Positions 1 through 64,000 of a stretch of DNA of 64,000 bases are shown in pieces. The translations under genes were made by a program, and so were the position numbers. The notes beneath the pieces are model-generated. The model was not told the origin of the DNA. It searched no databases and saw nothing but the letters and a program-made list of their open reading frames with translations. The DNA comes from Billgrantia bachuensis (GTDB taxonomy: Bacteria; Pseudomonadota; Gammaproteobacteria; Pseudomonadales; Halomonadaceae), in the NCBI RefSeq assembly GCF_011742165.1, contig NZ_JAAQTO010000049.1:1-64000 (forward strand). The letters are read 5' to 3'. Positions within the stretch are counted from its first letter, which is position 1; each line of letters opens with the position of its first letter.

Positions 1-576
1 CAGGTCCCCGTGCAGTGCGCCATGGGGCAGCTCGGAGGCAGCGCCGAAGACGCCCTGGTAGATTTCCACTTCGTCCTTCATCAGGGCTTGATCCTCGGGC
101 GAGAGGTAGCCCAGTACTCTGTGGTGCATGGCCACGAGCCAGTTGAGATCGCGTGGGTTGGGGCGATGGCCGGGAAAATGCTGGGATACCGCGTGCATGC
201 GCCCCAGCGCGTCACCCAAAGCCTGACACTGCGTCAGGCTGGGCGCCATGGGGTGGCGTCCGGGCAGCCGGGGAAACAGCAGCGAGGGCTTGCCGGCCAG
301 GCTGTGCAGGGCGATGCCCTCGCGATCGTGCACCGGTCCCGGCACCGGCAGGCGATGCTCGTCGAGATAGTCGAGCAGTTCGACGAAGAACGGCAGCTCC
401 TCGTGCTCGCCCTGCTCGAACAGCGTCAGCACCAGCTCGCGGCGGTCGGTAGTGACGAAGAAGGTGGTGTTCTCGGTGCCCCCGGCGACTCCCTCCAGGG
501 AGACCAGGTTGCCGACGTCGAAACGCCTGAGAAACTCCGCGACCTGTGCGTCGCTCAACGGGGTGAATACGGCCAT
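1..576 (-). CDS. thrB: Homoserine kinase, C-terminus cut by window edge
   Basis: Phosphorylates L-homoserine with ATP to O-phosphohomoserine in cytoplasmic threonine biosynthesis. The ATG at 576 opens a protein beginning MAVFTPLSDAQVAEFL, the typical start of the Pseudomonas-type ThrB that has the aminoglycoside-phosphotransferase fold. The 192 readable codons end at ALHGDL, the start of the catalytic-loop HGD motif of that fold. The rest of the protein, probably more than 100 residues, lies beyond position 1. It follows the DUF2782 gene on the same strand after about 110 bases, and the two face polA, the gene order known in Pseudomonas and Halomonas. An operon with DUF2782 is likely but not shown. 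Confidence 0.93.
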   Translation of the reverse strand, partial: MAVFTPLSDAQVAEFLRRFDVGNLVSLEGVAGGTENTTFFVTTDRRELVLTLFEQGEHEELPFFVELLDYLDEHRLPVPGPVHDREGIALHSLAGKPSLLFPRLPGRHPMAPSLTQCQALGDALGRMHAVSQHFPGHRPNPRDLNWLVAMHHRVLGYLSPEDQALMKDEVEIYQGVFGAASELPHGALHGDL

Positions 577-685
577 GTGTCTCTCGCCCAGGTTGCCAAG
601 CCGCCTATTGTAGCGTCTTGGCACTTCGATGCACGTCTGCTGGACACGTTCCGGCGTTCACCAGCGATCAATCCCGGTGCGATGG

Positions 686-982
686 CTAGAAGCGAATCAG
701 TACCCACTGGGGCACGGCGACGCGGTCGCCCTCCTCGCGCTCGAAGTTACCGTCGCCGTCGTGGTCGACCAGGAAATAGCTGGCGCCTTGGCGCGGGCGG
801 ACCTCGATGGCATACAGCTGGCCGTTGACGCGGTACTCGTGAATGGTGCGATCTTCCTCCTGGCGGATGGTGATGTCGGGCTCGACATCGGCGGAGGATT
901 GGGCCAAGGCGGGCGCGGCCGCCGCCAGGCCGAGGCCGAGGGAAAGCAGTGCTACTGCCAGGAAACGAGGAGAAACGTTCAT
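686..982 (-). CDS. DUF2782 family exported protein
   Basis: A 98-residue protein of the DUF2782 family, function unknown. The start MNVSPRFLAV at 982 is preferred over an upstream ATG at 1081, because it gives a clean signal peptide (basic start, hydrophobic run of Leu/Ala, ending near APALAQ) and a short mature protein. The mature part is acidic and contains the pattern IHEYRVNGQLYAIEV and a DHDGDGNFE stretch that resembles a calcium-binding loop but has no EF-hand around it. It lies upstream of thrB on the same strand and is divergent from polA. Confidence 0.8.
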   Translation of the reverse strand: MNVSPRFLAVALLSLGLGLAAAAPALAQSSADVEPDITIRQEEDRTIHEYRVNGQLYAIEVRPRQGASYFLVDHDGDGNFEREEGDRVAVPQWVLIRF

Positions 983-1140
983 GATGCCTCCCAAGTGCGC
1001 ATGCGACGATCGCTGCCGCTGACTCCAGTGTATGACGTTGGACAGCGTGATCCCAACGATGGCGGCAAAAGCGGCGTGCAATGCGTATCATGGCTGATCA
1101 GAATCACATTTTCCTGCACAGACCCAACGGATGCCGATAC

Positions 1141-3924
1141 ATGGCCGACACGCCCATCGTTCTCGTCGACGGTTCCTCCTATCTCTACCGCGCCTTCCAC
1201 GCCTTGCCGCCGCTGACTACCTCCACGGGCCAGCCCACCGGCGCCATCAAGGGCGTGCTCAACATGCTCAAGCGGCTGATCAAGGACTATCCCGACAGCC
1301 CCATGGCGGTGGTGTTCGACGCCAAGGGCAAGACCTTCCGCGACGAGCTTTTCGAGGAGTACAAGGCGCAGCGCCCGCCGATGCCCGACGACCTGCGTAG
1401 CCAGGTGGAACCGCTCTACGCCTGCGTACGCGCGCTGGGATTGCCGCTGCTGTGCGTCGAGGGCGTCGAGGCCGACGACGTCATCGGCACGCTGGCCCGG
1501 CTCGCCACCGAGGCCGGGCGCGATGCGGTGATTTCCACCGGTGACAAGGACATGGCGCAACTGGTCAATGGCCACATCACCCTGGTCAATACCATGAAGG
1601 ACGAGACTCTGGACGTTGCCGGCGTCAAGGACAAGTTCGGCCTGCCGCCGGAGCTGATCATCGACTTCCTGGCGCTGATGGGCGACAAGGTGGACAACAT
1701 TCCCGGGGTACCGGGAGTGGGCGAGAAGACCGCGCTGGGCCTGCTGCAGGGTGTGGGCGGAGGGCTGGATGCCATCTATGCCGATCTGGACAAGGTCAGG
1801 ACGCTCGACTTCCGCGGCGCCAAGACCTTGTCCAAGAAGCTCGACGAGCACCGCGAGATGGCCTACCTCTCGTACCAGTTGGCCACCATCAAGACCGACT
1901 GCGAACTGCCGGTGGGGCTCGACGACCTCGACATCGCTCATCCCGACCGCGAGGCGCTCAAGCGGCTCTATACCGAACTCGAATTCAAGGCCTGGCTCTC
2001 CGAGCTGCTGGCCGGCAAGGACGAGGGGGTCGACGACGTCGAGCGTGGCGCAGGGGTGGCGGGGGCGGCAGCGGCGGGCAATCTCGACCCCGACGCACCG
2101 CCGGCCAGCGTGGCGGCGTGCCAGAACCACCTGATCCTGACCCAGGCCGAACTCGACGAGTGGCTGGCCCGACTCGATGCCTGCGAGGCCTTCTGCTTCG
2201 ACCTCGAGACCAACAGCCTCAACTACATGGACGCCGAAATCGTCGGCGTGGGGCTGGCGCTGAATCCCGGCGAGGCGGCTTATGTGCCGCTCGCCCATGA
2301 TTATATCGACGTGCCCGACCAGCTCGACCGGGCCGGCGTGCTGGCGTCACTGAAGCCGCTGCTGGAAGATCCCTGTCGCGGCAAGATCGGCCAGAATCTG
2401 AAATATGACATCTCGGTGCTGGCCAACTACGACATTCAGGTGCGCGGGCCGCTGACCGATACCATGCTCGAATCCTACGTGCTCAACTCCACCGCCACCC
2501 GTCACGACATGGACTCGCTGGCGCTGAAGTACCTCGGCCAGAAGACGGTGAGCTTCGAGGAGATCGCCGGCAAGGGCGCCAAGCAGCTCACCTTCAACCA
2601 GATCGACTTCGAGCAGGCCGTGCCCTACGCCTGCGAGGACGTCGACATCACCCTGCGGCTGCACTGCGAACTGCGTCCGCGCATCGAGGCGGAAGGTCGC
2701 CTGGCCGAAGTGCTCGACACCATCGAGCGCCCGCTGATCCCGGTGCTGTCGCGCATCGAACGCACCGGAGTGGCGATCGACGCCGCGCGGCTGCACGCCC
2801 AGAGCCAGGAGCTCGAGGGGCGCATCCAGGAACTCGAGACGCGCGCCTTCGAGCTGGCCGGGCGCGAGTTCAATCTCGGTTCGCCCAAGCAGCTCGGTGA
2901 AATCCTGTTCGACGAGCAGAAGATTCCGGTGATCAAGAAGACGCCCAAGGGCGCGCCCTCCACCGCCGAGGCAGTGCTCGAGGAGCTGGCGCTGGACTAC
3001 CCACTGCCCAAGGTGATCATGGAGCATCGCGGCCTGGCCAAGCTCAAGTCGACCTATACCGACAAGCTGCCGCGGCTGGTCAACAAGCGCACCGGGAGAC
3101 TGCACACCAGCTACCACCAGGCGGTCGCCGCCACCGGGCGCCTGTCGTCGTCCGACCCCAACCTGCAGAACATTCCCATCCGTACCGAGGAGGGGCGCAG
3201 GATACGCCAGGCGTTCATTGCCCGGCCCGGCTATCGCATCGTCGCCGCCGACTACTCGCAGATCGAGCTGCGCATCATGGCCCACCTCTCCGGGGACCAG
3301 GGGCTGCTCTCGGCCTTCGCCGAGGGGCGCGACATCCACACCGCCACCGCCGCCGAAGTCTTCGGCGTGGCGCTGGAGAAGGTCTCGGGCGAGCAGCGGC
3401 GCAGTGCCAAGGCGATCAACTTCGGGCTGATCTACGGCATGAGCGCCTGGGGTCTGGGCAAACAGCTGCGCATCGAGCGCAGCCAGGCGCAGACCTACAT
3501 CGACCGCTACTTCGACCGCTACCCGGGAGTCGCCCGCTACATGGACCGCATCCGCGCCCAGGCCGCCGAGGACGGCTTCGTCGAGACCGTCTTCGGCCGC
3601 CGGCTCTACCTGCCCGAGATTCGCGCCCAGAACCACGCCCGGCGCCAGGCCGCCGAGCGCACCGCGATCAACGCGCCGATGCAGGGCACCGCGGCGGACA
3701 TCATCAAGCGCGCCATGATCGAGGTCGATGGCTGGCTGCAGGGCAGCGGCTTCGACGCCTGCATGGTGATGCAGGTCCACGACGAGCTGGTGTTCGAGGT
3801 CGGCGAGAGCCAGGTGGACGAATTCATCGGCGAGGTGAAGTCGCGCATGCAGGCCGCCGCCGAGCTCAGCGTGCCGCTGATCGTCGAGGCCGAGAGTGGC
3901 GTCAACTGGGACGAGGCGCACTAG
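1141..3924 (+). CDS. polA: DNA polymerase I
   Basis: Repair and Okazaki-fragment-processing polymerase, 927 residues, close to the E. coli length of 928. It has an N-terminal 5'-3' exonuclease (starting [17 protein letters not shown], with GDKDMAQLV and VGEKTA motifs), a central 3'-5' exonuclease with an intact D-x-E ([10 protein letters not shown] near residue 360), and a C-terminal family A polymerase with DYSQIELR (motif A), [12 protein letters not shown] (motif B) and [10 protein letters not shown] (motif C). The ATG at 1141 is chosen because E. coli PolA starts just before the same IVLVDGSS block. An in-frame ATG at 1081 would add 20 unrelated residues. Only six bases separate its stop from that of the convergent tauE-like gene. 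Confidence 0.98.
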
Positions 3925-3934
3925 CGGGCGCTAG
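3921..3934. other. Palindrome spanning two convergent stop codons
   Basis: CTAGCGGGCGCTAG is an inverted repeat (CTAGCG-GG-CGCTAG) that contains the TAG stop of polA at 3922-3924 and the TAG stop of the TauE-like gene read from the other strand at 3931-3933. It has no T-run, so it is not a typical intrinsic terminator. It may simply reflect two opposed TAG codons. Confidence 0.5.
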
Positions 3935-4644
3935 AAGGGGATCATCAGGATGACGCCCGACACCAGCGCGAACAGCAGCACGCCCTGGCGCAGGCGCCTG
4001 GCGTCTATGCGGTGGTGTGTCACGCGACTGGCGACGCTACCGAGGACCAGCGGCGGCAGCAGGTAGAGCGCCCAGAGCAACTGGTCGAGGTGAAACTTGC
4101 CCGCTGCGGCCAGAATGATCAGCGAGATGATCTCGCCGACCAGGAAGCAGCAGGCAATGGTCGAGCGCAGTTCCGGCCCGGGGCGATGCTGGTAGAGCAG
4201 CGCCAGGGGCGGGCCGCCGACACCGGTGGCGGTCTCGGTGATGCCGGTGATGACGCCGACGGTAGCGCAAGCGCTACGCTGCGGTCGGAACACCGGGGCG
4301 AACAGGGCGGCGAGCACGGCGATGACCGTCGAGGCGCCGACCACCTGGTTGAGACCGTCGGCGCTCAGGATGACCAGGATCCACAGGCCTAGGAAGGTGC
4401 CGGGCAGGCGACCCAGGCTGATCCAGCCGACACCCTTCCAGTCGATTGCCTCGCGCTCGCGCAGGCCGACATAAAGATTGAGCGGCAACATCAGGATCAG
4501 CAGGGCGATAGGCAGCAGGTCCGGGCGCAGAAAGCCCAGCACAGGAGCGACGATCAGCGCGAAGCCGATACCGATCGCGCCCTGTACGAAGGCGGCGATA
4601 CCGGTGGCGGCGGCAATGATGACGAAGACGGCGATCTCGTTCAT
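3931..4644 (-). CDS. TauE/SafE family sulfite exporter-like permease
   Basis: Inner-membrane protein of 237 residues with about eight hydrophobic segments. The N-terminal pattern AAFVQGAIGIGFALIVAP and the mid-protein ITETATGVGGPPLALLY are the two repeated half-motifs of the TauE/SafE family (PF01925), which moves small organic anions such as sulfite, sulfoacetate or other carboxylates. The start at 4644 overlaps the stop of the upstream amidohydrolase by ATGA, so the two are translationally coupled. The context suggests export of a product of that enzyme, or uptake related to it. The substrate is unknown. Confidence 0.88.
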   Translation of the reverse strand: MNEIAVFVIIAAATGIAAFVQGAIGIGFALIVAPVLGFLRPDLLPIALLILMLPLNLYVGLREREAIDWKGVGWISLGRLPGTFLGLWILVILSADGLNQVVGASTVIAVLAALFAPVFRPQRSACATVGVITGITETATGVGGPPLALLYQHRPGPELRSTIACCFLVGEIISLIILAAAGKFHLDQLLWALYLLPPLVLGSVASRVTHHRIDARRLRQGVLLFALVSGVILMIPF

Positions 4645-6122
4645 GACGCGCGAGCCGCTCCCGCGGTCATCCCGACGCCGATTTCCTGATTTCCATTGAC
4701 CATTGCCCGGTGCGCCGCCGACGGCGGGTGCACTCGGTAGATCGGTGCGCGTTCCACTGCGGCGCCGGCCGCCTCGCGCACCTCGCGCAGCAGCGCGCGA
4801 GCATCCCAGTCCACCGGCCAGCCCTGCCACAGGCGCAGCCGGCCGTTGGTGAACACGGCGTCTATCTGGTCGCGATTGGCGTAGCGCACCAATTCCCACG
4901 GACGATCCCAGGAGGGTGTCATCTCCGGCACGTCGAGGTCGACGAGCAGGAAGTCGGCGGCCAGGCCCGGGGCGACCTCGCCGGTCAGCCCCTTGAGTCC
5001 CGCCGCATCGGCGCTGGCACGGGTGGCGTGATCGAGCCACAGCCAGCCGCCACCACAGGACGAATCCCCGGTCGCCAGACCGACGGTCAGGCGCTGGCTG
5101 GTCTCGGCGGCATCCATCAGGCGGAAAGCGTCGCTGCGCGTGCCGTCGGTGCCCAGGCCGAAGCGGATGCCCAGCGCGGCCATCTGCAGTGCCGGCGCAA
5201 CGGCGTTGCCCTTCCACGAGCTGGCAACCGGATTGAAGGCCACTGCGGTACCGGTATCGCGCAGCAGGTTGAGCTCCGCTGGCGTGACCAGGGTGGCGTG
5301 GGCGACCAGCGTTTGCGGCCCCAGCGCACCCACCATGTGCAGATGCTCCAGTGGGCGTTGACGCCGCGCGATCAGCGAGCGCTCCACCGCCTGGAGGTGC
5401 TCGTTGACGTGGGTCTGGAAGATGGCGCTACCCTCGGCGCAGAGTGCGGCCGCGTCGCGCAGCATGTCATCGCTGGCCACCTCGGGAATCGATACTGCCA
5501 GCGAAGGCGCAACCAGCGCATGCCCGGCCCAGCGGGCCAAATGTCTCTCGGCCTCGCGACGGATCACAGCACCGTCCTTGATCGTGTCCTTGCCGCCCAG
5601 GTCGTTGCAGATGAAGCCCAGCACGCAGCGCAGGCCGGTCTCCTCGGCGGCCTGGGCGATGCTGCCGATCTCCGCCGAGGCGCGGGTGCCGGCGTCCACC
5701 GCGGTGGTGAAACCGCCGCGCAGCGCCTCCAGCGCGGCGAGCTTGGCCGAGAGGTGCAGCAACCTTTCGTCGAGGCTGGCCTCGAGCGGGACCCAGATGC
5801 GCTTGAAGATCTCGGAGGGCTCGCCGAACACCAGCGACTTTCCCAGCGACTGGGTCAGATGATGGTGGGTGTCGATAAAGCCGGGCATGAGCAGCTTGCC
5901 CGGCAGCTCGATCGGCGTCAGTTCGGGGTGGCGGGCAAGCACTGCTGCCCGCTCGCCGATCTCGGCGAACTTGCCGTCCGCGACGAGAACCGCCTGGCCC
6001 TTGGCGCAGCCGCTCCCGAGCAGTACCTCCTCGGGGAGCAGCAGAAGGGCGTCGGCATCGAAAGTCTCGGGGACAAGCTTCCCCTGGCCCACGGTGTCGC
6101 GGGCCTGTGACTGGCTGTACAT
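4641..6122 (-). CDS. Amidohydrolase of the TRZ/ATZ (nucleobase deaminase-like) group
   Basis: Cytoplasmic metal-dependent hydrolase of 493 residues. Amidohydrolase-superfamily ligands are visible: the HxH motif in GFIDTHHHLTQSLG, a His in QTHVNEHLQAV, a His in LVAHATLVT and the metal Asp in GLGTDGTRSD. This arrangement fits the subgroup with guanine, 8-oxoguanine, cytosine and triazine deaminases. It is coupled to the TauE-like exporter downstream and follows an NCS2 nucleobase permease by 13 bases, so deamination of an imported purine, pyrimidine or related heterocycle is the best inference. The start at 6122 (MYSQSQ) is preferred over an upstream ATG at 6209 that lies inside the permease gene. 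Confidence 0.87.
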   Translation of the reverse strand: MYSQSQARDTVGQGKLVPETFDADALLLLPEEVLLGSGCAKGQAVLVADGKFAEIGERAAVLARHPELTPIELPGKLLMPGFIDTHHHLTQSLGKSLVFGEPSEIFKRIWVPLEASLDERLLHLSAKLAALEALRGGFTTAVDAGTRASAEIGSIAQAAEETGLRCVLGFICNDLGGKDTIKDGAVIRREAERHLARWAGHALVAPSLAVSIPEVASDDMLRDAAALCAEGSAIFQTHVNEHLQAVERSLIARRQRPLEHLHMVGALGPQTLVAHATLVTPAELNLLRDTGTAVAFNPVASSWKGNAVAPALQMAALGIRFGLGTDGTRSDAFRLMDAAETSQRLTVGLATGDSSCGGGWLWLDHATRASADAAGLKGLTGEVAPGLAADFLLVDLDVPEMTPSWDRPWELVRYANRDQIDAVFTNGRLRLWQGWPVDWDARALLREVREAAGAAVERAPIYRVHPPSAAHRAMVNGNQEIGVGMTAGAARAS

Positions 6123-6135
6123 GAGGTTTCCTTGC

Positions 6136-7524
6136 TTACTTGCTTTTGAGGGGATCGCTGGACAGTTCGGCCCCTTGGGTCGCCGGCGCGTCAGCACGGG
6201 AATGGCCAAGGTGGTGAAACAGGATGTTGACCAGCACCGCAGTCAGCGTGCCCATGGCCAGGCCGTTGCCGAGGATGATCTGAAGATGCTGCGGAAAGGC
6301 GCTGTAGAAGCCGGGCACGACGATGGGAATCAGGCCCATGGCCAGCGCCGCGGCCAGTGTGAACATGTTGCCGTGCTCGTTGAAATCAACCTTGCGCAGG
6401 ATGTTGATGCCCATCACGCCGATGATCGCGAACACGATCACCGCGGTACCGGCGACCACTGCGGTGGGCAGGGTGGCGGCCAGCCGGCCGAGCGGGGCGA
6501 GCAGTGCCAGGACCACCAGAATGATACCGGCCGCTACGGTCACGTAGCGCGAACGCACGCCGGTGGCTCGGACGATGCCGATGTTCTCGCCGCTGGTGAT
6601 GATCAGCGAGGTACCGAAACAGCCGCCGATCAGGGAACCCAGTGCATCGGCGCGAATGTTGCGCGGCACCAGGGCGCGCGGATCGCCCTTCTTCTCGACG
6701 ATCTCGGCGGTGGCCATGGTCTGGCCGGTGGCTTCGGTCATCGACACCACGCTGAAGATGATCAGCGGCAGCGAGGCGAAGATGTCGAACTTGGGCATGC
6801 CGAAGGGGAACAGCGACGGAAAGGCAACTACCGGGCCGGAGAACACGCTGTCGAAGCTCATCACGCCGAGCAGCGTGGCCACCACTGCGCCGGCGATCAG
6901 TCCCAGCATCACGGCGATGCGCTGCAGCACGCCGGTGAACACGCGGGCGAAGAGCACAATGCAGCCCATGGTCAGCAGCGCCAGGGCGATGCTGGTCAAA
7001 TTGGCGAAATCCGGCGAATCCGGCTTGCCGGTGATCAGCCCGCCGAAGATTCGCACCAGGTTGACCGCGACCAACAGCAGCATGGTGCCGATCACGATAG
7101 GCGGAAAGAATCTCAGCACCTTGGTGAAGAACGGCAAGGCGAGAAAGTAGAACAGCCCGGTGAGGATGACCGCACCGGTGGCCGTTTGAATGTCGGTGGC
7201 CTGGGCGATGGCCAGGAAGATCACGATCGGCGCACCGCCCGGCACCTGAACGAAAGGCAGGCGCGCGCCGATACCGAAGGGGCCGAAGGACTGCAGCAGC
7301 GTGCCCAGGCCGCAGGCCAGGAAGGTTGCGCTCATCAACGCCACCATGACGTCGCTGCCGAAGCCCATCGCCTGGCCTACCAGGAACACGGCGGTGATCG
7401 GCGCAGCGGCCATCACCAGTACGTGTTGGAAGCCGTAGAGCATCATCGAGTGCAAGGGCAGTTTTTCGTCGACGGGCTCGACCGCGGACGTATTAGGCTC
7501 GGTGGGATCGTGTGTCGTTCTCAT
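6136..7524 (-). CDS. NCS2 family nucleobase (uracil/xanthine) permease
   Basis: Inner-membrane nucleobase:proton symporter, 462 residues with about 12-14 membrane segments. NCS2 signatures include the amphipathic substrate-site region SMTEATGQTMATAEIVEKKG, the following GCFGTSLIITSGENIG, and the early QHVLVMAAAPITA segment. The start MRTTHD at 7524 has a GAGGAAG ribosome site just upstream. Longer starts would run through the divergent regulator's promoter. It leads a three-gene unit with the amidohydrolase and TauE-like genes and is divergent from a LysR regulator. The exact substrate (uracil, xanthine, urate or other) cannot be read from the sequence. Confidence 0.92.
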   Translation of the reverse strand: MRTTHDPTEPNTSAVEPVDEKLPLHSMMLYGFQHVLVMAAAPITAVFLVGQAMGFGSDVMVALMSATFLACGLGTLLQSFGPFGIGARLPFVQVPGGAPIVIFLAIAQATDIQTATGAVILTGLFYFLALPFFTKVLRFFPPIVIGTMLLLVAVNLVRIFGGLITGKPDSPDFANLTSIALALLTMGCIVLFARVFTGVLQRIAVMLGLIAGAVVATLLGVMSFDSVFSGPVVAFPSLFPFGMPKFDIFASLPLIIFSVVSMTEATGQTMATAEIVEKKGDPRALVPRNIRADALGSLIGGCFGTSLIITSGENIGIVRATGVRSRYVTVAAGIILVVLALLAPLGRLAATLPTAVVAGTAVIVFAIIGVMGINILRKVDFNEHGNMFTLAAALAMGLIPIVVPGFYSAFPQHLQIILGNGLAMGTLTAVLVNILFHHLGHSRADAPATQGAELSSDPLKSK

Positions 7525-7613
7525 GGCTAGCTTCCTCTGTAATTGTTGTCGCTGCTCTACGCAAGCTAGCGCCGCTCGACTGTCCCGGTCCATAATAAAG
7601 TTTCGCTCATTCT

Positions 7614-7630
7614 GTTGCCGAAAAGGCAAC
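7614..7630. promoter_or_regulatory. LysR-type operator between permease and regulator genes
   Basis: GTTGCC-GAAAA-GGCAAC is a perfect 6-bp inverted repeat with the T-N11-A spacing typical of LysR-type recognition sites. It sits 27 bases upstream of the lysR start. An AT-rich stretch (CATAATAAAG, 7591-7600) provides a TATTAT-like -10 for the minus-strand permease unit. Autoregulation and control of the divergent unit are inferred. Confidence 0.7.
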
Positions 7631-7657
7631 GATTTGTCTCGCTCTGGATGACAAGCC

Positions 7658-8602
7658 ATGCAGTTACTGCTGACCTCCCTGCGCTATTTCGAGGAAGTCG
7701 CCCGCCAGGGGTCGCTGCGCAAGGCGGCGGAACGGCTGCACGTCGCCGCTTCGGCGATCAATCGACAGATTCTCAAGCTCGAGGACGAACTCGGCGTACC
7801 GCTGTTCGAGCGTTTGCCGCGTGGGCTACGGCTGTCGCCTGCCGGAGAGCTGATGCTCTACCAGATTCGTCAGTGGCAGCGCGACGAGCGCCAGATGCTG
7901 GAGACCTTGGGCGACATTCGAGGTACCGGCTGTGCCGAGGTTCGCATCGCCACTATCGAGTCGCTGACCGATCAGGTGTTACCGACCGTGTTGGGCGGCT
8001 TCAGAGAGCGATTTCCCAGGGTGCGTTTCGTGCTGACCACTGGCCTGACCGAGACGATCCTGGAGCAGGTCGCCACCGGCGAGGCCGATATCGGCATCTG
8101 CATGAACCCGCCGGTGACACGGCGGATTCGCTTCGAACAGGCGGTCGAGCTGGGCTTCGGTGCGGTGGTGGCGCCATCGCATCCGCTGGCCGAGAAGGAG
8201 ACGGTACGCTTGCGTGACTGTCGTCACTACCCGGCGATTCTGCCCAGCGCCGAGATGTTCCACGGCTCGACCCTGGAGCGAACGCTAGCCAATTCGGATA
8301 TCGACCTCGCACCACTGGCCGGCTGCAATCGAATCCTGACGATCAAGTCGCTGGCGCGGGCAGGGTTGGGAGTCGCCTTCCTCAACAAGCTCGATATCGC
8401 CCGCGAACTGGAGCATGGCGAGCTGGTGTTCAAGCCGCTGCAGGATCGAAACATCGCCAAGGCCCGGCTGGTGCTGTGCAGCGCTGCAGAGCGCTCGCTG
8501 CCGTTGGCGGTGGCGGTACTGGCACAGGAGTTGAGCGAGGCGCTGCTGGGAATCGAGCCCAAGGATGATGGCGCTGTTTCAAGCGCGAAGGGGAAGGTGT
8601 AA
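7658..8602 (+). CDS. LysR family transcriptional regulator
   Basis: DNA-binding regulator of 314 residues with an N-terminal winged HTH (RYFEEVARQGSLRKAAERLH then SAINRQILKLEDELGVPLFER) and a C-terminal effector-binding domain from about residue 90. It is divergent from the NCS2 permease-amidohydrolase-TauE unit with a LysR box in between, so it very probably controls that unit in response to a nucleobase-like ligand. A strong palindromic hairpin follows its stop by one base. Confidence 0.92.
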   Translation: MQLLLTSLRYFEEVARQGSLRKAAERLHVAASAINRQILKLEDELGVPLFERLPRGLRLSPAGELMLYQIRQWQRDERQMLETLGDIRGTGCAEVRIATIESLTDQVLPTVLGGFRERFPRVRFVLTTGLTETILEQVATGEADIGICMNPPVTRRIRFEQAVELGFGAVVAPSHPLAEKETVRLRDCRHYPAILPSAEMFHGSTLERTLANSDIDLAPLAGCNRILTIKSLARAGLGVAFLNKLDIARELEHGELVFKPLQDRNIAKARLVLCSAAERSLPLAVAVLAQELSEALLGIEPKDDGAVSSAKGKV

Positions 8603-8603
8603 A

Positions 8604-8637
8604 CGCAAACGCCCGCGGCCATGGCCGCGGGCGTTTG
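8604..8637. terminator. 34-bp perfect palindrome, bidirectional terminator
   Basis: A perfect palindrome from GCAAACGCCCGCGG to CCGCGGGCGTTTGC with centre CCATGG. It lies between two convergent genes, the lysR ending at 8602 and the iron-binding protein gene ending at 8655. The A-rich and T-rich outer ends (AAAC/GTTT) let either strand form a GC stem with a short U stretch, so termination in both directions is likely. Confidence 0.75.
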
Positions 8638-8654
8638 CTCATGCCGGGTTAGGC

Positions 8655-9683
8655 TTAGCGCCAGCCGACGCGATCGAAGATGCGGATCGCTTCCGGATTG
8701 TTCTCGCCCAGGATGCTGACGTTGAGGCCATCCTTTTTGAACTCGCCCCAGGACTCCAGGGTCTCGCTCATCTTCACGCCCTCGACCACGGGGAACTCGT
8801 AGTTGCCGGCGGCGAAGATCTCCTGGGCCTCGTCGGAAGCCAGGAACTCGAGGAAGCGAACCGCGTTCTCGCGGTTGGGGGCGCCTTCGACCACGCCGGC
8901 GCCACCGACATTGACGTGAGTGCCGCGCTCGTCCTGGTTGGGGAACAGGATACCGACCTTCTCGGCCACTTCGCGGTCGGCGGCTTCTTCGGATTCGAGC
9001 AGGCGCACGTAGTAGTAGTGGTTGCCCACGGCCAGGTCGCACTCACCGGCTGCCACTGCCTTGATCTGATCGGTGTCGCCGCCTTCGGGATCGCGCGCCA
9101 TGTTGTTGACGATGCCCTGGGCCCACTCTTCGGCTCCTTCCTCACCGTGGTGCTCGATCATCGAGGCCAGCAGCGACTGGTTGTAGATGTTGCTTGAGGA
9201 GCGGATACACACCTCGCCTTCCCAGCGCGGATCGGTCAGATCCTCGTAGGAGATGATCTCGCTGGGATCGACGTTCTCGGGGTTGTAGAAGATTGCACGC
9301 ACGCGCTGGCTGAAGCCGAACCACTTGCCCTCGGGGTGGCGCATGGCTTCCGGCAGACGCTCGGCGAGCACGTCGGACTCGACGCTTTGGAAGATGCCAT
9401 CCTGCTCGGCACGCCACAGGCGACCGGCATCCACGGTGATCAGTACGTCGGCGGGGCTGGCCACGCCTTCGCGCTGGATGCGCTCGATCAGCTGGTCGGA
9501 GTCGCCCTCGAGGAGGTTGACCTCGATGCCGGTCTCCTCGGTAAAGGCCTGGTAGAGCTTTTCGTCGGAGTCGTAGTGGCGGGCCGAGTAGAGGTTGATT
9601 TCCTCGGCGACGGCGGTGGAAGCCAGCGCGGAGCTTGCCAGTACGGCGGCAAGCGGAGCGACGAGACGATGACGGTGGGTCAT
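8655..9683 (-). CDS. Ferric-iron ABC transporter, periplasmic binding protein
   Basis: Periplasmic Fe(III)-binding protein of the FbpA/FutA/SfuA family, 342 residues. A signal peptide ends near STAVAEE. The mature protein opens EINLYSARHYDSD, the usual start of the family, and carries the Tyr cluster NHYYYVR used to coordinate ferric iron. The C-terminal part has family landmarks such as HVNVGGAGVVEGAPN. The start at 9683 has a GAGGTG ribosome site upstream. It is divergent from the ATPase gene, and a Fur-like site lies between them. FutA-like substrate range (Fe3+) is known for the family; specificity is inferred here. Confidence 0.93.
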   Translation of the reverse strand: MTHRHRLVAPLAAVLASSALASTAVAEEINLYSARHYDSDEKLYQAFTEETGIEVNLLEGDSDQLIERIQREGVASPADVLITVDAGRLWRAEQDGIFQSVESDVLAERLPEAMRHPEGKWFGFSQRVRAIFYNPENVDPSEIISYEDLTDPRWEGEVCIRSSSNIYNQSLLASMIEHHGEEGAEEWAQGIVNNMARDPEGGDTDQIKAVAAGECDLAVGNHYYYVRLLESEEAADREVAEKVGILFPNQDERGTHVNVGGAGVVEGAPNRENAVRFLEFLASDEAQEIFAAGNYEFPVVEGVKMSETLESWGEFKKDGLNVSILGENNPEAIRIFDRVGWR

Positions 9684-9726
9684 GATGGTTGCACCTCGAG
9701 AGCCTGACGTAACAGGTTTTTGTTGA

Positions 9727-9750
9727 AGTAATGATAATACGTTGCATTAC
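9727..9750. promoter_or_regulatory. Fur-box-like operator
   Basis: GTAATG at 9728-9733 and CATTAC at 9745-9750 form an inverted repeat around ATAATACGTTG. The left part contains TAATGATAAT, identical to ten consecutive positions of the 19-bp Fur consensus, and hand alignment of 9727-9745 gives 12 of 19 matches. It sits about 45 bases upstream of the iron-binding protein start and is shared with the divergent ATPase gene, which fits iron repression of both. Confidence 0.65.
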
Positions 9751-9951
9751 GCTGAGCGCTATTGAAGCGCTTTGTGAACAAGCCGTCAAGCCTCTCGCCC
9801 GACGCCTTGGCGTGCGGGTTACGGCGAAGCTGACCGGGAGCAGGACAATGCGAAAAAACTGCCAAATGCGAGTTAATTCCAAACGTATTTGCTGGACATT
9901 TCGGGTAGGATGGAGGTAGCCATTTCCCCTTCGGATCATGTCGCCCGTTCT

Positions 9952-11061
9952 ATGACTAGCCAATCCCAGCCAATGGAAGTCGGACACGCTCCCTACCGTC
10001 AGACCACGGCATTGACCATGGAGGGGGTACATCACACCTTCGACAGTCTGGCTGCTGTGCGAGGTGTCGAGCTGGATGTGGCGCCTGGCGAGGTCGTCTG
10101 CCTGCTGGGGCCGTCGGGCTGCGGCAAGACAACCCTGCTGCGTATCGCGGCGGGGCTCGAGGTGCTGCAGCAGGGGCGAGTGACTCTCAACGGCGGCGAG
10201 ATCGCCGTACCCAAGGGGCGCCACGTGCCGCCGGAGAAGCGCAACGTCGGCCTGGCGTTTCAGGATTCGGCGCTGTTTCCGCATCTCACGGTGATCGAGA
10301 ACGTCACCTTCGGGTTGAAGGGCGAGCCACCGCGGCAGCGCCGCGAGCGGGCCCTGACCCTGCTCGAACAGCTCGGCATGGCCGCCTATGCCGAATCCTA
10401 CCCGCACATGCTTTCCGGTGGGCAGCAGCAACGCGTTGCGCTGGCCCGCGCCCTGGCCCCGGCCCCGCAGCTGATGCTGCTCGACGAGCCCTTTTCCAGC
10501 CTTGACGCGCGCCTGCGCGACCGCATCCGCGACGATACCCTGCATGTGCTCAAGAAGGTCGGCGCCGCCACTCTGCTGGTGACCCACGATCCCGAAGAAG
10601 CCATGTTCATGGCCGACCGTATCGCCCTGATGCGCGACGGGCGCATCGTGCAGATGGGCACGCCCAGGGAACTCTACTGTGCGCCCTGCGATCCCTTCGT
10701 CGTGGCGTTCTTCGGCGAGGTGAACGAGCTGAGCGGTATAGTGCGGAGCGGCCGTGTGCAGACGCCGGTAGGGCCGGTGGAGGCCGGCTGGCTACCCGAA
10801 GGGAGCCAGGCACTGGTAATGATCCGTCCCGAGGCGCTGCGCATCACCGAGCATTTCGAGCCGACGCCGGAGCACCGCTACAGCCATGTGGTCATGGCCA
10901 AGCTGCTGGGGCGCAGCAGCCTGCTGCACATCTGTGCCCACGGCGAGGATGGCAGCGAAGCCCACCTGCATGCCAGGATGCCCGGCGTCTTCCTGCCCGC
11001 CGAAGGGCAGCGAGTGGATATCCACCTCGACCTCTCCCAGGTCTTCGTCTTCCCTCAATGA
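9952..11061 (+). CDS. Ferric-iron ABC transporter, ATP-binding protein
   Basis: ATPase that powers ferric iron import (FbpC type), about 369 residues. Walker A is GPSGCGKTT, the signature is LSGGQQQRVALARAL, Walker B is LMLLDEPFSSLD and the switch His is in LLVTHDPEEAM. A C-terminal TOBE-like region follows from about residue 240. The start is uncertain: ATG at 9952 (MTSQSQ) is reported, but in-frame ATGs at 9910 and 9973 are possible and none has an ideal ribosome site. The gene is on the opposite strand to its binding protein and permease and overlaps the permease 3' end by seven bases. Confidence 0.92.
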   Translation: MTSQSQPMEVGHAPYRQTTALTMEGVHHTFDSLAAVRGVELDVAPGEVVCLLGPSGCGKTTLLRIAAGLEVLQQGRVTLNGGEIAVPKGRHVPPEKRNVGLAFQDSALFPHLTVIENVTFGLKGEPPRQRRERALTLLEQLGMAAYAESYPHMLSGGQQQRVALARALAPAPQLMLLDEPFSSLDARLRDRIRDDTLHVLKKVGAATLLVTHDPEEAMFMADRIALMRDGRIVQMGTPRELYCAPCDPFVVAFFGEVNELSGIVRSGRVQTPVGPVEAGWLPEGSQALVMIRPEALRITEHFEPTPEHRYSHVVMAKLLGRSSLLHICAHGEDGSEAHLHARMPGVFLPAEGQRVDIHLDLSQVFVFPQ

Positions 11062-12731
11062 CTGCCTGAGCCGGGGCGCGAGCGGCGCATGGCCATGCTC
11101 AGCAGGATCACCGGAACGATGCCGACGGCGACGATGGCCAGTGATGCCGTCGAGGCCTCGGCGAGGCGTTCGTCCGAGGCCAAGCTGTAGGCCCTGACCG
11201 CCAGGGTATCAAAATTGAAGGGGCGCAGGATGATGGTCGCAGGCAGTTCCTTCATCACATCGACGAAGACCAAGATGCCCGCAGCGATCAGGCTGCCGCG
11301 CATGATCGGCGTGTGCACGCGCTTGAGCGTGCCGGCCGGCGTCTGGCCCAGGGTGCGCGAGGCGGCGTCCATGCTCGGCGTCACCTTGCCCAGGCTAGCC
11401 TCCACGGTATTGAACGACACCGCCAGGAAACGCACCACATAGGCGTACACCAGGATGAACGCCGAGCCGCTGAAGATCAGCCCGACGATCTTGCCGTAGT
11501 GGGCGTGAAGCCAGGTGTTGATGGTATTGTCGAGCCAGGCGAAGGGAATCAGGATACCTACCGCGATCACCGAGCCGGGAATCGCATAGCCCATCGCAGC
11601 GATCCGCGTGGCGATGCGCGTCAGCGGACTATCGTGAAGACGTACTCCATAGCTCAGGATGACCGCCAGGCCCACCGCAATCGCCGCGGCGATGACGGCC
11701 AGCATCAGGCTGTTCCAGGCGAAGTCGAGAAAGCGGGTGCCGAACAGGGCGTCGCCCTTGGCAACGGCCATCTGCAACAGCAGTCCACTGGGAATCAGAA
11801 AGCCGATCAGCACCGGCAGGGCGCAGGCCGTGAAGGCTGCAGCCGCCCGCCAGCCGTGCAGTCGATACTCGGGCAACTGCTGGTAGCGATTGGTGGTATG
11901 AAAATACTGACGCTTGCCGCGCGACCAGCGCTCCAGCAGTACCAGTGCGATGACGAACAGCAGCAGGCAGGCGGCGAGCTGGGCAGCAGCGACCTGCTCT
12001 CCCAGGCCGAACCAGGTGCGGTAGATGCCGGTAGTGAAGGTGTCGACGCCGAAGAACTGTACCGCGCCGAACTCGTTGAGGGTCTCCATCAATACCAGCG
12101 AGACGCCGCCGACGATGGCCGGGCGTGCCAGTGGTACGGCCACGCTGGCGAACAGGTTCCACGGACCGCGGCCCAGCGTGCGGCCAACGTCGAGCACGCA
12201 TACCGACTGCTCCAGGAACGCTGCTCGGGCCAGCAGATAGACGTAGGGATACAGCACCAGGGTAATCAGCGTGGCGGCACCGCCCAGCGAGCGGATATCG
12301 GGAAAGAAGTAGTCACCGCGCCCCCAGTCGAAGAGTTCGCGCAGCCAGCTCTGCAAGGGGCCGGCGTATTGCAGGAAGTCAGTATAGGCGTAGGCGATCA
12401 CATAGGTGGGCACGGCCAGCGGCAGCAGCAGCGCCCACTCGAAGAGTCGCCGCCCCGGGAAGCGGCACATCACTACCAGCCAGGCGGAACCGGTGCCGAT
12501 CACCATGCTGCCGAGCCCCACCGTGACGGCGAGATAGAAGGTATTCCCCAGGTAACGACCCAGCACCGTGCTGGCCAAGTGCTGCCAGACACCCTGTGTC
12601 GGCATCACGATATGCGCCAGGACCACGATGACCGGCAGGGCGACGACGAGCGCTACGACCAGCATCAGCAGGGTCCAGGGGCTCAGGCGGCGAGACAGGG
12701 AGGAAAGGCCGGTGGTGGCGGATCGGAACAA
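11055..12731 (-). CDS. Ferric-iron ABC transporter, fused permease
   Basis: Inner-membrane permease of the FbpB/ThiP/SfuB family, 558 residues with about 12 membrane segments as two homologous halves. Each half has a cytoplasmic coupling helix of the EAA type: the DVGRTLGRGPWNLFASVAVP region in the first half, and AASRTLGQTPAGTLKRVHTP in the second. With the binding protein at 8655-9683 and the ATPase at 9952-11061 it makes a complete importer. The three genes are in alternating orientation, so co-expression must rest on separate promoters. Confidence 0.93.
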   Translation of the reverse strand: MFRSATTGLSSLSRRLSPWTLLMLVVALVVALPVIVVLAHIVMPTQGVWQHLASTVLGRYLGNTFYLAVTVGLGSMVIGTGSAWLVVMCRFPGRRLFEWALLLPLAVPTYVIAYAYTDFLQYAGPLQSWLRELFDWGRGDYFFPDIRSLGGAATLITLVLYPYVYLLARAAFLEQSVCVLDVGRTLGRGPWNLFASVAVPLARPAIVGGVSLVLMETLNEFGAVQFFGVDTFTTGIYRTWFGLGEQVAAAQLAACLLLFVIALVLLERWSRGKRQYFHTTNRYQQLPEYRLHGWRAAAAFTACALPVLIGFLIPSGLLLQMAVAKGDALFGTRFLDFAWNSLMLAVIAAAIAVGLAVILSYGVRLHDSPLTRIATRIAAMGYAIPGSVIAVGILIPFAWLDNTINTWLHAHYGKIVGLIFSGSAFILVYAYVVRFLAVSFNTVEASLGKVTPSMDAASRTLGQTPAGTLKRVHTPIMRGSLIAAGILVFVDVMKELPATIILRPFNFDTLAVRAYSLASDERLAEASTASLAIVAVGIVPVILLSMAMRRSRPGSGSH

Positions 12732-12848
12732 GCGGGAACTCCTTCACTGGCCGGCGCAGGCAGCGTGGTAATGCGAGGCGGTAACGGCGGAAAATGATAC
12801 CAGTTGCCGCGTTCGGCTGCAGCTTGCGCCAACTGACCGGCATCAAGG

Positions 12849-12878
12849 AAAAGCGCCCGCATCTTGCGATACGGGCGC
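12849..12878 (-). terminator. Rho-independent terminator after the TRAP operon
   Basis: Read on the minus strand, a stem GCGCCCGTAT / ATGCGGGCGC with loop CGCAAG is followed directly by TTTTCC. It lies 23 bases beyond the stop of the TRAP large permease gene, in the right orientation to end that transcript. Confidence 0.8.
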
Positions 12879-12900
12879 CAAAGCCGGAGTGGACGGTAAG

Positions 12901-14229
12901 CTAGTAACCGAGCATGAGCGAGGGCAGGCCCGTCACCAGCACGGGGAAGAAGGCCATCAGCAGGCAGGCCAGCGCGATCAGCGCACAGAAGGGAATCACC
13001 GCCTTGTAGAGGTCGATGATCTCGACCCCTTTCGGTGCTACCCCCTTGAGGTAGAACAGCGCATAGCCGAACGGCGGTGTGAGGAAGGAGGTCTGCAGTA
13101 CCACGGCCACCATCACCACGAACCACAGCATGTCGACCCCCATGTCGGCGACGATCGGCAGCATGATCGGGAAGCTGAGCAGCACGATACCGGTCCAGTC
13201 GAGGAACATGCCCAGGATGAAGACAAGGAACAGCATCAGGATCAAGGCGCCGATTGTACCGCCGGGCATGGCCATGACCAGCTCGCTGATCACCGTCATG
13301 CCGCCGCCGCGGGAGAACACCCCGGTGAAGGCGGTCGCCCCGACCAGCACCAGCATTACCATGGTGGTGGTCTTGCTGGCATCGATCAGGGTGCGAAAGC
13401 AGGTGGAGAGCTTGCGGTCGCCGAAGATCATGAACAGCACGAAGGCGATGCCCACCCCGATGGCCGAGGCCTCGGTGGCGGTGGCAATGCCGGTGAACAG
13501 CGCGCCCAGTACGCCGAGGATCAGGGCCATCGGCGGCAGTACGTACTTGGCCAGCATCAGCAGTAGCTCACCGGTGCTGGTTTCGGCGCGTTCCTCGGCG
13601 GGCACCGGCGGGCCATAGGCGGGCTTGAGATAACAGATCACCAGCACATAGAGGGCATACATGGCACCCAGCAGCAGCCCCGGCACCAGCGCACCGGCGA
13701 ACAGAGCGCCCACCGAGACCGGTGAATAGCTGGCCATCAGGATCAGCATGATGCTCGGCGGGATCAGGATGCCGAGGCAGCCACTGGCCATGATCACGCC
13801 GGTGCTGAGTTCCTTGTTGTAGCCGTACTTGAGCATCGGCACCAGCGCGATCATGCCCATCACCGCGATGGAGGCGCCAACGATACCGGTGGTGGCGGCA
13901 AGCAGTACCGAGACGATGACCACGGTGAGCGCCAGGCCGCCGCGCAGATTGGCCAGCAGCAGGCGCATCGCCTCGAACATCTTCTCGGTGACGCCCGAGT
14001 CGTTGAGGAAGCGCGCCATCAGCACGAACAGCGGAATGGCCACCAGGACGTAATTGTCCATGGCGTTGCCGTAGATATTGTTGATGATGGTGCCGAGCAC
14101 GCGAGGGCCGGGGCCCAGGTAGGCGCCGATGACGGCCACGCCGCCCAGCACGAAGGCCAGCGGATGGCCCATGAACAGCCCGACGAGCAAGCCGCCGAAC
14201 ATCACCAGAGTCAGCATTTCCGGGCTCAT
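12901..14229 (-). CDS. dctM: TRAP transporter large permease (DctM)
   Basis: Large membrane subunit of a tripartite ATP-independent periplasmic transporter, 442 residues, about 12 membrane segments. DctM family features are visible in the opening LTLVMFGGLLVGLFMGHPLAFVL region and in motifs such as TGIVGASIAVMG, SGCLGILIPPSIMLI and TATEASAIG. It uses an ion gradient (usually Na+) to import the organic acid delivered by DctP. The start overlaps the stop of dctQ by four bases (ATGA), indicating coupled translation. Confidence 0.95.
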   Translation of the reverse strand: MSPEMLTLVMFGGLLVGLFMGHPLAFVLGGVAVIGAYLGPGPRVLGTIINNIYGNAMDNYVLVAIPLFVLMARFLNDSGVTEKMFEAMRLLLANLRGGLALTVVIVSVLLAATTGIVGASIAVMGMIALVPMLKYGYNKELSTGVIMASGCLGILIPPSIMLILMASYSPVSVGALFAGALVPGLLLGAMYALYVLVICYLKPAYGPPVPAEERAETSTGELLLMLAKYVLPPMALILGVLGALFTGIATATEASAIGVGIAFVLFMIFGDRKLSTCFRTLIDASKTTTMVMLVLVGATAFTGVFSRGGGMTVISELVMAMPGGTIGALILMLFLVFILGMFLDWTGIVLLSFPIMLPIVADMGVDMLWFVVMVAVVLQTSFLTPPFGYALFYLKGVAPKGVEIIDLYKAVIPFCALIALACLLMAFFPVLVTGLPSLMLGY

Positions 14230-14726
14230 GCGGCTTCCTCTCGCAACTGCTGGATGGCGCGGATCACGATGGCGATGGCCTGCAGCAGGATCAGCACTGC
14301 GGCCACCACGATCACACCCTTCACCGGATAGACGGGAATCGAGACGATGCCATAGGTGGTTTCACCGCGACTGAATGAACGCATGAAGAAACTCCAGCCC
14401 AGGCTCAGCAGCATCCAGATGAAGGGTACGAAGAAGATCAAATAGCCAAGCAGCTCGAGTGCTGCCTGCTTCCTGCGCGAGAGCAGGCGCTTGAGCACAT
14501 CGACCTCGACGTGGGCATGATGGCGCAGGGCGTAGGCGGCCATCAGCATGAAGTGGGCGCCGAACAGCATCTTGGTGATGTCGAAGGCCCAATCACTAGG
14601 TCGCCCGGTGAACAGGCGCAGGGCGATGTCGTAGAGCACCACCAGGGTAACGATGGCGATCAGCGGCGCGATAATCCGCCCGAACCCCTCGTTCAGCGTA
14701 TCGATCGCCTTGGCAATCGCATTCAT
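14226..14726 (-). CDS. dctQ: TRAP transporter small permease (DctQ)
   Basis: Small four-helix membrane subunit, 166 residues. Hydrophobic segments lie at about 17-37, 55-75, 91-112 and 130-153. The pattern GRPSDWAFDITKMLFG and the HAHVEVDVL block are typical of the larger DctQ subunits linked to mannitol/chloroaromatic or 2-oxoacid type TRAP systems. It is coupled to dctM and follows dctP by 67 bases. Confidence 0.93.
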   Translation of the reverse strand: MNAIAKAIDTLNEGFGRIIAPLIAIVTLVVLYDIALRLFTGRPSDWAFDITKMLFGAHFMLMAAYALRHHAHVEVDVLKRLLSRRKQAALELLGYLIFFVPFIWMLLSLGWSFFMRSFSRGETTYGIVSIPVYPVKGVIVVAAVLILLQAIAIVIRAIQQLREEAA

Positions 14727-14793
14727 GGAACAAGTCTCCGAAGTCGAAACGAATACCGCCCCGGCGCAAACGGCCGGGGCGGGTAGGGCAGCC

Positions 14794-15897
14794 TCACATG
14801 CAGGCTTCGATCTCTTCCAGAGACGGCAGGTTGTCGAAGCTTCGGCTCATGTTGTAGGGCACCGAGACATCCCGCCAGTTGGCGTAGTGCTGCAGGTAGC
14901 TGACCATGGAGTGGTAGACCTTGGCATGCATGGGGTCTTCACAGGCACCTTCCACGATCACTTCGTTGGCGACTTCCTGGATGCGGGCCATATCCTCGTC
15001 ACCATAGGTGGAGATCTCCACCCCGGCTTCCTGGAACTTGACGGTGCCCTCGGTCGACTCACGCTCGGACCAGGCGAGCGACCAGGCCAGGGTGGCATCG
15101 GCGGCGATCTTCAGCTTCTCCTGAGTCTCCTCGGAGAGGGCGTCCCAGGCGTCCTTGTTGATCATCACGCCGAATACGCTGGCGGACTGGTGCCAGCCGG
15201 GCGTTGCCCAGTATTCGACCACCTCGGCGAAGCCGGCGTTGTAGTCCACCCCGGGAGTCGAGAACTCGGCGCCGTCCACCACGCCGCGCTCCACCGCCTG
15301 GTAGATCTCACCGCCGGAGAGGGTGACCTGGGAGCCGCCCAGGCGCTCGAGTACCCGGCCCTGGTCGCGACCGGAGAGACGCAGGCGCTTGCCGTCCAGA
15401 TCGGCCAAGCTCTCGATGGGGGTGCGCCCCATGAAACCCGACTCGTTGTTGGTAATGCCGTAGGGCAGGTAGACCATGTTGTACTGGCCGTAGACTTCCT
15501 GGTAGAGCTCGAAGCCGCCCCACTGCTGGATCCAGTTGAGATAGTCCAAGCCGTTGAACAGGCTCGGTGTGGCGGCCAGGGGGGAAAACGCCGAACTGCG
15601 CCCCGCCCAGTAGCCGGGCCAGTCGCCTGCGGCCTCGATGCTGCCGGTCTCGGTGGCGTCGAACACTTCGGTGCCGGGCATCAACGTGCCGCCGGCGCGA
15701 AACTCGATCTGCAGCTCGTCGCCAGCGAGCTTGTTGACCAGCTCCGCCCAGTGGCGGTCGATCTCGATCAGGTCCAGATTGTCCGGCCAGGTCGTGGTCA
15801 TGGTCCACTGTTCCTGAGCCTGGGCGGTGGAGGCGAAGGCTGCCAGGGCGATACCGGCAGCCAGTCCGGAAAGTGCGAATTTCGACTTCATCTTCAT
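14794..15897 (-). CDS. dctP: TRAP transporter periplasmic solute receptor (DctP)
   Basis: Extracytoplasmic solute receptor of 367 residues. The signal peptide MKMKSKFALSGLAAGIALAA ends near AQAQE, and the mature protein starts QWTMTTTWPDN. The start at 15897 is chosen because AGGGAGCACGAG precedes it at good spacing; 15891 is a second in-frame ATG. The sequence resembles the TakP-like group (residues such as GDWPGYWAGRSSAFS and QSASVFGVMINKDAWDAL), whose known members bind 2-oxoacids or related carboxylates. The true ligand is unknown. It is the first gene of the dctPQM operon. Confidence 0.92.
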   Translation of the reverse strand: MKMKSKFALSGLAAGIALAAFASTAQAQEQWTMTTTWPDNLDLIEIDRHWAELVNKLAGDELQIEFRAGGTLMPGTEVFDATETGSIEAAGDWPGYWAGRSSAFSPLAATPSLFNGLDYLNWIQQWGGFELYQEVYGQYNMVYLPYGITNNESGFMGRTPIESLADLDGKRLRLSGRDQGRVLERLGGSQVTLSGGEIYQAVERGVVDGAEFSTPGVDYNAGFAEVVEYWATPGWHQSASVFGVMINKDAWDALSEETQEKLKIAADATLAWSLAWSERESTEGTVKFQEAGVEISTYGDEDMARIQEVANEVIVEGACEDPMHAKVYHSMVSYLQHYANWRDVSVPYNMSRSFDNLPSLEEIEACM

Positions 15898-16339
15898 CTC
15901 GTGCTCCCTTGTGGGTCTTGTTGTAGTGCCGCAATAGAAGAGCCAAGTGCCGAGGAGGTATACCCGAAAGTACCCTCGGCCGCTGGGATCACCAAGCGAC
16001 CGTTCGGCAAACATCGTCAAGCTAGCATGCTGGCACGGCCGGAATCGATAGCTTGCTTTGGCTAGGGTAGCGGCTCGGGCCCGAGCGCGCCGGTCATCAG
16101 GCACGTTTAATTAAGAAATGCGACAAGTAAATGTGCCTGTATTGAAAGGCAAATCGACAACAAAACGGCAAGAAGGGAGGAGTGCGAGGCCAAGGGGGGG
16201 CGATAGACCAAAGTCTGACCAGATGGGCATGAAAGCCGGAAAGCGCCCGGCCGGCCGGGCGCCTCGCAGTGCCGTGGCTTCAGCGCCCGCTGTAGAATGA
16301 ATTTTCAGTCGGCGCAGCAATGTCGCAGAGGGAGGGTGC
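15898..16339. other. Intergenic region between dctP and tmcA with a GC palindrome
   Basis: The 442 bases hold the divergent promoters of the TRAP operon and tmcA. No convincing gene is seen; short frames on both strands lack coding character. The visible structures are an AT-rich patch GTTTAATTAAG near 16106-16116, a run of seven G at 16194-16200, and the 20-base perfect palindrome GCGCCCGGCCGGCCGGGCGC at 16243-16262. The palindrome has only three T after it on the minus strand, so a terminator role is doubtful. Confidence 0.5.
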
Positions 16340-18439
16340 GTGAGTGTATCGGCAGAGCAACGAATACTGAATTGGTCTGACCAAATGGGGCTGAGCGGCT
16401 GGCGTGGTCTGATATGGCTGGCCGGGGTTGCCGAGGTATCCCGGCACCAGGCTATCGCCTTGTGGCACGCGCATGACTGGCGGATGCCTTGCTGGGTGTC
16501 GCCGACGTCGCCTGGGGCAGCATACGATGAGGCTTGGCTGCCGCCCGCCAAGGCCGGGATGCGCCTGGGGGGCGAGCACGATCTGATCGTGTTCGATGCC
16601 GCCTCCCCAAGGGCCGACTTCGATGCGGATGCCTTCGGTGCACTCAGCGGCACCCTGCGTGCCGGTGGCCTGCTGGTACTGCTGACGCCGACGCTTGATG
16701 CGGCTGCCAGCCGCTACATGGCCCGCCTGTGTCGGCGGCTGTCGCAGGCCGACGGCGTGGTGCGCTGGCCAGCGGGCGCACCTCCCCAACTGCCCGAGCT
16801 TGGCGGCGCATGGCCCCGCTGGGGCCGTATCAGTGATGATCCGGACTGCCTGACGTCCGACCAGGCCGAGGCCGTGAGACGCCTGGTCGGCCTGCGTCGT
16901 CGCCGCCCGCTGGTACTCACTGCCGACCGCGGTCGCGGCAAGAGCGCGGCGCTCGGTATTGCCTGCGCGCGCCTGCTGGAGGCGGGCCAGGAGCGAATCT
17001 GGGTAACGGCGCCGCGCCCCGAGGCGGTCGCGGCACTGTTCGAGCGCCTGGAAGTGCTGTGCCGGCTTGGCCGGCGTGAAGGCAATCGCTTCGTCGACGC
17101 CCGGGGCGGGCGCGTGGCGTTCATTGCTCCCGACGAGCTGAGCGCCAGGATCGAGCGCGGCGAAGCCGGCGGCCCGGGCAGCTGGCTGCTGGTGGATGAG
17201 GCCGCCGCCCTTCCCGCGGCCATGCTGGGGCAGTGGCTGGCGGCCTTTCCGCGCATCGCCTTCGCCACTACCGTGCACGGCTACGAGGGCTCCGGGCGCG
17301 GTTTCGCCCTGCGTTTTCGCGAACGGCTCGAGCGGCAGACCCCCGACTGGCGTGAATATCACCTGGCAGTGCCGGTGCGCTGGGCCGAGGGCGACCCACT
17401 CGAACGGCTGGTCAGCGACTTGCTGCTGCTGGATGCCGAACCGCCCCCGCCCATGGCCGCAGCGACACTGGAGACAGTGCGCTGGCAGCGCCCGGCACTT
17501 GCCGTCGATGAGGTCGCCCTGGGCGAGATCTTCGGCCTGCTGGTGCAGGCACACTACCGCACCACGCCGGCCGACCTGCAGCGGCTGCTCGACGAAGCGG
17601 GGCTCCACATCACGACCCTGACCGATGGCGCCCATGTCCAGGCCGTTGCGGTGTGTGCCGACGAAGGGGGCTTCGAACCCGAGTTGTCCGAGCGGGTGGC
17701 ACGGGGCGAGCGCCGCCTGCCCGGTCATCTGCTGGCGCAATCGCTGGCTGCCCATGCCGGGTCCCGCGAGGCGCTGACGGCACGCCTGCGTCGCGTGCAG
17801 CGCATTGCGGTGAATCCGCAACATCGCCGCCGGGGGCTGGGGCGACGGCTGCTGGAGCATGAGCGCGAGGCCGCCCGCGAGGCCGGCATCGACCTGCTGG
17901 GAGCCAGCTTCGGCGCCGAGCCGGGACTGCTGTCATTCTGGCAGTCACTGGGCTTTCGCGCCGTGCGGCTGGGCCTGTCGCGGGAGACCTCCACCGGTGA
18001 GTACGCCGTCATGGTCGTTGCCCCGCTCTCACCTTGGGGGGAGGCGCTGGCCGAGACCTTGACGGAACGCTTCCAAAGGCTGTTGCCCGCCCTGCTGGCC
18101 TTCGAGCTTGCCGAGCTCGACCCCCAGGTGGCGCTGGCGCTGCTGGCCGAAGGGACGCCCGGCCCCTTGAGCGATGGCGAGCGCAGCGATATCTTCGATG
18201 TGGCCCATGGCCATCGTGAACCCGCCTTGGTGCGCCCTGCCCTGCAGGAGCTGGTGCAGCGTGCGGCAGCGGCGGGATGTCGCGATGGCGAGCTGGCCTG
18301 GCTGGCCGCCTGGGCTTTCCAGGGCCGCGACACGGCCTGGCTGGCGGCCCGGTCCGGTGCCAAGGGTAGGCGTCAGGTCATGGATCGTCTGCGCAGTGTC
18401 GTGGCCCGCTTTCACGATAGCGACCCGACCATGTCCTGA
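16340..18439 (+). CDS. tmcA: tRNA(Met) cytidine acetyltransferase TmcA
   Basis: Makes N4-acetylcytidine at the wobble base of elongator tRNA-Met using acetyl-CoA and ATP. The protein has 699 residues (E. coli 671). Order: an N-terminal DUF1726-like domain, an RNA-helicase-like domain with Walker A TADRGRGKSAALG near residue 195 and Walker B LLVDEAAALP near 285, then a GNAT acetyltransferase domain with the CoA loop VNPQHRRRGLGRRLL near 490, and a C-terminal tRNA-binding part. The start is GTG at 16340, supported by AGAGGGAGGG immediately upstream. Confidence 0.95.
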   Translation: MSVSAEQRILNWSDQMGLSGWRGLIWLAGVAEVSRHQAIALWHAHDWRMPCWVSPTSPGAAYDEAWLPPAKAGMRLGGEHDLIVFDAASPRADFDADAFGALSGTLRAGGLLVLLTPTLDAAASRYMARLCRRLSQADGVVRWPAGAPPQLPELGGAWPRWGRISDDPDCLTSDQAEAVRRLVGLRRRRPLVLTADRGRGKSAALGIACARLLEAGQERIWVTAPRPEAVAALFERLEVLCRLGRREGNRFVDARGGRVAFIAPDELSARIERGEAGGPGSWLLVDEAAALPAAMLGQWLAAFPRIAFATTVHGYEGSGRGFALRFRERLERQTPDWREYHLAVPVRWAEGDPLERLVSDLLLLDAEPPPPMAAATLETVRWQRPALAVDEVALGEIFGLLVQAHYRTTPADLQRLLDEAGLHITTLTDGAHVQAVAVCADEGGFEPELSERVARGERRLPGHLLAQSLAAHAGSREALTARLRRVQRIAVNPQHRRRGLGRRLLEHEREAAREAGIDLLGASFGAEPGLLSFWQSLGFRAVRLGLSRETSTGEYAVMVVAPLSPWGEALAETLTERFQRLLPALLAFELAELDPQVALALLAEGTPGPLSDGERSDIFDVAHGHREPALVRPALQELVQRAAAAGCRDGELAWLAAWAFQGRDTAWLAARSGAKGRRQVMDRLRSVVARFHDSDPTMS

Positions 18440-18502
18440 GCGGGCTTTTCCCGGCGCCAGCGGCCGGGTAAGGTAGCCCGGTTATCCCCAAGCAGACGGA
18501 TC

Positions 18503-19969
18503 ATGAACGAACATCTCGAGCAACTCACGCCGCAGCCGCTGTGGCGCCACTTCCGCACCCTGTGCAACACGCCGCGGCCTTCGGGACACGAGGCCGAGCT
18601 GGTGGCCATTCTCGAGCAGTGGGCCGAGCGGCACGGGCTTGCCCACGACCGCGACGACTTCGGCAACCTGTGCATTCGCAAGCCGGCCACACCCGGACGC
18701 GAGGCCGCCCTAGGCGTCATTCTGCAGGGACATCTCGACATGGTGGCCCAGGCCAACGCCGACCATCCCCACGACTTTACCCGCGACCCGATCGAGACCT
18801 ACGTGGACGATGGCTGGCTGCGGGCCCGGCACACCACCCTGGGGGCCGACAATGGCCTCGGCGTGGCGGCGGCGCTGGCAATCCTGGAGGACGAAGAGCT
18901 GGTTCACGGCCCGCTGGAGGCACTGTTCACCCTCGAGGAGGAATCCTCGATGGGCGGCGCATTGCACTTGGCCGAGAACTGGCTCGAGGGAGGCGTGCTG
19001 CTCAACCTGGACTCGGAAGACCGCGGCGAAGTGTTCATCGGCTGTGCCGGCGGTGCTGACGTCGTGGTCGAGGCCCAACTGCCCACGGCGAAGCCGAATT
19101 CCGACGAAGTTGTCGTGCAGCTCTCCCTGACTGGGCTGGTCGGAGGTCACTCGGGCATCGACATCCATCGCGGCCGCGGCAATGCCAACCGCCTGCTGAT
19201 CCGGGTGCTGCGGGCGCTGGAAGCTTACGACATCCGCCTGGTCAGCTATCGTGGCGGCACCCTGCGCAACGCCATCCCGCGCGAGGCTTTTGCCACCCTG
19301 ATGCTGCCCGCCGATGAGGTCAAGGCCGCCCAGAGCCGCGTGGCGGCGCTGGAGCAGGTGCTGCGCGGTGAGCTGGCCGGGGTCGAGGAGAACCTGACGC
19401 TGACCATGACGCCGCTAGAGGCTTCGCCCGACCAGGCGCTCAATGCCCACGCCAGCCACATGCTGCTGGCGGCACTCAACGTGGCGCCCTACGGCGTGGA
19501 GCGCATGAGCAGCACGGTACCCGGTGTGGTGGAAACCTCCAACAACCTTGGCGTGGTGAGCCTCGACGCGGGCCGCTTCCACCTCTGCGCCCTGGTGCGC
19601 TCGCTGCGGGATAGCGCGGTGGAGGCCATTGCCGACCGCTTCCGCGGCCTGTTCGACCTCATCGGCGCACGGACCCGGGTCGAGAATGCCTATCCCGGCT
19701 GGACGCCGGCGCCCGACAGCGCCTTGCTGGCGCGTTTTCGTCGCCTGCACCGTCGGCACGTGGGCAGCGAGCCGGCGGTCAAGGTGATCCACGCGGGTCT
19801 GGAGTGCGGCATCTTGGCCGGCAAGTACCCCGACCTCGAGATGATCTCGTTTGGCCCGTCGATTCGCGGGGCGCATTCACCCGACGAGCGGGTCGAGCTG
19901 AGTTCGGTGGAGGAGTTCTGGGAGTTGCTGCGTGCGCTGGTCGAAGATCTGGCCAGCGACGCGGCGTAA
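18503..19969 (+). CDS. pepD: Cytosol nonspecific dipeptidase (aminoacyl-histidine dipeptidase)
   Basis: Zinc dipeptidase of family M20, 488 residues (E. coli PepD 485). Metal-site landmarks are in order: ILQGHLDMV (His, Asp), LGADNGLGVAAALA (bridging Asp), FTLEEESSMGGA (catalytic Glu and ligand Glu), LNLDSEDRGEVFIGCAGG (Asp), and GLECGIL near the C-terminus. It recycles dipeptides in the cytoplasm. It follows tmcA by 63 bases on the same strand and converges with the PfpI-like gene. Confidence 0.95.
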   Translation: MNEHLEQLTPQPLWRHFRTLCNTPRPSGHEAELVAILEQWAERHGLAHDRDDFGNLCIRKPATPGREAALGVILQGHLDMVAQANADHPHDFTRDPIETYVDDGWLRARHTTLGADNGLGVAAALAILEDEELVHGPLEALFTLEEESSMGGALHLAENWLEGGVLLNLDSEDRGEVFIGCAGGADVVVEAQLPTAKPNSDEVVVQLSLTGLVGGHSGIDIHRGRGNANRLLIRVLRALEAYDIRLVSYRGGTLRNAIPREAFATLMLPADEVKAAQSRVAALEQVLRGELAGVEENLTLTMTPLEASPDQALNAHASHMLLAALNVAPYGVERMSSTVPGVVETSNNLGVVSLDAGRFHLCALVRSLRDSAVEAIADRFRGLFDLIGARTRVENAYPGWTPAPDSALLARFRRLHRRHVGSEPAVKVIHAGLECGILAGKYPDLEMISFGPSIRGAHSPDERVELSSVEEFWELLRALVEDLASDAA

Positions 19970-19993
19970 CGAGACGTCATGACCTCTTGAGTA

Positions 19994-20017
19994 CGCCGCT
20001 CGCCTGGGCGAGCGGCG
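19994..20017. terminator. Hairpin between convergent pepD and PfpI-like gene
   Basis: CGCCGCTCGCC and GGCGAGCGGCG form an 11-bp perfect inverted repeat separated by TG. It sits 24 bases after the pepD stop and 14 bases before the convergent gene's stop. There is no T-run, so it is a strong hairpin but only a probable terminator. Confidence 0.5.
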
Positions 20018-20030
20018 GTAGGCATGCGGC

Positions 20031-20594
20031 TCAGGCGTGCTGGCGGCTGTGCTTGCCCTCGGCGATCTCCTCGATCAGCTTGCTGCAGAAGGCCTCGAGA
20101 TCGTCGGGCTTGCGGCTGGTGACCAGCCCGCTGTCGACCACGACCTCCTGGTCGACCCATTCGGCTCCGGCGTTGCGCAGGTCCTGCTCCACGGAAGGGT
20201 AGGAGGTCATGCGGCGACCCTTGACCACGCCGGCATTGATCAGCAGCCAGGGGCCATGGCAGATCGCCGCGACCGGCTTTTGCGCCTCGAAGAAGTGCCG
20301 GGTAAATGCCAACGCTTGCTCGTTCTGGCGCAGCGCGTCGGGGTTGAACAGGCCGCCGGGCAATTCCAGCGCATCGTAGTCGTCGGCGTTGGCCTGCTCG
20401 AGGCGGTGGTCGACGTCGTAGTTGGGGCCCCAGTCGGTTTTCGCCCAGGCACGGATGCTGTCCTTGTCCGGTGCGATCACATGGACCGTGGCCCCCTCGC
20501 GCTCGAGAGCCGCCTTGGGTTCGCTGAGCTCCGATTCCTCGAACCCGTCGGTGGCCAGGATGGCGACGGTCTTGCCTTTCAGCTTCTCGCTCAT
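20031..20594 (-). CDS. DJ-1/PfpI family protein (glyoxalase/deglycase-like)
   Basis: Cytoplasmic protein of 187 residues with the DJ-1/PfpI fold. The nucleophile elbow is AAICHGPWLL (Cys, with adjacent His), and the early Glu lies in DGFEESELSEP. This matches the YhbO/PfpI branch, whose members act as glyoxalases or protect against carbonyl and oxidative stress; protease activity of this group is disputed. The start at 20594 has GGAGGTAACTC upstream. It lies beside dps, consistent with a stress setting. Confidence 0.9.
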   Translation of the reverse strand: MSEKLKGKTVAILATDGFEESELSEPKAALEREGATVHVIAPDKDSIRAWAKTDWGPNYDVDHRLEQANADDYDALELPGGLFNPDALRQNEQALAFTRHFFEAQKPVAAICHGPWLLINAGVVKGRRMTSYPSVEQDLRNAGAEWVDQEVVVDSGLVTSRKPDDLEAFCSKLIEEIAEGKHSRQHA

Positions 20595-20792
20595 GAGTTA
20601 CCTCCTTGCAAGCAGTGTTGCTGGCTTCCTCCGCCAGCGTGGTTGGCGAGTCGCGTCTGAGTACACTTGAAGGGTTGTAGCGGATGGCATCGAGGACAAG
20701 GGGGAGAATGTTGCGAATCGTCAAGCCGGTTATCGGCGTGTGGTCATGAGGCACAGGGAGCCGAGCGCTGCCCGGCTCCGCCAGGCTGACGC

Positions 20793-21266
20793 TCAGCCCA
20801 GGTAGGCGTTGAGCATCCAGACGGTCTTTTCCTGCTCGCGAATATAGTCGCCGGCCTGGGCGGCGGTGCCCTCGTCGTCGGCGTCCGAGGCGGCGGAAAG
20901 CAGGTCGCGCTGCAGCTCGATCAGGGTCTGGTAGCCCTTGAGTATGCCACGCACGCAGGCCTCGCCGTCGTACACGTCCTTGTCCTCGCGGATCTGGGCC
21001 ATCGAGACATAGTCGCTATAGGCGTGTACCGGCTTGTGCCCCAGGGTCAGGATGCGCTCGGCCACTTCGTCGACCTTGGTCAACAGGTCGGTATAAAACT
21101 CTTCGAACTTGGCGTGCAGCTCGAAGAACTGCGGACCCTTCACGTTCCAGTGATAGCCGCGCACGTTCATGTAGAAGACCTGATAGTTCGCCAGCAGGAT
21201 GTTGAGCTTCTCGGCGAGCTGATTGGCGCTGCCTTGATGCAGGCCGATGGCATTGGTGTCGCTCAT
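20793..21266 (-). CDS. dps: Dps family DNA-protecting ferritin-like protein
   Basis: Mini-ferritin of 157 residues that assembles into 12-mers, oxidises Fe(II) with peroxide and shields DNA. The ferroxidase signature is visible: NVRGYHWNVKGPQFFELHAKFEEFY (His, then the Asp/Glu ligands further on in DLLTKVDEVAERI). The start MSDTNAIG at 21266 has AAGGAGAACGC upstream and is preferred over an ATG 13 codons earlier. Regulation by OxyR or RpoS is known for the family; no site was identified here. Confidence 0.95.
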   Translation of the reverse strand: MSDTNAIGLHQGSANQLAEKLNILLANYQVFYMNVRGYHWNVKGPQFFELHAKFEEFYTDLLTKVDEVAERILTLGHKPVHAYSDYVSMAQIREDKDVYDGEACVRGILKGYQTLIELQRDLLSAASDADDEGTAAQAGDYIREQEKTVWMLNAYLG

Positions 21267-21533
21267 ATGCGTTCTCCTTGTCGCGTGCGAATGTGTTGCA
21301 GCCAAGTCTAGAGCCTCGATGGACGCCGCTTAAGCAATATCTGTCCATGGTTGCGATAGACTAGATGCATGATGGTTCGGCCATGGTCGCTGTCAAGGCG
21401 CTGCGCGCGTGTCGCGCCCACAGAGCGAGCGCTCGGGAACCCTTGGGCTTTCCGGGACTCTCAAGGCATCAGAGCGACCTTGCTAGGTGGACCGGGCTGA
21501 GTAGATTGCGGCCAATGACACAGGAGAACCTCC

Positions 21534-22085
21534 ATGCGTCTGTGGTGGATAATGCCCGGCCTGGCCTTGCTGGCCGGCTGCCAGACGACGCCGTCGGCAC
21601 TGCCCTCGGCAGAGCCGCGGCCCGCAGCCGAGTGCCGCTGGGAAACCGGCGGCATCGAATCCCGCGAGTGGGTGCGCCGAGCCCTCGATGCGCTGGAGTC
21701 GGAAGATTTCGTCGTGCGCGATACCGAGCTGGCGCTGGGGGTGGTCAGCGCCGAACGCACCCGGACCATTCCGGGCTACGGCGATCGCTACGACAGCTGG
21801 GAGCGGACCGGTTTCTTCGGCGGATTCGGCCTGGGTGGCGGCCGTGGCGTGTCCTCCGGCGTGATGATCGGCTTCGGCGGAGCCGGCGGCAGCATTACCC
21901 AGGATGCCACTCAGCTCGAACGTGTCTCGGTCGTTGCCGACGAGGGCTGGGTGCGTGCCAGCCGCGACATCCAGGTGATCGACTGGCGGGGCGAGCTGCG
22001 CGAAACGCGGAGTGGCAGCGATACCGCCTTCTGCAGTTCGCTGCGCCAGGCCATGCAGGCCGCCCCAGCGAGGGAGGAGCCCTGA
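21534..22085 (+). CDS. Hypothetical lipoprotein
   Basis: Predicted lipoprotein of 183 residues with lipobox LLAGC at residues 12-16. The central part is Gly-rich (FFGGFGLGGGRGVSSG, GFGGAGGS), flanked by segments such as WVRRALDALESEDFVVRDTELALGVV. I do not recognise a named family. The stop overlaps the start of the next lipoprotein gene (TGATG). That neighbour shares the theme of a short domain around a residue pattern like L-x-E-x-G/D-Y/F-V-I/V-R, so the pair may be related by duplication. Confidence 0.75.
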   Translation: MRLWWIMPGLALLAGCQTTPSALPSAEPRPAAECRWETGGIESREWVRRALDALESEDFVVRDTELALGVVSAERTRTIPGYGDRYDSWERTGFFGGFGLGGGRGVSSGVMIGFGGAGGSITQDATQLERVSVVADEGWVRASRDIQVIDWRGELRETRSGSDTAFCSSLRQAMQAAPAREEP

Positions 22086-22444
22086 TGCGTGGTCTTGTCA
22101 TTGCGCTGTTGCTCGTCGTGCTAGCGGGCTGTGCCACCACCATGCAGCCACCGGAGCCACGCGAACTGACGCTGGCGGCGGCACCCGAAGCGACCCTGCA
22201 GGAAGTCGTCGGTCTGTTGATGGAGGAGGGCTATGTGATTCGCCATGCCGATGCCGAGTTGGGGCGCGTCGAGGCGGTGCTGGCGCGCTGGCCGGGCTAT
22301 CGGGTTCGGGCCGAGGTGACTGCCGAAGGCCAAGGCGCCCGGGCATCGCTGACGGCGACCCGGGGCGGCAGGCCGCTGCCGCCACACCTGCTCGACCCGT
22401 TGCTGGCCGAGCTGCAGCGCCGGCTGGGGCTGGCACCGCGATGA
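22085..22444 (+). CDS. Hypothetical lipoprotein
   Basis: Predicted lipoprotein of 119 residues with lipobox VLAGC at about residues 12-16. The mature part has LMEEGYVIRHADAELGRVEAV, which parallels the ESEDFVVRDTELALGVV segment of the preceding gene. Translation is coupled to that gene by a one-base stop/start overlap. No function can be assigned. The DUF1007 gene starts 34 bases downstream. Confidence 0.7.
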   Translation: MRGLVIALLLVVLAGCATTMQPPEPRELTLAAAPEATLQEVVGLLMEEGYVIRHADAELGRVEAVLARWPGYRVRAEVTAEGQGARASLTATRGGRPLPPHLLDPLLAELQRRLGLAPR

Positions 22445-22477
22445 TTTTCAACCCGTTTGCATGAGCCCGATTGCCAC

Positions 22478-23152
22478 ATGAAACCTTTGCGTCAACTCTG
22501 CCACGCAGGAACGAGACGAGCCTGGCTGGTGGGTCTGCTTGCCCTGCTGTTGCCCGGCGTTGCCCTGGCCCACCCGCATGGCTGGATCGACATTCGCGTG
22601 CGCCTGGTAGTCGACGAGGAGGGGCGAGTCGAAGCGCTGCATCAGGCCTGGCGCATGGATCCCTTCTACAGCCTGGTGCTCATCGAGGAGCTGAGCCGGA
22701 CCGAAGGCGGGCTGGAAGCGGGCCTCGACCGCCTGGGAGGCGAGATTCGCGGCAACCTGGCACCGTTCGATTTCTTCACCGAGGTGCGCGTGGGGGATGA
22801 CGAGCTGAGCCTTGGCGACGTGACCGAGTACACCGTGATGGAGCGCGACGGACGGGTTGAGTTCATTTTCCTCCTGCCGCTCGCCGAGCCCCAGCCGCTA
22901 AGCGAGCAGACGCTGCAGTACCAGGTCTTCGATCCCACCTATTATCTGGAGGTTGTCCACGAGGCGGAGGACGACACGCCAAACGAAGATGCGCTGACGG
23001 TCGGCGGCGAGCTGAGTTGCACCACCCGCATCCTGCCCGCCGATCCCGATCCCGAACTGGTGGCGGAAGCCGCCATGCTCGATATCAACGATCAAGCCGA
23101 GCCCGGCATGGGGCGGCATTTCGCCGAGACCGGAGTCGTGGCATGCGAGTGA
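22478..23152 (+). CDS. DUF1007 family periplasmic protein
   Basis: Exported protein of 224 residues. After the basic N-terminus and hydrophobic segment LVGLLALLLPGVALAH, the mature part begins with HPHGWIDI, the conserved start of DUF1007 that is thought to bind metal. DUF1007 proteins are commonly encoded with, or fused to, NicO-type transporters, as here. The ATG at 22478 is preferred to a TTG at 22457. The stop overlaps the start of the NicO gene, so the two are coupled. A role in metal handling is inferred from this pairing. Confidence 0.83.
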   Translation: MKPLRQLCHAGTRRAWLVGLLALLLPGVALAHPHGWIDIRVRLVVDEEGRVEALHQAWRMDPFYSLVLIEELSRTEGGLEAGLDRLGGEIRGNLAPFDFFTEVRVGDDELSLGDVTEYTVMERDGRVEFIFLLPLAEPQPLSEQTLQYQVFDPTYYLEVVHEAEDDTPNEDALTVGGELSCTTRILPADPDPELVAEAAMLDINDQAEPGMGRHFAETGVVACE

Positions 23153-24189
23153 TGGCCAGGATGATCGCAGGAACACCTGCCAGGGCGTGGTGGGTCGGAT
23201 TGGGGCTGCTGGCCCTTGCCGCGCTGGCGCTGCTCTTCTTCGGCCTGGGCGGGCTGCAGGGCTTGACCCTGCAACTGGTCGCCTGGCAGCGCGACTTTCA
23301 TCGTGCCCTGACCATGGCCATCACCGAATTTTCCGGAACGCCCTCGCCAGCTGCCTGGGCGACGCTGCTGGGCATCAGCTTCGGTTATGGTGTGTTCCAT
23401 GCCGCCGGCCCCGGGCATGGCAAGGCGGTGCTGACGACGTATCTGCTCTCGCAAGGCGGTGCGGTGCGTCGGGCATTGGGGCTCTCTTTCGCCGCCTCGC
23501 TGCTGCAGGGGCTGGTGGCCATCGGCCTGGTCGTGGTGCTGGTGCATGGCCTGGGTTGGGTCACTCGCCAGGCGATGGGGAGCGTCGCCTGGGTCGAGCA
23601 GGCCAGCTTCCTGATGGTGACGCTGCTGGGCGGATGGCTATGCCTGAGAGCGATTCGCCAACTGCGGCGCCCGGCCGGGGCGCCCGCGCATGCTCATCAC
23701 CGTCACTCCCATGACCATGACCATGACCATGCCTGCTGTGGCGGCCATCACCACGTCGACCCGCATCAGGCTGCCGACTGGCGTACCGCGCTGGCCACGG
23801 TGGTCGCTATCGGTATTCGCCCTTGCAGCGGCGGTGTGCTGCTGCTGGGAGCGGCCACCCTGCTGGGCCAGTTTGCCGCCGGGGTGGCAGCGGTCATGGT
23901 GATGGCGTTGGGTACCGCACTGACCGTCTCCGGCCTGGCGCTGGCCAGCGTCATGGCGCGTGGCTGGGCCGAACGACAGTTGGAGAAGCAGAATGGCATG
24001 CAGCGGCTGGGGCGCCTGCTGAGCTGGGCTGCCTTGGGCGGCGGGCTTGCCATCATGACGCTGGGTATCTCGCTCTCCATCACCGGTGTGGCCCAGCCCA
24101 CCTCGGGGCCCCTGTTAGGGGAACCGCCGGCCCGCACTGGCCCGGCAGAGCCGGCGTCATCGTCAAGCGGGCATCCTCTGGGAGGTTGA
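23143..24189 (+). CDS. NicO/RcnA-like nickel-cobalt family transporter
   Basis: Inner-membrane protein of 348 residues with about six to seven membrane segments. NicO signatures are HAAGPGHGKAVLTTYLL in the first half and ATVVAIGIRPCSGGVLLLG in the second, separated by a cytosolic His/Asp-rich loop (residues about 185-210, repeated HDHDHDH). Such loops bind Ni2+, Co2+ or Zn2+. It is coupled to the DUF1007 gene; the alternative start is ATG at 23152. Direction of transport (efflux as in RcnA, or uptake) cannot be told from sequence. Confidence 0.88.
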   Translation: MRVMARMIAGTPARAWWVGLGLLALAALALLFFGLGGLQGLTLQLVAWQRDFHRALTMAITEFSGTPSPAAWATLLGISFGYGVFHAAGPGHGKAVLTTYLLSQGGAVRRALGLSFAASLLQGLVAIGLVVVLVHGLGWVTRQAMGSVAWVEQASFLMVTLLGGWLCLRAIRQLRRPAGAPAHAHHRHSHDHDHDHACCGGHHHVDPHQAADWRTALATVVAIGIRPCSGGVLLLGAATLLGQFAAGVAAVMVMALGTALTVSGLALASVMARGWAERQLEKQNGMQRLGRLLSWAALGGGLAIMTLGISLSITGVAQPTSGPLLGEPPARTGPAEPASSSSGHPLGG

Positions 24190-24198
24190 GCGGGAAGC

Positions 24199-24624
24199 TC
24201 ACAGCCGCTGCTTGAGACCATCCAGTCGCGCCAGAAGGTGATCGCGCATGCTGGCCAGACCATCCAGGTCGTAGGGCTGCGGCTGACCCTGTCCCCATAC
24301 GGGCCCCGGCCAGGCGTCATCACCGCGCAGGCGGGCGACGATGTGAACGTGCAGCTGAGCCACCACGTTGCCCAGGTTGGCGATATTGATCTTGTCGGCC
24401 TGGGTCAGGGCCTTGAGCATGTACCCCACCTCGCTGGCCTCACGCCATAACTGCTGCCGGTCCGCCTCGTTCAGGTCGAATACTTCGCTGACCTCGGCGC
24501 GCCGAGGAATCAGGATCAGCCAGGGAAAACGGGTATCGTCCATCAGGCGCAGCTGACATAGTGGCAGCTCCGCTACCGGATAGCTGTCCCTGACCAGGCG
24601 TTCATCCAGCTGTACTGACGACAT
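24199..24624 (-). CDS. HIT domain protein
   Basis: Small cytoplasmic nucleotide hydrolase or transferase of 141 residues. The histidine triad is seen as QLHVHIVAR near residue 93, with the usual upstream NIANLGNVVAQ. The third His position is partly conserved. Members act on dinucleoside polyphosphates or nucleoside phosphoramidates; the substrate here is unknown. It is convergent with the NicO gene with only nine bases between stops. Confidence 0.9.
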   Translation of the reverse strand: MSSVQLDERLVRDSYPVAELPLCQLRLMDDTRFPWLILIPRRAEVSEVFDLNEADRQQLWREASEVGYMLKALTQADKINIANLGNVVAQLHVHIVARLRGDDAWPGPVWGQGQPQPYDLDGLASMRDHLLARLDGLKQRL

Positions 24625-24762
24625 GTTCCCTCTCCCTGACGGCGACGATGCAATCCATCATGACACAGGCCGGCGGGAAGCGCCTGGCACGAGAAACAAG
24701 CGAAGAGAATCGACTGCAGCTAAAGTGAGAGAGTAACCCTGTACGCAAACGAGGAGGGGATC

Positions 24763-24897
24763 ATGAAGCGAACCGTGGCGACGTTGTTGGCGGCGCTTAT
24801 GGCGCTATCGCTGCTGAGTGGCTGCAATACCATGCGCGGCATGGGTGAGGATATCGAACAGGGCGGCGAGGCGATCCAGCGGCAGTCGTCGTCGTAA
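24763..24897 (+). CDS. Entericidin-like small lipoprotein, copy 1
   Basis: A 44-residue lipoprotein beginning MKRTVATLLAALMA with lipobox LLSGC and then NTMRGMGEDIEQGGEAIQ, the entericidin EcnA/EcnB pattern. The start at 24763 has GAGGAGGGG upstream. In enterobacteria EcnB promotes membrane damage in stationary phase and EcnA counteracts it. Which role this copy has is unknown. A second copy begins 106 bases after its stop. Confidence 0.85.
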   Translation: MKRTVATLLAALMALSLLSGCNTMRGMGEDIEQGGEAIQRQSSS

Positions 24898-25003
24898 CCT
24901 TATATTAGCGGTTATGCAAAGCGGCAGAGGGCTGTTACGCTTAAGTGGCCATTGCTTCAGGCAAGGAATGGATTTCCCGATATTTTTTCAAGGAGATATG
25001 ACC

Positions 25004-25135
25004 ATGAAGAGAGCAATTGCCCTGAGTTTCGCCCTGCTGATGGCCGCCGGTGCCCTGGCGGGTTGCAATACGATGGAAGGTGCCGGCGAGGACGTCGAGC
25101 GCGGCGGTCAGGCCGTGCAGGACGCCGCCGAGTAA
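25004..25135 (+). CDS. Entericidin-like small lipoprotein, copy 2
   Basis: A 43-residue lipoprotein, MKRAIALSFALLMAAGALAG then lipobox Cys, followed by NTMEGAGEDVERGGQAVQ. It is clearly paralogous to the copy at 24763-24897 (shared GCNTM, GEDIE/GEDVE, GG-A-Q). The ATG at 25004 is chosen because AAGGAG lies eight bases upstream; a further ATG at 24998 is too close to that site. It is followed by a strong terminator hairpin. Confidence 0.87.
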   Translation: MKRAIALSFALLMAAGALAGCNTMEGAGEDVERGGQAVQDAAE

Positions 25136-25152
25136 CACCTACGGTCCGGCCT

Positions 25153-25206
25153 GGCAGCGCACGGGAGATCTGGCAGTCTTCCCGTGTGCTGCCTGAGTCA
25201 GCTTTT
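25153..25206 (+). terminator. Terminator after the entericidin pair
   Basis: GGCAGCGCACGGGA and TCCCGTGTGCTGCC form a long stem with one G-U pair around an AGATCTGGCAGTCT loop region, and a CTTTTCCC stretch follows. It starts 18 bases after the second entericidin stop and separates it from the I78 lipoprotein gene. Confidence 0.65.
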
Positions 25207-25241
25207 CCCTGCTTTCTCTCAACTTTAGCGAGATCTTGTGC

Positions 25242-25580
25242 ATGGTAAGCCCCCAGCGGTTGTGCTTGATAGCTGTCGGCCTGATGTTACTGACAGGTTG
25301 TAATTCCATGTCGAATGCCAACAACGCCCCACATGATCCCGCCCCCAAGCCGCCCCGGGTCAGCGAGGGTGGAGAGGACGCCTGCGGTGCGCAGCGCGTT
25401 CAGGATCGAGTCGGTCGACGCTACGACGAGGCGCTAGGCGAATCGATCCGCCGTGAGAGCGGTGCCGCCACGCTGCGGGTCATACGTCCGGGGCACGCCT
25501 ATACCATGGAGTACCGGGGCGACCGGATCAACGTCCATATCGACGACAGCGATACCGTCACCGACATCGGCTGCGGTTGA
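25242..25580 (+). CDS. I78 family peptidase-inhibitor lipoprotein
   Basis: Lipoprotein of 112 residues with lipobox LLTGC near residue 20. The mature domain matches the I78 inhibitor pattern: DACGAQRVQDRVGRRYDEAL, then ESGAATLRVIRPGHAYTME, then DRINVHIDDSDTVTDIGC. The two conserved Cys (in ACGA and the C-terminal GCG) are present. Characterised members inhibit serine proteases; an envelope protective role is inferred. The ATG at 25242 is preferred over a TTG six bases earlier. Confidence 0.87.
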   Translation: MVSPQRLCLIAVGLMLLTGCNSMSNANNAPHDPAPKPPRVSEGGEDACGAQRVQDRVGRRYDEALGESIRRESGAATLRVIRPGHAYTMEYRGDRINVHIDDSDTVTDIGCG

Positions 25581-25592
25581 ATTCCTGTTTCT

Positions 25593-26102
25593 CTACTCCG
25601 CATTCTGCCCATGCTCTGCCTGGGTACGACGCTCGGCCTCTTCGGCCTGCTTGCGCAACTTCTTGCGCAGCGCCGCCTTGTCGAAACGCAGCTTCTGCAG
25701 TGATGTCGACAGCGCCAGCGGCGGTACCCGCGCAGGTTTGCCATCCGCATCCACCGCCACCATGGTTAGGTAGCAGCTGTTGGTATGGCGGATCAACTTG
25801 CGCTGGATTTCCTCGGCCACCACCTTGATGCCGATCTCCATCGAGGAGCGTCCCACGTGGTTGACGCAGGCCAGGAAGGTGACCAGCTCGCCGACGTGAA
25901 TCGGCTGCTTGAACAACACCTGGTCGACGGAAAGGGTCACGACGTAGTGGCCCGAGTAACGGCTGGCGCAGGCGTAAGCCACCTCATCGAGCTTCTTGAG
26001 AATAGCGCCGCCGTGCACCTTGCCGCTGAAGTTGGCCATGTCGGGGGTCATCAGCACGGTCATGATCAATTCGTGCTGGCCGGGCAGGGCATGTTCGTCC
26101 AT
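25593..26102 (-). CDS. Acyl-CoA thioesterase, hotdog fold (YciA-like)
   Basis: Cytoplasmic acyl-CoA hydrolase of 169 residues. The motif NFSGKVHGGAILKKLDEVAYACASRY holds the family catalytic Asp region, and VGELVTFLACVNHVGRSSMEIGI is the second conserved block. The C-terminal tail from about residue 135 is basic and helical. The start MDEHAL at 26102 is the natural family start, with an upstream in-frame ATG at 26195 judged too long. It converges with the I78 gene. Confidence 0.9.
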   Translation of the reverse strand: MDEHALPGQHELIMTVLMTPDMANFSGKVHGGAILKKLDEVAYACASRYSGHYVVTLSVDQVLFKQPIHVGELVTFLACVNHVGRSSMEIGIKVVAEEIQRKLIRHTNSCYLTMVAVDADGKPARVPPLALSTSLQKLRFDKAALRKKLRKQAEEAERRTQAEHGQNAE

Positions 26103-26255
26103 CAAAGCGTTTCCATTGTCGGATTTGCTACAGCATAACGTCTTCGTCGTGGCGAAGGGATGGCGTCGGTCCTCGGGTCTTAGGCGAAGCGGCACGCCTC
26201 GGCGCCTGAGCAGTTGGCCCCGGCCTGCCGGGGCGCTCTTCGGTACGATTGATGC

Positions 26256-27566
26256 TCAGAACCAGGTCAGGCCCACCGAGATGATTACCCCGGTGATGAT
26301 CAGCTGGATCAGGCAGTAGCCCATGATGTCCTTGGCCTTCAGGCCGGCGATGGCGAGCACCGGCAGCGCCCAGAACGGCTGCAGCAGGTTGGTCCAGGCG
26401 TCGCCCCAGGCGACGGCCATGGCCACGCGCGAGACGTCCACGCCGAGCGCCTCGGCCGCCGGCAGCATGACCGGTGCCTGTACCGCCCACTGCCCGCCGC
26501 CGGAGGGCACGAACAGATTGACGATGCCGGCGCTGATGAACGACCAGAACGGCAGCGACGTCTCGGTGGCGAAGGAGATCAGCCCCTCGGACATGGTTTC
26601 CGCCAGTCCCGATTGCACCATGATGGCCATGATGCCGGCATAGAAGGGGAACTGGATGACGATGCCGGCGCCGCCCTTGATCGCCTCGTTGAGGCTCTCC
26701 AGCAGGCTGCGCGGGGTGCGATGCAGCACGATGGCTAGAAACAGGAACATGAAGTTGACGATGTTGAGGTTCAGGCCACCGCCGCGCAGCACGAAGTGGT
26801 CGAGCAGGAAGATTACCCCGGGTATGCCGACCAGCCAGGCGAGGGTGATGCTGTTCTCCAGGCGCTCGGCTGGGCGAGTAATGCGTACTCGCGTGGCGGA
26901 ACCGTCGTCGAGCAGATTGGGGTCGACATAGACGCTGTCCTTGTCGTCGGGCAGCATGGCCCGGTTGACCAACGGAATGGCGACGAACAGGTAGGCCACC
27001 AGTGCCAGGTTGAAGAAGGCGAAGATGGTCGAGCCGGTGCCGATCACGCCGATTTGATCGGCGGTGAAGTGTCCCTCGGTGGCGATGGTCAGAGGGATGG
27101 AGCCGGCCAGGCCCCCGTGCCAGACTACGAAACCGGAGTAGGCGCTGGCCACCAGCAGGCGATAATCGACCCGCACCAGGCGCGCCAGCTCCTTGGCGAA
27201 CAGCGCACCCACCACCAGGCCGAAGCCCCAGTTGATCCAGCTGGCCGCCAACGACACCAGCGTCACCAACAGGATGGCGTGGCCGGCATTCCGGGCCAGG
27301 CCGGCGAGCCGCTGCAGCAGACGCTTGACCGGCGGCGAGCTGGCCAGCATGAAGCCGGTCACCAGAATCAGCAGCATCTGCATGGAAAACGTCAGCAGAT
27401 TCCAGAAGCCATCGCCCCAGAACCGCATCACGGCCAGAGGTGTCTGGCGCTCCACGCCGATGGCAGCGGCAGCGGCGATGATCGTCAACAGCAGCACGAA
27501 GATGAACGGATCCGGCAGGTAACGATCGACCAGCCGGACGGCGGGTCTTGAAAGGAATCTGAGCAT
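26256..27566 (-). CDS. AtoE-type short-chain fatty acid permease
   Basis: Inner-membrane permease of 436 residues with about 11-12 membrane segments. It belongs to the AtoE (PF02667) family, as shown by features such as PDPFIFVLLLTIIAA, ASWINWGFGLVVGALFAKEL, HGGLAGSIPLTIA and FVPSGGGQWAVQAPVMLPAA. E. coli AtoE takes up short-chain fatty acids. The nearby thioesterase is on the same strand but 150 bases away, so a joint function is only a possibility. Confidence 0.9.
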   Translation of the reverse strand: MLRFLSRPAVRLVDRYLPDPFIFVLLLTIIAAAAAIGVERQTPLAVMRFWGDGFWNLLTFSMQMLLILVTGFMLASSPPVKRLLQRLAGLARNAGHAILLVTLVSLAASWINWGFGLVVGALFAKELARLVRVDYRLLVASAYSGFVVWHGGLAGSIPLTIATEGHFTADQIGVIGTGSTIFAFFNLALVAYLFVAIPLVNRAMLPDDKDSVYVDPNLLDDGSATRVRITRPAERLENSITLAWLVGIPGVIFLLDHFVLRGGGLNLNIVNFMFLFLAIVLHRTPRSLLESLNEAIKGGAGIVIQFPFYAGIMAIMVQSGLAETMSEGLISFATETSLPFWSFISAGIVNLFVPSGGGQWAVQAPVMLPAAEALGVDVSRVAMAVAWGDAWTNLLQPFWALPVLAIAGLKAKDIMGYCLIQLIITGVIISVGLTWF

Positions 27567-27656
27567 GGCAGTCGCTTCTTCTGGTTGTCCTGAGTGCGTT
27601 TAGGAAAAGTAGCGCAAACGTATCGCCTTGCCCTAACGATCCGATGTGGCGCGGTT

Positions 27657-29042
27657 TCAACGGCTAGTGCGGAACGGTCGTGACGCTACGCCGGTATCTC
27701 CATGTCGCCAGTGGCTGCGTCGATGGTGCCAATAGTAGCCAACCAGCACCAGCGAGCGCACCACGGTGAAGGAGAGAAACGCCAGCCACAGGGCATGGTT
27801 CTCGTAGCCGGGGGCGGCAAGCGCCCGCGTCAACCACCATATGGGCAGATAGGCGGCCAGGGCGATGAAAATGCTGTTGCGCATCTCGCGAATTGCGGTG
27901 GCACCGATGAACACGCCGTCGAACAGATAGCTCCACACCGCAATCAACGGCATGGCCACCATCCAGGGCAGGTAGTCGCCGGCCGTTTCCCGCACTTCCG
28001 GCAGGCCGGTCAGCAGGGCGATGAGATGATGGCCGCCCAGGGCGAAGGCGAGCGCCGCGATAGCGGCCGTGGTCAGCGAGAACCCGGCGGCAGCGCGCAC
28101 GGCAGAACCGAACTCTTCCCAGCGCTGCCGGCCCACGGCGCGTCCGGTGGTCGCCTCGGCGGCATGGGCGAAGCCATCCAGGGCGTAGCTGATCAGCATG
28201 ATGAACTGCATCAATACGGCATTGGCGGCCAGTATGGTATCGCCCTGTGCCGCTCCCCGCGAGGTGAAGAAGGCCATGGCGAACAGCAGCCCCAAGGTGC
28301 GCAGGAAGAGATTGGCATTGACCTGGAACAGCTCGCCGTAAGCGCGCAAGCGGAACAGCCGCTCGCGCAGGAAGCGGCCCTGCAGCAGCTTCAACTGGCG
28401 GGCGACCAGCCAGGCGCCGAAGGCCAGCGCGGTATAGTCGGCGATCACCGTGGCCCAGGCCACGCCGTCGCTGGTCATGCCGAGCCCGACCACGAACAGC
28501 AGGTCGAGGGCGATGTTGACGCTGTTGGTCAGCACCAGGATGGCCAGCGTCACGCGCGAGTTCTGCTGGCCCAGGAACCAGCCGAGGATGGCGTAGTTGG
28601 CCAGCACCGCCGGTGCCGAAAGGATGCGAATCTGGGCATATTCGGCGGCCAGCCGGGTGGCGACCTCGCTGCCGTCGAGCAGCCATAGGCCAAGGCTTAT
28701 CAGCGGGTTGGAAAACAGGATCAGCAGCGCCCCGATGCCCATGGCCAGCAGTAGCGACTGGCCCAGCAGGTTGCGCACCTCGCTGTCGCTCTCGCGGCCC
28801 ACCGCCTGGGAGGTCAGTCCGGTGGTGCCCATGCGCAAAAAACCGAAGCCCCAGTAGAGGAAACTGAACAGGGTGGCGCCCAGCGTCACGCCGGCCAGGT
28901 AGCGTGAATCCGGCAGGTGGCCGACCACCGCAGTATCCACCAGGCCGAGCAGCGGCACGGTGACATTGGAGAGAATGATCGGCCAGGCCAGGGTCCAGAT
29001 GCGTCGGCGGGCGGAATGGAGAGTCTCGGTGAGCTCGGTCAC
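27657..29042 (-). CDS. MATE family efflux transporter (DinF-like)
   Basis: Multidrug/sodium or proton antiporter, 461 residues, 12 membrane segments. The first helix region (IWTLAWPIILSNVTVPLLGLVDTAVVG) carries the MATE opening and the Asp of the DinF branch, and NANLFLRTLGLLFAMAFFTSRGA starts the second half. Substrates cannot be predicted. It is a single gene, 79 bases upstream of the ferredoxin gene in genome order, with the same orientation. Confidence 0.92.
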   Translation of the reverse strand: MTELTETLHSARRRIWTLAWPIILSNVTVPLLGLVDTAVVGHLPDSRYLAGVTLGATLFSFLYWGFGFLRMGTTGLTSQAVGRESDSEVRNLLGQSLLLAMGIGALLILFSNPLISLGLWLLDGSEVATRLAAEYAQIRILSAPAVLANYAILGWFLGQQNSRVTLAILVLTNSVNIALDLLFVVGLGMTSDGVAWATVIADYTALAFGAWLVARQLKLLQGRFLRERLFRLRAYGELFQVNANLFLRTLGLLFAMAFFTSRGAAQGDTILAANAVLMQFIMLISYALDGFAHAAEATTGRAVGRQRWEEFGSAVRAAAGFSLTTAAIAALAFALGGHHLIALLTGLPEVRETAGDYLPWMVAMPLIAVWSYLFDGVFIGATAIREMRNSIFIALAAYLPIWWLTRALAAPGYENHALWLAFLSFTVVRSLVLVGYYWHHRRSHWRHGDTGVASRPFRTSR

Positions 29043-29121
29043 GCGCTATCTCGGCAATGAGGGTAAACCGCTACGGCACGCGGAAGCGCGGCCCAGTGCT
29101 GTCACTCAGCGTGACGTCGAC

Positions 29122-29373
<252 letters not shown>

Positions 29374-29447
29374 TTACCTCGCGATCGGGCAGGCCGCGTC
29401 CGGCCGTGCCCTGGATAAAGCGTCTCGGAAATCACCGAGTAATACGG

Positions 29448-29951
<504 letters not shown>

Positions 29952-30009
29952 TCAGGAAGGGCTAGGGTAATCACCCGCGACCGAGCCGACAATGCCGTCT
30001 GGACGGGTG

Positions 30010-31914
30010 TCAGTCGTCCAGCTTGCCGAAGGGGTTATCCACCGCCAGTGATACCGGGCGTGAATAGCCGGGAATGCTGATACTAGTGGCACTGACGTCG
30101 AGTTCCGGCCCTTCCAGCACCCCTTCACCGAAGCGGTAGCGCGCCTGGTAGTGCCCGCCATCGGCCTGGGCCAGGTAGGCCTGGCTGACCTGGCGGGTTA
30201 CTTCGCGTCGCTCGCGCCAGGCCGCAACTGCGGCTTCGCCATGGCGTTTCACCAGCAGGCGCTCGGTCACGGCGGGCGACAACACCACACCCGTGGCGTT
30301 GTTGCCGCCGAAGCCCTTGGCATTGATGAAGGCGGCATCGGCAGCGAAGGGCACCGATGTGTCCGAGAAGCGCAGCCGCTCGGCATGGACATCGGCGGCT
30401 ACCGCGTCCAGGGTGGGAATGCCCGGCAGTATGCCATGGGCAAAGCTGCCCAGCGCGCTGGTCAGCTGGTCGCCGGCGGCGCTGCCCTGGGAGTGGCCGA
30501 CGAAGGCCTTCACCGCCACGACCGGCCAATGCTCGATGCCGTTGGCCCGGGCGACCAGGTCGAAGACGTGGGATTCCGTCACACGGTTCTTGGGCGTGCT
30601 GGTACCGTGGGCATGCAGGAAGGTGCGCTCGCGCAGCGCCTCTTCGCCCAGCATATCGCGTACCAATGAGGCCGCCTTGCCCAGGGTGATGTAGTTGCCG
30701 ATACCGGGCGCGGAGATGGAGCGCTTCCAGCCGTCGGCGTTGACGAACACGCCCGGCACGCTGCCGAGGATCTCGGCGCCGAGCTCCAGCGCCAGGGCAT
30801 CGTCGAGCAGCAGCACGAACTGGCTGGCCTCGGCGATGGTGAAGCCGCAGTTGCGCGCGAAGGGGCGGCAGGCGCGCTGATAGTCGGCATCGGTGAGCAG
30901 TTCCAGGGCGTCCAGCGCCTTGAGGCTGTCATCGTCGGCCAGCGCGCCCATGGCGCGAAAGCCCTCGATGATCTCGGGCGTTACCGGGGCGTCGGAAGTG
31001 CCCACCATCACCGCGCGGCGCTGGCCGCTGCGGATGTCTTCGACGCCCAGGCGCAGGTTGTAGAGAAAGCTGGCGCAGGCGCCGAGCACGGCGCCGGTGC
31101 CCCCGACGCTGCCGAGTACGTAGGCGTTGAGGAAGTCGGCGGGCATCTGCCCGTAGCCCAGCGGCATCTGCTTGGAGGTGGCGCGGTTGCCCGAAACGAA
31201 GCTCTTGAGCAGCCCGCCCCAGCCTTCGTCATCGAGCTGACCGATGGAGTTGCCGGCATAGACGGCGATGTCGTCGGGGTCGAGGCGATCGCGCAGGGTC
31301 TCCCACTCCAGGCCGCAACTGGCCAGGCAGTCGCTGGCCGCGAAAATCGACATCGACAGGCCGCGGGGGTGATGAACGCTGCGATAGTAGCGGCTGGGGT
31401 CGAAACCGCTGGGTAGCTGACCGGCGGCTCGCACCTGGGCCGGCCGGGTCTCCGGCAGCAGCACCTCGAGCTCACCCGGTGGTACCGTGACCTCCAGGGT
31501 GTGGCGGTCCAGCTCACGGACCTGCCAGGTCGGCGGCAGCCGTTCGGGCAGTTGGCGGCGGCGAATGCTGAAGGTCAGTTCCGACCCCAGGCCCAGACCG
31601 GCGCGCCGATTGGCCGGCAGTCCGTCGTCATTGAAGCGGGGATCCTCGATGCGCCGGATCAGGGTGTGGTCGAGCACCTGCGCGCGGCAGTTCTCGGCCA
31701 GCCGGCTGGCGGCGATGGGATTTCCGGCGGCATCGTACCAGGCGCCTTCCCGGCAGCTGCCCAGCCCCATCAGCGCGGCCAGGCCAAGCAGCAGGGCTTG
31801 TTGCTCGGCTTCAGGAAGGGCGTCGATCACGGTGCGACGAAATGCTTGATGGCCTGAGGTACGACCGGCAGCGTTGACGCCGCCCATGCCGACGATCACA
31901 GGTAAGTGTGACAA
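30010..31914 (-). CDS. fabY: Beta-ketoacyl-ACP synthase FabY
   Basis: Condensing enzyme that in Pseudomonas aeruginosa starts fatty acid synthesis from acetyl-CoA and malonyl-ACP in place of FabH. The TTG at 31914 gives 634 residues starting (M)SHLPVIVGMGG, which is the P. aeruginosa FabY start and length, and GAGGAAAGC lies upstream at good spacing; the ATG at 31974 would add 20 residues of no family match. The Cys-His-His triad is visible: Cys280 in LGACASFLYN, His436 in HAHGTSTPKN and His474 in VGHSQGSAAG. Confidence 0.93.
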   Translation of the reverse strand: MSHLPVIVGMGGVNAAGRTSGHQAFRRTVIDALPEAEQQALLLGLAALMGLGSCREGAWYDAAGNPIAASRLAENCRAQVLDHTLIRRIEDPRFNDDGLPANRRAGLGLGSELTFSIRRRQLPERLPPTWQVRELDRHTLEVTVPPGELEVLLPETRPAQVRAAGQLPSGFDPSRYYRSVHHPRGLSMSIFAASDCLASCGLEWETLRDRLDPDDIAVYAGNSIGQLDDEGWGGLLKSFVSGNRATSKQMPLGYGQMPADFLNAYVLGSVGGTGAVLGACASFLYNLRLGVEDIRSGQRRAVMVGTSDAPVTPEIIEGFRAMGALADDDSLKALDALELLTDADYQRACRPFARNCGFTIAEASQFVLLLDDALALELGAEILGSVPGVFVNADGWKRSISAPGIGNYITLGKAASLVRDMLGEEALRERTFLHAHGTSTPKNRVTESHVFDLVARANGIEHWPVVAVKAFVGHSQGSAAGDQLTSALGSFAHGILPGIPTLDAVAADVHAERLRFSDTSVPFAADAAFINAKGFGGNNATGVVLSPAVTERLLVKRHGEAAVAAWRERREVTRQVSQAYLAQADGGHYQARYRFGEGVLEGPELDVSATSISIPGYSRPVSLAVDNPFGKLDD

Positions 31915-32043
31915 GCCGCTTTCCTCGTTATGCTGTTCGTGCGAGTCGGTAATATAGATAAGGGAGACGATCATAGCACCCGCCTCGGGACGCCGTCATG
32001 GGCGTGCGGCGCAAGTTCTGGACGACAGGTATAAAACAAACGT

Positions 32044-32072
32044 TTGAAATGAGGCGCGAAAAGCGCTATGCT
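32044..32072 (+). promoter_or_regulatory. Sigma-70 promoter of a short terminated transcript
   Basis: TTGAAA (32044-32049) and TATGCT (32067-32072) are separated by exactly 17 bases. The palindrome CAAACGTTTG (32037-32046) overlaps the -35 box and could be an operator. Transcription would start near 32079 and meet a terminator at 32139. Confidence 0.6.
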
Positions 32073-32078
32073 GACGAT

Positions 32079-32139
32079 GCTGTTTGAGTCATACGAGTGG
32101 GTATGTGGGCGCTCCCGATCTTGGGTGCGCCTTTTTTTT
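32079..32139 (+). ncRNA. Candidate small RNA of about 60 nt
   Basis: Between divergent fabY and the methyltransferase gene, a good sigma-70 promoter is followed about 60 bases later by an intrinsic terminator with eight T. The downstream gene has its own extended -10 (TGCTAGAAT), so the short transcript need not be its leader. The 5' part (GCTGTTTGAGTCATACGAGTGGGTATGTG) is unstructured to the eye, and the 3' part is the terminator, the usual plan of an Hfq-dependent small RNA. An attenuator leader is the alternative. No known RNA family was recognised. Confidence 0.45.
32108..32139 (+). terminator. Rho-independent terminator of the small transcript
   Basis: GGCGCTCCC and GGGTGCGCC pair (one internal T/T mismatch) around GATCTT and are followed by eight T residues at 32132-32139. 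This is the most canonical terminator in the window, yet it lies upstream of a + strand gene and downstream of no annotated + strand gene. Confidence 0.85.
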
Positions 32140-32163
32140 GCTCCTCGCCTGTTGCGCCATGGC

Positions 32164-32172
32164 TGCTAGAAT
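32164..32172 (+). promoter_or_regulatory. Extended -10 promoter for the methyltransferase gene
   Basis: TGCTAGAAT matches an extended -10 element (TG-N-TATAAT type). It is 34 bases upstream of the ATG at 32206 and lies beyond the terminator at 32108-32139, so the gene can be transcribed independently of the upstream short RNA. No good -35 is present, as is allowed for extended -10 promoters. Confidence 0.4.
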
Positions 32173-32205
32173 GGCCAGTTCGTCAGCTACCGAACCGCTT
32201 CCGCC

Positions 32206-32913
32206 ATGCATGCCACCTCCCGTGCCATCGCGACCAACCAGCTCGGCCCGCACAAGGATGTTGCGCGTAGAGTCGAGCGCGCCCTGGTCCACCCCCTGCG
32301 CAAGCCCGTGGCCGAGCACACCCGTGAGGCGTTCGAGCGTGCCCGCGCCTGGTACGAGCGCGAAGGCGGGCGCCGCCCGCTGATCCTCGATGCCGGTTGT
32401 GGCGTGGGGCTGTCGACGCGGCAACTGGCCGAACGTTTCGACGATCATTTGGTCATCGGCGTGGATCGCAGTGCCGACCGGCTCTCGCGGGAGCATGGCG
32501 AGGTGGGAAGCAATGCCATGCTGGTGCGTGCCGACCTGGTGGACTTCTGGCGCCTGGCGCTGGCCGCCGGTTGGCAGCCGGCGCGGCACTATCTGCTCTA
32601 CCCCAACCCCTATCCCAAGTCGGCGCACCTCAAGCAGCGCTGGCATGGTCACCCGGTGCTGCCGGTGATTCTGGCGCTTGGCGGTCGGCTGGAGCTGCGC
32701 TCCAACTGGCAACTCTACGTGGAGGAGTTCGCCCAGGCATTGAAGCAGGTCACCGCCGTGGCCGCTGCGGTGGAACCCTTCGTTCCCGGCGAGCGCTACC
32801 TGACGCCTTTTGAACGCAAGTACCACCTCAGCGGTCAGTCTCTCTGGCGTCTGGTGGCGGACTTGCCCCACGCGCCGCAGCTGGTCCCCGATGGGGTAGA
32901 GGAGGTCGATTGA
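32206..32913 (+). CDS. TrmB-like SAM-dependent methyltransferase
   Basis: Cytoplasmic methyltransferase of 235 residues. SAM motif I is ILDAGCGVGLSTRQLAERF near residue 60, followed by VIGVDRSADRL. The motif LLYPNPYPKSAHLKQRWHGHP resembles the PDPWPKxRHxKRR motif of tRNA (guanine-N7) methyltransferase TrmB, but with Pro-Asn for Pro-Asp and Tyr for Trp. It may therefore be a TrmB paralogue with altered specificity, or another RNA methyltransferase. The stop overlaps the start of the SMR gene (TGATG), implying a two-gene operon. Confidence 0.8.
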   Translation: MHATSRAIATNQLGPHKDVARRVERALVHPLRKPVAEHTREAFERARAWYEREGGRRPLILDAGCGVGLSTRQLAERFDDHLVIGVDRSADRLSREHGEVGSNAMLVRADLVDFWRLALAAGWQPARHYLLYPNPYPKSAHLKQRWHGHPVLPVILALGGRLELRSNWQLYVEEFAQALKQVTAVAAAVEPFVPGERYLTPFERKYHLSGQSLWRLVADLPHAPQLVPDGVEEVD

Positions 32914-33242
32914 TGGCGTTCGTCTATCTGGCATTGGCGATCGTGGCGGAAGTCGTCGCCACGAGTGCGCTCAAGGCCACCGATGGCTTTACCCGCCTAG
33001 TCCCCAGCCTGGTGGTAGTGGTCGGCTATACGATCGCCTTCTTCATGCTGTCGCTCGTGCTGCGTACCATCCCGGTCGGCATCGCCTATGCAATCTGGGC
33101 CGGCCTGGGTATCGTGCTGGTGGCCCTGGTCGGGGTCGTGGTGTATGGCCAACGACCCGACCTGCCGGCGGTGCTGGGTATCGGCCTGATCATCGCCGGC
33201 GTGGTGGTGATCCAGCTCTTTTCACGTATTTCTGCCCATTGA
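32913..33242 (+). CDS. Small multidrug resistance (SMR) family transporter
   Basis: Four-helix inner-membrane pump of 109 residues that works as a dimer. The proton/substrate Glu is present in the first helix (LALAIVAEVVATSALKATDG, EmrE Glu14 equivalent), and GIAYAIWAGLGIVLVALVG is the conserved third-helix motif. It is in the EmrE/QacE branch by this motif rather than GdnD/SugE, though substrate range is not certain. Start and stop overlap with the methyltransferase gene by one base. Confidence 0.93.
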   Translation: MAFVYLALAIVAEVVATSALKATDGFTRLVPSLVVVVGYTIAFFMLSLVLRTIPVGIAYAIWAGLGIVLVALVGVVVYGQRPDLPAVLGIGLIIAGVVVIQLFSRISAH

Positions 33243-33263
33243 TTCGGCTTCGTTGAGTTCTGG

Positions 33264-34742
33264 ATGGATCGTATCGTCATGATGTCTCGTACCGCTGTCA
33301 GGCTGCGTAGCCTGGCCCTGCTTTGTGGACTATGGCTCCCCCTGGCTGCTTCCGGGGCAGGTTTTCCGGAGCTGGGGAAAATGCTCGAGAAGGGTTTCCT
33401 GATCAGCGCCGAGGCCCGACTGCTGGGGGATGGTGGACGTTCCGGTGAGGTGCTGGGCGCCATCGAACCGGGACTTCAGCTGTCGCCGGCCTCGGTGTCC
33501 AAGGCCTACCTGGCGGCGGCGGCACTAGATCGCTGGGGGCCCCAGCATCGCTTCACCACGCGACTGGTCAGCGCCGCCGAACTCGGTGCCGACGGCGTGT
33601 TGCGCGGTGATCTGATCCTCGATGGCGGCGGCGACCCTGCGCTTGCCAGCGAGGGCCTGTGGCGATTGACCCAGCGACTGCATCAGGCCGGCGTGCGCGA
33701 GGTCGAGGGGCGCCTGGTGGTCAGCCAATGGCGCTTCGGGCCGGTGGAGTGCATCACTACCGATCGTTGTCAGGCGCAGTCGCGCGCCGCCAACAGCTAC
33801 AGTGCGCTGCTCTCCTCGGCCGGGGTCAACCATGGCAACTGGTGCGTCAACGTGGCGCCGGGCTCCGCGGCCGGAGAGCCCGCACGGGTCTTCAGCTGCG
33901 ATAGCCAGACCCTGATAGTGGGCATCGATAATCAGCTCGAGACGCGCCCACCCGGCAGCGCTACCGAGTTCAGCGCCGAGCGCGTCACCCGGGAAGACGG
34001 GGATGTCATGCTACTGCGTGGCCACATTGCGCTCGATGCGGCGCCTCGCGATGTCTACCGTGCCAGTGGCGACCCCGCGCGCCAAACGGCGCGTACCCTT
34101 TCGGCCATGCTAGAGCAGGCGGGAATCGCCATCGGCAATGGTTTCGTCACCAGCATCGAGCCACCTTCCGCTTCCGCCCGCACCCTGGCAGAAGTGGAGG
34201 GCAGGACGATGCAGGAGCTGTTGCTGCACATCATGAACTACTCCAACAACTTCATGGCCGACGTGCTGGCGCTCAATCTTGTCGATACGCCACGGGCGAC
34301 CCTGCTCCAGGCGGGGGAGGCGATCCAGGACTACGTGGCCGGGCTGCCGGACCATGGCCCGGTGATCATGCTCAGCGGCAGTGGCCTGACCACCGAAAAC
34401 CGCACCTCGGCACAGGGTGCCAACGCGTTGCTGGAAAGCATGTTCCACCGGACCTCGCTGTTCCCCAGTTTCGTTGCCAGCTTCCAGTCGCCGGTCAATG
34501 GCGTGTCGCGTTTCATTCGCCGTGGCTCGCCGCTGGTCCAGGATCACATCATGCTCAAGACCGGCACCCTCAACCAGCCCCACGCGGTGCGCGCCGCCAG
34601 CGGTTACTTCCGCACCCGCTCGGGGCGCTGGGGCGTGTTCACGGTGTTGGTCAACGGCACCGCATCCACGCCTTGGCTCAACTGGGCCCAGGTGCTGGAC
34701 CCCCTGTCCCGGGACCTGGAGCGCATGATCGCGGCGCACTGA
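33264..34742 (+). CDS. dacB: D-alanyl-D-alanine carboxypeptidase/endopeptidase (PBP4-type)
   Basis: Periplasmic serine peptidase of family S13, 492 residues, which trims peptidoglycan peptides. The catalytic motifs are all seen: SxxK in LSPASVSKAYLAAA near residue 76, SxN in MNYSNNFMAD near 324 and KTG in HIMLKTGTLNQ near 432. A signal peptide occupies about residues 1-32 (hydrophobic LALLCGLWLPLAASGAG). The start could also be ATG at 33279 or 33282. It follows the SMR gene by 21 bases on the same strand. Confidence 0.9.
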   Translation: MDRIVMMSRTAVRLRSLALLCGLWLPLAASGAGFPELGKMLEKGFLISAEARLLGDGGRSGEVLGAIEPGLQLSPASVSKAYLAAAALDRWGPQHRFTTRLVSAAELGADGVLRGDLILDGGGDPALASEGLWRLTQRLHQAGVREVEGRLVVSQWRFGPVECITTDRCQAQSRAANSYSALLSSAGVNHGNWCVNVAPGSAAGEPARVFSCDSQTLIVGIDNQLETRPPGSATEFSAERVTREDGDVMLLRGHIALDAAPRDVYRASGDPARQTARTLSAMLEQAGIAIGNGFVTSIEPPSASARTLAEVEGRTMQELLLHIMNYSNNFMADVLALNLVDTPRATLLQAGEAIQDYVAGLPDHGPVIMLSGSGLTTENRTSAQGANALLESMFHRTSLFPSFVASFQSPVNGVSRFIRRGSPLVQDHIMLKTGTLNQPHAVRAASGYFRTRSGRWGVFTVLVNGTASTPWLNWAQVLDPLSRDLERMIAAH

Positions 34743-34773
34743 GGCCTACCCGCAAGTTAAGGATAGCGAGACG

Positions 34774-35145
34774 ATGAAACCAGCGCGTACCGGATGGCGG
34801 CACCTCTTCGATGCCACGGGCTATTCGCTCAAGGGGCTCAAGTTCGCCTTTCGCCACGAGACGGCGTTTCGGCAGGAACTGGCCCTGTGCGTGGTCATGC
34901 TGCCGCTGGCCTGGTGGGTTGGCTCCGGGCCGGTGGAGTGGATCCTGCTGGTGGGCAGCTGCCTGCTGGTACTCACCGTGGAGCTGATCAACAGTGCCAT
35001 CGAGAGTGTGGTGGACCGCATCGGCACCGAGCACCACGAGCTGTCGGGGCGCGCCAAGGACATCGGTTCGGCGGCGGTAATGATCGCGCTGGTAGCCGCC
35101 GGCCTCACCTGGGGGCTGCTCGTCTGGCAGAAATTCTTCGGCTGA
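34774..35145 (+). CDS. dgkA: Diacylglycerol kinase
   Basis: Small integral-membrane kinase of 123 residues (E. coli DgkA 122) that recycles diacylglycerol to phosphatidic acid. The family signature ELINSAIESVVDRIG is present with its catalytic Glu and Asn, and there are three membrane segments. The start MKPARTGWRHLF has TTAAGGATAGC upstream. It lies between dacB and glnE on the same strand. Confidence 0.96.
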   Translation: MKPARTGWRHLFDATGYSLKGLKFAFRHETAFRQELALCVVMLPLAWWVGSGPVEWILLVGSCLLVLTVELINSAIESVVDRIGTEHHELSGRAKDIGSAAVMIALVAAGLTWGLLVWQKFFG

Positions 35146-35232
35146 ATTCCGCAACGCCATGCTTCAGGGGTGCCCCAGCGTCAGCGCCTTCGATATGCTG
35201 AGGGTAACCCAGCTGCGACAAGGCCCGTTGCC

Positions 35233-38214
35233 ATGCCCTTACCCGACGACTTCCTGCCCGCCGACACTCTTCCCCCCGCACTCGTCCCTGCACTGGAAAA
35301 GGCCTGGCAACGTCTCGGCGAAAGCCTGGCACGGGGCGACAGCGTCGCCGAGATGACCGGCCAGGAGTCCCCGTCGGAGAACTGGCTGGGCCTCGATCCC
35401 GAGCGTCGGCGTCAGCTGGCACGCGTCATCGCCATCTCCGACTTTGCGGCCGATACCCTGGTGCGCTACCCCGACTGGCTGCAGCACCTCGATACCAGCG
35501 GCGAGCTGGATGAAGCGCCTGGTGCCGATACGCTCGCGGCCTGGCTGGCCGAGCGCCTGGAGAGCGTCGACGATGAAGCGGCCCTGCACGCGGCGCTGCG
35601 CCGCTTTCGCCGGGCGCGCATGCTGGGCATCGTCTGGCGCGACCTGACTCGGCCGGCGGGGATCGACATGTGGGCGACGGCCGCCTCGGTGTCGCGGCTG
35701 GCCGAGGTGTGTCTCGAGGGGGCGCTGGGCTGGCTCGAGGCACACCTCGAACCGCGCTGGGGGCACCCGGCGCCGCGCGCCGACGGCAGCGAGCAGCGCC
35801 TGGTGGTGCTGGGCATGGGCAAGCTCGGTGCCGGCGAGCTCAACCTCTCCTCGGATATCGACCTGATCTTCGCCTACCCCGAGAAGGGCGAGACCGAGGG
35901 CGGGCGCAAGTCGCTCGAGCATCAGGAGTACTTCACCAAGCTGGGGCAGCGGTTGATCGCCGCGCTGGACGCAGTGACCGCCGACGGTTTCGCCTTTCGC
36001 GTCGACATGCGCCTGCGCCCATTGGGCGAAGGCGGTCCGCTGGTCGGCAATTTCAGCTCGCTGGCGGCCTATTACCAGGACCAGGGCCGCGAGTGGGAGC
36101 GTTATGCCCTGCTCAAGGCGCGGCCGGTGGCCGGAGACTTGGGGGCCGGGAGCGAGCTGCTCGGCAACCTGCGTCCCTTCGTCTATCGCAAGTATCTCGA
36201 CTTCGGCGCTATCGAGTCGCTGCGCGAAATGAAGGCGCTGATCAATCGTGAGGTCAAACGCCGCGGCATGCAGGCCAACATCAAGCTCGGTCCCGGCGGT
36301 ATCCGCGAAGTGGAGTTCGTGGTGCAGGCCTTCCAGCTCATCCGCGGCGGTCGCGATACCGAGCTGCAGGTCACTTCGCTGCGCACCGCGCTGGCCCGCC
36401 TGCCCGCGCTTGGCCTGTTGCCTCAGTCTGTCGTCGACGAACTCGAACCCGACTACGTCTTCCTGCGCGATCTCGAACACGTGCTGCAGGCGTTGGAGGA
36501 TCGCCAGACCCAGAGCTTGCCCGACGACGACCTCGACCGTGAGCGCGTCGCCCAGGCGCTGGGCATGGAGGACTGGCCGGCGGTCGTGGCGCGACTCGAG
36601 GAGGTGCGCGGCCGGGTGCGCCATCACTTCGACGCAGTGATCGCCGACCCGGAAGAAGAGGTCGAGGAGGCGAGCGAAGCCCCTGGGGAGGGGGCCCGAT
36701 CGCTCGAGGAGTGGCGTGCGCTCTGGTGCGGCGAGCTCGAGCCCGAGGAGGCGCAAGCATTGCTCGCCGAGGCAGGCTTCGACCAGGCCGAGCTGGCACT
36801 GCGACGCCTCACGACCCTGCGCCAGTCGCGCCAGGTTCAGTCCATGCAGCGCATCGGCTACGACCGCCTCGAAGCGCTGATGCCGCTGCTGCTGGATGCC
36901 GTGGCCGCCAGCGACGCCCCCGACACGGCGCTAGAACGGGTGTTGCCGCTGGTCGAGTCGGTACTGCGGCGCACCGCCTACCTGGCACTGCTGCGCGAGA
37001 ATCCCGAGGCGCTGAGCCACCTGATGGGGCTGTGCGGCGGTAGCCCGTGGATTGCCGAGCAGCTGGCCCGCTACCCGATTCTGCTCGACGAGCTGCTGAC
37101 GCCGGATACGCTCTACACTCCGGCCGACAAGGCGCGCCTGGCCGATGAGTTGCGCCAGGCCCTGGGGCGCATCCCCGAGGATGACGAGGAGGCTCAGCTC
37201 GAGGCGCTGCGCGTGTTCAAGCATGCCCACGTGCTGCGCGTCGCCGCCTCGGATATCGCCGGCACCCGGCACCTGATGAAGGTCAGCGACTACCTCACCT
37301 ACATTGCCGAAGTGCTGCTGGAGAAGGTGCTGGCCATGGCCTGGCGCCACCTGGTTCGCAAGCACGGCTATCCGCTGCGGCGCGATGGCAACCGGGCCGG
37401 TAGCGAGCCCGAATTCCTGATCGTCGGCTACGGCAAGCTGGGCGGCATCGAGCTGGGCTACGGCTCGGACCTCGACCTGGTCTTCATTCACGATGCCGAT
37501 TCCCAGGGCGAGACCGACGGCGCGCGGCCCATCGACACGCCGGTATTCTTCACCCGGCTGGGCCAGCGCATCATCCATCTGCTCACCGCGGTGACCCCGG
37601 CCGGTACCCTCTACGAGGTGGACATGCGCCTGCGCCCCTCGGGCAACGCCGGGCTGCTGGCCACCACGCTCGAGGCCTTCGGTGAATACCAGCGCCGCGA
37701 AGCCTGGACCTGGGAGCATCAAGCGCTGGTGCGTGCCCGCGTAGTGGCCGGCCATCCTCGGCTGGCGGAGGGGTTCGATGCGGTGCGTCGCGAGATTCTC
37801 GGGCGCGAGCGCGAATGCCGGGCGCTGCGCGAGGAGGTGGTTAAGATGCGCCAGAAGATGCGCGACCATCTGGGCGGCAAGGCCGGGGAGGGCGAGTTCG
37901 ACCTCAAGCACGATCCCGGCGGCATGATCGACATCGAGTTCCTGTGCCAGTTCGCGGTGCTCACCATGGGCCACGACACCCCCGAACTGCTGCAGTGGAG
38001 CGACAACATGCGCATCCTCGAGACCCTGGAGAGCACCGGCCGCCTACCCGCCGAGGAGTGCCAACGCCTGCGCGACGCCTACCTGGCCCTGCGTAGCGCC
38101 GCCCACCGCGCCTCGCTGACCCGTCAGCCCGCCCGCGGTCGCGACGCCGATTTTCACGCCCACCGCCAGGCGGTGATCAACGCCTGGCAGAGGCTGCTGG
38201 AGCCGCTGGCATGA
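35233..38214 (+). CDS. glnE: Bifunctional glutamine synthetase adenylyltransferase/deadenylase
   Basis: Adjusts glutamine synthetase activity by adding or removing AMP in response to PII and glutamine. The protein has 993 residues. Two nucleotidyltransferase domains are visible: [20 protein letters not shown] (N-terminal, adenylyl-removing) near residue 195 and [20 protein letters not shown] (C-terminal, adenylylating) near 733, both with the G-S/D-x-D-x-D type motif. The ATG at 35233 is preferred to an upstream in-frame start at 35170 because MPLPDD begins the family-like region. Cytoplasmic. Confidence 0.97.
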
Positions 38215-38254
38215 GTTTCATCCGCCCGATTCCGTTTTCACGAGAGAGTTAGCA

Positions 38255-38698
38255 ATGAACAAGGTACTGATCCTGCACGGCCCCAATCTCAACTTGTTGG
38301 GCACCCGCCAGCCCGAGATCTACGGCAGCGAGACCCTGAACGACATCAACAATGCGTTGTACGAGAAGGCTGCCGTCAATGGCTGGGACATCAAGGCGTT
38401 GCAGAGCAACCATGAAGGCGTGCTGATCGACGCCATCCACGCCGCGCGTGACGATGGTACTGCGGCGATCGTCATCAACCCCGCCGCCTACACCCACACC
38501 TCGGTGGCTATTCTCGATGCGCTCAACGCCTTCGAGGGCAAGGTGATCGAGGTGCATCTCTCCAACGTGCACAAGCGCGAGAGTTTCCGTCACCACTCCT
38601 ACGTCTCGCTGCGTGCTGATGGCGTGATCGCAGGCCTCGGCAGCCAGGGTTACCTGGCCGCGCTGGACGCCGTGATACGCGCCGCCGAGCGTGCCTGA
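38255..38698 (+). CDS. aroQ: Type II 3-dehydroquinate dehydratase
   Basis: Shikimate-pathway enzyme (3-dehydroquinate to 3-dehydroshikimate), 147 residues, forms dodecamers. The N-terminal [22 protein letters not shown] contains the Asn, Arg and catalytic Tyr, and [18 protein letters not shown] carries the catalytic His region. The start at 38255 has GAGAGTTAGC upstream. It is followed by a terminator hairpin. The 3-dehydroshikimate it makes is also a route to protocatechuate in some bacteria, but no dehydratase for that was seen here. Confidence 0.97.
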
Positions 38699-38705
38699 GC
38701 CTGGT

Positions 38706-38737
38706 GCCCGCTGTCGTACCCCACGGCAGCGGGCTTT
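38706..38737 (+). terminator. Terminator after aroQ
   Basis: GCCCGCTG and CAGCGGGC form an 8-bp stem, extended by CG/CG, followed by TTTC. It begins eight bases after the aroQ stop. Confidence 0.65.
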
Positions 38738-38890
38738 CACAACGACCCCCTTAGAGTAACGAGTCGATCAGCTCGCTATTGACGAGTAGCGTCTCGTGGG
38801 TGATAGGCGTCTTGGCCGCAATTGTCGTTATCGGAGTCTCTTCTGCGTTGCCTCCGCCAGGCAAGAGTGCCCCGGGACTCTGTGGCCGCT

Positions 38891-39853
38891 CTATACCTGG
38901 CTGGTAGGTAGCAGCCCAGAAGCAGCCATCAACCAGAGACCCAGGCTCAGGGTGGCGAAAGCGGCCAGGGTGGCGACCATCAGCGCGGCGGCGCTGATAC
39001 CGGCCATGCCGTAGCGATGGCCGAGCAGCGGGTAGATACTGACCATCGGGGCGCAGGCGAACAGCAGGGCGCCAGCCACCATGCCTGGGTCTGCCTGCGG
39101 CATCAGCAGGAACACTCCGAGCACGGCCAGCGGATGGAAGATCAGCTTGCCGACGACGATCTGGCCCACGTCTTTGAACATGCCGCGGACGCGAAGTCCG
39201 AACAGGGTGCCCCCAATCACGAACAGCGCCGCCGGGCCGGCGGCGCTGGCCAGCATATCGACGACCTGAGCCAGGGGGCGCGGCAGGGGCGTCTCCGTCA
39301 CGGCCAGCAGCAGGCCTAGCGTGATACCGACCAGCACCGGATTGCGAACCAGGCGCAGGAATGTCTTGCGAGCTACCGTGGCGATGCCGGCGCCGCTCTG
39401 TCGACCTGCCTCTGCCAGGATCAGTGCTGCCGGTATGACCAGCAGGTTCTCGATCATCATGTTCAGGGCCATGAAGATGGCTGCCGGAGAGCTACCGATC
39501 ACCATGGCGGCGACGGGATAGCCGATGAAGCCGCTGTTGGAAGCGGACATGCCCAGGGCATGCATGGCGCCTTCGCTGAGTGGCTTGTGCTGTATTGCCA
39601 GCGTCAGCAGCAGGCCCAGGCTGAATATGGCAACTGAGCCAAGGCCGTAGGCCAGCAGGTACTGCGTCTGGAGTACCTCGTCGAGAGGGTTCTGCGTCAG
39701 GGCTCGAATTACCAGCGCAGGCAGGGCGAAGTAGAGCACGAAGGTGGCCACGCCCTGTATCTGTTCCCGGTTGACCAGCCGAGTCGCCATGGCCAGATAG
39801 CCGGTACCGATCAGTAGGAAGATCGGCGTGGTGATGGCGAGAATTTCTAGCAT
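38891..39853 (-). CDS. AEC family (auxin efflux carrier-type) transporter
   Basis: Inner-membrane carrier of 320 residues with about ten membrane segments in two five-helix halves. AEC features include the opening ILAITTPIFLLIGTGYLA, FVLYFALPALVIRALT, GMSASNSGFIGYPVAAMV and the closing GHRYGMAGISAAALMVAT. Bacterial members carry malate, malonate or other organic acids. It lies 101 bases downstream of pcaR on the same strand, so a link with aromatic acid metabolism is possible but unproved. The start at 39853 is preferred to one 12 codons earlier. Confidence 0.88.
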   Translation of the reverse strand: MLEILAITTPIFLLIGTGYLAMATRLVNREQIQGVATFVLYFALPALVIRALTQNPLDEVLQTQYLLAYGLGSVAIFSLGLLLTLAIQHKPLSEGAMHALGMSASNSGFIGYPVAAMVIGSSPAAIFMALNMMIENLLVIPAALILAEAGRQSGAGIATVARKTFLRLVRNPVLVGITLGLLLAVTETPLPRPLAQVVDMLASAAGPAALFVIGGTLFGLRVRGMFKDVGQIVVGKLIFHPLAVLGVFLLMPQADPGMVAGALLFACAPMVSIYPLLGHRYGMAGISAAALMVATLAAFATLSLGLWLMAASGLLPTSQV

Positions 39854-39954
39854 GCGGCCTCCGTGCCAAGGCAACCACGACCGGGCCAAGGGCGGCCCTG
39901 GACGGTCTTACCTGAAAGGAAAAGCGTCGAGAGCGTGCGGAGTTGTTTTGCCCT

Positions 39955-40740
39955 TCAACTGACAGTGGCGCGTATATCGCGAGCCTTCTGCTGGAGTAGC
40001 GGCAGGTACTCCTTCATCAGGGTATCCAGATCCACCCGGGCGGCATTGGTGCTGATGTTGATGGCGCCGAGCAGTTTGCCGTTGGCATCGAAGGCCGGCA
40101 CCGCGAGAGAGCGCAGCCCCGAGTCCAGCTCCTGGTCGGCGATGGCGTAGCCCTGCTGACGCACCTTGAGGATGCACTTCTTGAGCGCGGCCTTGTCGGT
40201 CACGGTCTTGTCGGTGTAGCGCTCTAGCGTGACCCGCTCCAGGAAGGCATCCAGCTCGGCATCGGGAAGCTGGGCCAGCAACGCGCGCCCCATCGAGGTG
40301 TGGGCGGCGGGCAGACGGGTGCCGACGGAGAGGGTGATCGCCATCAGCCGATGGCGAGCCGAGGAGCGCGCCACATAGGTGACCTCGTCGCCGTCGAGCA
40401 CGCCCAGAGAAGAGGATTCGCCGCTCTCGGCGGTGATGTCCTCCAGCACTTGTTGGATCACGCTACGATAGTTGTTGGCGGAGAGAAACGCGTAGCCGAG
40501 CTGCAGCACCCGCGGGGCCAGCTCGAAGTTACGGCCCTGCTTGCGCACGTAGCCCAGGGCATGCAGCGTCAGCAGGAAGCGCCGGGCGCGAGCACGGTTC
40601 ATGCCGGTACGGCTGGCGACCTCGCTCAGCGTCATGCGTGAGTGCGTCTCGTCGAAGGCCAGGATGACCTCCAGGCCGCTGGCCAGTGCAGTGACGAAGT
40701 CCCGGTCGTCGGGGCTGAGAACCTCTTCCTCTTGTGCCAT
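39955..40740 (-). CDS. pcaR: IclR family regulator of the beta-ketoadipate pathway
   Basis: Regulator of 261 residues with an N-terminal winged HTH (MTLSEVASRTGMNRARARRFLLTLHALGYV) and a C-terminal IclR effector domain (conserved ELDSGLRSLAVPAFDANGKLLGAINIST). The sequence and its position upstream of pcaB and pcaIJF support the PcaR/PcaU branch, which responds to beta-ketoadipate or protocatechuate. Two nearly identical palindromes, one in the pcaR-pcaB gap and one before pcaI, fit its known site type. The start MAQEEEV at 40740 is preferred over an ATG nine codons earlier. Confidence 0.87.
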   Translation of the reverse strand: MAQEEEVLSPDDRDFVTALASGLEVILAFDETHSRMTLSEVASRTGMNRARARRFLLTLHALGYVRKQGRNFELAPRVLQLGYAFLSANNYRSVIQQVLEDITAESGESSSLGVLDGDEVTYVARSSARHRLMAITLSVGTRLPAAHTSMGRALLAQLPDAELDAFLERVTLERYTDKTVTDKAALKKCILKVRQQGYAIADQELDSGLRSLAVPAFDANGKLLGAINISTNAARVDLDTLMKEYLPLLQQKARDIRATVS

Positions 40741-40942
40741 TTTTGTTCCGTCGTCTTGAGGAAACACTGCCCAAATGCCTGCGCTAGCGAATCACTGCGT
40801 TGCGCGGTGCTCGGAATCCTCACCTAATACCCCATAGGCTCCGGTTCCTGTGCTCCGTGCGCCTTGTGCTTCATCTCGCTCGTCGATTTGTTCAGCGCTT
40901 CCTCGGATGGTTTGCTCTTTAGAAGCCTTTCAATCTAGCATA

Positions 40943-40961
40943 ATGTTCGAATTGCGAACAT
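40943..40961. promoter_or_regulatory. PcaR-type operator in the pcaR-pcaB gap
   Basis: ATGTTCG-AATTG-CGAACAT is a perfect 7-bp inverted repeat. Its GTTCG-N5-CGAAC core matches the PcaR recognition sequence known from Pseudomonas putida (GTTCG-N5-CGCAC). It lies 83 bases before pcaB and about 200 before the divergent pcaR. Confidence 0.75.
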
Positions 40962-41044
40962 GTGTGCGACTATGGGCTAAGCTAAGTCCTGAGCCTAGGT
41001 CTTGAGACTGAGTATGAGCCAGCCCTTCCTGAGGAGAGCATGAT

Positions 41045-42382
41045 ATGCCTGACGCCCTGCTTCGGCATCCCTTCATGAGCCAAACGGCATTGGCTGAGTG
41101 TCATGACGAGGCCATGGTCCAGGCAATGCTCGCGTTCGAGCTGGCGCTGGCCGAAGTGCAGGAGGCGCACGGCGCACTGCCTCAGGGGTCGAGTGCGCAA
41201 ATGCGCTGTTGCCTGGAAAGTCACACCTTCGACTCGGCGGCGATCGCTTCCGGTATTGCCAGCGGCGGCAATGCGGCCATCCCCTTCGTCAAGCAGGCAC
41301 GCGCGGCGCTTCCGGACGAACTCAAGAGATACTTTCACATGGGCGCGACCAGCCAGGACGTCATCGACTCGGCGCTGATGCTGCTGCTCAAGCCGCGCCT
41401 GGCCGCACTGGATGCGTTGCTGGTGCGCTGTCGTGCCGCCGCGGTCGAGTTGATGAAGCGCCATGAGCAGACGGTCATGGTGGGGCGCACCCTGATGCAG
41501 CAGGCGCTGCCGATCACCTTCGGCGTCAAGGTGGCGCACTGGGCCATCGGCCTGGAGCAGGCGCGCCGCCGCCTGGCGCAGGCCGAGCTGCCGGTGCAGT
41601 TCGGTGGCGCCGTAGGCGTGCACTCCGGTTGGGACGAGCAGGGCCTCGATTTCATGGACGCTGTCGCTCAGAAGCTCGGCCTGGCAACGCCGGTGCTCCC
41701 TTGGCACACCGACCGCCAGCCGATCCATGCCCTCGGAACGGCGCTGGACGCCACAGCCGGAGTGGCCGAAAAACTGGCGCTGGATATTTCGCTACTGACC
41801 CAGACCGAGGTGGGCGAGGTAGCCGAGCCCTCCGCCCCGGGCATGGGCGAATCCTCTTCCATGCCGCACAAGCGCAACCCGGTACGCTGCGCCATGATCC
41901 GCGGCGCCGCCCGGCAGGTGCATGGTTACACCACGGTGCTGCTCAATGCCGCCGCCCAACCGCTGGAGCGAGGGCTGGGCGAGTGGCACGCCGAGTGGTC
42001 GCCGCTGGTCGACAGCGCCCTGCTGCTGGAAGGCGCACTGGAGCAAGCCGCCACGCTGCTCGAAGGGATCGAGGTGAACCCCGAGGCGATGCACCGCAAC
42101 CTGGCAGCTACCGGCGGCGGCATCATGGCCGAACCGGTATCGCGCCTGCTGGCGCCGGTGCTGGGCCAGGACGCTGCCAAGCGGATCAGCGCCGAAGCCG
42201 CCGAAACGGCGCGCTTCCAGGGTATTCCCTATACCGAGGCGCTCGAAGCGCATGCCGAAATCGCCCAGGCCCATGGGCAGCTCGACGCCGAGGCGCTGCG
42301 CCAGGCGACGGATCCAGCCTTATACCTTGGTAGCAGCCAGGCACAGGTGCAGCGCGCCATTGCCTGGCTCCAGCAGGAATGA
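41045..42382 (+). CDS. pcaB: 3-carboxy-cis,cis-muconate cycloisomerase
   Basis: Converts beta-carboxymuconate from protocatechuate cleavage to gamma-carboxymuconolactone in the cytoplasm. The 445-residue protein belongs to the fumarase/argininosuccinate lyase superfamily, with signature GMGESSSMPHKRNPVRC near residue 265, FHMGATSQDVIDSAL near 98 and a GRTLMQQALPITFG block near 146. The start at 41045 follows GAGGAGAGCATGAT. It begins the pca block downstream of the PcaR-type site and ends before a strong terminator, so it is probably monocistronic. Confidence 0.95.
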   Translation: MPDALLRHPFMSQTALAECHDEAMVQAMLAFELALAEVQEAHGALPQGSSAQMRCCLESHTFDSAAIASGIASGGNAAIPFVKQARAALPDELKRYFHMGATSQDVIDSALMLLLKPRLAALDALLVRCRAAAVELMKRHEQTVMVGRTLMQQALPITFGVKVAHWAIGLEQARRRLAQAELPVQFGGAVGVHSGWDEQGLDFMDAVAQKLGLATPVLPWHTDRQPIHALGTALDATAGVAEKLALDISLLTQTEVGEVAEPSAPGMGESSSMPHKRNPVRCAMIRGAARQVHGYTTVLLNAAAQPLERGLGEWHAEWSPLVDSALLLEGALEQAATLLEGIEVNPEAMHRNLAATGGGIMAEPVSRLLAPVLGQDAAKRISAEAAETARFQGIPYTEALEAHAEIAQAHGQLDAEALRQATDPALYLGSSQAQVQRAIAWLQQE

Positions 42383-42418
42383 TTCGCTGAAAAATCACTA
42401 TTTTGCATGTCCCGAGCA

Positions 42419-42448
42419 AGGGGAGGCCTGGCCTCCCCTAGTGCTTTT
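42419..42448 (+). terminator. Terminator after pcaB
   Basis: AGGGGAGGCC and GGCCTCCCCT are a perfect 10-bp inverted repeat around a single T, so the loop must open to several bases; AGTGCTTTT follows. It is 37 bases after the pcaB stop and isolates pcaB from pcaI. Confidence 0.75.
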
Positions 42449-42510
42449 GCGTCTCTGGTGAGGTTTGACGATCAGGTGGCATAGGGGTAACTTGTTCGCA
42501 TCACAAAACA

Positions 42511-42529
42511 AAGTTCGCTATTCGAACTT
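42511..42529 (+). promoter_or_regulatory. PcaR-type operator before pcaIJF
   Basis: AAGTTCG-CTATT-CGAACTT is a perfect 7-bp inverted repeat with the same GTTCG-N5-CGAAC core and spacing as the site at 40943-40961. It ends 29 bases before the pcaI start. A further GTTCG half-site lies at 42494-42498. Control of pcaIJF by the nearby IclR regulator is inferred. Confidence 0.75.
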
Positions 42530-42558
42530 ATTTGAGAAGACCCGCCAGGAGGACGACC

Positions 42559-43389
42559 ATGGCCGAGTTCCTGAGCCTGCATGACGCGGTAGCACGCTTC
42601 GTCGAAGACGGCGCCACCGTGGCCATGGAGGGCTTCACCCATCTGATTCCTTTCGCCGCCGGTCACGAAGTGATCCGCCAGCGCAAGCGTGACCTCACCC
42701 TGATCCGCATGACGCCGGACCTGGTCTACGACCAGATGATCGGTGCCGGCTGCGCCAAGAAAGTGATCTTCTCCTGGGGCGGCAACCCCGGCGTGGGTTC
42801 ACTGCATCGCCTGCGCGACGCGGTGGAGAAGGGCTGGCCGCACAAGGTCGAGATTCTTGAGCACAGCCACGCTGCCATGGCCTGCGCCTTCGAAGCCGGG
42901 GCCACCGGATTGCCGCTGGCCGTGCTGCGCGGTTACGTCGGCAGCGAGCTGCCCAGCGTCAACGATCAGATCAAGTTCATCGAGTGCCCCTTCACCGGCG
43001 AGCGCCTGGCCGCGGTGCCCTCGGTGCGCCCGGACGTCTCCATCGTTCACGCGCAGAAGGCCGACCGCGCCGGCAACGTGTTGGTCGAAGGCATTATCGG
43101 CGTGCAGAAGGAAGCCGTGCTGGCAGCCAGGAAGAGCATCGTCACCGTCGAGGAGATCGTCGACGACCTGCGCACCGAGCCGGACTACCACCCCAACGCC
43201 TGCATCATCCCCGGCTGGGCGGTCAGCGCCGTCGCCGTGGCCGAGAAGGGCTCGCTGCCCTCCTATGCCCACGGCTACTACCCGCGCAACAACGCCTTCT
43301 ACAAGGAGTGGGACGCCATCGCCCGTGACCGCGACACCTTTACCCGGTGGATCGAAGAGAACGTCATGAATGCAGGGGGGAACGCCTGA
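42559..43389 (+). CDS. pcaI: 3-oxoadipate CoA-transferase, subunit A
   Basis: Alpha subunit of the transferase that moves CoA from succinyl-CoA to beta-ketoadipate. The protein has 276 residues in the longer PcaI form. The CoA-transferase family I fold is recognised by DGATVAMEGFTHLIPFAAGHE, LTLIRMTPDLVYDQMIGAG and the AQKADRAGNVLVEG block. The ATG at 42559 has CCAGGAGGACG upstream. Its stop overlaps the pcaJ start by one base. Confidence 0.94.
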   Translation: MAEFLSLHDAVARFVEDGATVAMEGFTHLIPFAAGHEVIRQRKRDLTLIRMTPDLVYDQMIGAGCAKKVIFSWGGNPGVGSLHRLRDAVEKGWPHKVEILEHSHAAMACAFEAGATGLPLAVLRGYVGSELPSVNDQIKFIECPFTGERLAAVPSVRPDVSIVHAQKADRAGNVLVEGIIGVQKEAVLAARKSIVTVEEIVDDLRTEPDYHPNACIIPGWAVSAVAVAEKGSLPSYAHGYYPRNNAFYKEWDAIARDRDTFTRWIEENVMNAGGNA

Positions 43390-44162
43390 TGAGCCTCGAC
43401 TACACCTCAGCGGAAATGATGAGCGTCACCGCCGCGCGCGCGCTCGAAAACGGTATGACCTGCTTCGTCGGCATCGGCCTGCCCAGCGAGGCCGCCAACC
43501 TGGCGCGCCTGACCCACGCCCCCGAGGTGGTGCTGATCTATGAATCCGGCACCCTGCAGACCAAGCCCGAAGTGCTGCCGCTCTCCATCGGCGACGGCGA
43601 ACTGTGCGAGTCGGCGCTGACCACCGTCTCGGTGCCCGAGATGTTCCGCTACTGGCTGCAGGGCGGCAAGGTCAGCGTGGGCTTCCTGGGTACCGCCCAG
43701 ATCGACCGCTTCGCCAACCTCAACACCACGCTGATCGGCGACTACCATGATCCCAAGGTACGCCTGCCGGGCGGCGGCGGGGCGCCGGAGATCGCCACCA
43801 ACGCCGGCGAAGTCTTCATCACCCTGAAGCACTCCAAGCGCGCCTTCGTCAAGGACGTCGACTTCATCACCACCCTGGGCTTCGGCCGTGATGGCAAGGG
43901 CCGCGACGGCGTGCCCAACATCGGCAAGGGCCCGACCCGGGTCATCACCGACCTGTGCGTGATGAAGCCCGACCCCGAGACCAAGGAACTGGTGGTCGTC
44001 TCGCTGCACCCGAACGTGACCCGAGAGGACGTGATCGAGGCCACCGGCTGGGAGATCCGCTTCGCCGACACGCTCGAGACCACGCCCGAGCCCAGCGCCA
44101 ACGAACTCGAAATCCTGCGCGAGTTGAAGGCGAGGACCGAGCGCAAGCACGCGGGCGAGTAA
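43389..44162 (+). CDS. pcaJ: 3-oxoadipate CoA-transferase, subunit B
   Basis: Beta subunit carrying the catalytic Glu that forms the enzyme-CoA thioester. The protein has 257 residues. The active-site region [20 protein letters not shown] puts that Glu at residue 52. Further family features are [20 protein letters not shown] and [11 protein letters not shown]. It is coupled to pcaI by a one-base overlap and followed by pcaF after 58 bases. Confidence 0.95.
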
Positions 44163-44220
44163 ATTCGCTCAAAAACGGTCTGCATTCGTCACGTTCTACA
44201 GCGAATTTCAGGAGATTTTT

Positions 44221-45423
44221 ATGACCGACGTCTTTCTCTGCCATCCGCGGCGCACCGCCATCGGCCGCTTCGGCGGCACCCTGGCCAGCGTGCGCCCCGA
44301 CGACTTCGCCGCCACCATCTTCAAGGCGGTGCTGAATGATGCGCCGGATCTCGACCCGGCCGCCATCGACGAGGTCTTCATGGGCTGTGCCAACCAGGCC
44401 GGAGAGGACAACCGCAACGTGGCGCGCATGTCGGCGCTGCTGGCGGGCCTGCCCACTTCGGTGCCCGGCACCACCATGAACCGCCTGTGCGGCTCCGGCA
44501 TGGATGCGGTAGGTACCGCCTTCCGCGCCATCAAGGCCGGCGAGATGGAGCTGGCCCTGGCCGGCGGCGTGGAGTCCATGTCCCGCGCACCCTACGTGCT
44601 GGGCAAGGCCGACAGCGCCTTCTCCCGCGGCCAGAAGATCGAGGACACCACCATCGGCTGGCGCTTCGTCAATCCGCTGATGAAGAAGGCCCACGGCATC
44701 GACTCCATGCCGGAGACCGCCGAGAACGTCGCCGAGCAGTTCAAGATCTCGCGTGAGGACCAGGACGCCTTCGCCCTGCGCTCCCAGCAGAAGGCCGCCG
44801 CCGCCCAGAAAGCGGGCCGCTTCGCCATCGAGATCACGCCGATCGAGATCCCCCGGCGCAAGCAGGAGCCGCTGGTGTTCGACACCGATGAGCACCCGCG
44901 CGAGACCACCCTGGAGAAGCTGGCCGGGCTGCCGACGCCGTTCCGCGAGGGCGGCAGCATCACCGCCGGCAACGCCTCGGGCGTCAACGACGGCGCCGCC
45001 GCCATGCTGGTGGCGAGCCGGGCCGCGGTGGAGCAACATGGGCTCAAGCCCATGGCCCGCATCATCGGCATGGCCACGGCCGGCGTCGAGCCGCGCATCA
45101 TGGGCTACGGCCCGGTACCGGCGGTACGCAAGCTGCTCGAGCGCACCGGCGTGACCATGGACGAGATCGACATCTTCGAGTTCAACGAGGCCTTCGCCGC
45201 CCAGGCACTCGCCTGCACGCGGGACCTGGGGCTCGCCGACGACGACCCGCGGGTCAACCCCAACGGCGGCGCCATCGCCCTGGGCCACCCGCTGGGCATG
45301 TCCGGCGCCCGCCTGCTGCTGACTGCGGCCCATGAGCTGCAGCGCACCGACAAGCGCTATGCGCTGTGCACCATGTGCGTGGGCGTGGGGCAGGGTATCG
45401 CCACGCTGATCGAAAGAGCGTAA
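44221..45423 (+). CDS. pcaF: Beta-ketoadipyl-CoA thiolase
   Basis: Last step of the pathway: beta-ketoadipyl-CoA + CoA to succinyl-CoA and acetyl-CoA. The protein has 400 residues, the normal length. Thiolase catalytic residues are in place: Cys90 in [12 protein letters not shown], the His of [16 protein letters not shown] and the Cys of [11 protein letters not shown]. The start at 44221 follows TTTCAGGAGATTTTT. It forms an operon with pcaIJ. A repeat-like spacer separates it from pcaDC. Confidence 0.96.
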
Positions 45424-45500
45424 GAAAAGAAGAGGGAAGAGAGAAGAGGGAAGAATCAGTGTTTTTCCAGGTGCGAAGCACCCGGTCTTCCGTCTTACAG
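45424..45500. repeat. Purine-rich repeat element with small hairpin
   Basis: Directly after the pcaF stop lies a nearly pure A/G stretch with GAAGAGGGAAGA appearing twice (about 45429-45455). Next come TCAGTGTTTTTCCA, a perfect mini-hairpin GGTGC-GAA-GCACC (45470-45482) and a pyrimidine-rich arm CGGTCTTCCGTCTTA. The purine and pyrimidine arms are partly complementary, as in a decayed palindromic intergenic repeat (REP or MITE-like). Whether further copies exist in the genome cannot be told from this window. Confidence 0.5.
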
Positions 45501-45510
45501 CTATTTTCCA

Positions 45511-45540
45511 TCAGGCGCCGAGTCATGATTCGACGCCTGA
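45511..45540. repeat. Inverted repeat upstream of pcaDC
   Basis: TCAGGCG and CGCCTGA, extended by CGA/TCG, form a stem around GTCATGAT, 16 bases before the pcaDC start. There is no T-run, so it is unlikely to terminate. It may affect mRNA stability between pcaF and pcaDC or be an operator. Confidence 0.5.
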
Positions 45541-45556
45541 GGATGGGAGAGTGTTC

Positions 45557-46756
45557 ATGGCATTTCTAACCATCGACGGCCGCAGCGTCGCCTATCGCCT
45601 GCTCGGCCCCGAGGCGCTGCCGCTGGTGGTGCTGGCGCACCCGCTGGGCATGAGCCAGGCGGTGTGGGACGACCTGCTGCCGGCGCTGCTGCCGCGCTAC
45701 CGCGTGCTGACCTGGGACCTGCCCGGCCACGGTGCCAGCCAGGCCTGGCCGGCCGAGGGCGGCGAGATCACCCCGGCGGCGCTGGCCCGTGAGGCGCTAG
45801 CGCTGGTCGAGCATGCCGGCGCGTCACGCTTCCACTTTGTCGGCACTTCCATCGGCGGCGTGGTCGGTCAGCAACTGATCGCTGAACACGCCGAGCGGCT
45901 CTACACCGTCACTCTGACCAACACCGGCGCGGTGATCGGCAACCAGGAGCTGTGGACCACCCGCGCCGGCCGCATTCGCCAGGAAGGCCTGGCGGCCATG
46001 GCCGAGGAGATCGTGCCGCGCTGGTTCGCGCCGGCCTGCTTCGAGGTCGAACCGGCACTCCAGGCCGGCTGGTGCACCCAGATGGGCCGCGGCGACGACG
46101 AATCCTACGCCCGCCTGTGCGAGATGCTCGGCCGCACCGACTTCCGCGGCAAGCTAAAGGGGCCGCTCGCCGAGCATCCGGGCATCGGCGTGCACCTGCT
46201 CGGCGGTAGCGCCGACGTGGCCACCCCGCCGGAGACCCTGCAGGCCCTGGCCGCCGAGTGTGGCGGGGCGCCGCTGGAGATTCTCGAAGGCTTCGCTCAT
46301 GTGCCCTCGGTCGAAGACCCCGCCGCCACGGCCAAGCGGCTGCTGCTGTGGATGGCTGCCGATCGCGAAGACGTCGGCGAGCATGGCGTGAGCTACGCCG
46401 AGGGTCTCGAGACCCGCAAGCAGGTGCTCGGCGAGGAGCACGTGGCCCGCTCCACCGAGAACGCCAACAGCCTCGACGCGCCATTCCAGCAGATGATCAC
46501 CCGGCTGGCCTGGGGCGAGCTGTGGAGCAACGACGACCTCACCCGGCGCGAGCGTAGCCTGATCACCACCGGCATCCTCGCCGCCCTGGGCCGCGAGGAG
46601 CTCACGCTGCACCTCAAGACCGCCAAGCGCATCGGACTCAGTGAAGCCGAGCTGCGCCAGGTGCTGATGCACGTGGCCGTCTACGCCGGCGTGCCGGCGG
46701 CGAACCATGCGTTTGCGTTGGCCAAGGAGCTGGGTTGGGGCGAGGAGAAGGGCTGA
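45557..46756 (+). CDS. pcaDC: Fused beta-ketoadipate enol-lactone hydrolase / carboxymuconolactone decarboxylase
   Basis: One 399-residue protein carries two consecutive steps. Residues 1-260 are an alpha/beta hydrolase (PcaD) with nucleophile Ser98 in VGTSIGGVVGQQ, and residues about 275-395 are a carboxymuconolactone decarboxylase domain (PcaC; GLETRKQVLGEEHV, HLKTAKRIGLSEAELRQVLMH, YAGVPAANHAF). Such fusions are known as PcaL in actinobacteria and occur in some proteobacteria. The ATG at 45557 is preferred over GTG at 45551 because GGGAGA then has normal spacing. It converges with the GntR gene. Confidence 0.94.
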   Translation: MAFLTIDGRSVAYRLLGPEALPLVVLAHPLGMSQAVWDDLLPALLPRYRVLTWDLPGHGASQAWPAEGGEITPAALAREALALVEHAGASRFHFVGTSIGGVVGQQLIAEHAERLYTVTLTNTGAVIGNQELWTTRAGRIRQEGLAAMAEEIVPRWFAPACFEVEPALQAGWCTQMGRGDDESYARLCEMLGRTDFRGKLKGPLAEHPGIGVHLLGGSADVATPPETLQALAAECGGAPLEILEGFAHVPSVEDPAATAKRLLLWMAADREDVGEHGVSYAEGLETRKQVLGEEHVARSTENANSLDAPFQQMITRLAWGELWSNDDLTRRERSLITTGILAALGREELTLHLKTAKRIGLSEAELRQVLMHVAVYAGVPAANHAFALAKELGWGEEKG

Positions 46757-46762
46757 CGATAG

Positions 46763-47455
46763 CTAGGCGTAGGCGTGTTTATATAGGCTCAAGTAGCGCT
46801 CTTTCGAGGGGATCAGATGTTCCCGGCACAGCCGGGCGAGCCGCTCCCGATCCTGGCTGCGGATAGCGTCGATCATGGCCTGGTGTTCGCGCTGGGCCTG
46901 CGCCAAGGAGTCCTTGTCGGCGATGGCAATGAAGCGAATGCCGTGGGCTTTCTGGGCGAACTCGTTGATGGTCTCGTAGAGGTACGGGTTGCCGGCGGCC
47001 TTGAACAGGGTGCGGTGGAAGGCGATGTTGAGCCGGAAGACCCGACGAAGGTCGAGGGCATCGACGGCTTCGCTGTAGCGCCGGTGGATGTCCTCCAGCT
47101 CCGCTAGCCACTCGGACGGTGCGGGCAGGGGCAGGGCCTCGACCGCCGCGAGTTCGAGAATTTCCCGCATGGCATAGAGATGCTCGACCTCCTCCGGAGG
47201 GTAGCTCTTGACGAAGGCGCCGCGGTTCTTGACGCGCTCGACCAGACCGATGCTCTCCAACTGGAAGAGTGCCTGACGGACCACGTGGCGCTTGCAGTCG
47301 AAGCGCTCCATCATCGCCTCCTCGATCAGCCGCTCCTTGGGATGCAGGCGGCCGAGCACGATGTCTTCCTCCACGGCTGCCACGATGTCGTCGACGCCAA
47401 CCACCGGCGTGGCTTCGGCGTGACGCGACTCGAGGGATACTGCAGTTCGGCTCAT
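46763..47455 (-). CDS. GntR family (FCD subfamily) regulator
   Basis: Regulator of 230 residues: N-terminal winged HTH (VEEDIVLGRLHPKERLIEEAMMERF, then VVRQALFQLESIGLVERVKNRGAFV) and C-terminal all-helical FCD ligand domain (MREILELAAVEAL, then the metal-site residues in FRLNIAFHRTLFKAAGN and REHQAMIDAI). The start MSRTAV at 47455 has GGGGAAGCG upstream. It is 89 bases downstream of the IlvD/Edd gene on the same strand and probably controls that gene and the divergent tctCBA unit through the palindrome at 49424-49445. FCD regulators usually bind sugar acids or other carboxylates. Confidence 0.9.
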   Translation of the reverse strand: MSRTAVSLESRHAEATPVVGVDDIVAAVEEDIVLGRLHPKERLIEEAMMERFDCKRHVVRQALFQLESIGLVERVKNRGAFVKSYPPEEVEHLYAMREILELAAVEALPLPAPSEWLAELEDIHRRYSEAVDALDLRRVFRLNIAFHRTLFKAAGNPYLYETINEFAQKAHGIRFIAIADKDSLAQAQREHQAMIDAIRSQDRERLARLCREHLIPSKERYLSLYKHAYA

Positions 47456-47544
47456 GTTCGCTTCCCCAGCGGTCATCGACAGGGTGGAGGAGTGCAGCCG
47501 GTACCGGGACCGCTGCTCTCCCATGAGTGTACCAAAGGGCGCCT

Positions 47545-49335
47545 TCAGGCTTCATGGATTCGGGGTACCCTGCAGCGGGGTGCCGGGCGGCAGGCGCGGA
47601 AGTCGCAACCCTCCTCGGCCTGCAGGATCTGCTCCATGAACAGCCGCCGGTAGCCCAGCAGGGGCTCGTCGGGAGCATTGGCCCGGAACGCCTGGCGACG
47701 GGCCTCGAGCTCGGCGTCGCCCACCTCCAGGCCGAGGCGGTTGGCGCGCACGTCCAGGGCGATGATGTCGCCGTCGCGGACCAGGCCCAGGGGGCCGCCC
47801 TCGGCAGACTCGGGCGAGATGTGCAGCACGATGGTGCCCGCGGCGGTGCCGCTCATGCGGCCATCGGAGATCCGCACCATGTCCTTGACGCCCTGGGCGG
47901 CGAGCTTCTTCGGGATCGGGATATAGCCCGCCTCGGGCATGCCGGGCGCCCCCTTGGGCCCGATGTTCTGCAGCACCAGGACGTCGTCGGCCCGCACGTC
48001 GAGGTCCGGGTCGTCGATGCGCCTGGCCAGGTCCTCCAGGCCGGTGAACACCACGGCGCGTCCACGGTGCGTCATCAGCTCGGGGGAGGCGGCCGACTGC
48101 TTGATGATGGCGCCGGCGGGAGCGAGGTTGCCGCGCAGCACGGCGATGCCGCCCTGGGCATAGACCGGTTTCTCGCGCGGGCGAACCACTTTCTGGTCGA
48201 TGAGATGCACGGCGGCGTCGATGTTCTCGCCCAGGGTCCGGCCGTTGACTGTCATGGCATCCAGGTGCAGCAGCGGCGCCAGCTCGCGCAACAGGGTAGG
48301 CAGGCCGCCGGCGCGGTGCAGGTCCTCCATGTAGCCCTCCCCGGAGGGCTTGAGGTCGACGAGGACCGGCGTTTCCTGGCTCATGCGGTCGAAGGCCTCG
48401 AGATCGATATCGATGCCCAGCCGCCCGGCGATGGCGGTGAGGTGGATCAGGGCATTGGTGGAGCCACCCAGGGCGAGCAGCACGCGCAGCGCGTTCTCGA
48501 AGGCCTCGGGGGTCAGGATCTGCTCCGGGGTGACGCCGGCGCGGGCGAGCTGCACGGCCTGGGTGCCGGACTGCTCGGCGATGCGCTGCCGATCGGCATA
48601 CACCGCCGGGGCGGTGGCGCTGTTGGGCAGCATGATGCCCAGCGTCTCGGCCAGGCAGGCCATGGTGCTCGCCGTGCCCATCACCGAGCAGGTGCCAACG
48701 GTGGGTACCAGCTTGTCGTTGACCTCGTTGATCTCCTCGTCGTCGATGTCCTTGCCCCGATAGGCGGCCCAGTAGCGCCGGCAATCGGTACAGGCGCCGA
48801 CCCGCGCGCCGCGGTGGGAGCCCGATAGCATGGGGCCGGTGACGACCTGCACGGTGGGGATGCCGGCGCTGGCGGCGGCCATCAACTGGGCAGGCACGGT
48901 CTTGTCGCAGCCGCCGATCAGCACCACGGCATCCATGGGCTGGGCGCGGATCATCTCCTCGGTGTCCAGCGCCATGAGGTTGCGCAGGTACATGCTGGTG
49001 GGATGGGCGAAGGATTCGTGGAGGGTGATGGTGGGGAAGTCCACCGGCAGCCCACCGGCGAGCATCACCCCGCGCTTCACGCTCTCCACCAGGCCCGGCA
49101 CATTGCCGTGACATGCGTTGTAGCCGCTGTAGGTGTTGGCGATGCCAATCACCGGGCGCGAGAGGGCGTCGTCGGTGTAACCCATGCCCTTGATAAAGGC
49201 CTTACGCAGGAACAGCGAGAAGGCCGAATCCCCATAGTTGGTCAAGCGGTTGGACATGCCATGGGGGGAGGCGTCCCAACCCTGTGGCTGGGCCTGCCCT
49301 TTGCCGTTGTTGTCGTTGTGGAAGTCCTGACTCAT
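47545..49335 (-). CDS. IlvD/Edd family dehydratase, likely sugar-acid dehydratase
   Basis: Fe-S dehydratase of 596 residues. The cluster Cys residues lie in YSGYNACHGNVP, LIGGCDKTVPAQLM and VGTCSVMGTASTMAC. GACTDCRRYWAAYRG and the C-terminal SDGRMSGTAAGTIVLH complete the family pattern. Length, context and the Cys set favour the aldonate dehydratase branch (arabonate/xylonate/galactonate type) over IlvD of branched-chain synthesis. The product would be a 2-keto-3-deoxy acid. It is divergent from the TTT transporter genes and followed by gntR. Confidence 0.85.
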   Translation of the reverse strand: MSQDFHNDNNGKGQAQPQGWDASPHGMSNRLTNYGDSAFSLFLRKAFIKGMGYTDDALSRPVIGIANTYSGYNACHGNVPGLVESVKRGVMLAGGLPVDFPTITLHESFAHPTSMYLRNLMALDTEEMIRAQPMDAVVLIGGCDKTVPAQLMAAASAGIPTVQVVTGPMLSGSHRGARVGACTDCRRYWAAYRGKDIDDEEINEVNDKLVPTVGTCSVMGTASTMACLAETLGIMLPNSATAPAVYADRQRIAEQSGTQAVQLARAGVTPEQILTPEAFENALRVLLALGGSTNALIHLTAIAGRLGIDIDLEAFDRMSQETPVLVDLKPSGEGYMEDLHRAGGLPTLLRELAPLLHLDAMTVNGRTLGENIDAAVHLIDQKVVRPREKPVYAQGGIAVLRGNLAPAGAIIKQSAASPELMTHRGRAVVFTGLEDLARRIDDPDLDVRADDVLVLQNIGPKGAPGMPEAGYIPIPKKLAAQGVKDMVRISDGRMSGTAAGTIVLHISPESAEGGPLGLVRDGDIIALDVRANRLGLEVGDAELEARRQAFRANAPDEPLLGYRRLFMEQILQAEEGCDFRACRPAPRCRVPRIHEA

Positions 49336-49423
49336 AGCGGTTTCCTCGTGTCGTTCGCGGCGTGAACTGGCCGTCCGTTCGCACGGCCCATGAGCGCTAG
49401 GCTAGGCGTTATCAATTTGGTTG

Positions 49424-49445
49424 ACAAGATTATTGACAATCTTGT
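49424..49445. promoter_or_regulatory. Operator-like palindrome over the tctC promoter
   Basis: ACAAGATT-ATTGAC-AATCTTGT is a perfect 8-bp inverted repeat in the gap between the divergent dehydratase and tctC genes. It overlaps two TTGACA -35-like hexamers (49421-49426 and 49433-49438) directed at tctC. Binding there would block transcription, so it is the best candidate site for the nearby GntR regulator. Confidence 0.6.
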
Positions 49446-49530
49446 TGGCAACCTACTACGTTGGATCGGGCAAGCGCGTCTTGCACGCCAACGTGCAGCA
49501 CAACGACAAACAGCACTCGAGGAAACCACC

Positions 49531-50502
49531 ATGCAAAAACGTGGAGCTTTCGCCGCTACCCTGCTATCCACCTTCTTACTGTCCGGAGCCGCCCAGGCGG
49601 AGTACTCGGCAGGAGACGAACTGAAGGTCCTGCAGGGCTTCAAGGCCGGTGGGGGCAGCGACGCCCTGGCCCAGCTGACCCAGCCGTTCCTCCGGGAATC
49701 TCTGGGTATCGAGTTCGTCAATGAGTACCTGCCGGGAGCGACCGGGGGGATCGCCTGGACCCGCCTGGCCAAGCAGTCGCCTAACGATGGCAGCGTCATC
49801 AGCATCACCAACACTCCGATGCTGATGACCAACTACATCATGAACGACGCCATCAACTACTCGATCGACGAGCTGACCCCGATCGCCAACGTGGTGACCG
49901 ATCCCGGCATCATCGTGGTGCCCGAGGACAGCCCCTACCAGACGGTGGAGGACTTCTTCGCCGCGGCCGAGGAGCGCCCCGGCCAGATCACGGTGGGCAA
50001 TTCCGGGGTCGGTGGAGATGACTTCTTCTCCACGATCATGATCGAGAAGGCCACCGGTCTGACCTTCCAGAAGGTGCCCTTCCAGGGAGACGGTCCCTCG
50101 GCCACGGCGGCCATGGGAGGCAAGATCGATGCTAGCTTCAACAATCTGGGCAACGTCTACGGACATATACAGTCAGGCAGCCTGCGTCCCCTGGCGGTGT
50201 TCACCCGCGAGCGCCTGGAGGTGCTGCCCGAGTTGCCGACCCTGGTGGAGAAGGACATCGACGTGGTAGCCGGTTCCTCGCGTGGCTACAGCGCGCCGGC
50301 GGGCATCCCGGAAGAGGCGCGCCAGGAGCTGATCGCCGCCTTCGAGGGCCTCAAGGACAACGAGGAGTTCCAGCGGACCGCCCAGGAGCGTGCCATGAAC
50401 CTCGACATCCTGACCGGCGATGACTACGGCCAGATGATGCAGGACATGGAAGTGCAGTTCGCGGCGATCTGGGACGAGATCAAGGATGAGGTCAACGAAT
50501 AA
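49531..50502 (+). CDS. tctC: Tripartite tricarboxylate transporter, periplasmic receptor (TctC)
   Basis: Periplasmic solute-binding protein of 323 residues, Bug/TctC family. A signal peptide ends near GAAQAEYS. The mature part has the family features ELKVLQGFKAGGGSDALAQL, EYLPGATGGIAWTRLAK, ISITNTPMLM and the conserved second-domain GDGPSATAAMGGKIDA. The start at 49531 has CGAGGAAACCACC upstream; an in-frame start at 49390 has no signal peptide. Bug proteins bind carboxylates; here a sugar acid is inferred from the operon. Confidence 0.93.
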   Translation: MQKRGAFAATLLSTFLLSGAAQAEYSAGDELKVLQGFKAGGGSDALAQLTQPFLRESLGIEFVNEYLPGATGGIAWTRLAKQSPNDGSVISITNTPMLMTNYIMNDAINYSIDELTPIANVVTDPGIIVVPEDSPYQTVEDFFAAAEERPGQITVGNSGVGGDDFFSTIMIEKATGLTFQKVPFQGDGPSATAAMGGKIDASFNNLGNVYGHIQSGSLRPLAVFTRERLEVLPELPTLVEKDIDVVAGSSRGYSAPAGIPEEARQELIAAFEGLKDNEEFQRTAQERAMNLDILTGDDYGQMMQDMEVQFAAIWDEIKDEVNE

Positions 50503-50545
50503 AGCGTGCAGGCGCCTGTCCGCGACGAGAGACAAGGGGGAACAC

Positions 50546-51055
50546 ATGAACGTTAGTCGTCTGACCCTGGGGGTATTCGCCATCGGCGTGGCTGTTACCT
50601 TCTACGTCACAGCCCTGGGTTATCCCGATAAGGCAGCGAACATGCCCTTGATCTATTCGATCGTCGTGGCCCTGTTCGGCGCGGCGATTATCGGCCAGGA
50701 ATGCCTGGGCCCGATTCGTCGCCGCCGAATGATGGCCGGAACCGATACGCCAGCATCGCCCTCTGACAATTCGCCTTCCGAGCAGGAGGTGTCAGCCACG
50801 GCATCTGCTGGTCAGCGCAAACGATGGAAGGCCATGCTGGTCTTCCTGCTGGCCGCTTTCTACGTCTACAGCATCTCGCTGCTGGGCTACCTGCTGGCCA
50901 CCGTGGCCTTCATGGTGGTGGCCCTGGCGCTGATCGGTCACGTCTCAAGGCGCTTCGCCCTGCTGGGCATTGCGGTGTTGGTGGCAGTGGTGTGCCTGGT
51001 GTTCATCGGCTTCCTCGGGCTTCCCGTGCCGCTGCTGCCGCCCATCCTCTCCTGA
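50546..51055 (+). CDS. tctB: Tripartite tricarboxylate transporter, small permease (TctB)
   Basis: Four-helix membrane protein of 169 residues. Membrane segments lie at about 5-24, 35-52, 93-113 and 117-160, with a Ser/Pro/Glu-rich cytosolic loop (about 65-88) between the second and third. TctB sequences are poorly conserved; the assignment rests on topology and the position between tctC and tctA. The start at 50546 follows ACAAGGGGGAACAC. Confidence 0.88.
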   Translation: MNVSRLTLGVFAIGVAVTFYVTALGYPDKAANMPLIYSIVVALFGAAIIGQECLGPIRRRRMMAGTDTPASPSDNSPSEQEVSATASAGQRKRWKAMLVFLLAAFYVYSISLLGYLLATVAFMVVALALIGHVSRRFALLGIAVLVAVVCLVFIGFLGLPVPLLPPILS

Positions 51056-51154
51056 CTCCGGCGCCCCGTCGCGCCTGGCCCTGCTGGCGTCGCCGCCACT
51101 CTCGGGCCGGGCGAAACGGAGGCTGCCCGGAACCGGCTCCTGGAGCTTAGTCAT

Positions 51155-52660
51155 ATGGAAAACCTCGTTCTGGTGGGCCTGACCAACGTCATCACGTTCA
51201 CCAATATCGCCCTGATTCTGGGCGGGACCCTGCTAGGGTTGTTCGTCGGGGCCATGCCGGGGCTCTCGGCGACCATGGCCCTGGCGCTACTCTTGCCACT
51301 GACCTTCGGCATGGATCCCGCCACGGGGCTCAGCATGCTGGCATCCCTCTATGTGGGGGCCTCCTATGGCGGCTCCATCGCCGCCATCCTGCTGCGAACC
51401 CCCGGCACGCCCTCGGCCGCCGCCACGGTGCTCGACGGCTTTCCGCTGTCGCAGCAGGGGCAGGCCGGCAAGGCCCTGGGGATCTCGCTGTTCGCTTCCT
51501 TCGTCGGTGGCCTGCTGAGCGGCATCGCGCTGTTGACGGCGGCGCCGCTGCTGGGGGTGCTGGTGCTCAAGTTCGGCCCCGTCGAGCTGTTCGCCATCGC
51601 CGTGCTGGGCATCACCATCATCGGCTCGCTGTCGCAGGGCTCGGTGGTGAGCGGTCTGCTGTCGGGTGCCCTGGGGCTGCTGGTCAGCACGGTGGGCATG
51701 GACCTTATCACCGGCACGCCGCGCATGACCTTCGGTAACATCAACCTGTTCTCGGGGATCGAGTTCACCGTGGCGCTGATCGGGCTGTTCTCGATCCCCC
51801 AGGCGCTGGTGCTGATCGAGAACGCCCACGGCTCCCAGAAGGTGGCGAGCAAGATCACCGACAGGCTGATGCCGCGCCTCGCCGAGATCCGGCGCCTGCT
51901 GCCCAATATCTTCCGCTCCGGCGGGATCGGCATCGTCACCGGCCTGATCCCGGGCACCGGCGGTGATACCGCGAGCTGGTTCGCCTACAACGAGGCCAAG
52001 CGCTTCGCCCGCGACAAGAGTCGCTTCGGCAAGGGCGACATCGCCGGGGTGGCGGCCCCCGAGGCGGCCAACAATGCGGTAGTGGGTGGTGCCCTGATTC
52101 CCACCATCGCCTTGGGCATTCCCGGCAGTTCCTCCACCGCCATCCTGCTCGGCGCCTTGATGGTGCAGGGCATCCTGCCAGGGCCGAACCTGCTGACCGA
52201 TTACGGCGATGTGACTTACACCCTGATCTGGGCGGTGATCTTCGCCAACGTCGGACTGTTGCTGGTGGGCCTGCTGTTCACCCGGCTGTGCGTCAGCGTC
52301 ACCAAAGTGCCCGACAGTTTCGTGGCCTGCGCGATCATCACGCTCTGTGTGATCGGCGCCTTCGCCATCAACAACAGCTTGTTCGAGGTGGGGCTGATGC
52401 TCGGCTTCGGGCTGTTCGGCTACTGGATGAACAAGGCGGGCGTCTCGCCGGCCCCCATGGTGATCGGGCTGATCCTGGGGCCGGTCATGGAGACCAGCTT
52501 TCAGCAGTCGATGCTGATCGGGCAGGGTAGCCTGGGCATCTTCCTGACGAGCCCGATCGCCGTGGTGCTGCTGTGCATCGCCGCCTTCTCGGTGCTGCAG
52601 GCCACCCCACTCTTCCGCTGGCTGCGCGGAGCCCTGCGCGCACGTACGCAAGCCCAGTGA
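51155..52660 (+). CDS. tctA: Tripartite tricarboxylate transporter, large permease (TctA)
   Basis: Large membrane subunit of 501 residues with about 12 membrane segments. TctA signatures include LFVGAMPGLSATMALALLLP, SMLASLYVGASYGGSIAAIL followed by RTPGTPSAAATVLDGFPL, and the second-half repeat GLIPGTGGDTASWFAYNEAK. It uses an ion gradient to import the acid delivered by TctC. Spacing to tctB is 99 bases and to the enolase-family gene 29 bases. Confidence 0.95.
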   Translation: MENLVLVGLTNVITFTNIALILGGTLLGLFVGAMPGLSATMALALLLPLTFGMDPATGLSMLASLYVGASYGGSIAAILLRTPGTPSAAATVLDGFPLSQQGQAGKALGISLFASFVGGLLSGIALLTAAPLLGVLVLKFGPVELFAIAVLGITIIGSLSQGSVVSGLLSGALGLLVSTVGMDLITGTPRMTFGNINLFSGIEFTVALIGLFSIPQALVLIENAHGSQKVASKITDRLMPRLAEIRRLLPNIFRSGGIGIVTGLIPGTGGDTASWFAYNEAKRFARDKSRFGKGDIAGVAAPEAANNAVVGGALIPTIALGIPGSSSTAILLGALMVQGILPGPNLLTDYGDVTYTLIWAVIFANVGLLLVGLLFTRLCVSVTKVPDSFVACAIITLCVIGAFAINNSLFEVGLMLGFGLFGYWMNKAGVSPAPMVIGLILGPVMETSFQQSMLIGQGSLGIFLTSPIAVVLLCIAAFSVLQATPLFRWLRGALRARTQAQ

Positions 52661-52689
52661 CCCCCAACCATCATCACGAGGACTTCATC

Positions 52690-53811
52690 ATGACAACAAT
52701 CACTGAGGTATGTGCCAGGACGGTCAGCGTGCCGCTGGATAACCCCACAAGTTTCTCCAACCGCCAGGTGCACAAGCGCGACTATGTGCTCGTCGAGGTG
52801 GCCGGCGACGACGGCCATGTCGGCATCGGCTTCTGCTACGGTGGCAACAACGCCGGGGCCCTGGTGGCGCATGCTGTGCGGGATCTGCTGCGGCCGGTGC
52901 TGGTGGGGGGGGATGCCCATGCCACCGAGGCCCTGTGGCAGGCCATGTATCAGGAGTCGCTGCTGCACGGTCGCTGCGGCGCGGTGATGCGCGCCATCAG
53001 CATCCTCGATACCGCCCTCTGGGACCGCAACGCCCGGGCGGCGGGCCTGCCGCTCTATAAGTACCTGGGCGCCAGCGATACCCAGAGCGTGCCGGCCTAT
53101 GCCAGTGGTGGCTACTACCTGGATGGCAAGACGCCTGAGATGCTGGGCGAGGAGATGGCCGGCTACGTCGCCCAGGGCTTCACCGCGGTGAAGATGAAGG
53201 TGGGGCGCGAGGACCTGGCCGGGGAAGAGGCGCGGCTGGCGGCGGTGCGGGAGGCCGTGGGTTCCGCCGTCCAGGTCATGCTGGATGCCAACAACGCCTG
53301 GCGGGACCTGCCGTCGGCGCTGGCCTTCATGCGCATGGCCGAGCCCTACCACCCGTTCTGGATCGAGGAGCCCTTCAGCCCGGACGACATCGACAACCAC
53401 CGGCGCCTCGCGCAGCGCACCCCGGTGCCGGTGGCCACCGGGGAGATCGAGGCCGGACGCTGGCGCTTCCGCGAACTGCTGGAGAAGGAAGGCGCCATGA
53501 TCCTGCAGACCGATGCCGCGGTGTGCGGCGGGATCACCGAGTTCCGGCGAATCGCCGCCACCGCGGCGAGCTTCGGCGTGGAGGTCTACCCGCACTGGTT
53601 CCACGACCTGCACATCCATCTCGCTGCCTCGGCGCCCAACGTGCACATGGTGGAATTCTTCGCCGACGACCAGGTGCTCAACTTCCGGCGGCTGGTCGAT
53701 ACCCAGCTGGAATTCGCCGACGGCCGGCTGCGGCTGCCCACCACGCCGGGCCTCGGGTTCGGCTTCGATGCGGCGGCGCTGGAGCGCTATGCCATCGAGC
53801 CCTGGCACTGA
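52690..53811 (+). CDS. Mandelate racemase/enolase-superfamily acid-sugar dehydratase
   Basis: Cytoplasmic Mg-dependent enzyme of 373 residues. The catalytic layout of the mandelate racemase subgroup is visible: K-x-K at 168-170 (VKMKVG), metal ligands Asp199 (LDANNAW), a Glu in WIEEP near 226 and Glu252 (ATGE), and the Asp275-His302 dyad (QTDAAVCGG ... PHWFHD). Members with this set mostly dehydrate sugar acids to 2-keto-3-deoxy acids; racemases share it. The exact substrate is not recognised. The start at 52690 follows CATCACGAGGACTTCATC. The gene is in the tct operon. Confidence 0.86.
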   Translation: MTTITEVCARTVSVPLDNPTSFSNRQVHKRDYVLVEVAGDDGHVGIGFCYGGNNAGALVAHAVRDLLRPVLVGGDAHATEALWQAMYQESLLHGRCGAVMRAISILDTALWDRNARAAGLPLYKYLGASDTQSVPAYASGGYYLDGKTPEMLGEEMAGYVAQGFTAVKMKVGREDLAGEEARLAAVREAVGSAVQVMLDANNAWRDLPSALAFMRMAEPYHPFWIEEPFSPDDIDNHRRLAQRTPVPVATGEIEAGRWRFRELLEKEGAMILQTDAAVCGGITEFRRIAATAASFGVEVYPHWFHDLHIHLAASAPNVHMVEFFADDQVLNFRRLVDTQLEFADGRLRLPTTPGLGFGFDAAALERYAIEPWH

Positions 53812-53840
53812 AGGGCCCTGACCCGATTAAGGAGAACGTC

Positions 53841-54770
53841 ATGTCCCAAGCGCATGGAGACGTCTGGTCTCCGGTGATCACCCCCTTCGGCGCCGATCTG
53901 GCGCCGGAACCCCGGCGCTTCGTGTCCCACTGTCGATGGCTGGCCTCCCACGGCGTCGGGCTCGCGGTGTTCGGCACCAACTCCGAGGCCAACTCCATGA
54001 CGGTGGCCGAGAAGCAGGGCCTGCTGGGCGCCCTGGTGGAGGGCGATGTCGATCCCGCCCGCCTGATGCCCGGCACCGGGCACTGTGCGATCGGCGACAG
54101 CGTGGCCCTGACCCGCGAGGCGGTGGCGGCGGGCTGTGCGGGTGTGCTGATGCTGCCGCCGTTCTACTACAAGGGCGTCAGCGACGAGGGGCTGTTTCGC
54201 TACTACAGCGAGGTGATCGAGCGGGTGGGGGATTCGCGGCTGCGGGTCTATCTCTACCACATTCCGCCCGTCGCCCAGGTGCCGTTGTCGCTGGCATTGG
54301 TTGAACGCCTGCGCAGCGCCTTTCCCGACACCATCGCCGGTATCAAGGACAGCGGTGGCGACTGGGCGCATACCCAGGCGTTGATCGAGCGCTTCGGCGG
54401 TGACGGTTTTGCCGTCTATGCCGGTAGCGAGCGGTTCCTGCTCGACACCCTGCGGGCAGGCGGCGCCGGCTGCATCAGCGCTACCGCCAACGTCAACCCA
54501 GCGGCCATCGCCGGCCTGGCCGCGAACTGGCAGGCCGACGACGCCGACGAGCGTCAGCAAGGGCTCAACACCCTGCGTGACCTATTCGAGCGGTATCCTC
54601 TGATTCCCGCCATGAAGGCCGCCACGGCGCACTTCTCCGCGGCGGCCGACTGGCGTCGCGTGCGTCCCCCACTGGTCGAGCTGGACGAGAAGCGTGCCGG
54701 TAGTCTGTTCGCCGCGCTCGAGGCGATGGGCTTCCGCATGGCGGGACTGGGGGAGGCAGACCATGGGTGA
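53841..54770 (+). CDS. DHDPS/NAL family lyase or dehydratase
   Basis: Class I Schiff-base enzyme of 309 residues. The lysine is Lys169 (AGIKDSGG), the catalytic Tyr is Tyr139 (VYLYHIPP) and the carboxylate-binding loop is GTNSEAN near residue 45. It lacks context for lysine synthesis and instead lies with sugar-acid dehydratases, so it is expected to cleave or dehydrate a 2-keto-3-deoxy acid, giving pyruvate plus an aldehyde or a 2-oxoacid semialdehyde. TTAAGGAGAACGTC precedes the start. The 3' end overlaps the next gene by eight bases. Confidence 0.87.
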   Translation: MSQAHGDVWSPVITPFGADLAPEPRRFVSHCRWLASHGVGLAVFGTNSEANSMTVAEKQGLLGALVEGDVDPARLMPGTGHCAIGDSVALTREAVAAGCAGVLMLPPFYYKGVSDEGLFRYYSEVIERVGDSRLRVYLYHIPPVAQVPLSLALVERLRSAFPDTIAGIKDSGGDWAHTQALIERFGGDGFAVYAGSERFLLDTLRAGGAGCISATANVNPAAIAGLAANWQADDADERQQGLNTLRDLFERYPLIPAMKAATAHFSAAADWRRVRPPLVELDEKRAGSLFAALEAMGFRMAGLGEADHG

Positions 54771-55773
54771 GGCCTGGCGTATCGTCGCCGTGCGGCGGCT
54801 CAGCGAGGCACAGCTGGCAAGGCTGTCACGGATCGCCGAGGTCGAGTACTTCGAGGACCTCACCGACGACAATCGCGAAGAATTCCTCGCGGCCCTGTCG
54901 CGGGCCCATGGCCTGATCGGCGGGAAGCTGGAACTCGACGAGGCGATGCTGGCCGAGGCCCCGGCGCTGCGTGTGGTGTCGACCATCTCGGTGGGCTACG
55001 ACCACCTGCCGCTGGCGGCCATGAATCGGCGCGGCATCCTGCTGTGCCACACGCCGGACGTGCTGACCGAGTCCACCGCGGACACGGCCTTCGCGCTGAT
55101 CATGGCCACTCAGCGCCGCCTGGTGGAGCTGGCCAACCTGGTGCGCGAGGGGCGGTGGCAGGCGCACATCGGTCGCGAGCACTTCGGGGTCGACGTGCAT
55201 GGCAAGACGCTGGGCATCGTGGGGGCGGGGCGGATCGGTGCGGCGATCGCGCGGCGCGGTGCGTTGGGCTTCGGCATGCCGGTCTTGTATACGGCGTCCA
55301 CGCCGAAGCCCGAGTTGGAAGCCAGCCTGGGCGCCCAGCGTCGCGAGCTGGACACCCTGCTGGCGGAGGCGGACATCGTCTGCCTGAGCGTGCCCTACAA
55401 CGCCGATACCCACCACCTGATCGACGCCGCGGCCCTGGCGCGGATGAAGTCGTCCGCCGCGCTGGTCAACGTGGCGCGGGGCCGGGTTGTCGATGAGCCG
55501 GCATTGATCGATGCCCTGCAGCGCGGTGTCATCCGCGCGGCGGGGCTCGATGTCTTCGCCGAGGAGCCCATGCCAGGGGATTCGCCCCTGGCGAGCATGG
55601 CCAATGTGGTGGCTACGCCACATATCGGCTCGGCGACTCACGAGACCCGCGAGGCCATGGCCCAACTGGCGGTGGACAACCTGGTGGGCGCCCTGGCCGG
55701 CCGCGGTCCGCGCACCGCCGTCAACGAGACCGTCTTGCGACGGGCCACCGGTGAATCCAGGGAGGCACAATGA
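54763..55773 (+). CDS. D-2-hydroxyacid dehydrogenase (glyoxylate/hydroxypyruvate reductase-like)
   Basis: NAD(P)-dependent enzyme of 336 residues. Family features are the Rossmann GIVGAGRIGAAIARRG near residue 150, and the catalytic Arg (NVARGRVVDEPAL), Glu (GLDVFAEEP) and His (TPHIGSATHET). It resembles GhrB/2-ketogluconate reductases, which reduce glyoxylate, hydroxypyruvate or 2-keto-gluconate. Overlaps with the preceding lyase (8 bases) and following oxidase (ATGA) show tight coupling. In context it may reduce the aldehyde-derived or 2-oxo product of the pathway. Confidence 0.9.
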   Translation: MGEAWRIVAVRRLSEAQLARLSRIAEVEYFEDLTDDNREEFLAALSRAHGLIGGKLELDEAMLAEAPALRVVSTISVGYDHLPLAAMNRRGILLCHTPDVLTESTADTAFALIMATQRRLVELANLVREGRWQAHIGREHFGVDVHGKTLGIVGAGRIGAAIARRGALGFGMPVLYTASTPKPELEASLGAQRRELDTLLAEADIVCLSVPYNADTHHLIDAAALARMKSSAALVNVARGRVVDEPALIDALQRGVIRAAGLDVFAEEPMPGDSPLASMANVVATPHIGSATHETREAMAQLAVDNLVGALAGRGPRTAVNETVLRRATGESREAQ

Positions 55774-56936
55774 TGTCGCGGCGTCTGGAGCGCATTCTGT
55801 GTCTCGATGACTTCGAGCGGGCGGCCCGCCGACACCTGCCGCGGCCGCTATTCGGTTATGTGGCCAGCGTGGCCGAGGAGGGCGGCACCGCCCGGGCCAG
55901 CCGTGATGCCTTCGATGACTACCGGTTCCTGCCAAGGGCGCTGGTGAACGTCGCCGAGGTATCTACCGAGGCCGAGCTCTTCGGCCAGCGCTACGCCTAC
56001 CCCTTCGGCATCGCGCCCATGGGCATCAGCGCCCTGACGGCCTATCGCGGCGACCGGGTGCTGGCGCAAGCGGCGGCCGACGCCGGGATCCCCATGGTCG
56101 TCAGCGGCACCTCGCTGATGCCCATGGAGGAACTGGCGGGGTCGGGCGGCTCGGACTGGTTCCAGGCCTACCTGCCCGGAACGGCGGAGGAGATCGATGC
56201 CCTGCTGGCCCGGGTCGAGCGGGCCGGCTTCACGAAGCTGGTAATCACCGTGGACTATGCCGTGCCGCCGAACCCCGAGAACCACCGGCGTGCCGGCTTC
56301 TCGTCGCCACTGCGGCCCAGCGTGCGCCTGGCATGGGATGGCGTGGTGCGACCGCGCTGGCTGTTCGGGACTTTCCTGCGCACCCTGTGGCGCCACGGCG
56401 TACCGCATTTCGAGAACAATGCTGCGACCCGCGGCGTGCCGGTGCTGGCCAGGAACGTCAACCGGGACTTCTCGGGCCGCCGGCATCTCGACTGGTCGAC
56501 CCTCGAGCGGGTCCGGGCACGCTGGTCCAGCACCCTGGTGGTCAAGGGCATCCTGCACCCCGAGGATGCCAGGCGGGCGGTGGCGGCAGGGGCCGACGGC
56601 CTGATCGTCTCCAATCACGGCGGGCGTCAGCTCGACGCCACCGTGGCGCCATTGACCATGCTGCCCGAAGTGCTGGCGGCGGTGGAAGGGGCCATACCGG
56701 TGATGATCGACGGCGGCTTCCGGCGTGGCAGCCAACTGCTGAAGGCGTTGTCGCTGGGGGCGAGCTTCGTGTTCCTGGGCCGCCCCTTCAACTATGCGGC
56801 GAGCATCGCCGGCGAGTCCGGTGTCGCCAGGGCCGTGACCCTGCTCGGCGAGGAGATCGAGCGCAATATGGCCCTGCTGGGCGTCACCAGCCTCGATTCG
56901 CTGGGCCCGCAGTGTCTGCGTAGGCAGAGTGCCTGA
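55770..56936 (+). CDS. FMN-dependent alpha-hydroxyacid oxidase/dehydrogenase
   Basis: Flavoenzyme of 388 residues of the glycolate oxidase / L-lactate dehydrogenase (LldD) family. FMN and active-site landmarks are APMGISALTAYRGD, WFQAYLPG, the catalytic His and Arg in SNHGGRQLDATVAP, and DGGFRRGSQLLKALSLGA with FLGRP. It oxidises an (S)-2-hydroxyacid such as lactate or glycolate, or a sugar acid, to the 2-oxoacid. ATGs at 55770 and 55773 are both possible; GGGAGGCACA precedes them. It is the last gene of the operon. Confidence 0.92.
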   Translation: MMSRRLERILCLDDFERAARRHLPRPLFGYVASVAEEGGTARASRDAFDDYRFLPRALVNVAEVSTEAELFGQRYAYPFGIAPMGISALTAYRGDRVLAQAAADAGIPMVVSGTSLMPMEELAGSGGSDWFQAYLPGTAEEIDALLARVERAGFTKLVITVDYAVPPNPENHRRAGFSSPLRPSVRLAWDGVVRPRWLFGTFLRTLWRHGVPHFENNAATRGVPVLARNVNRDFSGRRHLDWSTLERVRARWSSTLVVKGILHPEDARRAVAAGADGLIVSNHGGRQLDATVAPLTMLPEVLAAVEGAIPVMIDGGFRRGSQLLKALSLGASFVFLGRPFNYAASIAGESGVARAVTLLGEEIERNMALLGVTSLDSLGPQCLRRQSA

Positions 56937-57549
56937 TCCTGGAGTTCGAAATTCACCCTCCCAGGAAGGGATTTGGCTCGCTGTTGGTGGAGATATGTAG
57001 CAGTTTGATGGCGCGGGTGGCGGTTACATGGAGCAGAGCGCGCTCGTTGAGTTCGCGGTGGCATTTCTCCACCGTGTCTTCCGTTCGGCCGGTGTGCTTC
57101 TCCAGCAGGGCCTGGAGGCGACCGGACCAGCGGGTGTCCGGGCTGATCTGGGTGGTGAGGTGAGTCAGCACCATCAGGACGGTGAAGAGGCGGCGGGGGC
57201 ACCCCTTCCCGCCTGAGGTGGCGGAAAATCGAGGTGTTTCGGCCAACTGGGCGGAATGGAGAGCTCGCGGTTCCATAGCCGGAAATGATGCGCACAGACA
57301 TTTCTAATGACGGGGAGCCAATGAAGGGGGCGTACACCCGTGCAGTAACGTTGCTTGCTGCAGAGCGCTTTAGTAAAAGCTTATCGTGACGAAGGGCTAT
57401 CAGGCTATTGGCAGCTCCCTTTCCTGGCCAGCTGTCTCTAGGACTTTCGTTAGAGTGCTAACAAGAGGTGCCGCATGGCATCATCCCGAACCGGCCTTTG
57501 GCCGGTTTCGGCTTTATGGGCTGGGCGTTTGCAATCAGGAGAGCAGGGC
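56937..57549. other. Intergenic region after the sugar-acid operon
   Basis: About 610 bases without an intact gene. It holds a possible Abi-family remnant on the minus strand (56953-57276), a GTTAG-AGTG-CTAAC inverted repeat at 57449-57462 and a perfect hairpin AACCGGCC-TTT-GGCCGGTT at 57489-57507. The hairpin lies 42 bases before the MFS gene and is followed only by TCGGCTTT, so it could be a weak terminator or leader structure. Confidence 0.45.
56953..57276 (-). pseudogene. Possible degraded Abi-family (abortive infection) fragment
   Basis: The 107-codon frame contains PRRLFTVLMVLTHLTTQISP then DTRWSGRLQALLEKH, which resembles the C-terminal pattern of Abi_2/AbiD-type proteins (lYnxLxVlxyLlxxIsPxTxWxxRLxxLL). 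The N-terminal domain is absent and the tail after that block does not match the family. It may be a fragment of a lost defence gene, or a chance frame. Similarity is from memory of the family pattern only. Confidence 0.3.
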
Positions 57550-58743
57550 ATGACTCAGGACACCACCACATCGCCGCCGAGCGAGTTGCGTCAGGCGCTG
57601 CTGGCCTACGGCCTGCTGTGGTGCCTGGGGCTCTACCTGCGCCTCACGGTGCTGGTGGTCCCGCCGCTGATTCCCCAGCTCAAGGCGGTGCTGGGCTTCT
57701 CCAGCAGCGACGTGGCGATTGCCACCAGCCTGCCGCTGGTCACGCTGGCCCTCGGTGCGCTGCTGGCCGGTTGGCTGCTGGCGCGGGTCGGTACGCGCTC
57801 AAGCATGCTGCTGGGGCTCGCCATCATGGCGTTGGGCAGCGCGCTGCGCAGCCTGCCGGAGGGTTTCCTGCCCTTCCTGCTGGCGACCGTACTGATGGGT
57901 ACAGGCATCGCCTTCATGCAGACGGCGATGCCGGTACTCGCCAAGCTGTGGGCGCCCGGCCGTATTGGGCGCGCCTCGGCGGTGTACACCAACGGCCTGC
58001 TGGTGGGCGAGCTGCTGGCGGCGGGCGCCACCGGGCCGATGGCCGCGGCCTGGCTCGGTGCCCAGTGGCAGTGGGCCTTCGCCCTATGGGTCGCCCCGGT
58101 GCCGCTGCTGATGCTGGCGCTGATCGTCGGCTGTCGGCACCTGCCGGCCATGGCGAACGGCTCCCGCAGCGCGAGCCTGACCCTGCCGGACCCCCACGAC
58201 GCTCGCACGTGGCGCCTGGTGGCCCTGCTCGGCGCGGCGGCAGCGCTCTACTTCACCGGCAACGTGTTCCTGCCTCCGCTGCTCGAGGCCAGCGAGCGCC
58301 TGTCGCTGCTGGCCCCCAGCCTCACCGCCCTCAACGGCGCCCAGATGCTCTCCTCGGCGCTGTTGATCTACTATGCCGACCGGCTTATGGGCCGGCCCCG
58401 GCCGCTGATCGGCATCACCGCGCTGGCGCTGCTGGCCCTGCCGCTGATGCTGTGGCTGCCGGGCGGCCACGTGGTGTGGGCGGCGGGCGTGTTCGGCTTC
58501 TTCACCAGCGCGCTGTTCATCTTCGTGCTGGCGCTGCCGGCCTGGCTGGTGCGCCTCGAGGCGCTGCCGCGGCTAATGGCCGGCATGCTGTTCTTCGGGT
58601 ACCTTCTGGTATTCGGCATCACCGTGGTCGGCGGCTGGCTCAACGACCTTTCCGGCACCGTGGCGCTGGCCTTCCTGCCCACGCTGCTGATCAGCCTGGT
58701 GGCCATGGCCGTCACCCCGCGGCTGCTCGCATCCCGTCAGTAG
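57550..58743 (+). CDS. MFS transporter, CynX/NimT-like
   Basis: Inner-membrane carrier of 397 residues with 12 membrane segments. The loop 2-3 motif appears as AGWLLARVGTRSSMLLG. The overall sequence fits the CynX/NimT (cyanate/2-nitroimidazole) branch of MFS. The start MTQDTT at 57550 follows CAGGAGAGCAGGGC; an in-frame ATG at 57475 would lack a membrane segment at its start. Only nine bases separate it from pcaQ, so the two are likely co-transcribed and it may carry an aromatic acid, but the substrate is unknown. Confidence 0.88.
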   Translation: MTQDTTTSPPSELRQALLAYGLLWCLGLYLRLTVLVVPPLIPQLKAVLGFSSSDVAIATSLPLVTLALGALLAGWLLARVGTRSSMLLGLAIMALGSALRSLPEGFLPFLLATVLMGTGIAFMQTAMPVLAKLWAPGRIGRASAVYTNGLLVGELLAAGATGPMAAAWLGAQWQWAFALWVAPVPLLMLALIVGCRHLPAMANGSRSASLTLPDPHDARTWRLVALLGAAAALYFTGNVFLPPLLEASERLSLLAPSLTALNGAQMLSSALLIYYADRLMGRPRPLIGITALALLALPLMLWLPGGHVVWAAGVFGFFTSALFIFVLALPAWLVRLEALPRLMAGMLFFGYLLVFGITVVGGWLNDLSGTVALAFLPTLLISLVAMAVTPRLLASRQ

Positions 58744-58752
58744 GAAACCCGC

Positions 58753-59691
58753 ATGCTTAACGCCCGCATCAAGCTGCGTCATCTGCAGGCCTTCCTCGAG
58801 GTGGCCCGCCAGCGCAGCTTCGCCCGGGCCGCCGAGCGCTTGGCGATCACCCAGCCGGGCATCTCCAAGGCCATTCGCGAACTCGAAGAAAACCTCGGCG
58901 CCGCGCTGTTCGAACGCACGCCCCAGGGTGTGGCGCTGACCCAGGCGGGCCTGACCCTGCTGCGCCACGCCGGGCCGGCCATGCGCGCCCTGGAGGAGGG
59001 CGTGGCCGCCGTCGGCGATACCCACCGCGGCGACCGCTGGCTGCGCGTGGGCGCGCTCTCCACAGTGGAGAGCCAACTGCTGCCCGAGGCCATCCGGAGC
59101 TGGCATGCCGAGCCCGACGGGCAGAACGACGTCGGTGTGAATGTGGTAACCGGCTCCAGCGCCTTTTTGCTCTCGCGGCTGCGCCGCGGCGAGCTCGACC
59201 TGGTGGTGGGGCGCATGACCGAGGCCCGCGAGATCAGCGACCTGGCCTTCGAGCACCTCTACTACGAGCCGCTGATGCTCAGCGTGCGCAGCGGCCACCC
59301 GCTGGCCGGCATCGCGCCGCTCGAAGCCGAACGACTGGGCGACTTCCCCTGGGTACTGCCGCCGCCCCAGACCACCCTGCGCCAGCAGGTCGACAGCTTC
59401 TGCGTGCGCCACTCGCTCACGCTGATGAGCCAGCGCCTGGAGACCCTCTCGCTGCCCGTCAGCCGGCGCTACACCCTGGAGAGCGACGCCATCTGGGTCG
59501 CGCCCGAGGAGGCCATCGCCGAAGACTTGGCGGCGGGGCGGTTGTGTCGGCTGGCCATCGACCTGGAAGCGCAAGGCGGCTCCGTGGGGCTCTGCTTCAA
59601 TGCCAGCATGGAAGCCTCGCTGGCGCGGGAAGCCTTCTGCGAGGTACTGCGCGAGGTCAGCGCCAGGCGCGGCTTCGGCAGCGCAACATAA
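58753..59691 (+). CDS. pcaQ: LysR family activator of protocatechuate dioxygenase genes
   Basis: Regulator of 312 residues with HTH ([21 protein letters not shown] then [23 protein letters not shown]) and an effector-binding domain from about 95. The opening [20 protein letters not shown] and the location directly upstream of pcaHG match PcaQ, which in rhizobia activates pca genes with beta-carboxymuconate as ligand. Its stop codon lies inside the PcaQ-type site at 59687-59704. Confidence 0.9.
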
Positions 59692-59704
59692 CCCAGAGGT
59701 TATG
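59687..59704 (+). promoter_or_regulatory. PcaQ-type operator before pcaHG
   Basis: CATAACC-CAGA-GGTTATG is a perfect 7-bp inverted repeat with the ATAACC-N4-GGTTAA core known for PcaQ in Sinorhizobium. It lies 84 bases before the pcaH start and overlaps the pcaQ stop codon, a normal activator position upstream of a -35 region. Confidence 0.8.
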
Positions 59705-59788
59705 AGGGCTGCCGAGTCGTCAATTGGCGCACCTGCGGCAAGGCGCCACACTGGGCGAGACAGAACCACTCTCCCAAGAGACGACACC

Positions 59789-60529
59789 ATGCAAGATCAC
59801 AACAAGCGCTTTGTAGAGCGCGACCGTAACTGGCACCCCCCGGCCTACGCTCCCGGCTACAAGACCAGCGTGGCCCGCTCGCCGCAGCAGGCATTGGTCA
59901 GCATGCAGCAGCCCAGCGCCTCCGAGCTCACCGGTCCGAGCTTCCGCCAACTGCGCATGGGCTCCCACGACAACGACCTGCTGCTCAACTACCGCGAAGA
60001 CCCCGCGTTGGCAGGGGCGGTCGGCCTGCCCGTGGGCGAGCGCATCATCATGTTCGGCCGCGTCGTCGACCAGTTCGGCAAGCCGGTACCGCATACCCTG
60101 GTGGAGATGTGGCAGGCCAACGCCGGTGGCCGCTATCGCCACAAGAAGGATGGCTACCTTGCGCCGCTGGATCCCGGCTTCGGCGGCGTGGGCCGCACCC
60201 TGACCGATGAACAGGGCTGGTACCGCTTCCGCACCATCAAGCCCGGCCCCTACCCCTGGCCCAACGACCCCAACAGCTGGCGCCCCTCGCATATCCACGT
60301 CTCGGTGATGGGCCCCTCGATCTCCACCCGCCTGATCACCCAGATGTACTTCGAAGGCGACCCGCTGATTCCGCTGTGCCCCATCGTCAACACCATCAAG
60401 GATCCGGCCGCGGTCGAAACCATGATCGGCCGCCTCGACATGGCGCGCAGTAAGCCCATGGACTGCCTGGCCTACCGCTTCGATCTGGTGGTGCGCGGCG
60501 AACTGCAGACCTTCTTTGAAAACCAGTAA
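59789..60529 (+). CDS. pcaH: Protocatechuate 3,4-dioxygenase beta subunit
   Basis: Iron-bearing subunit that opens protocatechuate between the two hydroxyls to give beta-carboxymuconate. The protein has 246 residues. The non-haem Fe(III) ligands line up by a constant offset with P. putida PcaH: Tyr116 ([10 protein letters not shown]), Tyr155 (KPGPYPW), His168 and His170 (RPSHIHVSV). The start [12 protein letters not shown] at 59789 matches the family start. The pcaG gene begins 31 bases after the stop. Confidence 0.97.
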
Positions 60530-60560
60530 GCGGGTTCGAGAACCAGCAAGGGGCAACCAG

Positions 60561-61253
60561 ATGAAACAGCCGAATTCCCAACCCTGCAGCGAGCTGATGC
60601 TGCGCGAGACCGCTTCCCAGACCGCCGGGCCCTACGTGCACATCGGCCTGGCCCTTCACGTGGCCGGCCTGCCCGAGCGAGACGAGGAGATCTGGAGCCG
60701 GATGGCCAGTCCCGAGGCCGAGGGCGAGCACATCGAGGTGGTCGGCACCGTGATCGACGGCAACGGCGACCTGGTGCGCGACGCCCTGCTCGAGGCCTGG
60801 CAGGCCGACAGCCAGGGCCGCTACCAACCCGAATTCGACCTCAAGAAGCCGTTCAACAGCTTCGGGCGTACCGCCACCACCGCCGACGAGGGCAGCGAGT
60901 GGTCACTGACCACCATCAAACCCGGCCGCGTGCGGGTCGACGGCATCGACGAAGAACACGGCGTCATCGACGACAAGGACTCCCACCTGGCGAATGCCCG
61001 CAGCGCCCTGAAGATGGCACCGCACATCAACCTGGCGATCTTCGCCCGCGGCGTGAACATCCAGCTGCAGACCCGCCTCTACTTCGAGGACGAAGCCGAA
61101 GCCAACGCTGAATGCCCGGTGCTCTCCCGCATCGAATCGCCGACCCGCCGCCAGACCCTCATCGCCAAGCGCGAAGAGGCCGACGGCAAGGTGCGCTACC
61201 GACTCGACATCAAGCTGCAGGGTGAGGGCGAGACGGTGTTCTTCGATTTCTGA
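60561..61253 (+). CDS. pcaG: Protocatechuate 3,4-dioxygenase alpha subunit
   Basis: Structural partner of PcaH in the (alpha-beta-Fe)12 enzyme, 230 residues. The opening LRETASQTAGPYVHIGL and the APHINLAIFARGVNIQLQTR block are typical; the iron ligands of the beta subunit are replaced, as expected for PcaG. The start at 60561 has AGCAAGGGGCAACCAG upstream. It ends the pcaHG operon before a strong terminator. Confidence 0.96.
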   Translation: MKQPNSQPCSELMLRETASQTAGPYVHIGLALHVAGLPERDEEIWSRMASPEAEGEHIEVVGTVIDGNGDLVRDALLEAWQADSQGRYQPEFDLKKPFNSFGRTATTADEGSEWSLTTIKPGRVRVDGIDEEHGVIDDKDSHLANARSALKMAPHINLAIFARGVNIQLQTRLYFEDEAEANAECPVLSRIESPTRRQTLIAKREEADGKVRYRLDIKLQGEGETVFFDF

Positions 61254-61301
61254 TCTAGCGCCACCGTAGCTAACCCGGTCCCGTTAGGGGGCCGGCAGCA
61301 A

Positions 61302-61337
61302 GAGAGCCAGCGCAATGCGCTGGCTCTCGTCTTTTTG
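61302..61337 (+). terminator. Rho-independent terminator after pcaG
   Basis: GAGAGCCAGCGC and GCGCTGGCTCTC form a perfect 12-bp stem with loop AAT, followed by GTCTTTTTGG. It lies 48 bases beyond the pcaG stop. Confidence 0.9.
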
Positions 61338-61641
61338 GCTTACGTTGGCTTGGATCGCTGGTGCAAGCCTGCGATAGCGTATAGGCTGAGGTATGTATTT
61401 ATTTGTAAGCGGATTTTGGCGAGCTTGATAGATAAGAGCCGAGGTTAACTGAGTGATGGTTGGTGGTGGCAAAGGGGAAGTATACCGGCCGCTAACGACC
61501 CAAAGCGGACCTGGCAGCAAAGGCGGCATGCTCGTTCATCCTTGTTATGCGACATGCGCGGTGACTGGTGTTATGTGGCCGAGGTACTCTTGAATGTGCA
61601 TGCGTGTTCATCCGATATCAGACCGTGCGGTCTAATACCTG
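61338..61641. other. Non-coding region leading to the cassette array
   Basis: About 300 bases of visibly more AT-rich sequence. No gene is supported. It contains a TetR-operator-like palindrome AGACCG-TG-CGGTCT (61620-61633) eight bases before the first cassette boundary and a weak promoter candidate (TTGAAT at 61590, GATATC at 61614). No integrase gene and no convincing attI or upstream attC was seen. Confidence 0.5.
61620..61633. promoter_or_regulatory. TetR-type operator-like palindrome
   Basis: AGACC-GTGC-GGTCT is a perfect inverted repeat of the AGACC-N4-GGTCT kind recognised by several TetR-family repressors such as NemR. It stands just upstream of the cassette array, with no tetR gene in this window, so it may be what is left of the promoter into which the cassettes were inserted. 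Confidence 0.4.
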
Positions 61642-62416
61642 TTAGCCATAAGACGCCGTCGACATGACATTACCGATAGCCACGAACATTCCCGAAATTG
61701 ACTTCAATATCGGAGGACTCAGAAGTCATGCCATCCTGAACATTTTTGTTCAAGAACTAGGCCTGTCCGCAGAAGAAATGAAGTTCCGCGGCTGGTTGCT
61801 GCATACGGTTTTCTCGGCTGCTCGGCATTATTCAAGCGCACGACAACTGGTAGTCCAACAGAATAATTCCGACCAACAACGAGATGGTGGTTTGGTTCTG
61901 CATTTATTGGATGTATCGGAAAATTTAGAGGGTTGCGTTACAGGTGTTTATCGATCATGCATGGCAGTGCGCAGAATGCACAGCAAGAGCGAACCATGCA
62001 GAGTTTTTGTTGAATCGTATAGTGGGAAAGTTGATAGCCTTGCTAGGCTTAGAAATCAGTTTGAACACATGCATGGGCAGATTGTATCGGGTGAAACAGG
62101 TGACGGTCCGATCTCAATTATCCTTTCAGGGCAAGGTAGGAGTTTAAGCTTTCGAAGGCTAAAGCTTGACATCACATCTTTGTATGATTTGATACATGGT
62201 TTATATCAGGTGGTTGCCAGTATGTATCCATCATTTTCGAGCAACGTTCCTGTTTCAAATAGACCATGGGAGCCCAAGAAGCTCACTATCTCTGCCTCCA
62301 TGAGTGCAACGGTAATGAGAAAAGGAGAGTCCTCCGATGGCTAACCAGGCCAAGCACAGCGACAGCTTTTCCGTTGCGGCTTCGCCTCCACTACAAAGCT
62401 GCGCGTGTTGGCAGCG
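61642..62416 (+). mobile_element. Integron-type gene cassette 1
   Basis: A cassette holding one ORF (61664-62344) and its 3' attC. The left boundary is G^TTAGCC (G at 61641) and the right boundary G^TTAGTG (G at 62416). When circularised, its ends would join R'' GGCTAAC (62339-62345) with GTTAGCC, an exact reverse complement, as true cassettes require. The sequence is clearly more AT-rich than the neighbouring pca genes. No integrase is in the window, so this is an integrase-less cassette cluster or the tail of a distant integron. Confidence 0.72.
61664..62344 (+). CDS. Hypothetical cassette protein with HEPN-type R-x4-H motif
   Basis: Protein of 226 residues, no signal peptide or membrane segment. 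Residues 125-140 read LARLRNQFEHMHGQI, where Arg130-Asn131 and His135 give the R-N-x3-H (R-x4-H) motif of HEPN ribonucleases, in a predicted helical setting. Codon use is AT-rich, unlike the flanks. The start lies 22 bases inside the cassette, and the TAA stop is part of the attC R'' box. HEPN assignment is a pattern-level inference; a family name was not recognised. Confidence 0.6.
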   Translation: MTLPIATNIPEIDFNIGGLRSHAILNIFVQELGLSAEEMKFRGWLLHTVFSAARHYSSARQLVVQQNNSDQQRDGGLVLHLLDVSENLEGCVTGVYRSCMAVRRMHSKSEPCRVFVESYSGKVDSLARLRNQFEHMHGQIVSGETGDGPISIILSGQGRSLSFRRLKLDITSLYDLIHGLYQVVASMYPSFSSNVPVSNRPWEPKKLTISASMSATVMRKGESSDG

Positions 62417-62422
62417 TTAGTG
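62339..62422 (+). other. attC recombination site of cassette 1
   Basis: R'' GGCTAAC (62339-62345) pairs with R' GTTAGTG (62416-62422) through CTAAC/GTTAG. L'' GCCAAGCAC (62349-62357) pairs with L' GTGTTGGC (62405-62412), leaving G62354 extrahelical, and the stem continues GCG and CAGCTTT against AAAGCTG and CGC with A58 and A62 of line 62300 also unpaired (62358, 62362). Matching arms with extra bases only in the left arm is the hallmark of attC sites folded for integrase. Confidence 0.75.
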
Positions 62423-63246
62423 CGAATACTCGCTGCTGAAGGTCGGATATAAGGGGGAATAGTGGTCAAGACGGAAATCCTATCGGTCAGGGATCCGCAG
62501 TGGGTCGACGAGAACCGCACCGCGATCAACTGCTGGGTTAGAACGAACACGCTCGTGCAGGAGGTTCCCTTTACGGCTACGCCTTATGATCCGGAGCCCC
62601 ACGGGAGAGAGCTTTTCGCGAGGTGCCTAGCTGGCGAGTTTGGAGATATTGCTGCGCCGGAGGCACAGCGCTTGCCTGCCCCCATGCCGCCGGCAGAGGT
62701 TCCCGTCCAGCTAAAACGGCTGGAGAGGTTTCTGAGCCACGCAAACCTCGAGAATGCTAGGAAGTCATTTCGCAGTGTCGTGATTGTTTGGGCGTCATTT
62801 CTCGACGGCCTTCTAGATGAGTTGCTAGAAATTGAGGCTTTGCGCGCTTCCGCTGCGGGCGAAGCAGTGGGAAAGCCGCCGCACACCTTCGATGACCGGA
62901 TCAAGCGAGCCTTCGCCGCCGGATTAATCGATCAGGAAGAGACTGACAGGTGCCTCCACATAAGGCGTATACGGAATGCGGCGGCTCATGATTGGGAGCT
63001 TTCCCTTGAGACAGAAAGTGTACTGCCGGGTCTGCGAGCGCTCCATGAGGCGGATCACTCTGAGGTGTTGGTTTTTCAAGATGACTTAGATTATTTGCTC
63101 CAGCGGGTTTACAGTGCCTCTTGCGCCATGCTCATCATGCGGCTGCTTGAGCGCCTGCCAGTCGAGGCGGCGTAAAAGCGCTAACAAGTCCATTGAGCGA
63201 ACGGACAAAAAAGCTGGCGTTTTTCGTCCGTCGCTTATGTCCAGCG
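62417..63246 (+). mobile_element. Integron-type gene cassette 2
   Basis: A second cassette with one ORF (62462-63175) and a 3' attC. Its left end TTAGTGC (after G62416) and its R'' GCGCTAAC (63178-63185) would be complementary in the circle (GTTAGTGC against GTTAGCGC) with one G-T difference. It is in the same orientation as cassette 1, with the attC on the 3' side, as in all integron arrays. Confidence 0.7.
62462..63175 (+). CDS. Cassette protein: phage-tail-associated N-terminus plus MtlR/HEPN-like domain
   Basis: Protein of 237 residues from a GTG start with AAGGGGGAATA upstream. Residues 1-65 (DPQWVDENRTAINCWV ... VPFTATPYDPEPHGRELF ... GEFGDIAAPE) resemble a small domain common beside phage tail-fibre genes. 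Residues about 85-235 look like the MtlR/DUF4145 HEPN group: VWASFLDGLLDELLE, TFDDRIKRAFAAGLIDQEE, then IRRIRNAAAHDWEL with R171-N172 and His176 as the R-x4-H motif. Both similarities are from motif recognition. Cytoplasmic; function unknown, possibly phage sensing and RNA cleavage. Confidence 0.62.
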   Translation: MVKTEILSVRDPQWVDENRTAINCWVRTNTLVQEVPFTATPYDPEPHGRELFARCLAGEFGDIAAPEAQRLPAPMPPAEVPVQLKRLERFLSHANLENARKSFRSVVIVWASFLDGLLDELLEIEALRASAAGEAVGKPPHTFDDRIKRAFAAGLIDQEETDRCLHIRRIRNAAAHDWELSLETESVLPGLRALHEADHSEVLVFQDDLDYLLQRVYSASCAMLIMRLLERLPVEAA

Positions 63247-63252
63247 TTACAT
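63178..63252 (+). other. attC recombination site of cassette 2
   Basis: R'' GCGCTAAC (63178-63185) faces R' GTTACAT (63246-63252). The inner arms AGCGAACGGAC (63196-63206) and GTCCGTCGCT (63226-63235) pair with one extra A in the left arm (A200 or A201 of 63200-63201), and the stem closes with A6/T5 around GCTGGCG. The R' box is imperfect (GTTAC for GTTAG), so what follows need not be another intact cassette. Confidence 0.68.
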
Positions 63253-63316
63253 CAGTATTTATTAAATGTCCGCTTATGGCCGAAAGCCATCACTCACCCT
63301 CGGAGCTATCGCCTGT

Positions 63317-64000
63317 TCACATGCGGTGATTCTCTAGTAGGAAGTCCACGAACAATCGCACCCGCGCCGGCATCGCCGAGCCACCCACGAACACCGCATG
63401 AATGGGTTCCCTATCACCGGGATTGAAGGCTTCCAGCAGCGGCACCAGGTCGCCGCGCTGCAAATCCTCGGCCACGCTGAATTCGCCGATGCGCGCGATG
63501 CCGGCGCCCACCCGTGCGAATTGCGCCAGCGCCTCACCGCTACTGCATTCGATATTGCCGCATACCTTGAGGGAGAATGCCTGGTCGTCGCGGATGAACG
63601 GCCAGTTGGGTTCAGCACGTCGGAAGTTGAAGCGCAGGCAGTTGTGTTGCAGCAGGTCTTCCGGTTGCTGCGGCGTGCCGTGGCGCTGGAGATAGGCTGG
63701 GGAGGCCACCACCACCTGGCCGGTATCGCCTATGCGGCGAGCGGTCAGTGGGCTGTCGGGCAGATGGCCAAAGCGCACGGCTACGTCGGCCTGGCCGCCG
63801 AGAATATCGACTACTTCGTCGCCCAGAGTGAGGTCAACAGTGATGTTCGGGTAACGCGCGCTGAATGCGGTCACCAACGGCACGATGGCCAGCCGCCCGT
63901 GGCCGAGCGCAGCACTTACGCGCAAGCGGCCTTTGGGCACGCCCTGGTCAGCAATGGCCTCTTCGACCTCGGCCATATCGGCAAGGATGCGTCGAGCACC
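63317..64000 (-). CDS. LysR family regulator, N-terminus beyond window edge
   Basis: C-terminal part (about 227 codons) of a LysR-type regulator. The open frame continues to the window end without a stop, so the HTH domain lies beyond 64000 and the ATG at 63976 is not the true start. The effector domain begins GVPKGRLRVSAALGHGRLAI and includes GQADVAVRFGHLPDSPL and ARVGAGIARIGEF, typical of the CrgA/DsdC-like solvent or aromatic-stress group of LysR proteins. G+C content returns to the core level here. Confidence 0.9.
   Translation of the reverse strand, partial: GARRILADMAEVEEAIADQGVPKGRLRVSAALGHGRLAIVPLVTAFSARYPNITVDLTLGDEVVDILGGQADVAVRFGHLPDSPLTARRIGDTGQVVVASPAYLQRHGTPQQPEDLLQHNCLRFNFRRAEPNWPFIRDDQAFSLKVCGNIECSSGEALAQFARVGAGIARIGEFSVAEDLQRGDLVPLLEAFNPGDREPIHAVFVGGSAMPARVRLFVDFLLENHRM

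Follow-up and report, generated by a model that had tools for sequence, protein, structure and literature searches.

How did two integron gene cassettes come to lie downstream of pcaG in Billgrantia bachuensis, with no integrase nearby? The locus is part of a window of 64,000 nucleotides (here, the window is the whole stretch of DNA analyzed, positions 1 to 64,000 of the forward strand of contig NZ_JAAQTO010000049.1); we refer to its genome as G000 and to other genomes, contigs, and loci by G, C, and L numbers. A first-pass annotation, made from the sequence letters, described two co-oriented ORFs beside pcaG, each with an attC-like site directly 3', and read them as a CALIN (cluster of attC sites lacking an integrase). 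Both ORFs and their sites are present (ORFs at 61664 to 62344 and 62462 to 63175), the pcaG neighbor matches TIGR02423 at 222.8 bits (cut-off 126.25), and the cassettes are more AT-rich than their surroundings, as had been claimed (GC of 0.45 to 0.59 over the cassettes compared to 0.61 to 0.74 in the flanks, in 500-base windows). Having two attC sites and no neighboring integrase, the locus does belong among CALINs; the label is incomplete, however, and misses a two-armed unit with an attI-like site that encloses the cassettes. We consider it likely that the cassettes occupy a non-autonomous "satellite" integron platform, of which dispersed copies exist, and that this copy was loaded in trans by IntI and has been orphaned. 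Its features are as follows, with cassette spans running from the TT to the G of successive G|TT crossovers:

61487 to 61590, + strand: LEFT arm, with the outer inverted-repeat end GGCCGCTAACGACCCAAAGCGGAC (model R1 positions 1 to 104, 77.2 bits, E 8.1e-23; 30-sequence alignment)
61591 to 61644, + strand: attI-like site ending at the crossover (model R1 positions 161 to 215, 22.9 bits, E 4.5e-6)
61641 to 61642, + strand: putative crossover G|TT between platform and cassette 1, where homology with a cassette of G024:C10 starts
61642 to 62416, + strand: cassette 1, G|TT to G|TT; matches the G024:C10 cassette at 78% over that span only
61664 to 62344, + strand: cassette 1 ORF, 226 aa, found in 2 of 275 family genomes
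62339 to 62422, + strand: attC of cassette 1 (71.4 bits, E 8.7e-16)
62417 to 63246, + strand: cassette 2, G|TT to G|TT by sequence reading
62462 to 63175, + strand: cassette 2 ORF, 237 aa (domain matches below)
63179 to 63252, + strand: attC of cassette 2, the last attC, whose R' extends into the RIGHT arm (22.1 bits; E 0.0047 over 64 kb)
63246 to 63293, + strand: RIGHT arm, GTTACATCAG-N14-CCGCTTATGGCCGAAAGC, found by pattern search; inverted repeat of the LEFT end (75% against 61491 to 61510)

The covariance check proposed in the first-pass annotation for 61400 to 63400 recovered both attC sites with a model of our own, and these were the two matches obtained in the 64-kb window at E≤10. The model contains 21 sequences, none from G000 and one of them the attC of the G024 homolog of cassette 1; it was built from an alignment of 26 sequences after removal of 5. 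Pairing held in 88.1% of alignment cells, compared to 63.5% in shuffles and 28 to 38% in slid versions, although these statistics are biased toward structure because the sequences were first chosen by a folding script. The bottom strands of the two sites fold more stably than their dinucleotide shuffles, with z scores of −2.11 (equaled by 8 of 200 shuffles) and −3.52 (by none of 200). The circularization pairing that had been judged by eye is correct: cassette 1 starts GTTAGCC and has the R'' GGCTAAC, an exact complement that overlaps the stop codon, and cassette 2 starts GTTAGTGC and has the R'' GCGCTAAC, complementary except for one G-T. R''/R' and L''/L' pairing is found at the 3' end of each ORF, as in integron cassettes; G|TT boundaries and movability are also found for cassette 1, and those of cassette 2 are read from its sequence.

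The boundaries of cassette 1 can be compared with those of a homolog. At E≤1e-4, its protein was found in 2 of the 275 family genomes, G000 itself and G024, where the homolog lies on a different contig from pcaG in an array headed by an arm-less attI type. Identity between the two loci is 0.78 from 61641 to 62418 and 0.35 over 80 bases on each side; the homology begins at GTTAGCC and ends just past the next GTTA, which is the pattern predicted by site-specific cassette exchange. Among the matches listed in a DNA search of 90 genus genomes, none covers cassette 2 except in G000 itself. On these results, neither ORF is a fixed core gene in most relatives, an outcome that the first-pass annotation had named as contrary to its reading. 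The cassette 1 ORF matched nothing in Pfam (E≤0.2), NCBIfam, or PADLOC, and our search for cassette 1 on plasmids returned none. Residues 1 to 113 of the cassette 2 protein have weak similarity (36% identity) to a protein annotated as tail fiber assembly in one plasmid record, and the C-terminal part is weakly DUF4145/HEPN-like (DUF4145 E 2e-4, below the cut-off). The mean pLDDT of the predicted structures is 65.7 for the cassette 2 protein and 45.7 for the cassette 1 protein.

Could these be two ordinary genes followed by fortuitous hairpins? The attC of cassette 2 alone is weak, being absent from the 11 matches obtained in the whole genome at E≤1, and cassette 2 has no homolog by which to place its boundaries; the last attC of an array takes its R' half from the platform, and this hybrid R' may account for the weakness. 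Given that an exact-boundary homolog of cassette 1 stands at an unrelated locus, which refutes fortuity for that cassette, that the attC of cassette 1 has many 85 to 97% copies elsewhere in the genus, and that both sites share the family context described below, we attach almost no probability to this explanation.

In line with the first-pass annotation, no integrase was found: none exceeds the curated IntI cut-off in G000 (a draft of 80 contigs, 99.99% complete). The best IntI-family matches score 79.4 and 65.9 bits against a cut-off of 265, and all 14 control genomes also match the IntI family, none of them above the cut-off. The genome-wide attC search that had been suggested gave 11 matches in G000 at E≤1: five on C33, two on C24, and one each on C26, C22, C16, and C44 (cassette 1). 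On C33 (26530 to 35972; L088 and L172), five attCs follow an attI of the arm-less, integrase-adjacent type, and no intI match was found at L088 or L172; by reading of translations, the neighboring ORFs are cold-shock/DUF1294-like and catalase-peroxidase-like. The attC matches on C24, C26, and C22 (L197, L198, and L199) are accompanied by neither arm nor attI-like site, and we read them as plain CALINs or off-target insertions.

The 160 bp upstream of cassette 1 are a repeat found throughout the genus. In aligned copies, an arm of approximately 85 to 105 bp starting TGNCAGCTAWCGACCCAAAGCGGNCATG is followed by a stretch resembling the region upstream of intI, which ends at G|TT; after the last attC comes GTTAYATCAG-N-CCGCTTNTGGCCG. 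A search with the RIGHT-arm pattern (spacer 8 to 24) gave 19 matches in 14 of the 90 genus genomes; the spacer measures exactly 14 in 17 of these matches, and the reversed-pattern control gave 0 in the same 90 genomes. The outer ends of the LEFT and RIGHT arms are inverted repeats of each other at 17 of 22 consensus positions (0 of 10,000 shuffles; per-unit identity 0.61), so that the unit has the terminal inverted repeats of a MITE or non-autonomous transposon. Compared to a complete integron, the window locus lacks intI and has a putative attI, homologous to sequence flanking intI in other genomes, from which model positions 105 to 160 (approximately 55 bp) are missing between the LEFT arm and the attI part. 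The attI region may serve as a promoter; a consensus scan for Pc found no sigma-70-like site, and an Rfam search returned nothing relevant.

If the cassettes had inserted off-target into an attG-like genomic site, neither an attI nor a platform would be expected there. Such insertion has been described (PMC12901181, PMC12444791), and three other attC loci of G000 lack either arm. At the window locus, however, attI-like sequence runs up to the first crossover, a RIGHT arm specific to the family begins at the last one, and the LEFT arm and attI part also lie downstream of pcaG in G020, G023, G026, and G042. We therefore regard off-target insertion as highly improbable here.

How does the attI part of the platform relate to the attI of integrons that retain their integrase? 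We compared 20 native with 47 unit sequences, having dropped duplicates and rows of <50 letters in the segment and excluded L026, an intI locus in which different DNA precedes intI. In each of the 20 integrase-adjacent regions, sequence occupies <45 of the leading 80 model columns; the LEFT arm is thus absent beside intI. The integrase-adjacent attI of G039 matches the model from position 66 or 86, depending on the search, and aligns with the attI part of the units over approximately 130 bp; in G004, the two reach 98% over 55 columns. These alignments bear on another explanation, in which the arms are an unrelated intergenic repeat (a transposon end, MITE, or terminator-like element) that attracts insertions, and the similarity to attI has no function. 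The inverted-repeat ends would suit such an element, as would units without most of the attI part (in G056, only model positions 2 to 47 match). The extent of the attI similarity and the single orientation shared by the downstream attCs argue against it, and we consider it quite improbable. A separate idea, that the attI of units is co-adapted to the resident attI, was unsupported (0.735 for own compared to 0.724 for permuted pairs, 1,104 of 5,000 permutations, 9 genomes). Further attI-like matches (G035:C1:197976 to 198141 and 573033 to 573194, and matches on G011:C114 and C147) start at model positions 51 to 55, lie away from their own genome's intI, and have at most part of the LEFT arm.

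The platform is abundant. With the arm-plus-attI model, 83 of the 90 genus genomes match at E≤1e-5, a count that includes arm-less and integrase-adjacent attI; among the 150 matches listed, at least 129 are full-length arm-plus-attI copies, distributed over 58 of the 90 genomes. In 35 of those 58 unit-bearing genomes, G000 included, no IntI was found at E≤1e-60. At E≤1e-8, matches extend to 221 of the 275 family genomes, belonging to 17 of 24 genera, again with arm-less attI included. Several copies can share a genome, some of them distant from intI: on contig 1 of G078, intI is at 2.16 Mb, and the full-length units are at 0.73, 2.33, 2.90, and 2.91 Mb. Based on the 150 matches listed only, unit presence and intI presence were not associated across the 90 genus genomes (Fisher p 0.50). 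Searches for the LEFT element found none on plasmids and phages (by blastn with one copy) and none in viral contigs (by exact pattern). An exact-pattern search of named genomes gave 13 stretches, 12 of them in Halomonas, Billgrantia, Modicisalibacter, or Onishia. The sole match outside these Halomonas-group names is L184 of Marinobacter azerbaijanicus (NZ_JASSVS010000017.1, 714 to 2893), with a LEFT arm, two attC matches, and a weak RIGHT arm.

Of the 68 LEFT-bearing units that we defined in the extracted loci, 51 also carry a RIGHT arm, and one or more attCs were scored in 54. The 51 two-armed units have a median length of 2.3 kb from LEFT start to RIGHT end (range 0.6 to 7.7 kb); the RIGHT arm begins where a scored attC ends in 26 of them, and 11 contain no scored attC. 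Considering 54 loci together, we obtained 116 attC matches, 15 of which are training sequences of the model, chosen downstream of attI; 109 of the 116 are oriented as a unit in their own locus. Between arms and on the unit's strand lie 78 matches, in stretches that make up 130 of 652 kb; a further 27 lie ≤8 kb downstream of a LEFT arm without a RIGHT arm, 4 lie elsewhere on the unit's strand, and the remaining 7 are in L102, where there are only partial LEFT matches, on the same strand. Tandem units exist, in which a RIGHT arm is followed after 19 to 31 bp by the next LEFT arm. We found no empty unit (attI fused directly to the RIGHT arm) in the loci examined. The units may have spread as mobile or copied elements. 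A target-site duplication is not clear (10 of 51 units compared to 6.35 expected for k=5, and 5 of 51 compared to 1.5 for k=6), and the similarity of the two ends of one unit (0.614) is close to that of ends taken from different units (0.606).

These counts also bear on an ordinary origin by decay, in which a complete integron, original to this site or a duplicate, lost intI and left the arms as remnants. Loss of intI is an accepted route to CALINs (PMC8618304), and it does happen, because the integrase-adjacent type of attI on C33 of G000, with its five attCs, stands without intI. Independent losses are not expected to leave the same arm each time, however; unrelated sites share a conserved LEFT arm, which is missing before the integrase-adjacent attI in 20 of 20 loci, and tblastn searches with three IntI proteins (E≤1e-5) detected no intI in the 719 kb of 53 unit loci. 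We judge decay of a complete integron to be unlikely for this locus, and we retain the satellite platform as the preferred reading.

A platform that stays at its chromosomal site while its cassettes turn over would leave pairs of species in which orthologous sites have the same flanks and different interiors, and such pairs exist. The flanks of G004 and G047 are 92% identical over 421 and 92% over 462 bases, those of G000:C16 and G042:C23 are 88% over 146 and 94% over 324 bases, and those of G057 and G068 are 77% over 413 and 82% over only 44 bases; in each of these three pairs, the interiors have no blastn match. In G034 and G078, the left flank alone is common (90% over 500 bases). Conversely, some cassettes are common to different sites.

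The pcaG site itself is occupied repeatedly. A LEFT arm lies downstream of pcaG in 9 of 24 genomes examined (G000, G020, G023, G024, G026, G040, G042, G056, and G086), a set that is not random, as some genomes were chosen since an earlier search showed the arm near pcaG; in G024, G056, and G086, the match covers only the first 47 to 66 LEFT positions. In G024, the LysR flank of the window (97%) directly follows the RIGHT arm, so both sides of the pcaG platform of G000 are present in this genome as well. The cargo differs in six genomes examined: besides the two ORFs in G000, it includes a KAP P-loop NTPase in G024, an SMC-like ATPase (LmuB-like) in G056, an HNH protein and AbiGi in G020, an ATPase and AbiTii in G040, and a beta-flower protein in G042. 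The sole interior match at this site is a 76-bp stretch common to G000 and G042 (84%), approximately the length of an attC. In the comparison with an empty site that the first-pass annotation had proposed, G048, compared to G056, has no unit downstream of pcaG and is near-empty, but the junction is not that of a clean excision. At two further sites, a search for both flanks in the loci examined gave no clean empty site; at the second of these, G067 has both flanks with approximately 0.9 kb of other DNA between them and no arm.

We made several further observations downstream of pcaG. In L145 (G089:C15:1 to 300), the LEFT arm breaks off after approximately 14 bases at a sequence bearing GGCTGTGTGAAAAC; this sequence is likewise found after the RIGHT arm in L101 and, in a form with a single change, in L154, and it is perhaps the end of an insertion sequence. 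L145 was left out of the unit count. In the same locus (G089:C15:3089 to 6617), the terminal part of pcaG, together with what lies downstream of it, occurs twice, approximately 3 kb apart. The pcaG terminator and the following ~110 bp (61302 to 61413 of the window) recur 1 to 6 kb downstream in L134, L137, L138, L141, and L143, so the region downstream of pcaG may itself be a site of repeated insertion.

Anti-phage genes in cassettes have already been reported for other integrons. Among the 120 ORFs of ≥85 codons between arms, the matches listed (25 of 68 families in one search and 25 of 123 in another) include Shedu, ThsA, AbiTii, TIR, and Schlafen, as well as pPIWI-associated nuclease families and GajA/PtuA-type AAA ATPases. 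Our impression is that unit cargo is enriched in anti-phage functions.

In the satellite reading, the platform would supply attI and the cassettes attC; cassettes would circularize and then insert at the G|TT of the platform attI or of an attC, with recombination catalyzed in trans by an IntI encoded elsewhere in the cell, and the platform would stay fixed at its chromosomal site as the cassettes turn over. A non-autonomous integron of this kind would be the simplest account of the exact boundaries, the orientation of the attCs, the cassettes common to different sites, and the turnover at fixed sites. Other results weigh against it: unit and intI presence show no association, unit attI sequences are no closer to the resident attI than to others, 11 two-armed units lack a scored attC, neither a clear target-site duplication nor a clean empty site, an empty unit, or a sigma-70-like promoter was seen, and three attC loci of G000 have no arms. 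Because no integrase was found, trans loading is not expected now in G000 or in the other unit-bearing genomes without intI (35 of 58 in all), where the platforms would be relics. The array in G000 is probably frozen, given that no integrase was found and that its attI lacks approximately 55 bp. For the wider proposal, that satellite integrons of the Halomonas group are extra docking sites, filled in trans by a chromosomal IntI and serving as hot-swap sites for anti-phage genes at fixed positions, we see the chances as evenly balanced.

If platforms are loaded in trans, one integrase would serve several cassette-exchange sites per cell. The pairs with the same site and different cargo allow a direct test of whether cassettes turn over in the absence of a local integrase. 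In the open-licence PMC literature, we recognized no description of repeated integrase-less attI platforms; subscription journals lay mostly outside this search. CALINs are about as numerous as complete integrons in a published survey (2,961 and 2,760, respectively), and attI is poorly described outside class 1 integrons (PMC9024848); for this reason, platforms of this type would be invisible to IntegronFinder. The origins named for CALINs in one account are off-target insertion, loss of intI, and rearrangement, with no such platform among those it lists (PMC8618304). Several origins have been proposed, and here there is a family-wide set with a common, recognizable platform.

Like a CALIN, the window has two attC cassettes and no integrase nearby; unlike a CALIN, it holds them in a unit that brings an attI-like site of its own, is bounded by two conserved arms, and is a member of a dispersed repeat family. 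The units resemble sedentary chromosomal integrons in that their attI is homologous to the attI adjacent to intI in the genus, and cassette 1 is common to the array of G024:C10 headed by an arm-less attI. They differ from them in being short, in lacking intI, in having another conserved arm before attI, and in occurring in several copies per genome. MITE-flanked mobilized integrons have short inverted-repeat ends and no transposase. The unit likewise has short inverted-repeat ends, apparently without a transposase; here, however, a target duplication is not clear, and attI is part of the unit itself. Integrase-less clusters at conserved chromosomal positions away from intI are also known from the off-locus CALINs of Xanthomonas, whose description, as far as it was available, mentions no attI or repeated arms (PMC12444791). 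Finally, the Delta-attI-type cassettes of mobile integrons also carry pieces of attI away from the native attI; as described, the attI piece of such cassettes lies inside a cassette of a class 1 or class 2 array, whereas here it heads a separate chromosomal unit (PMC12901181).
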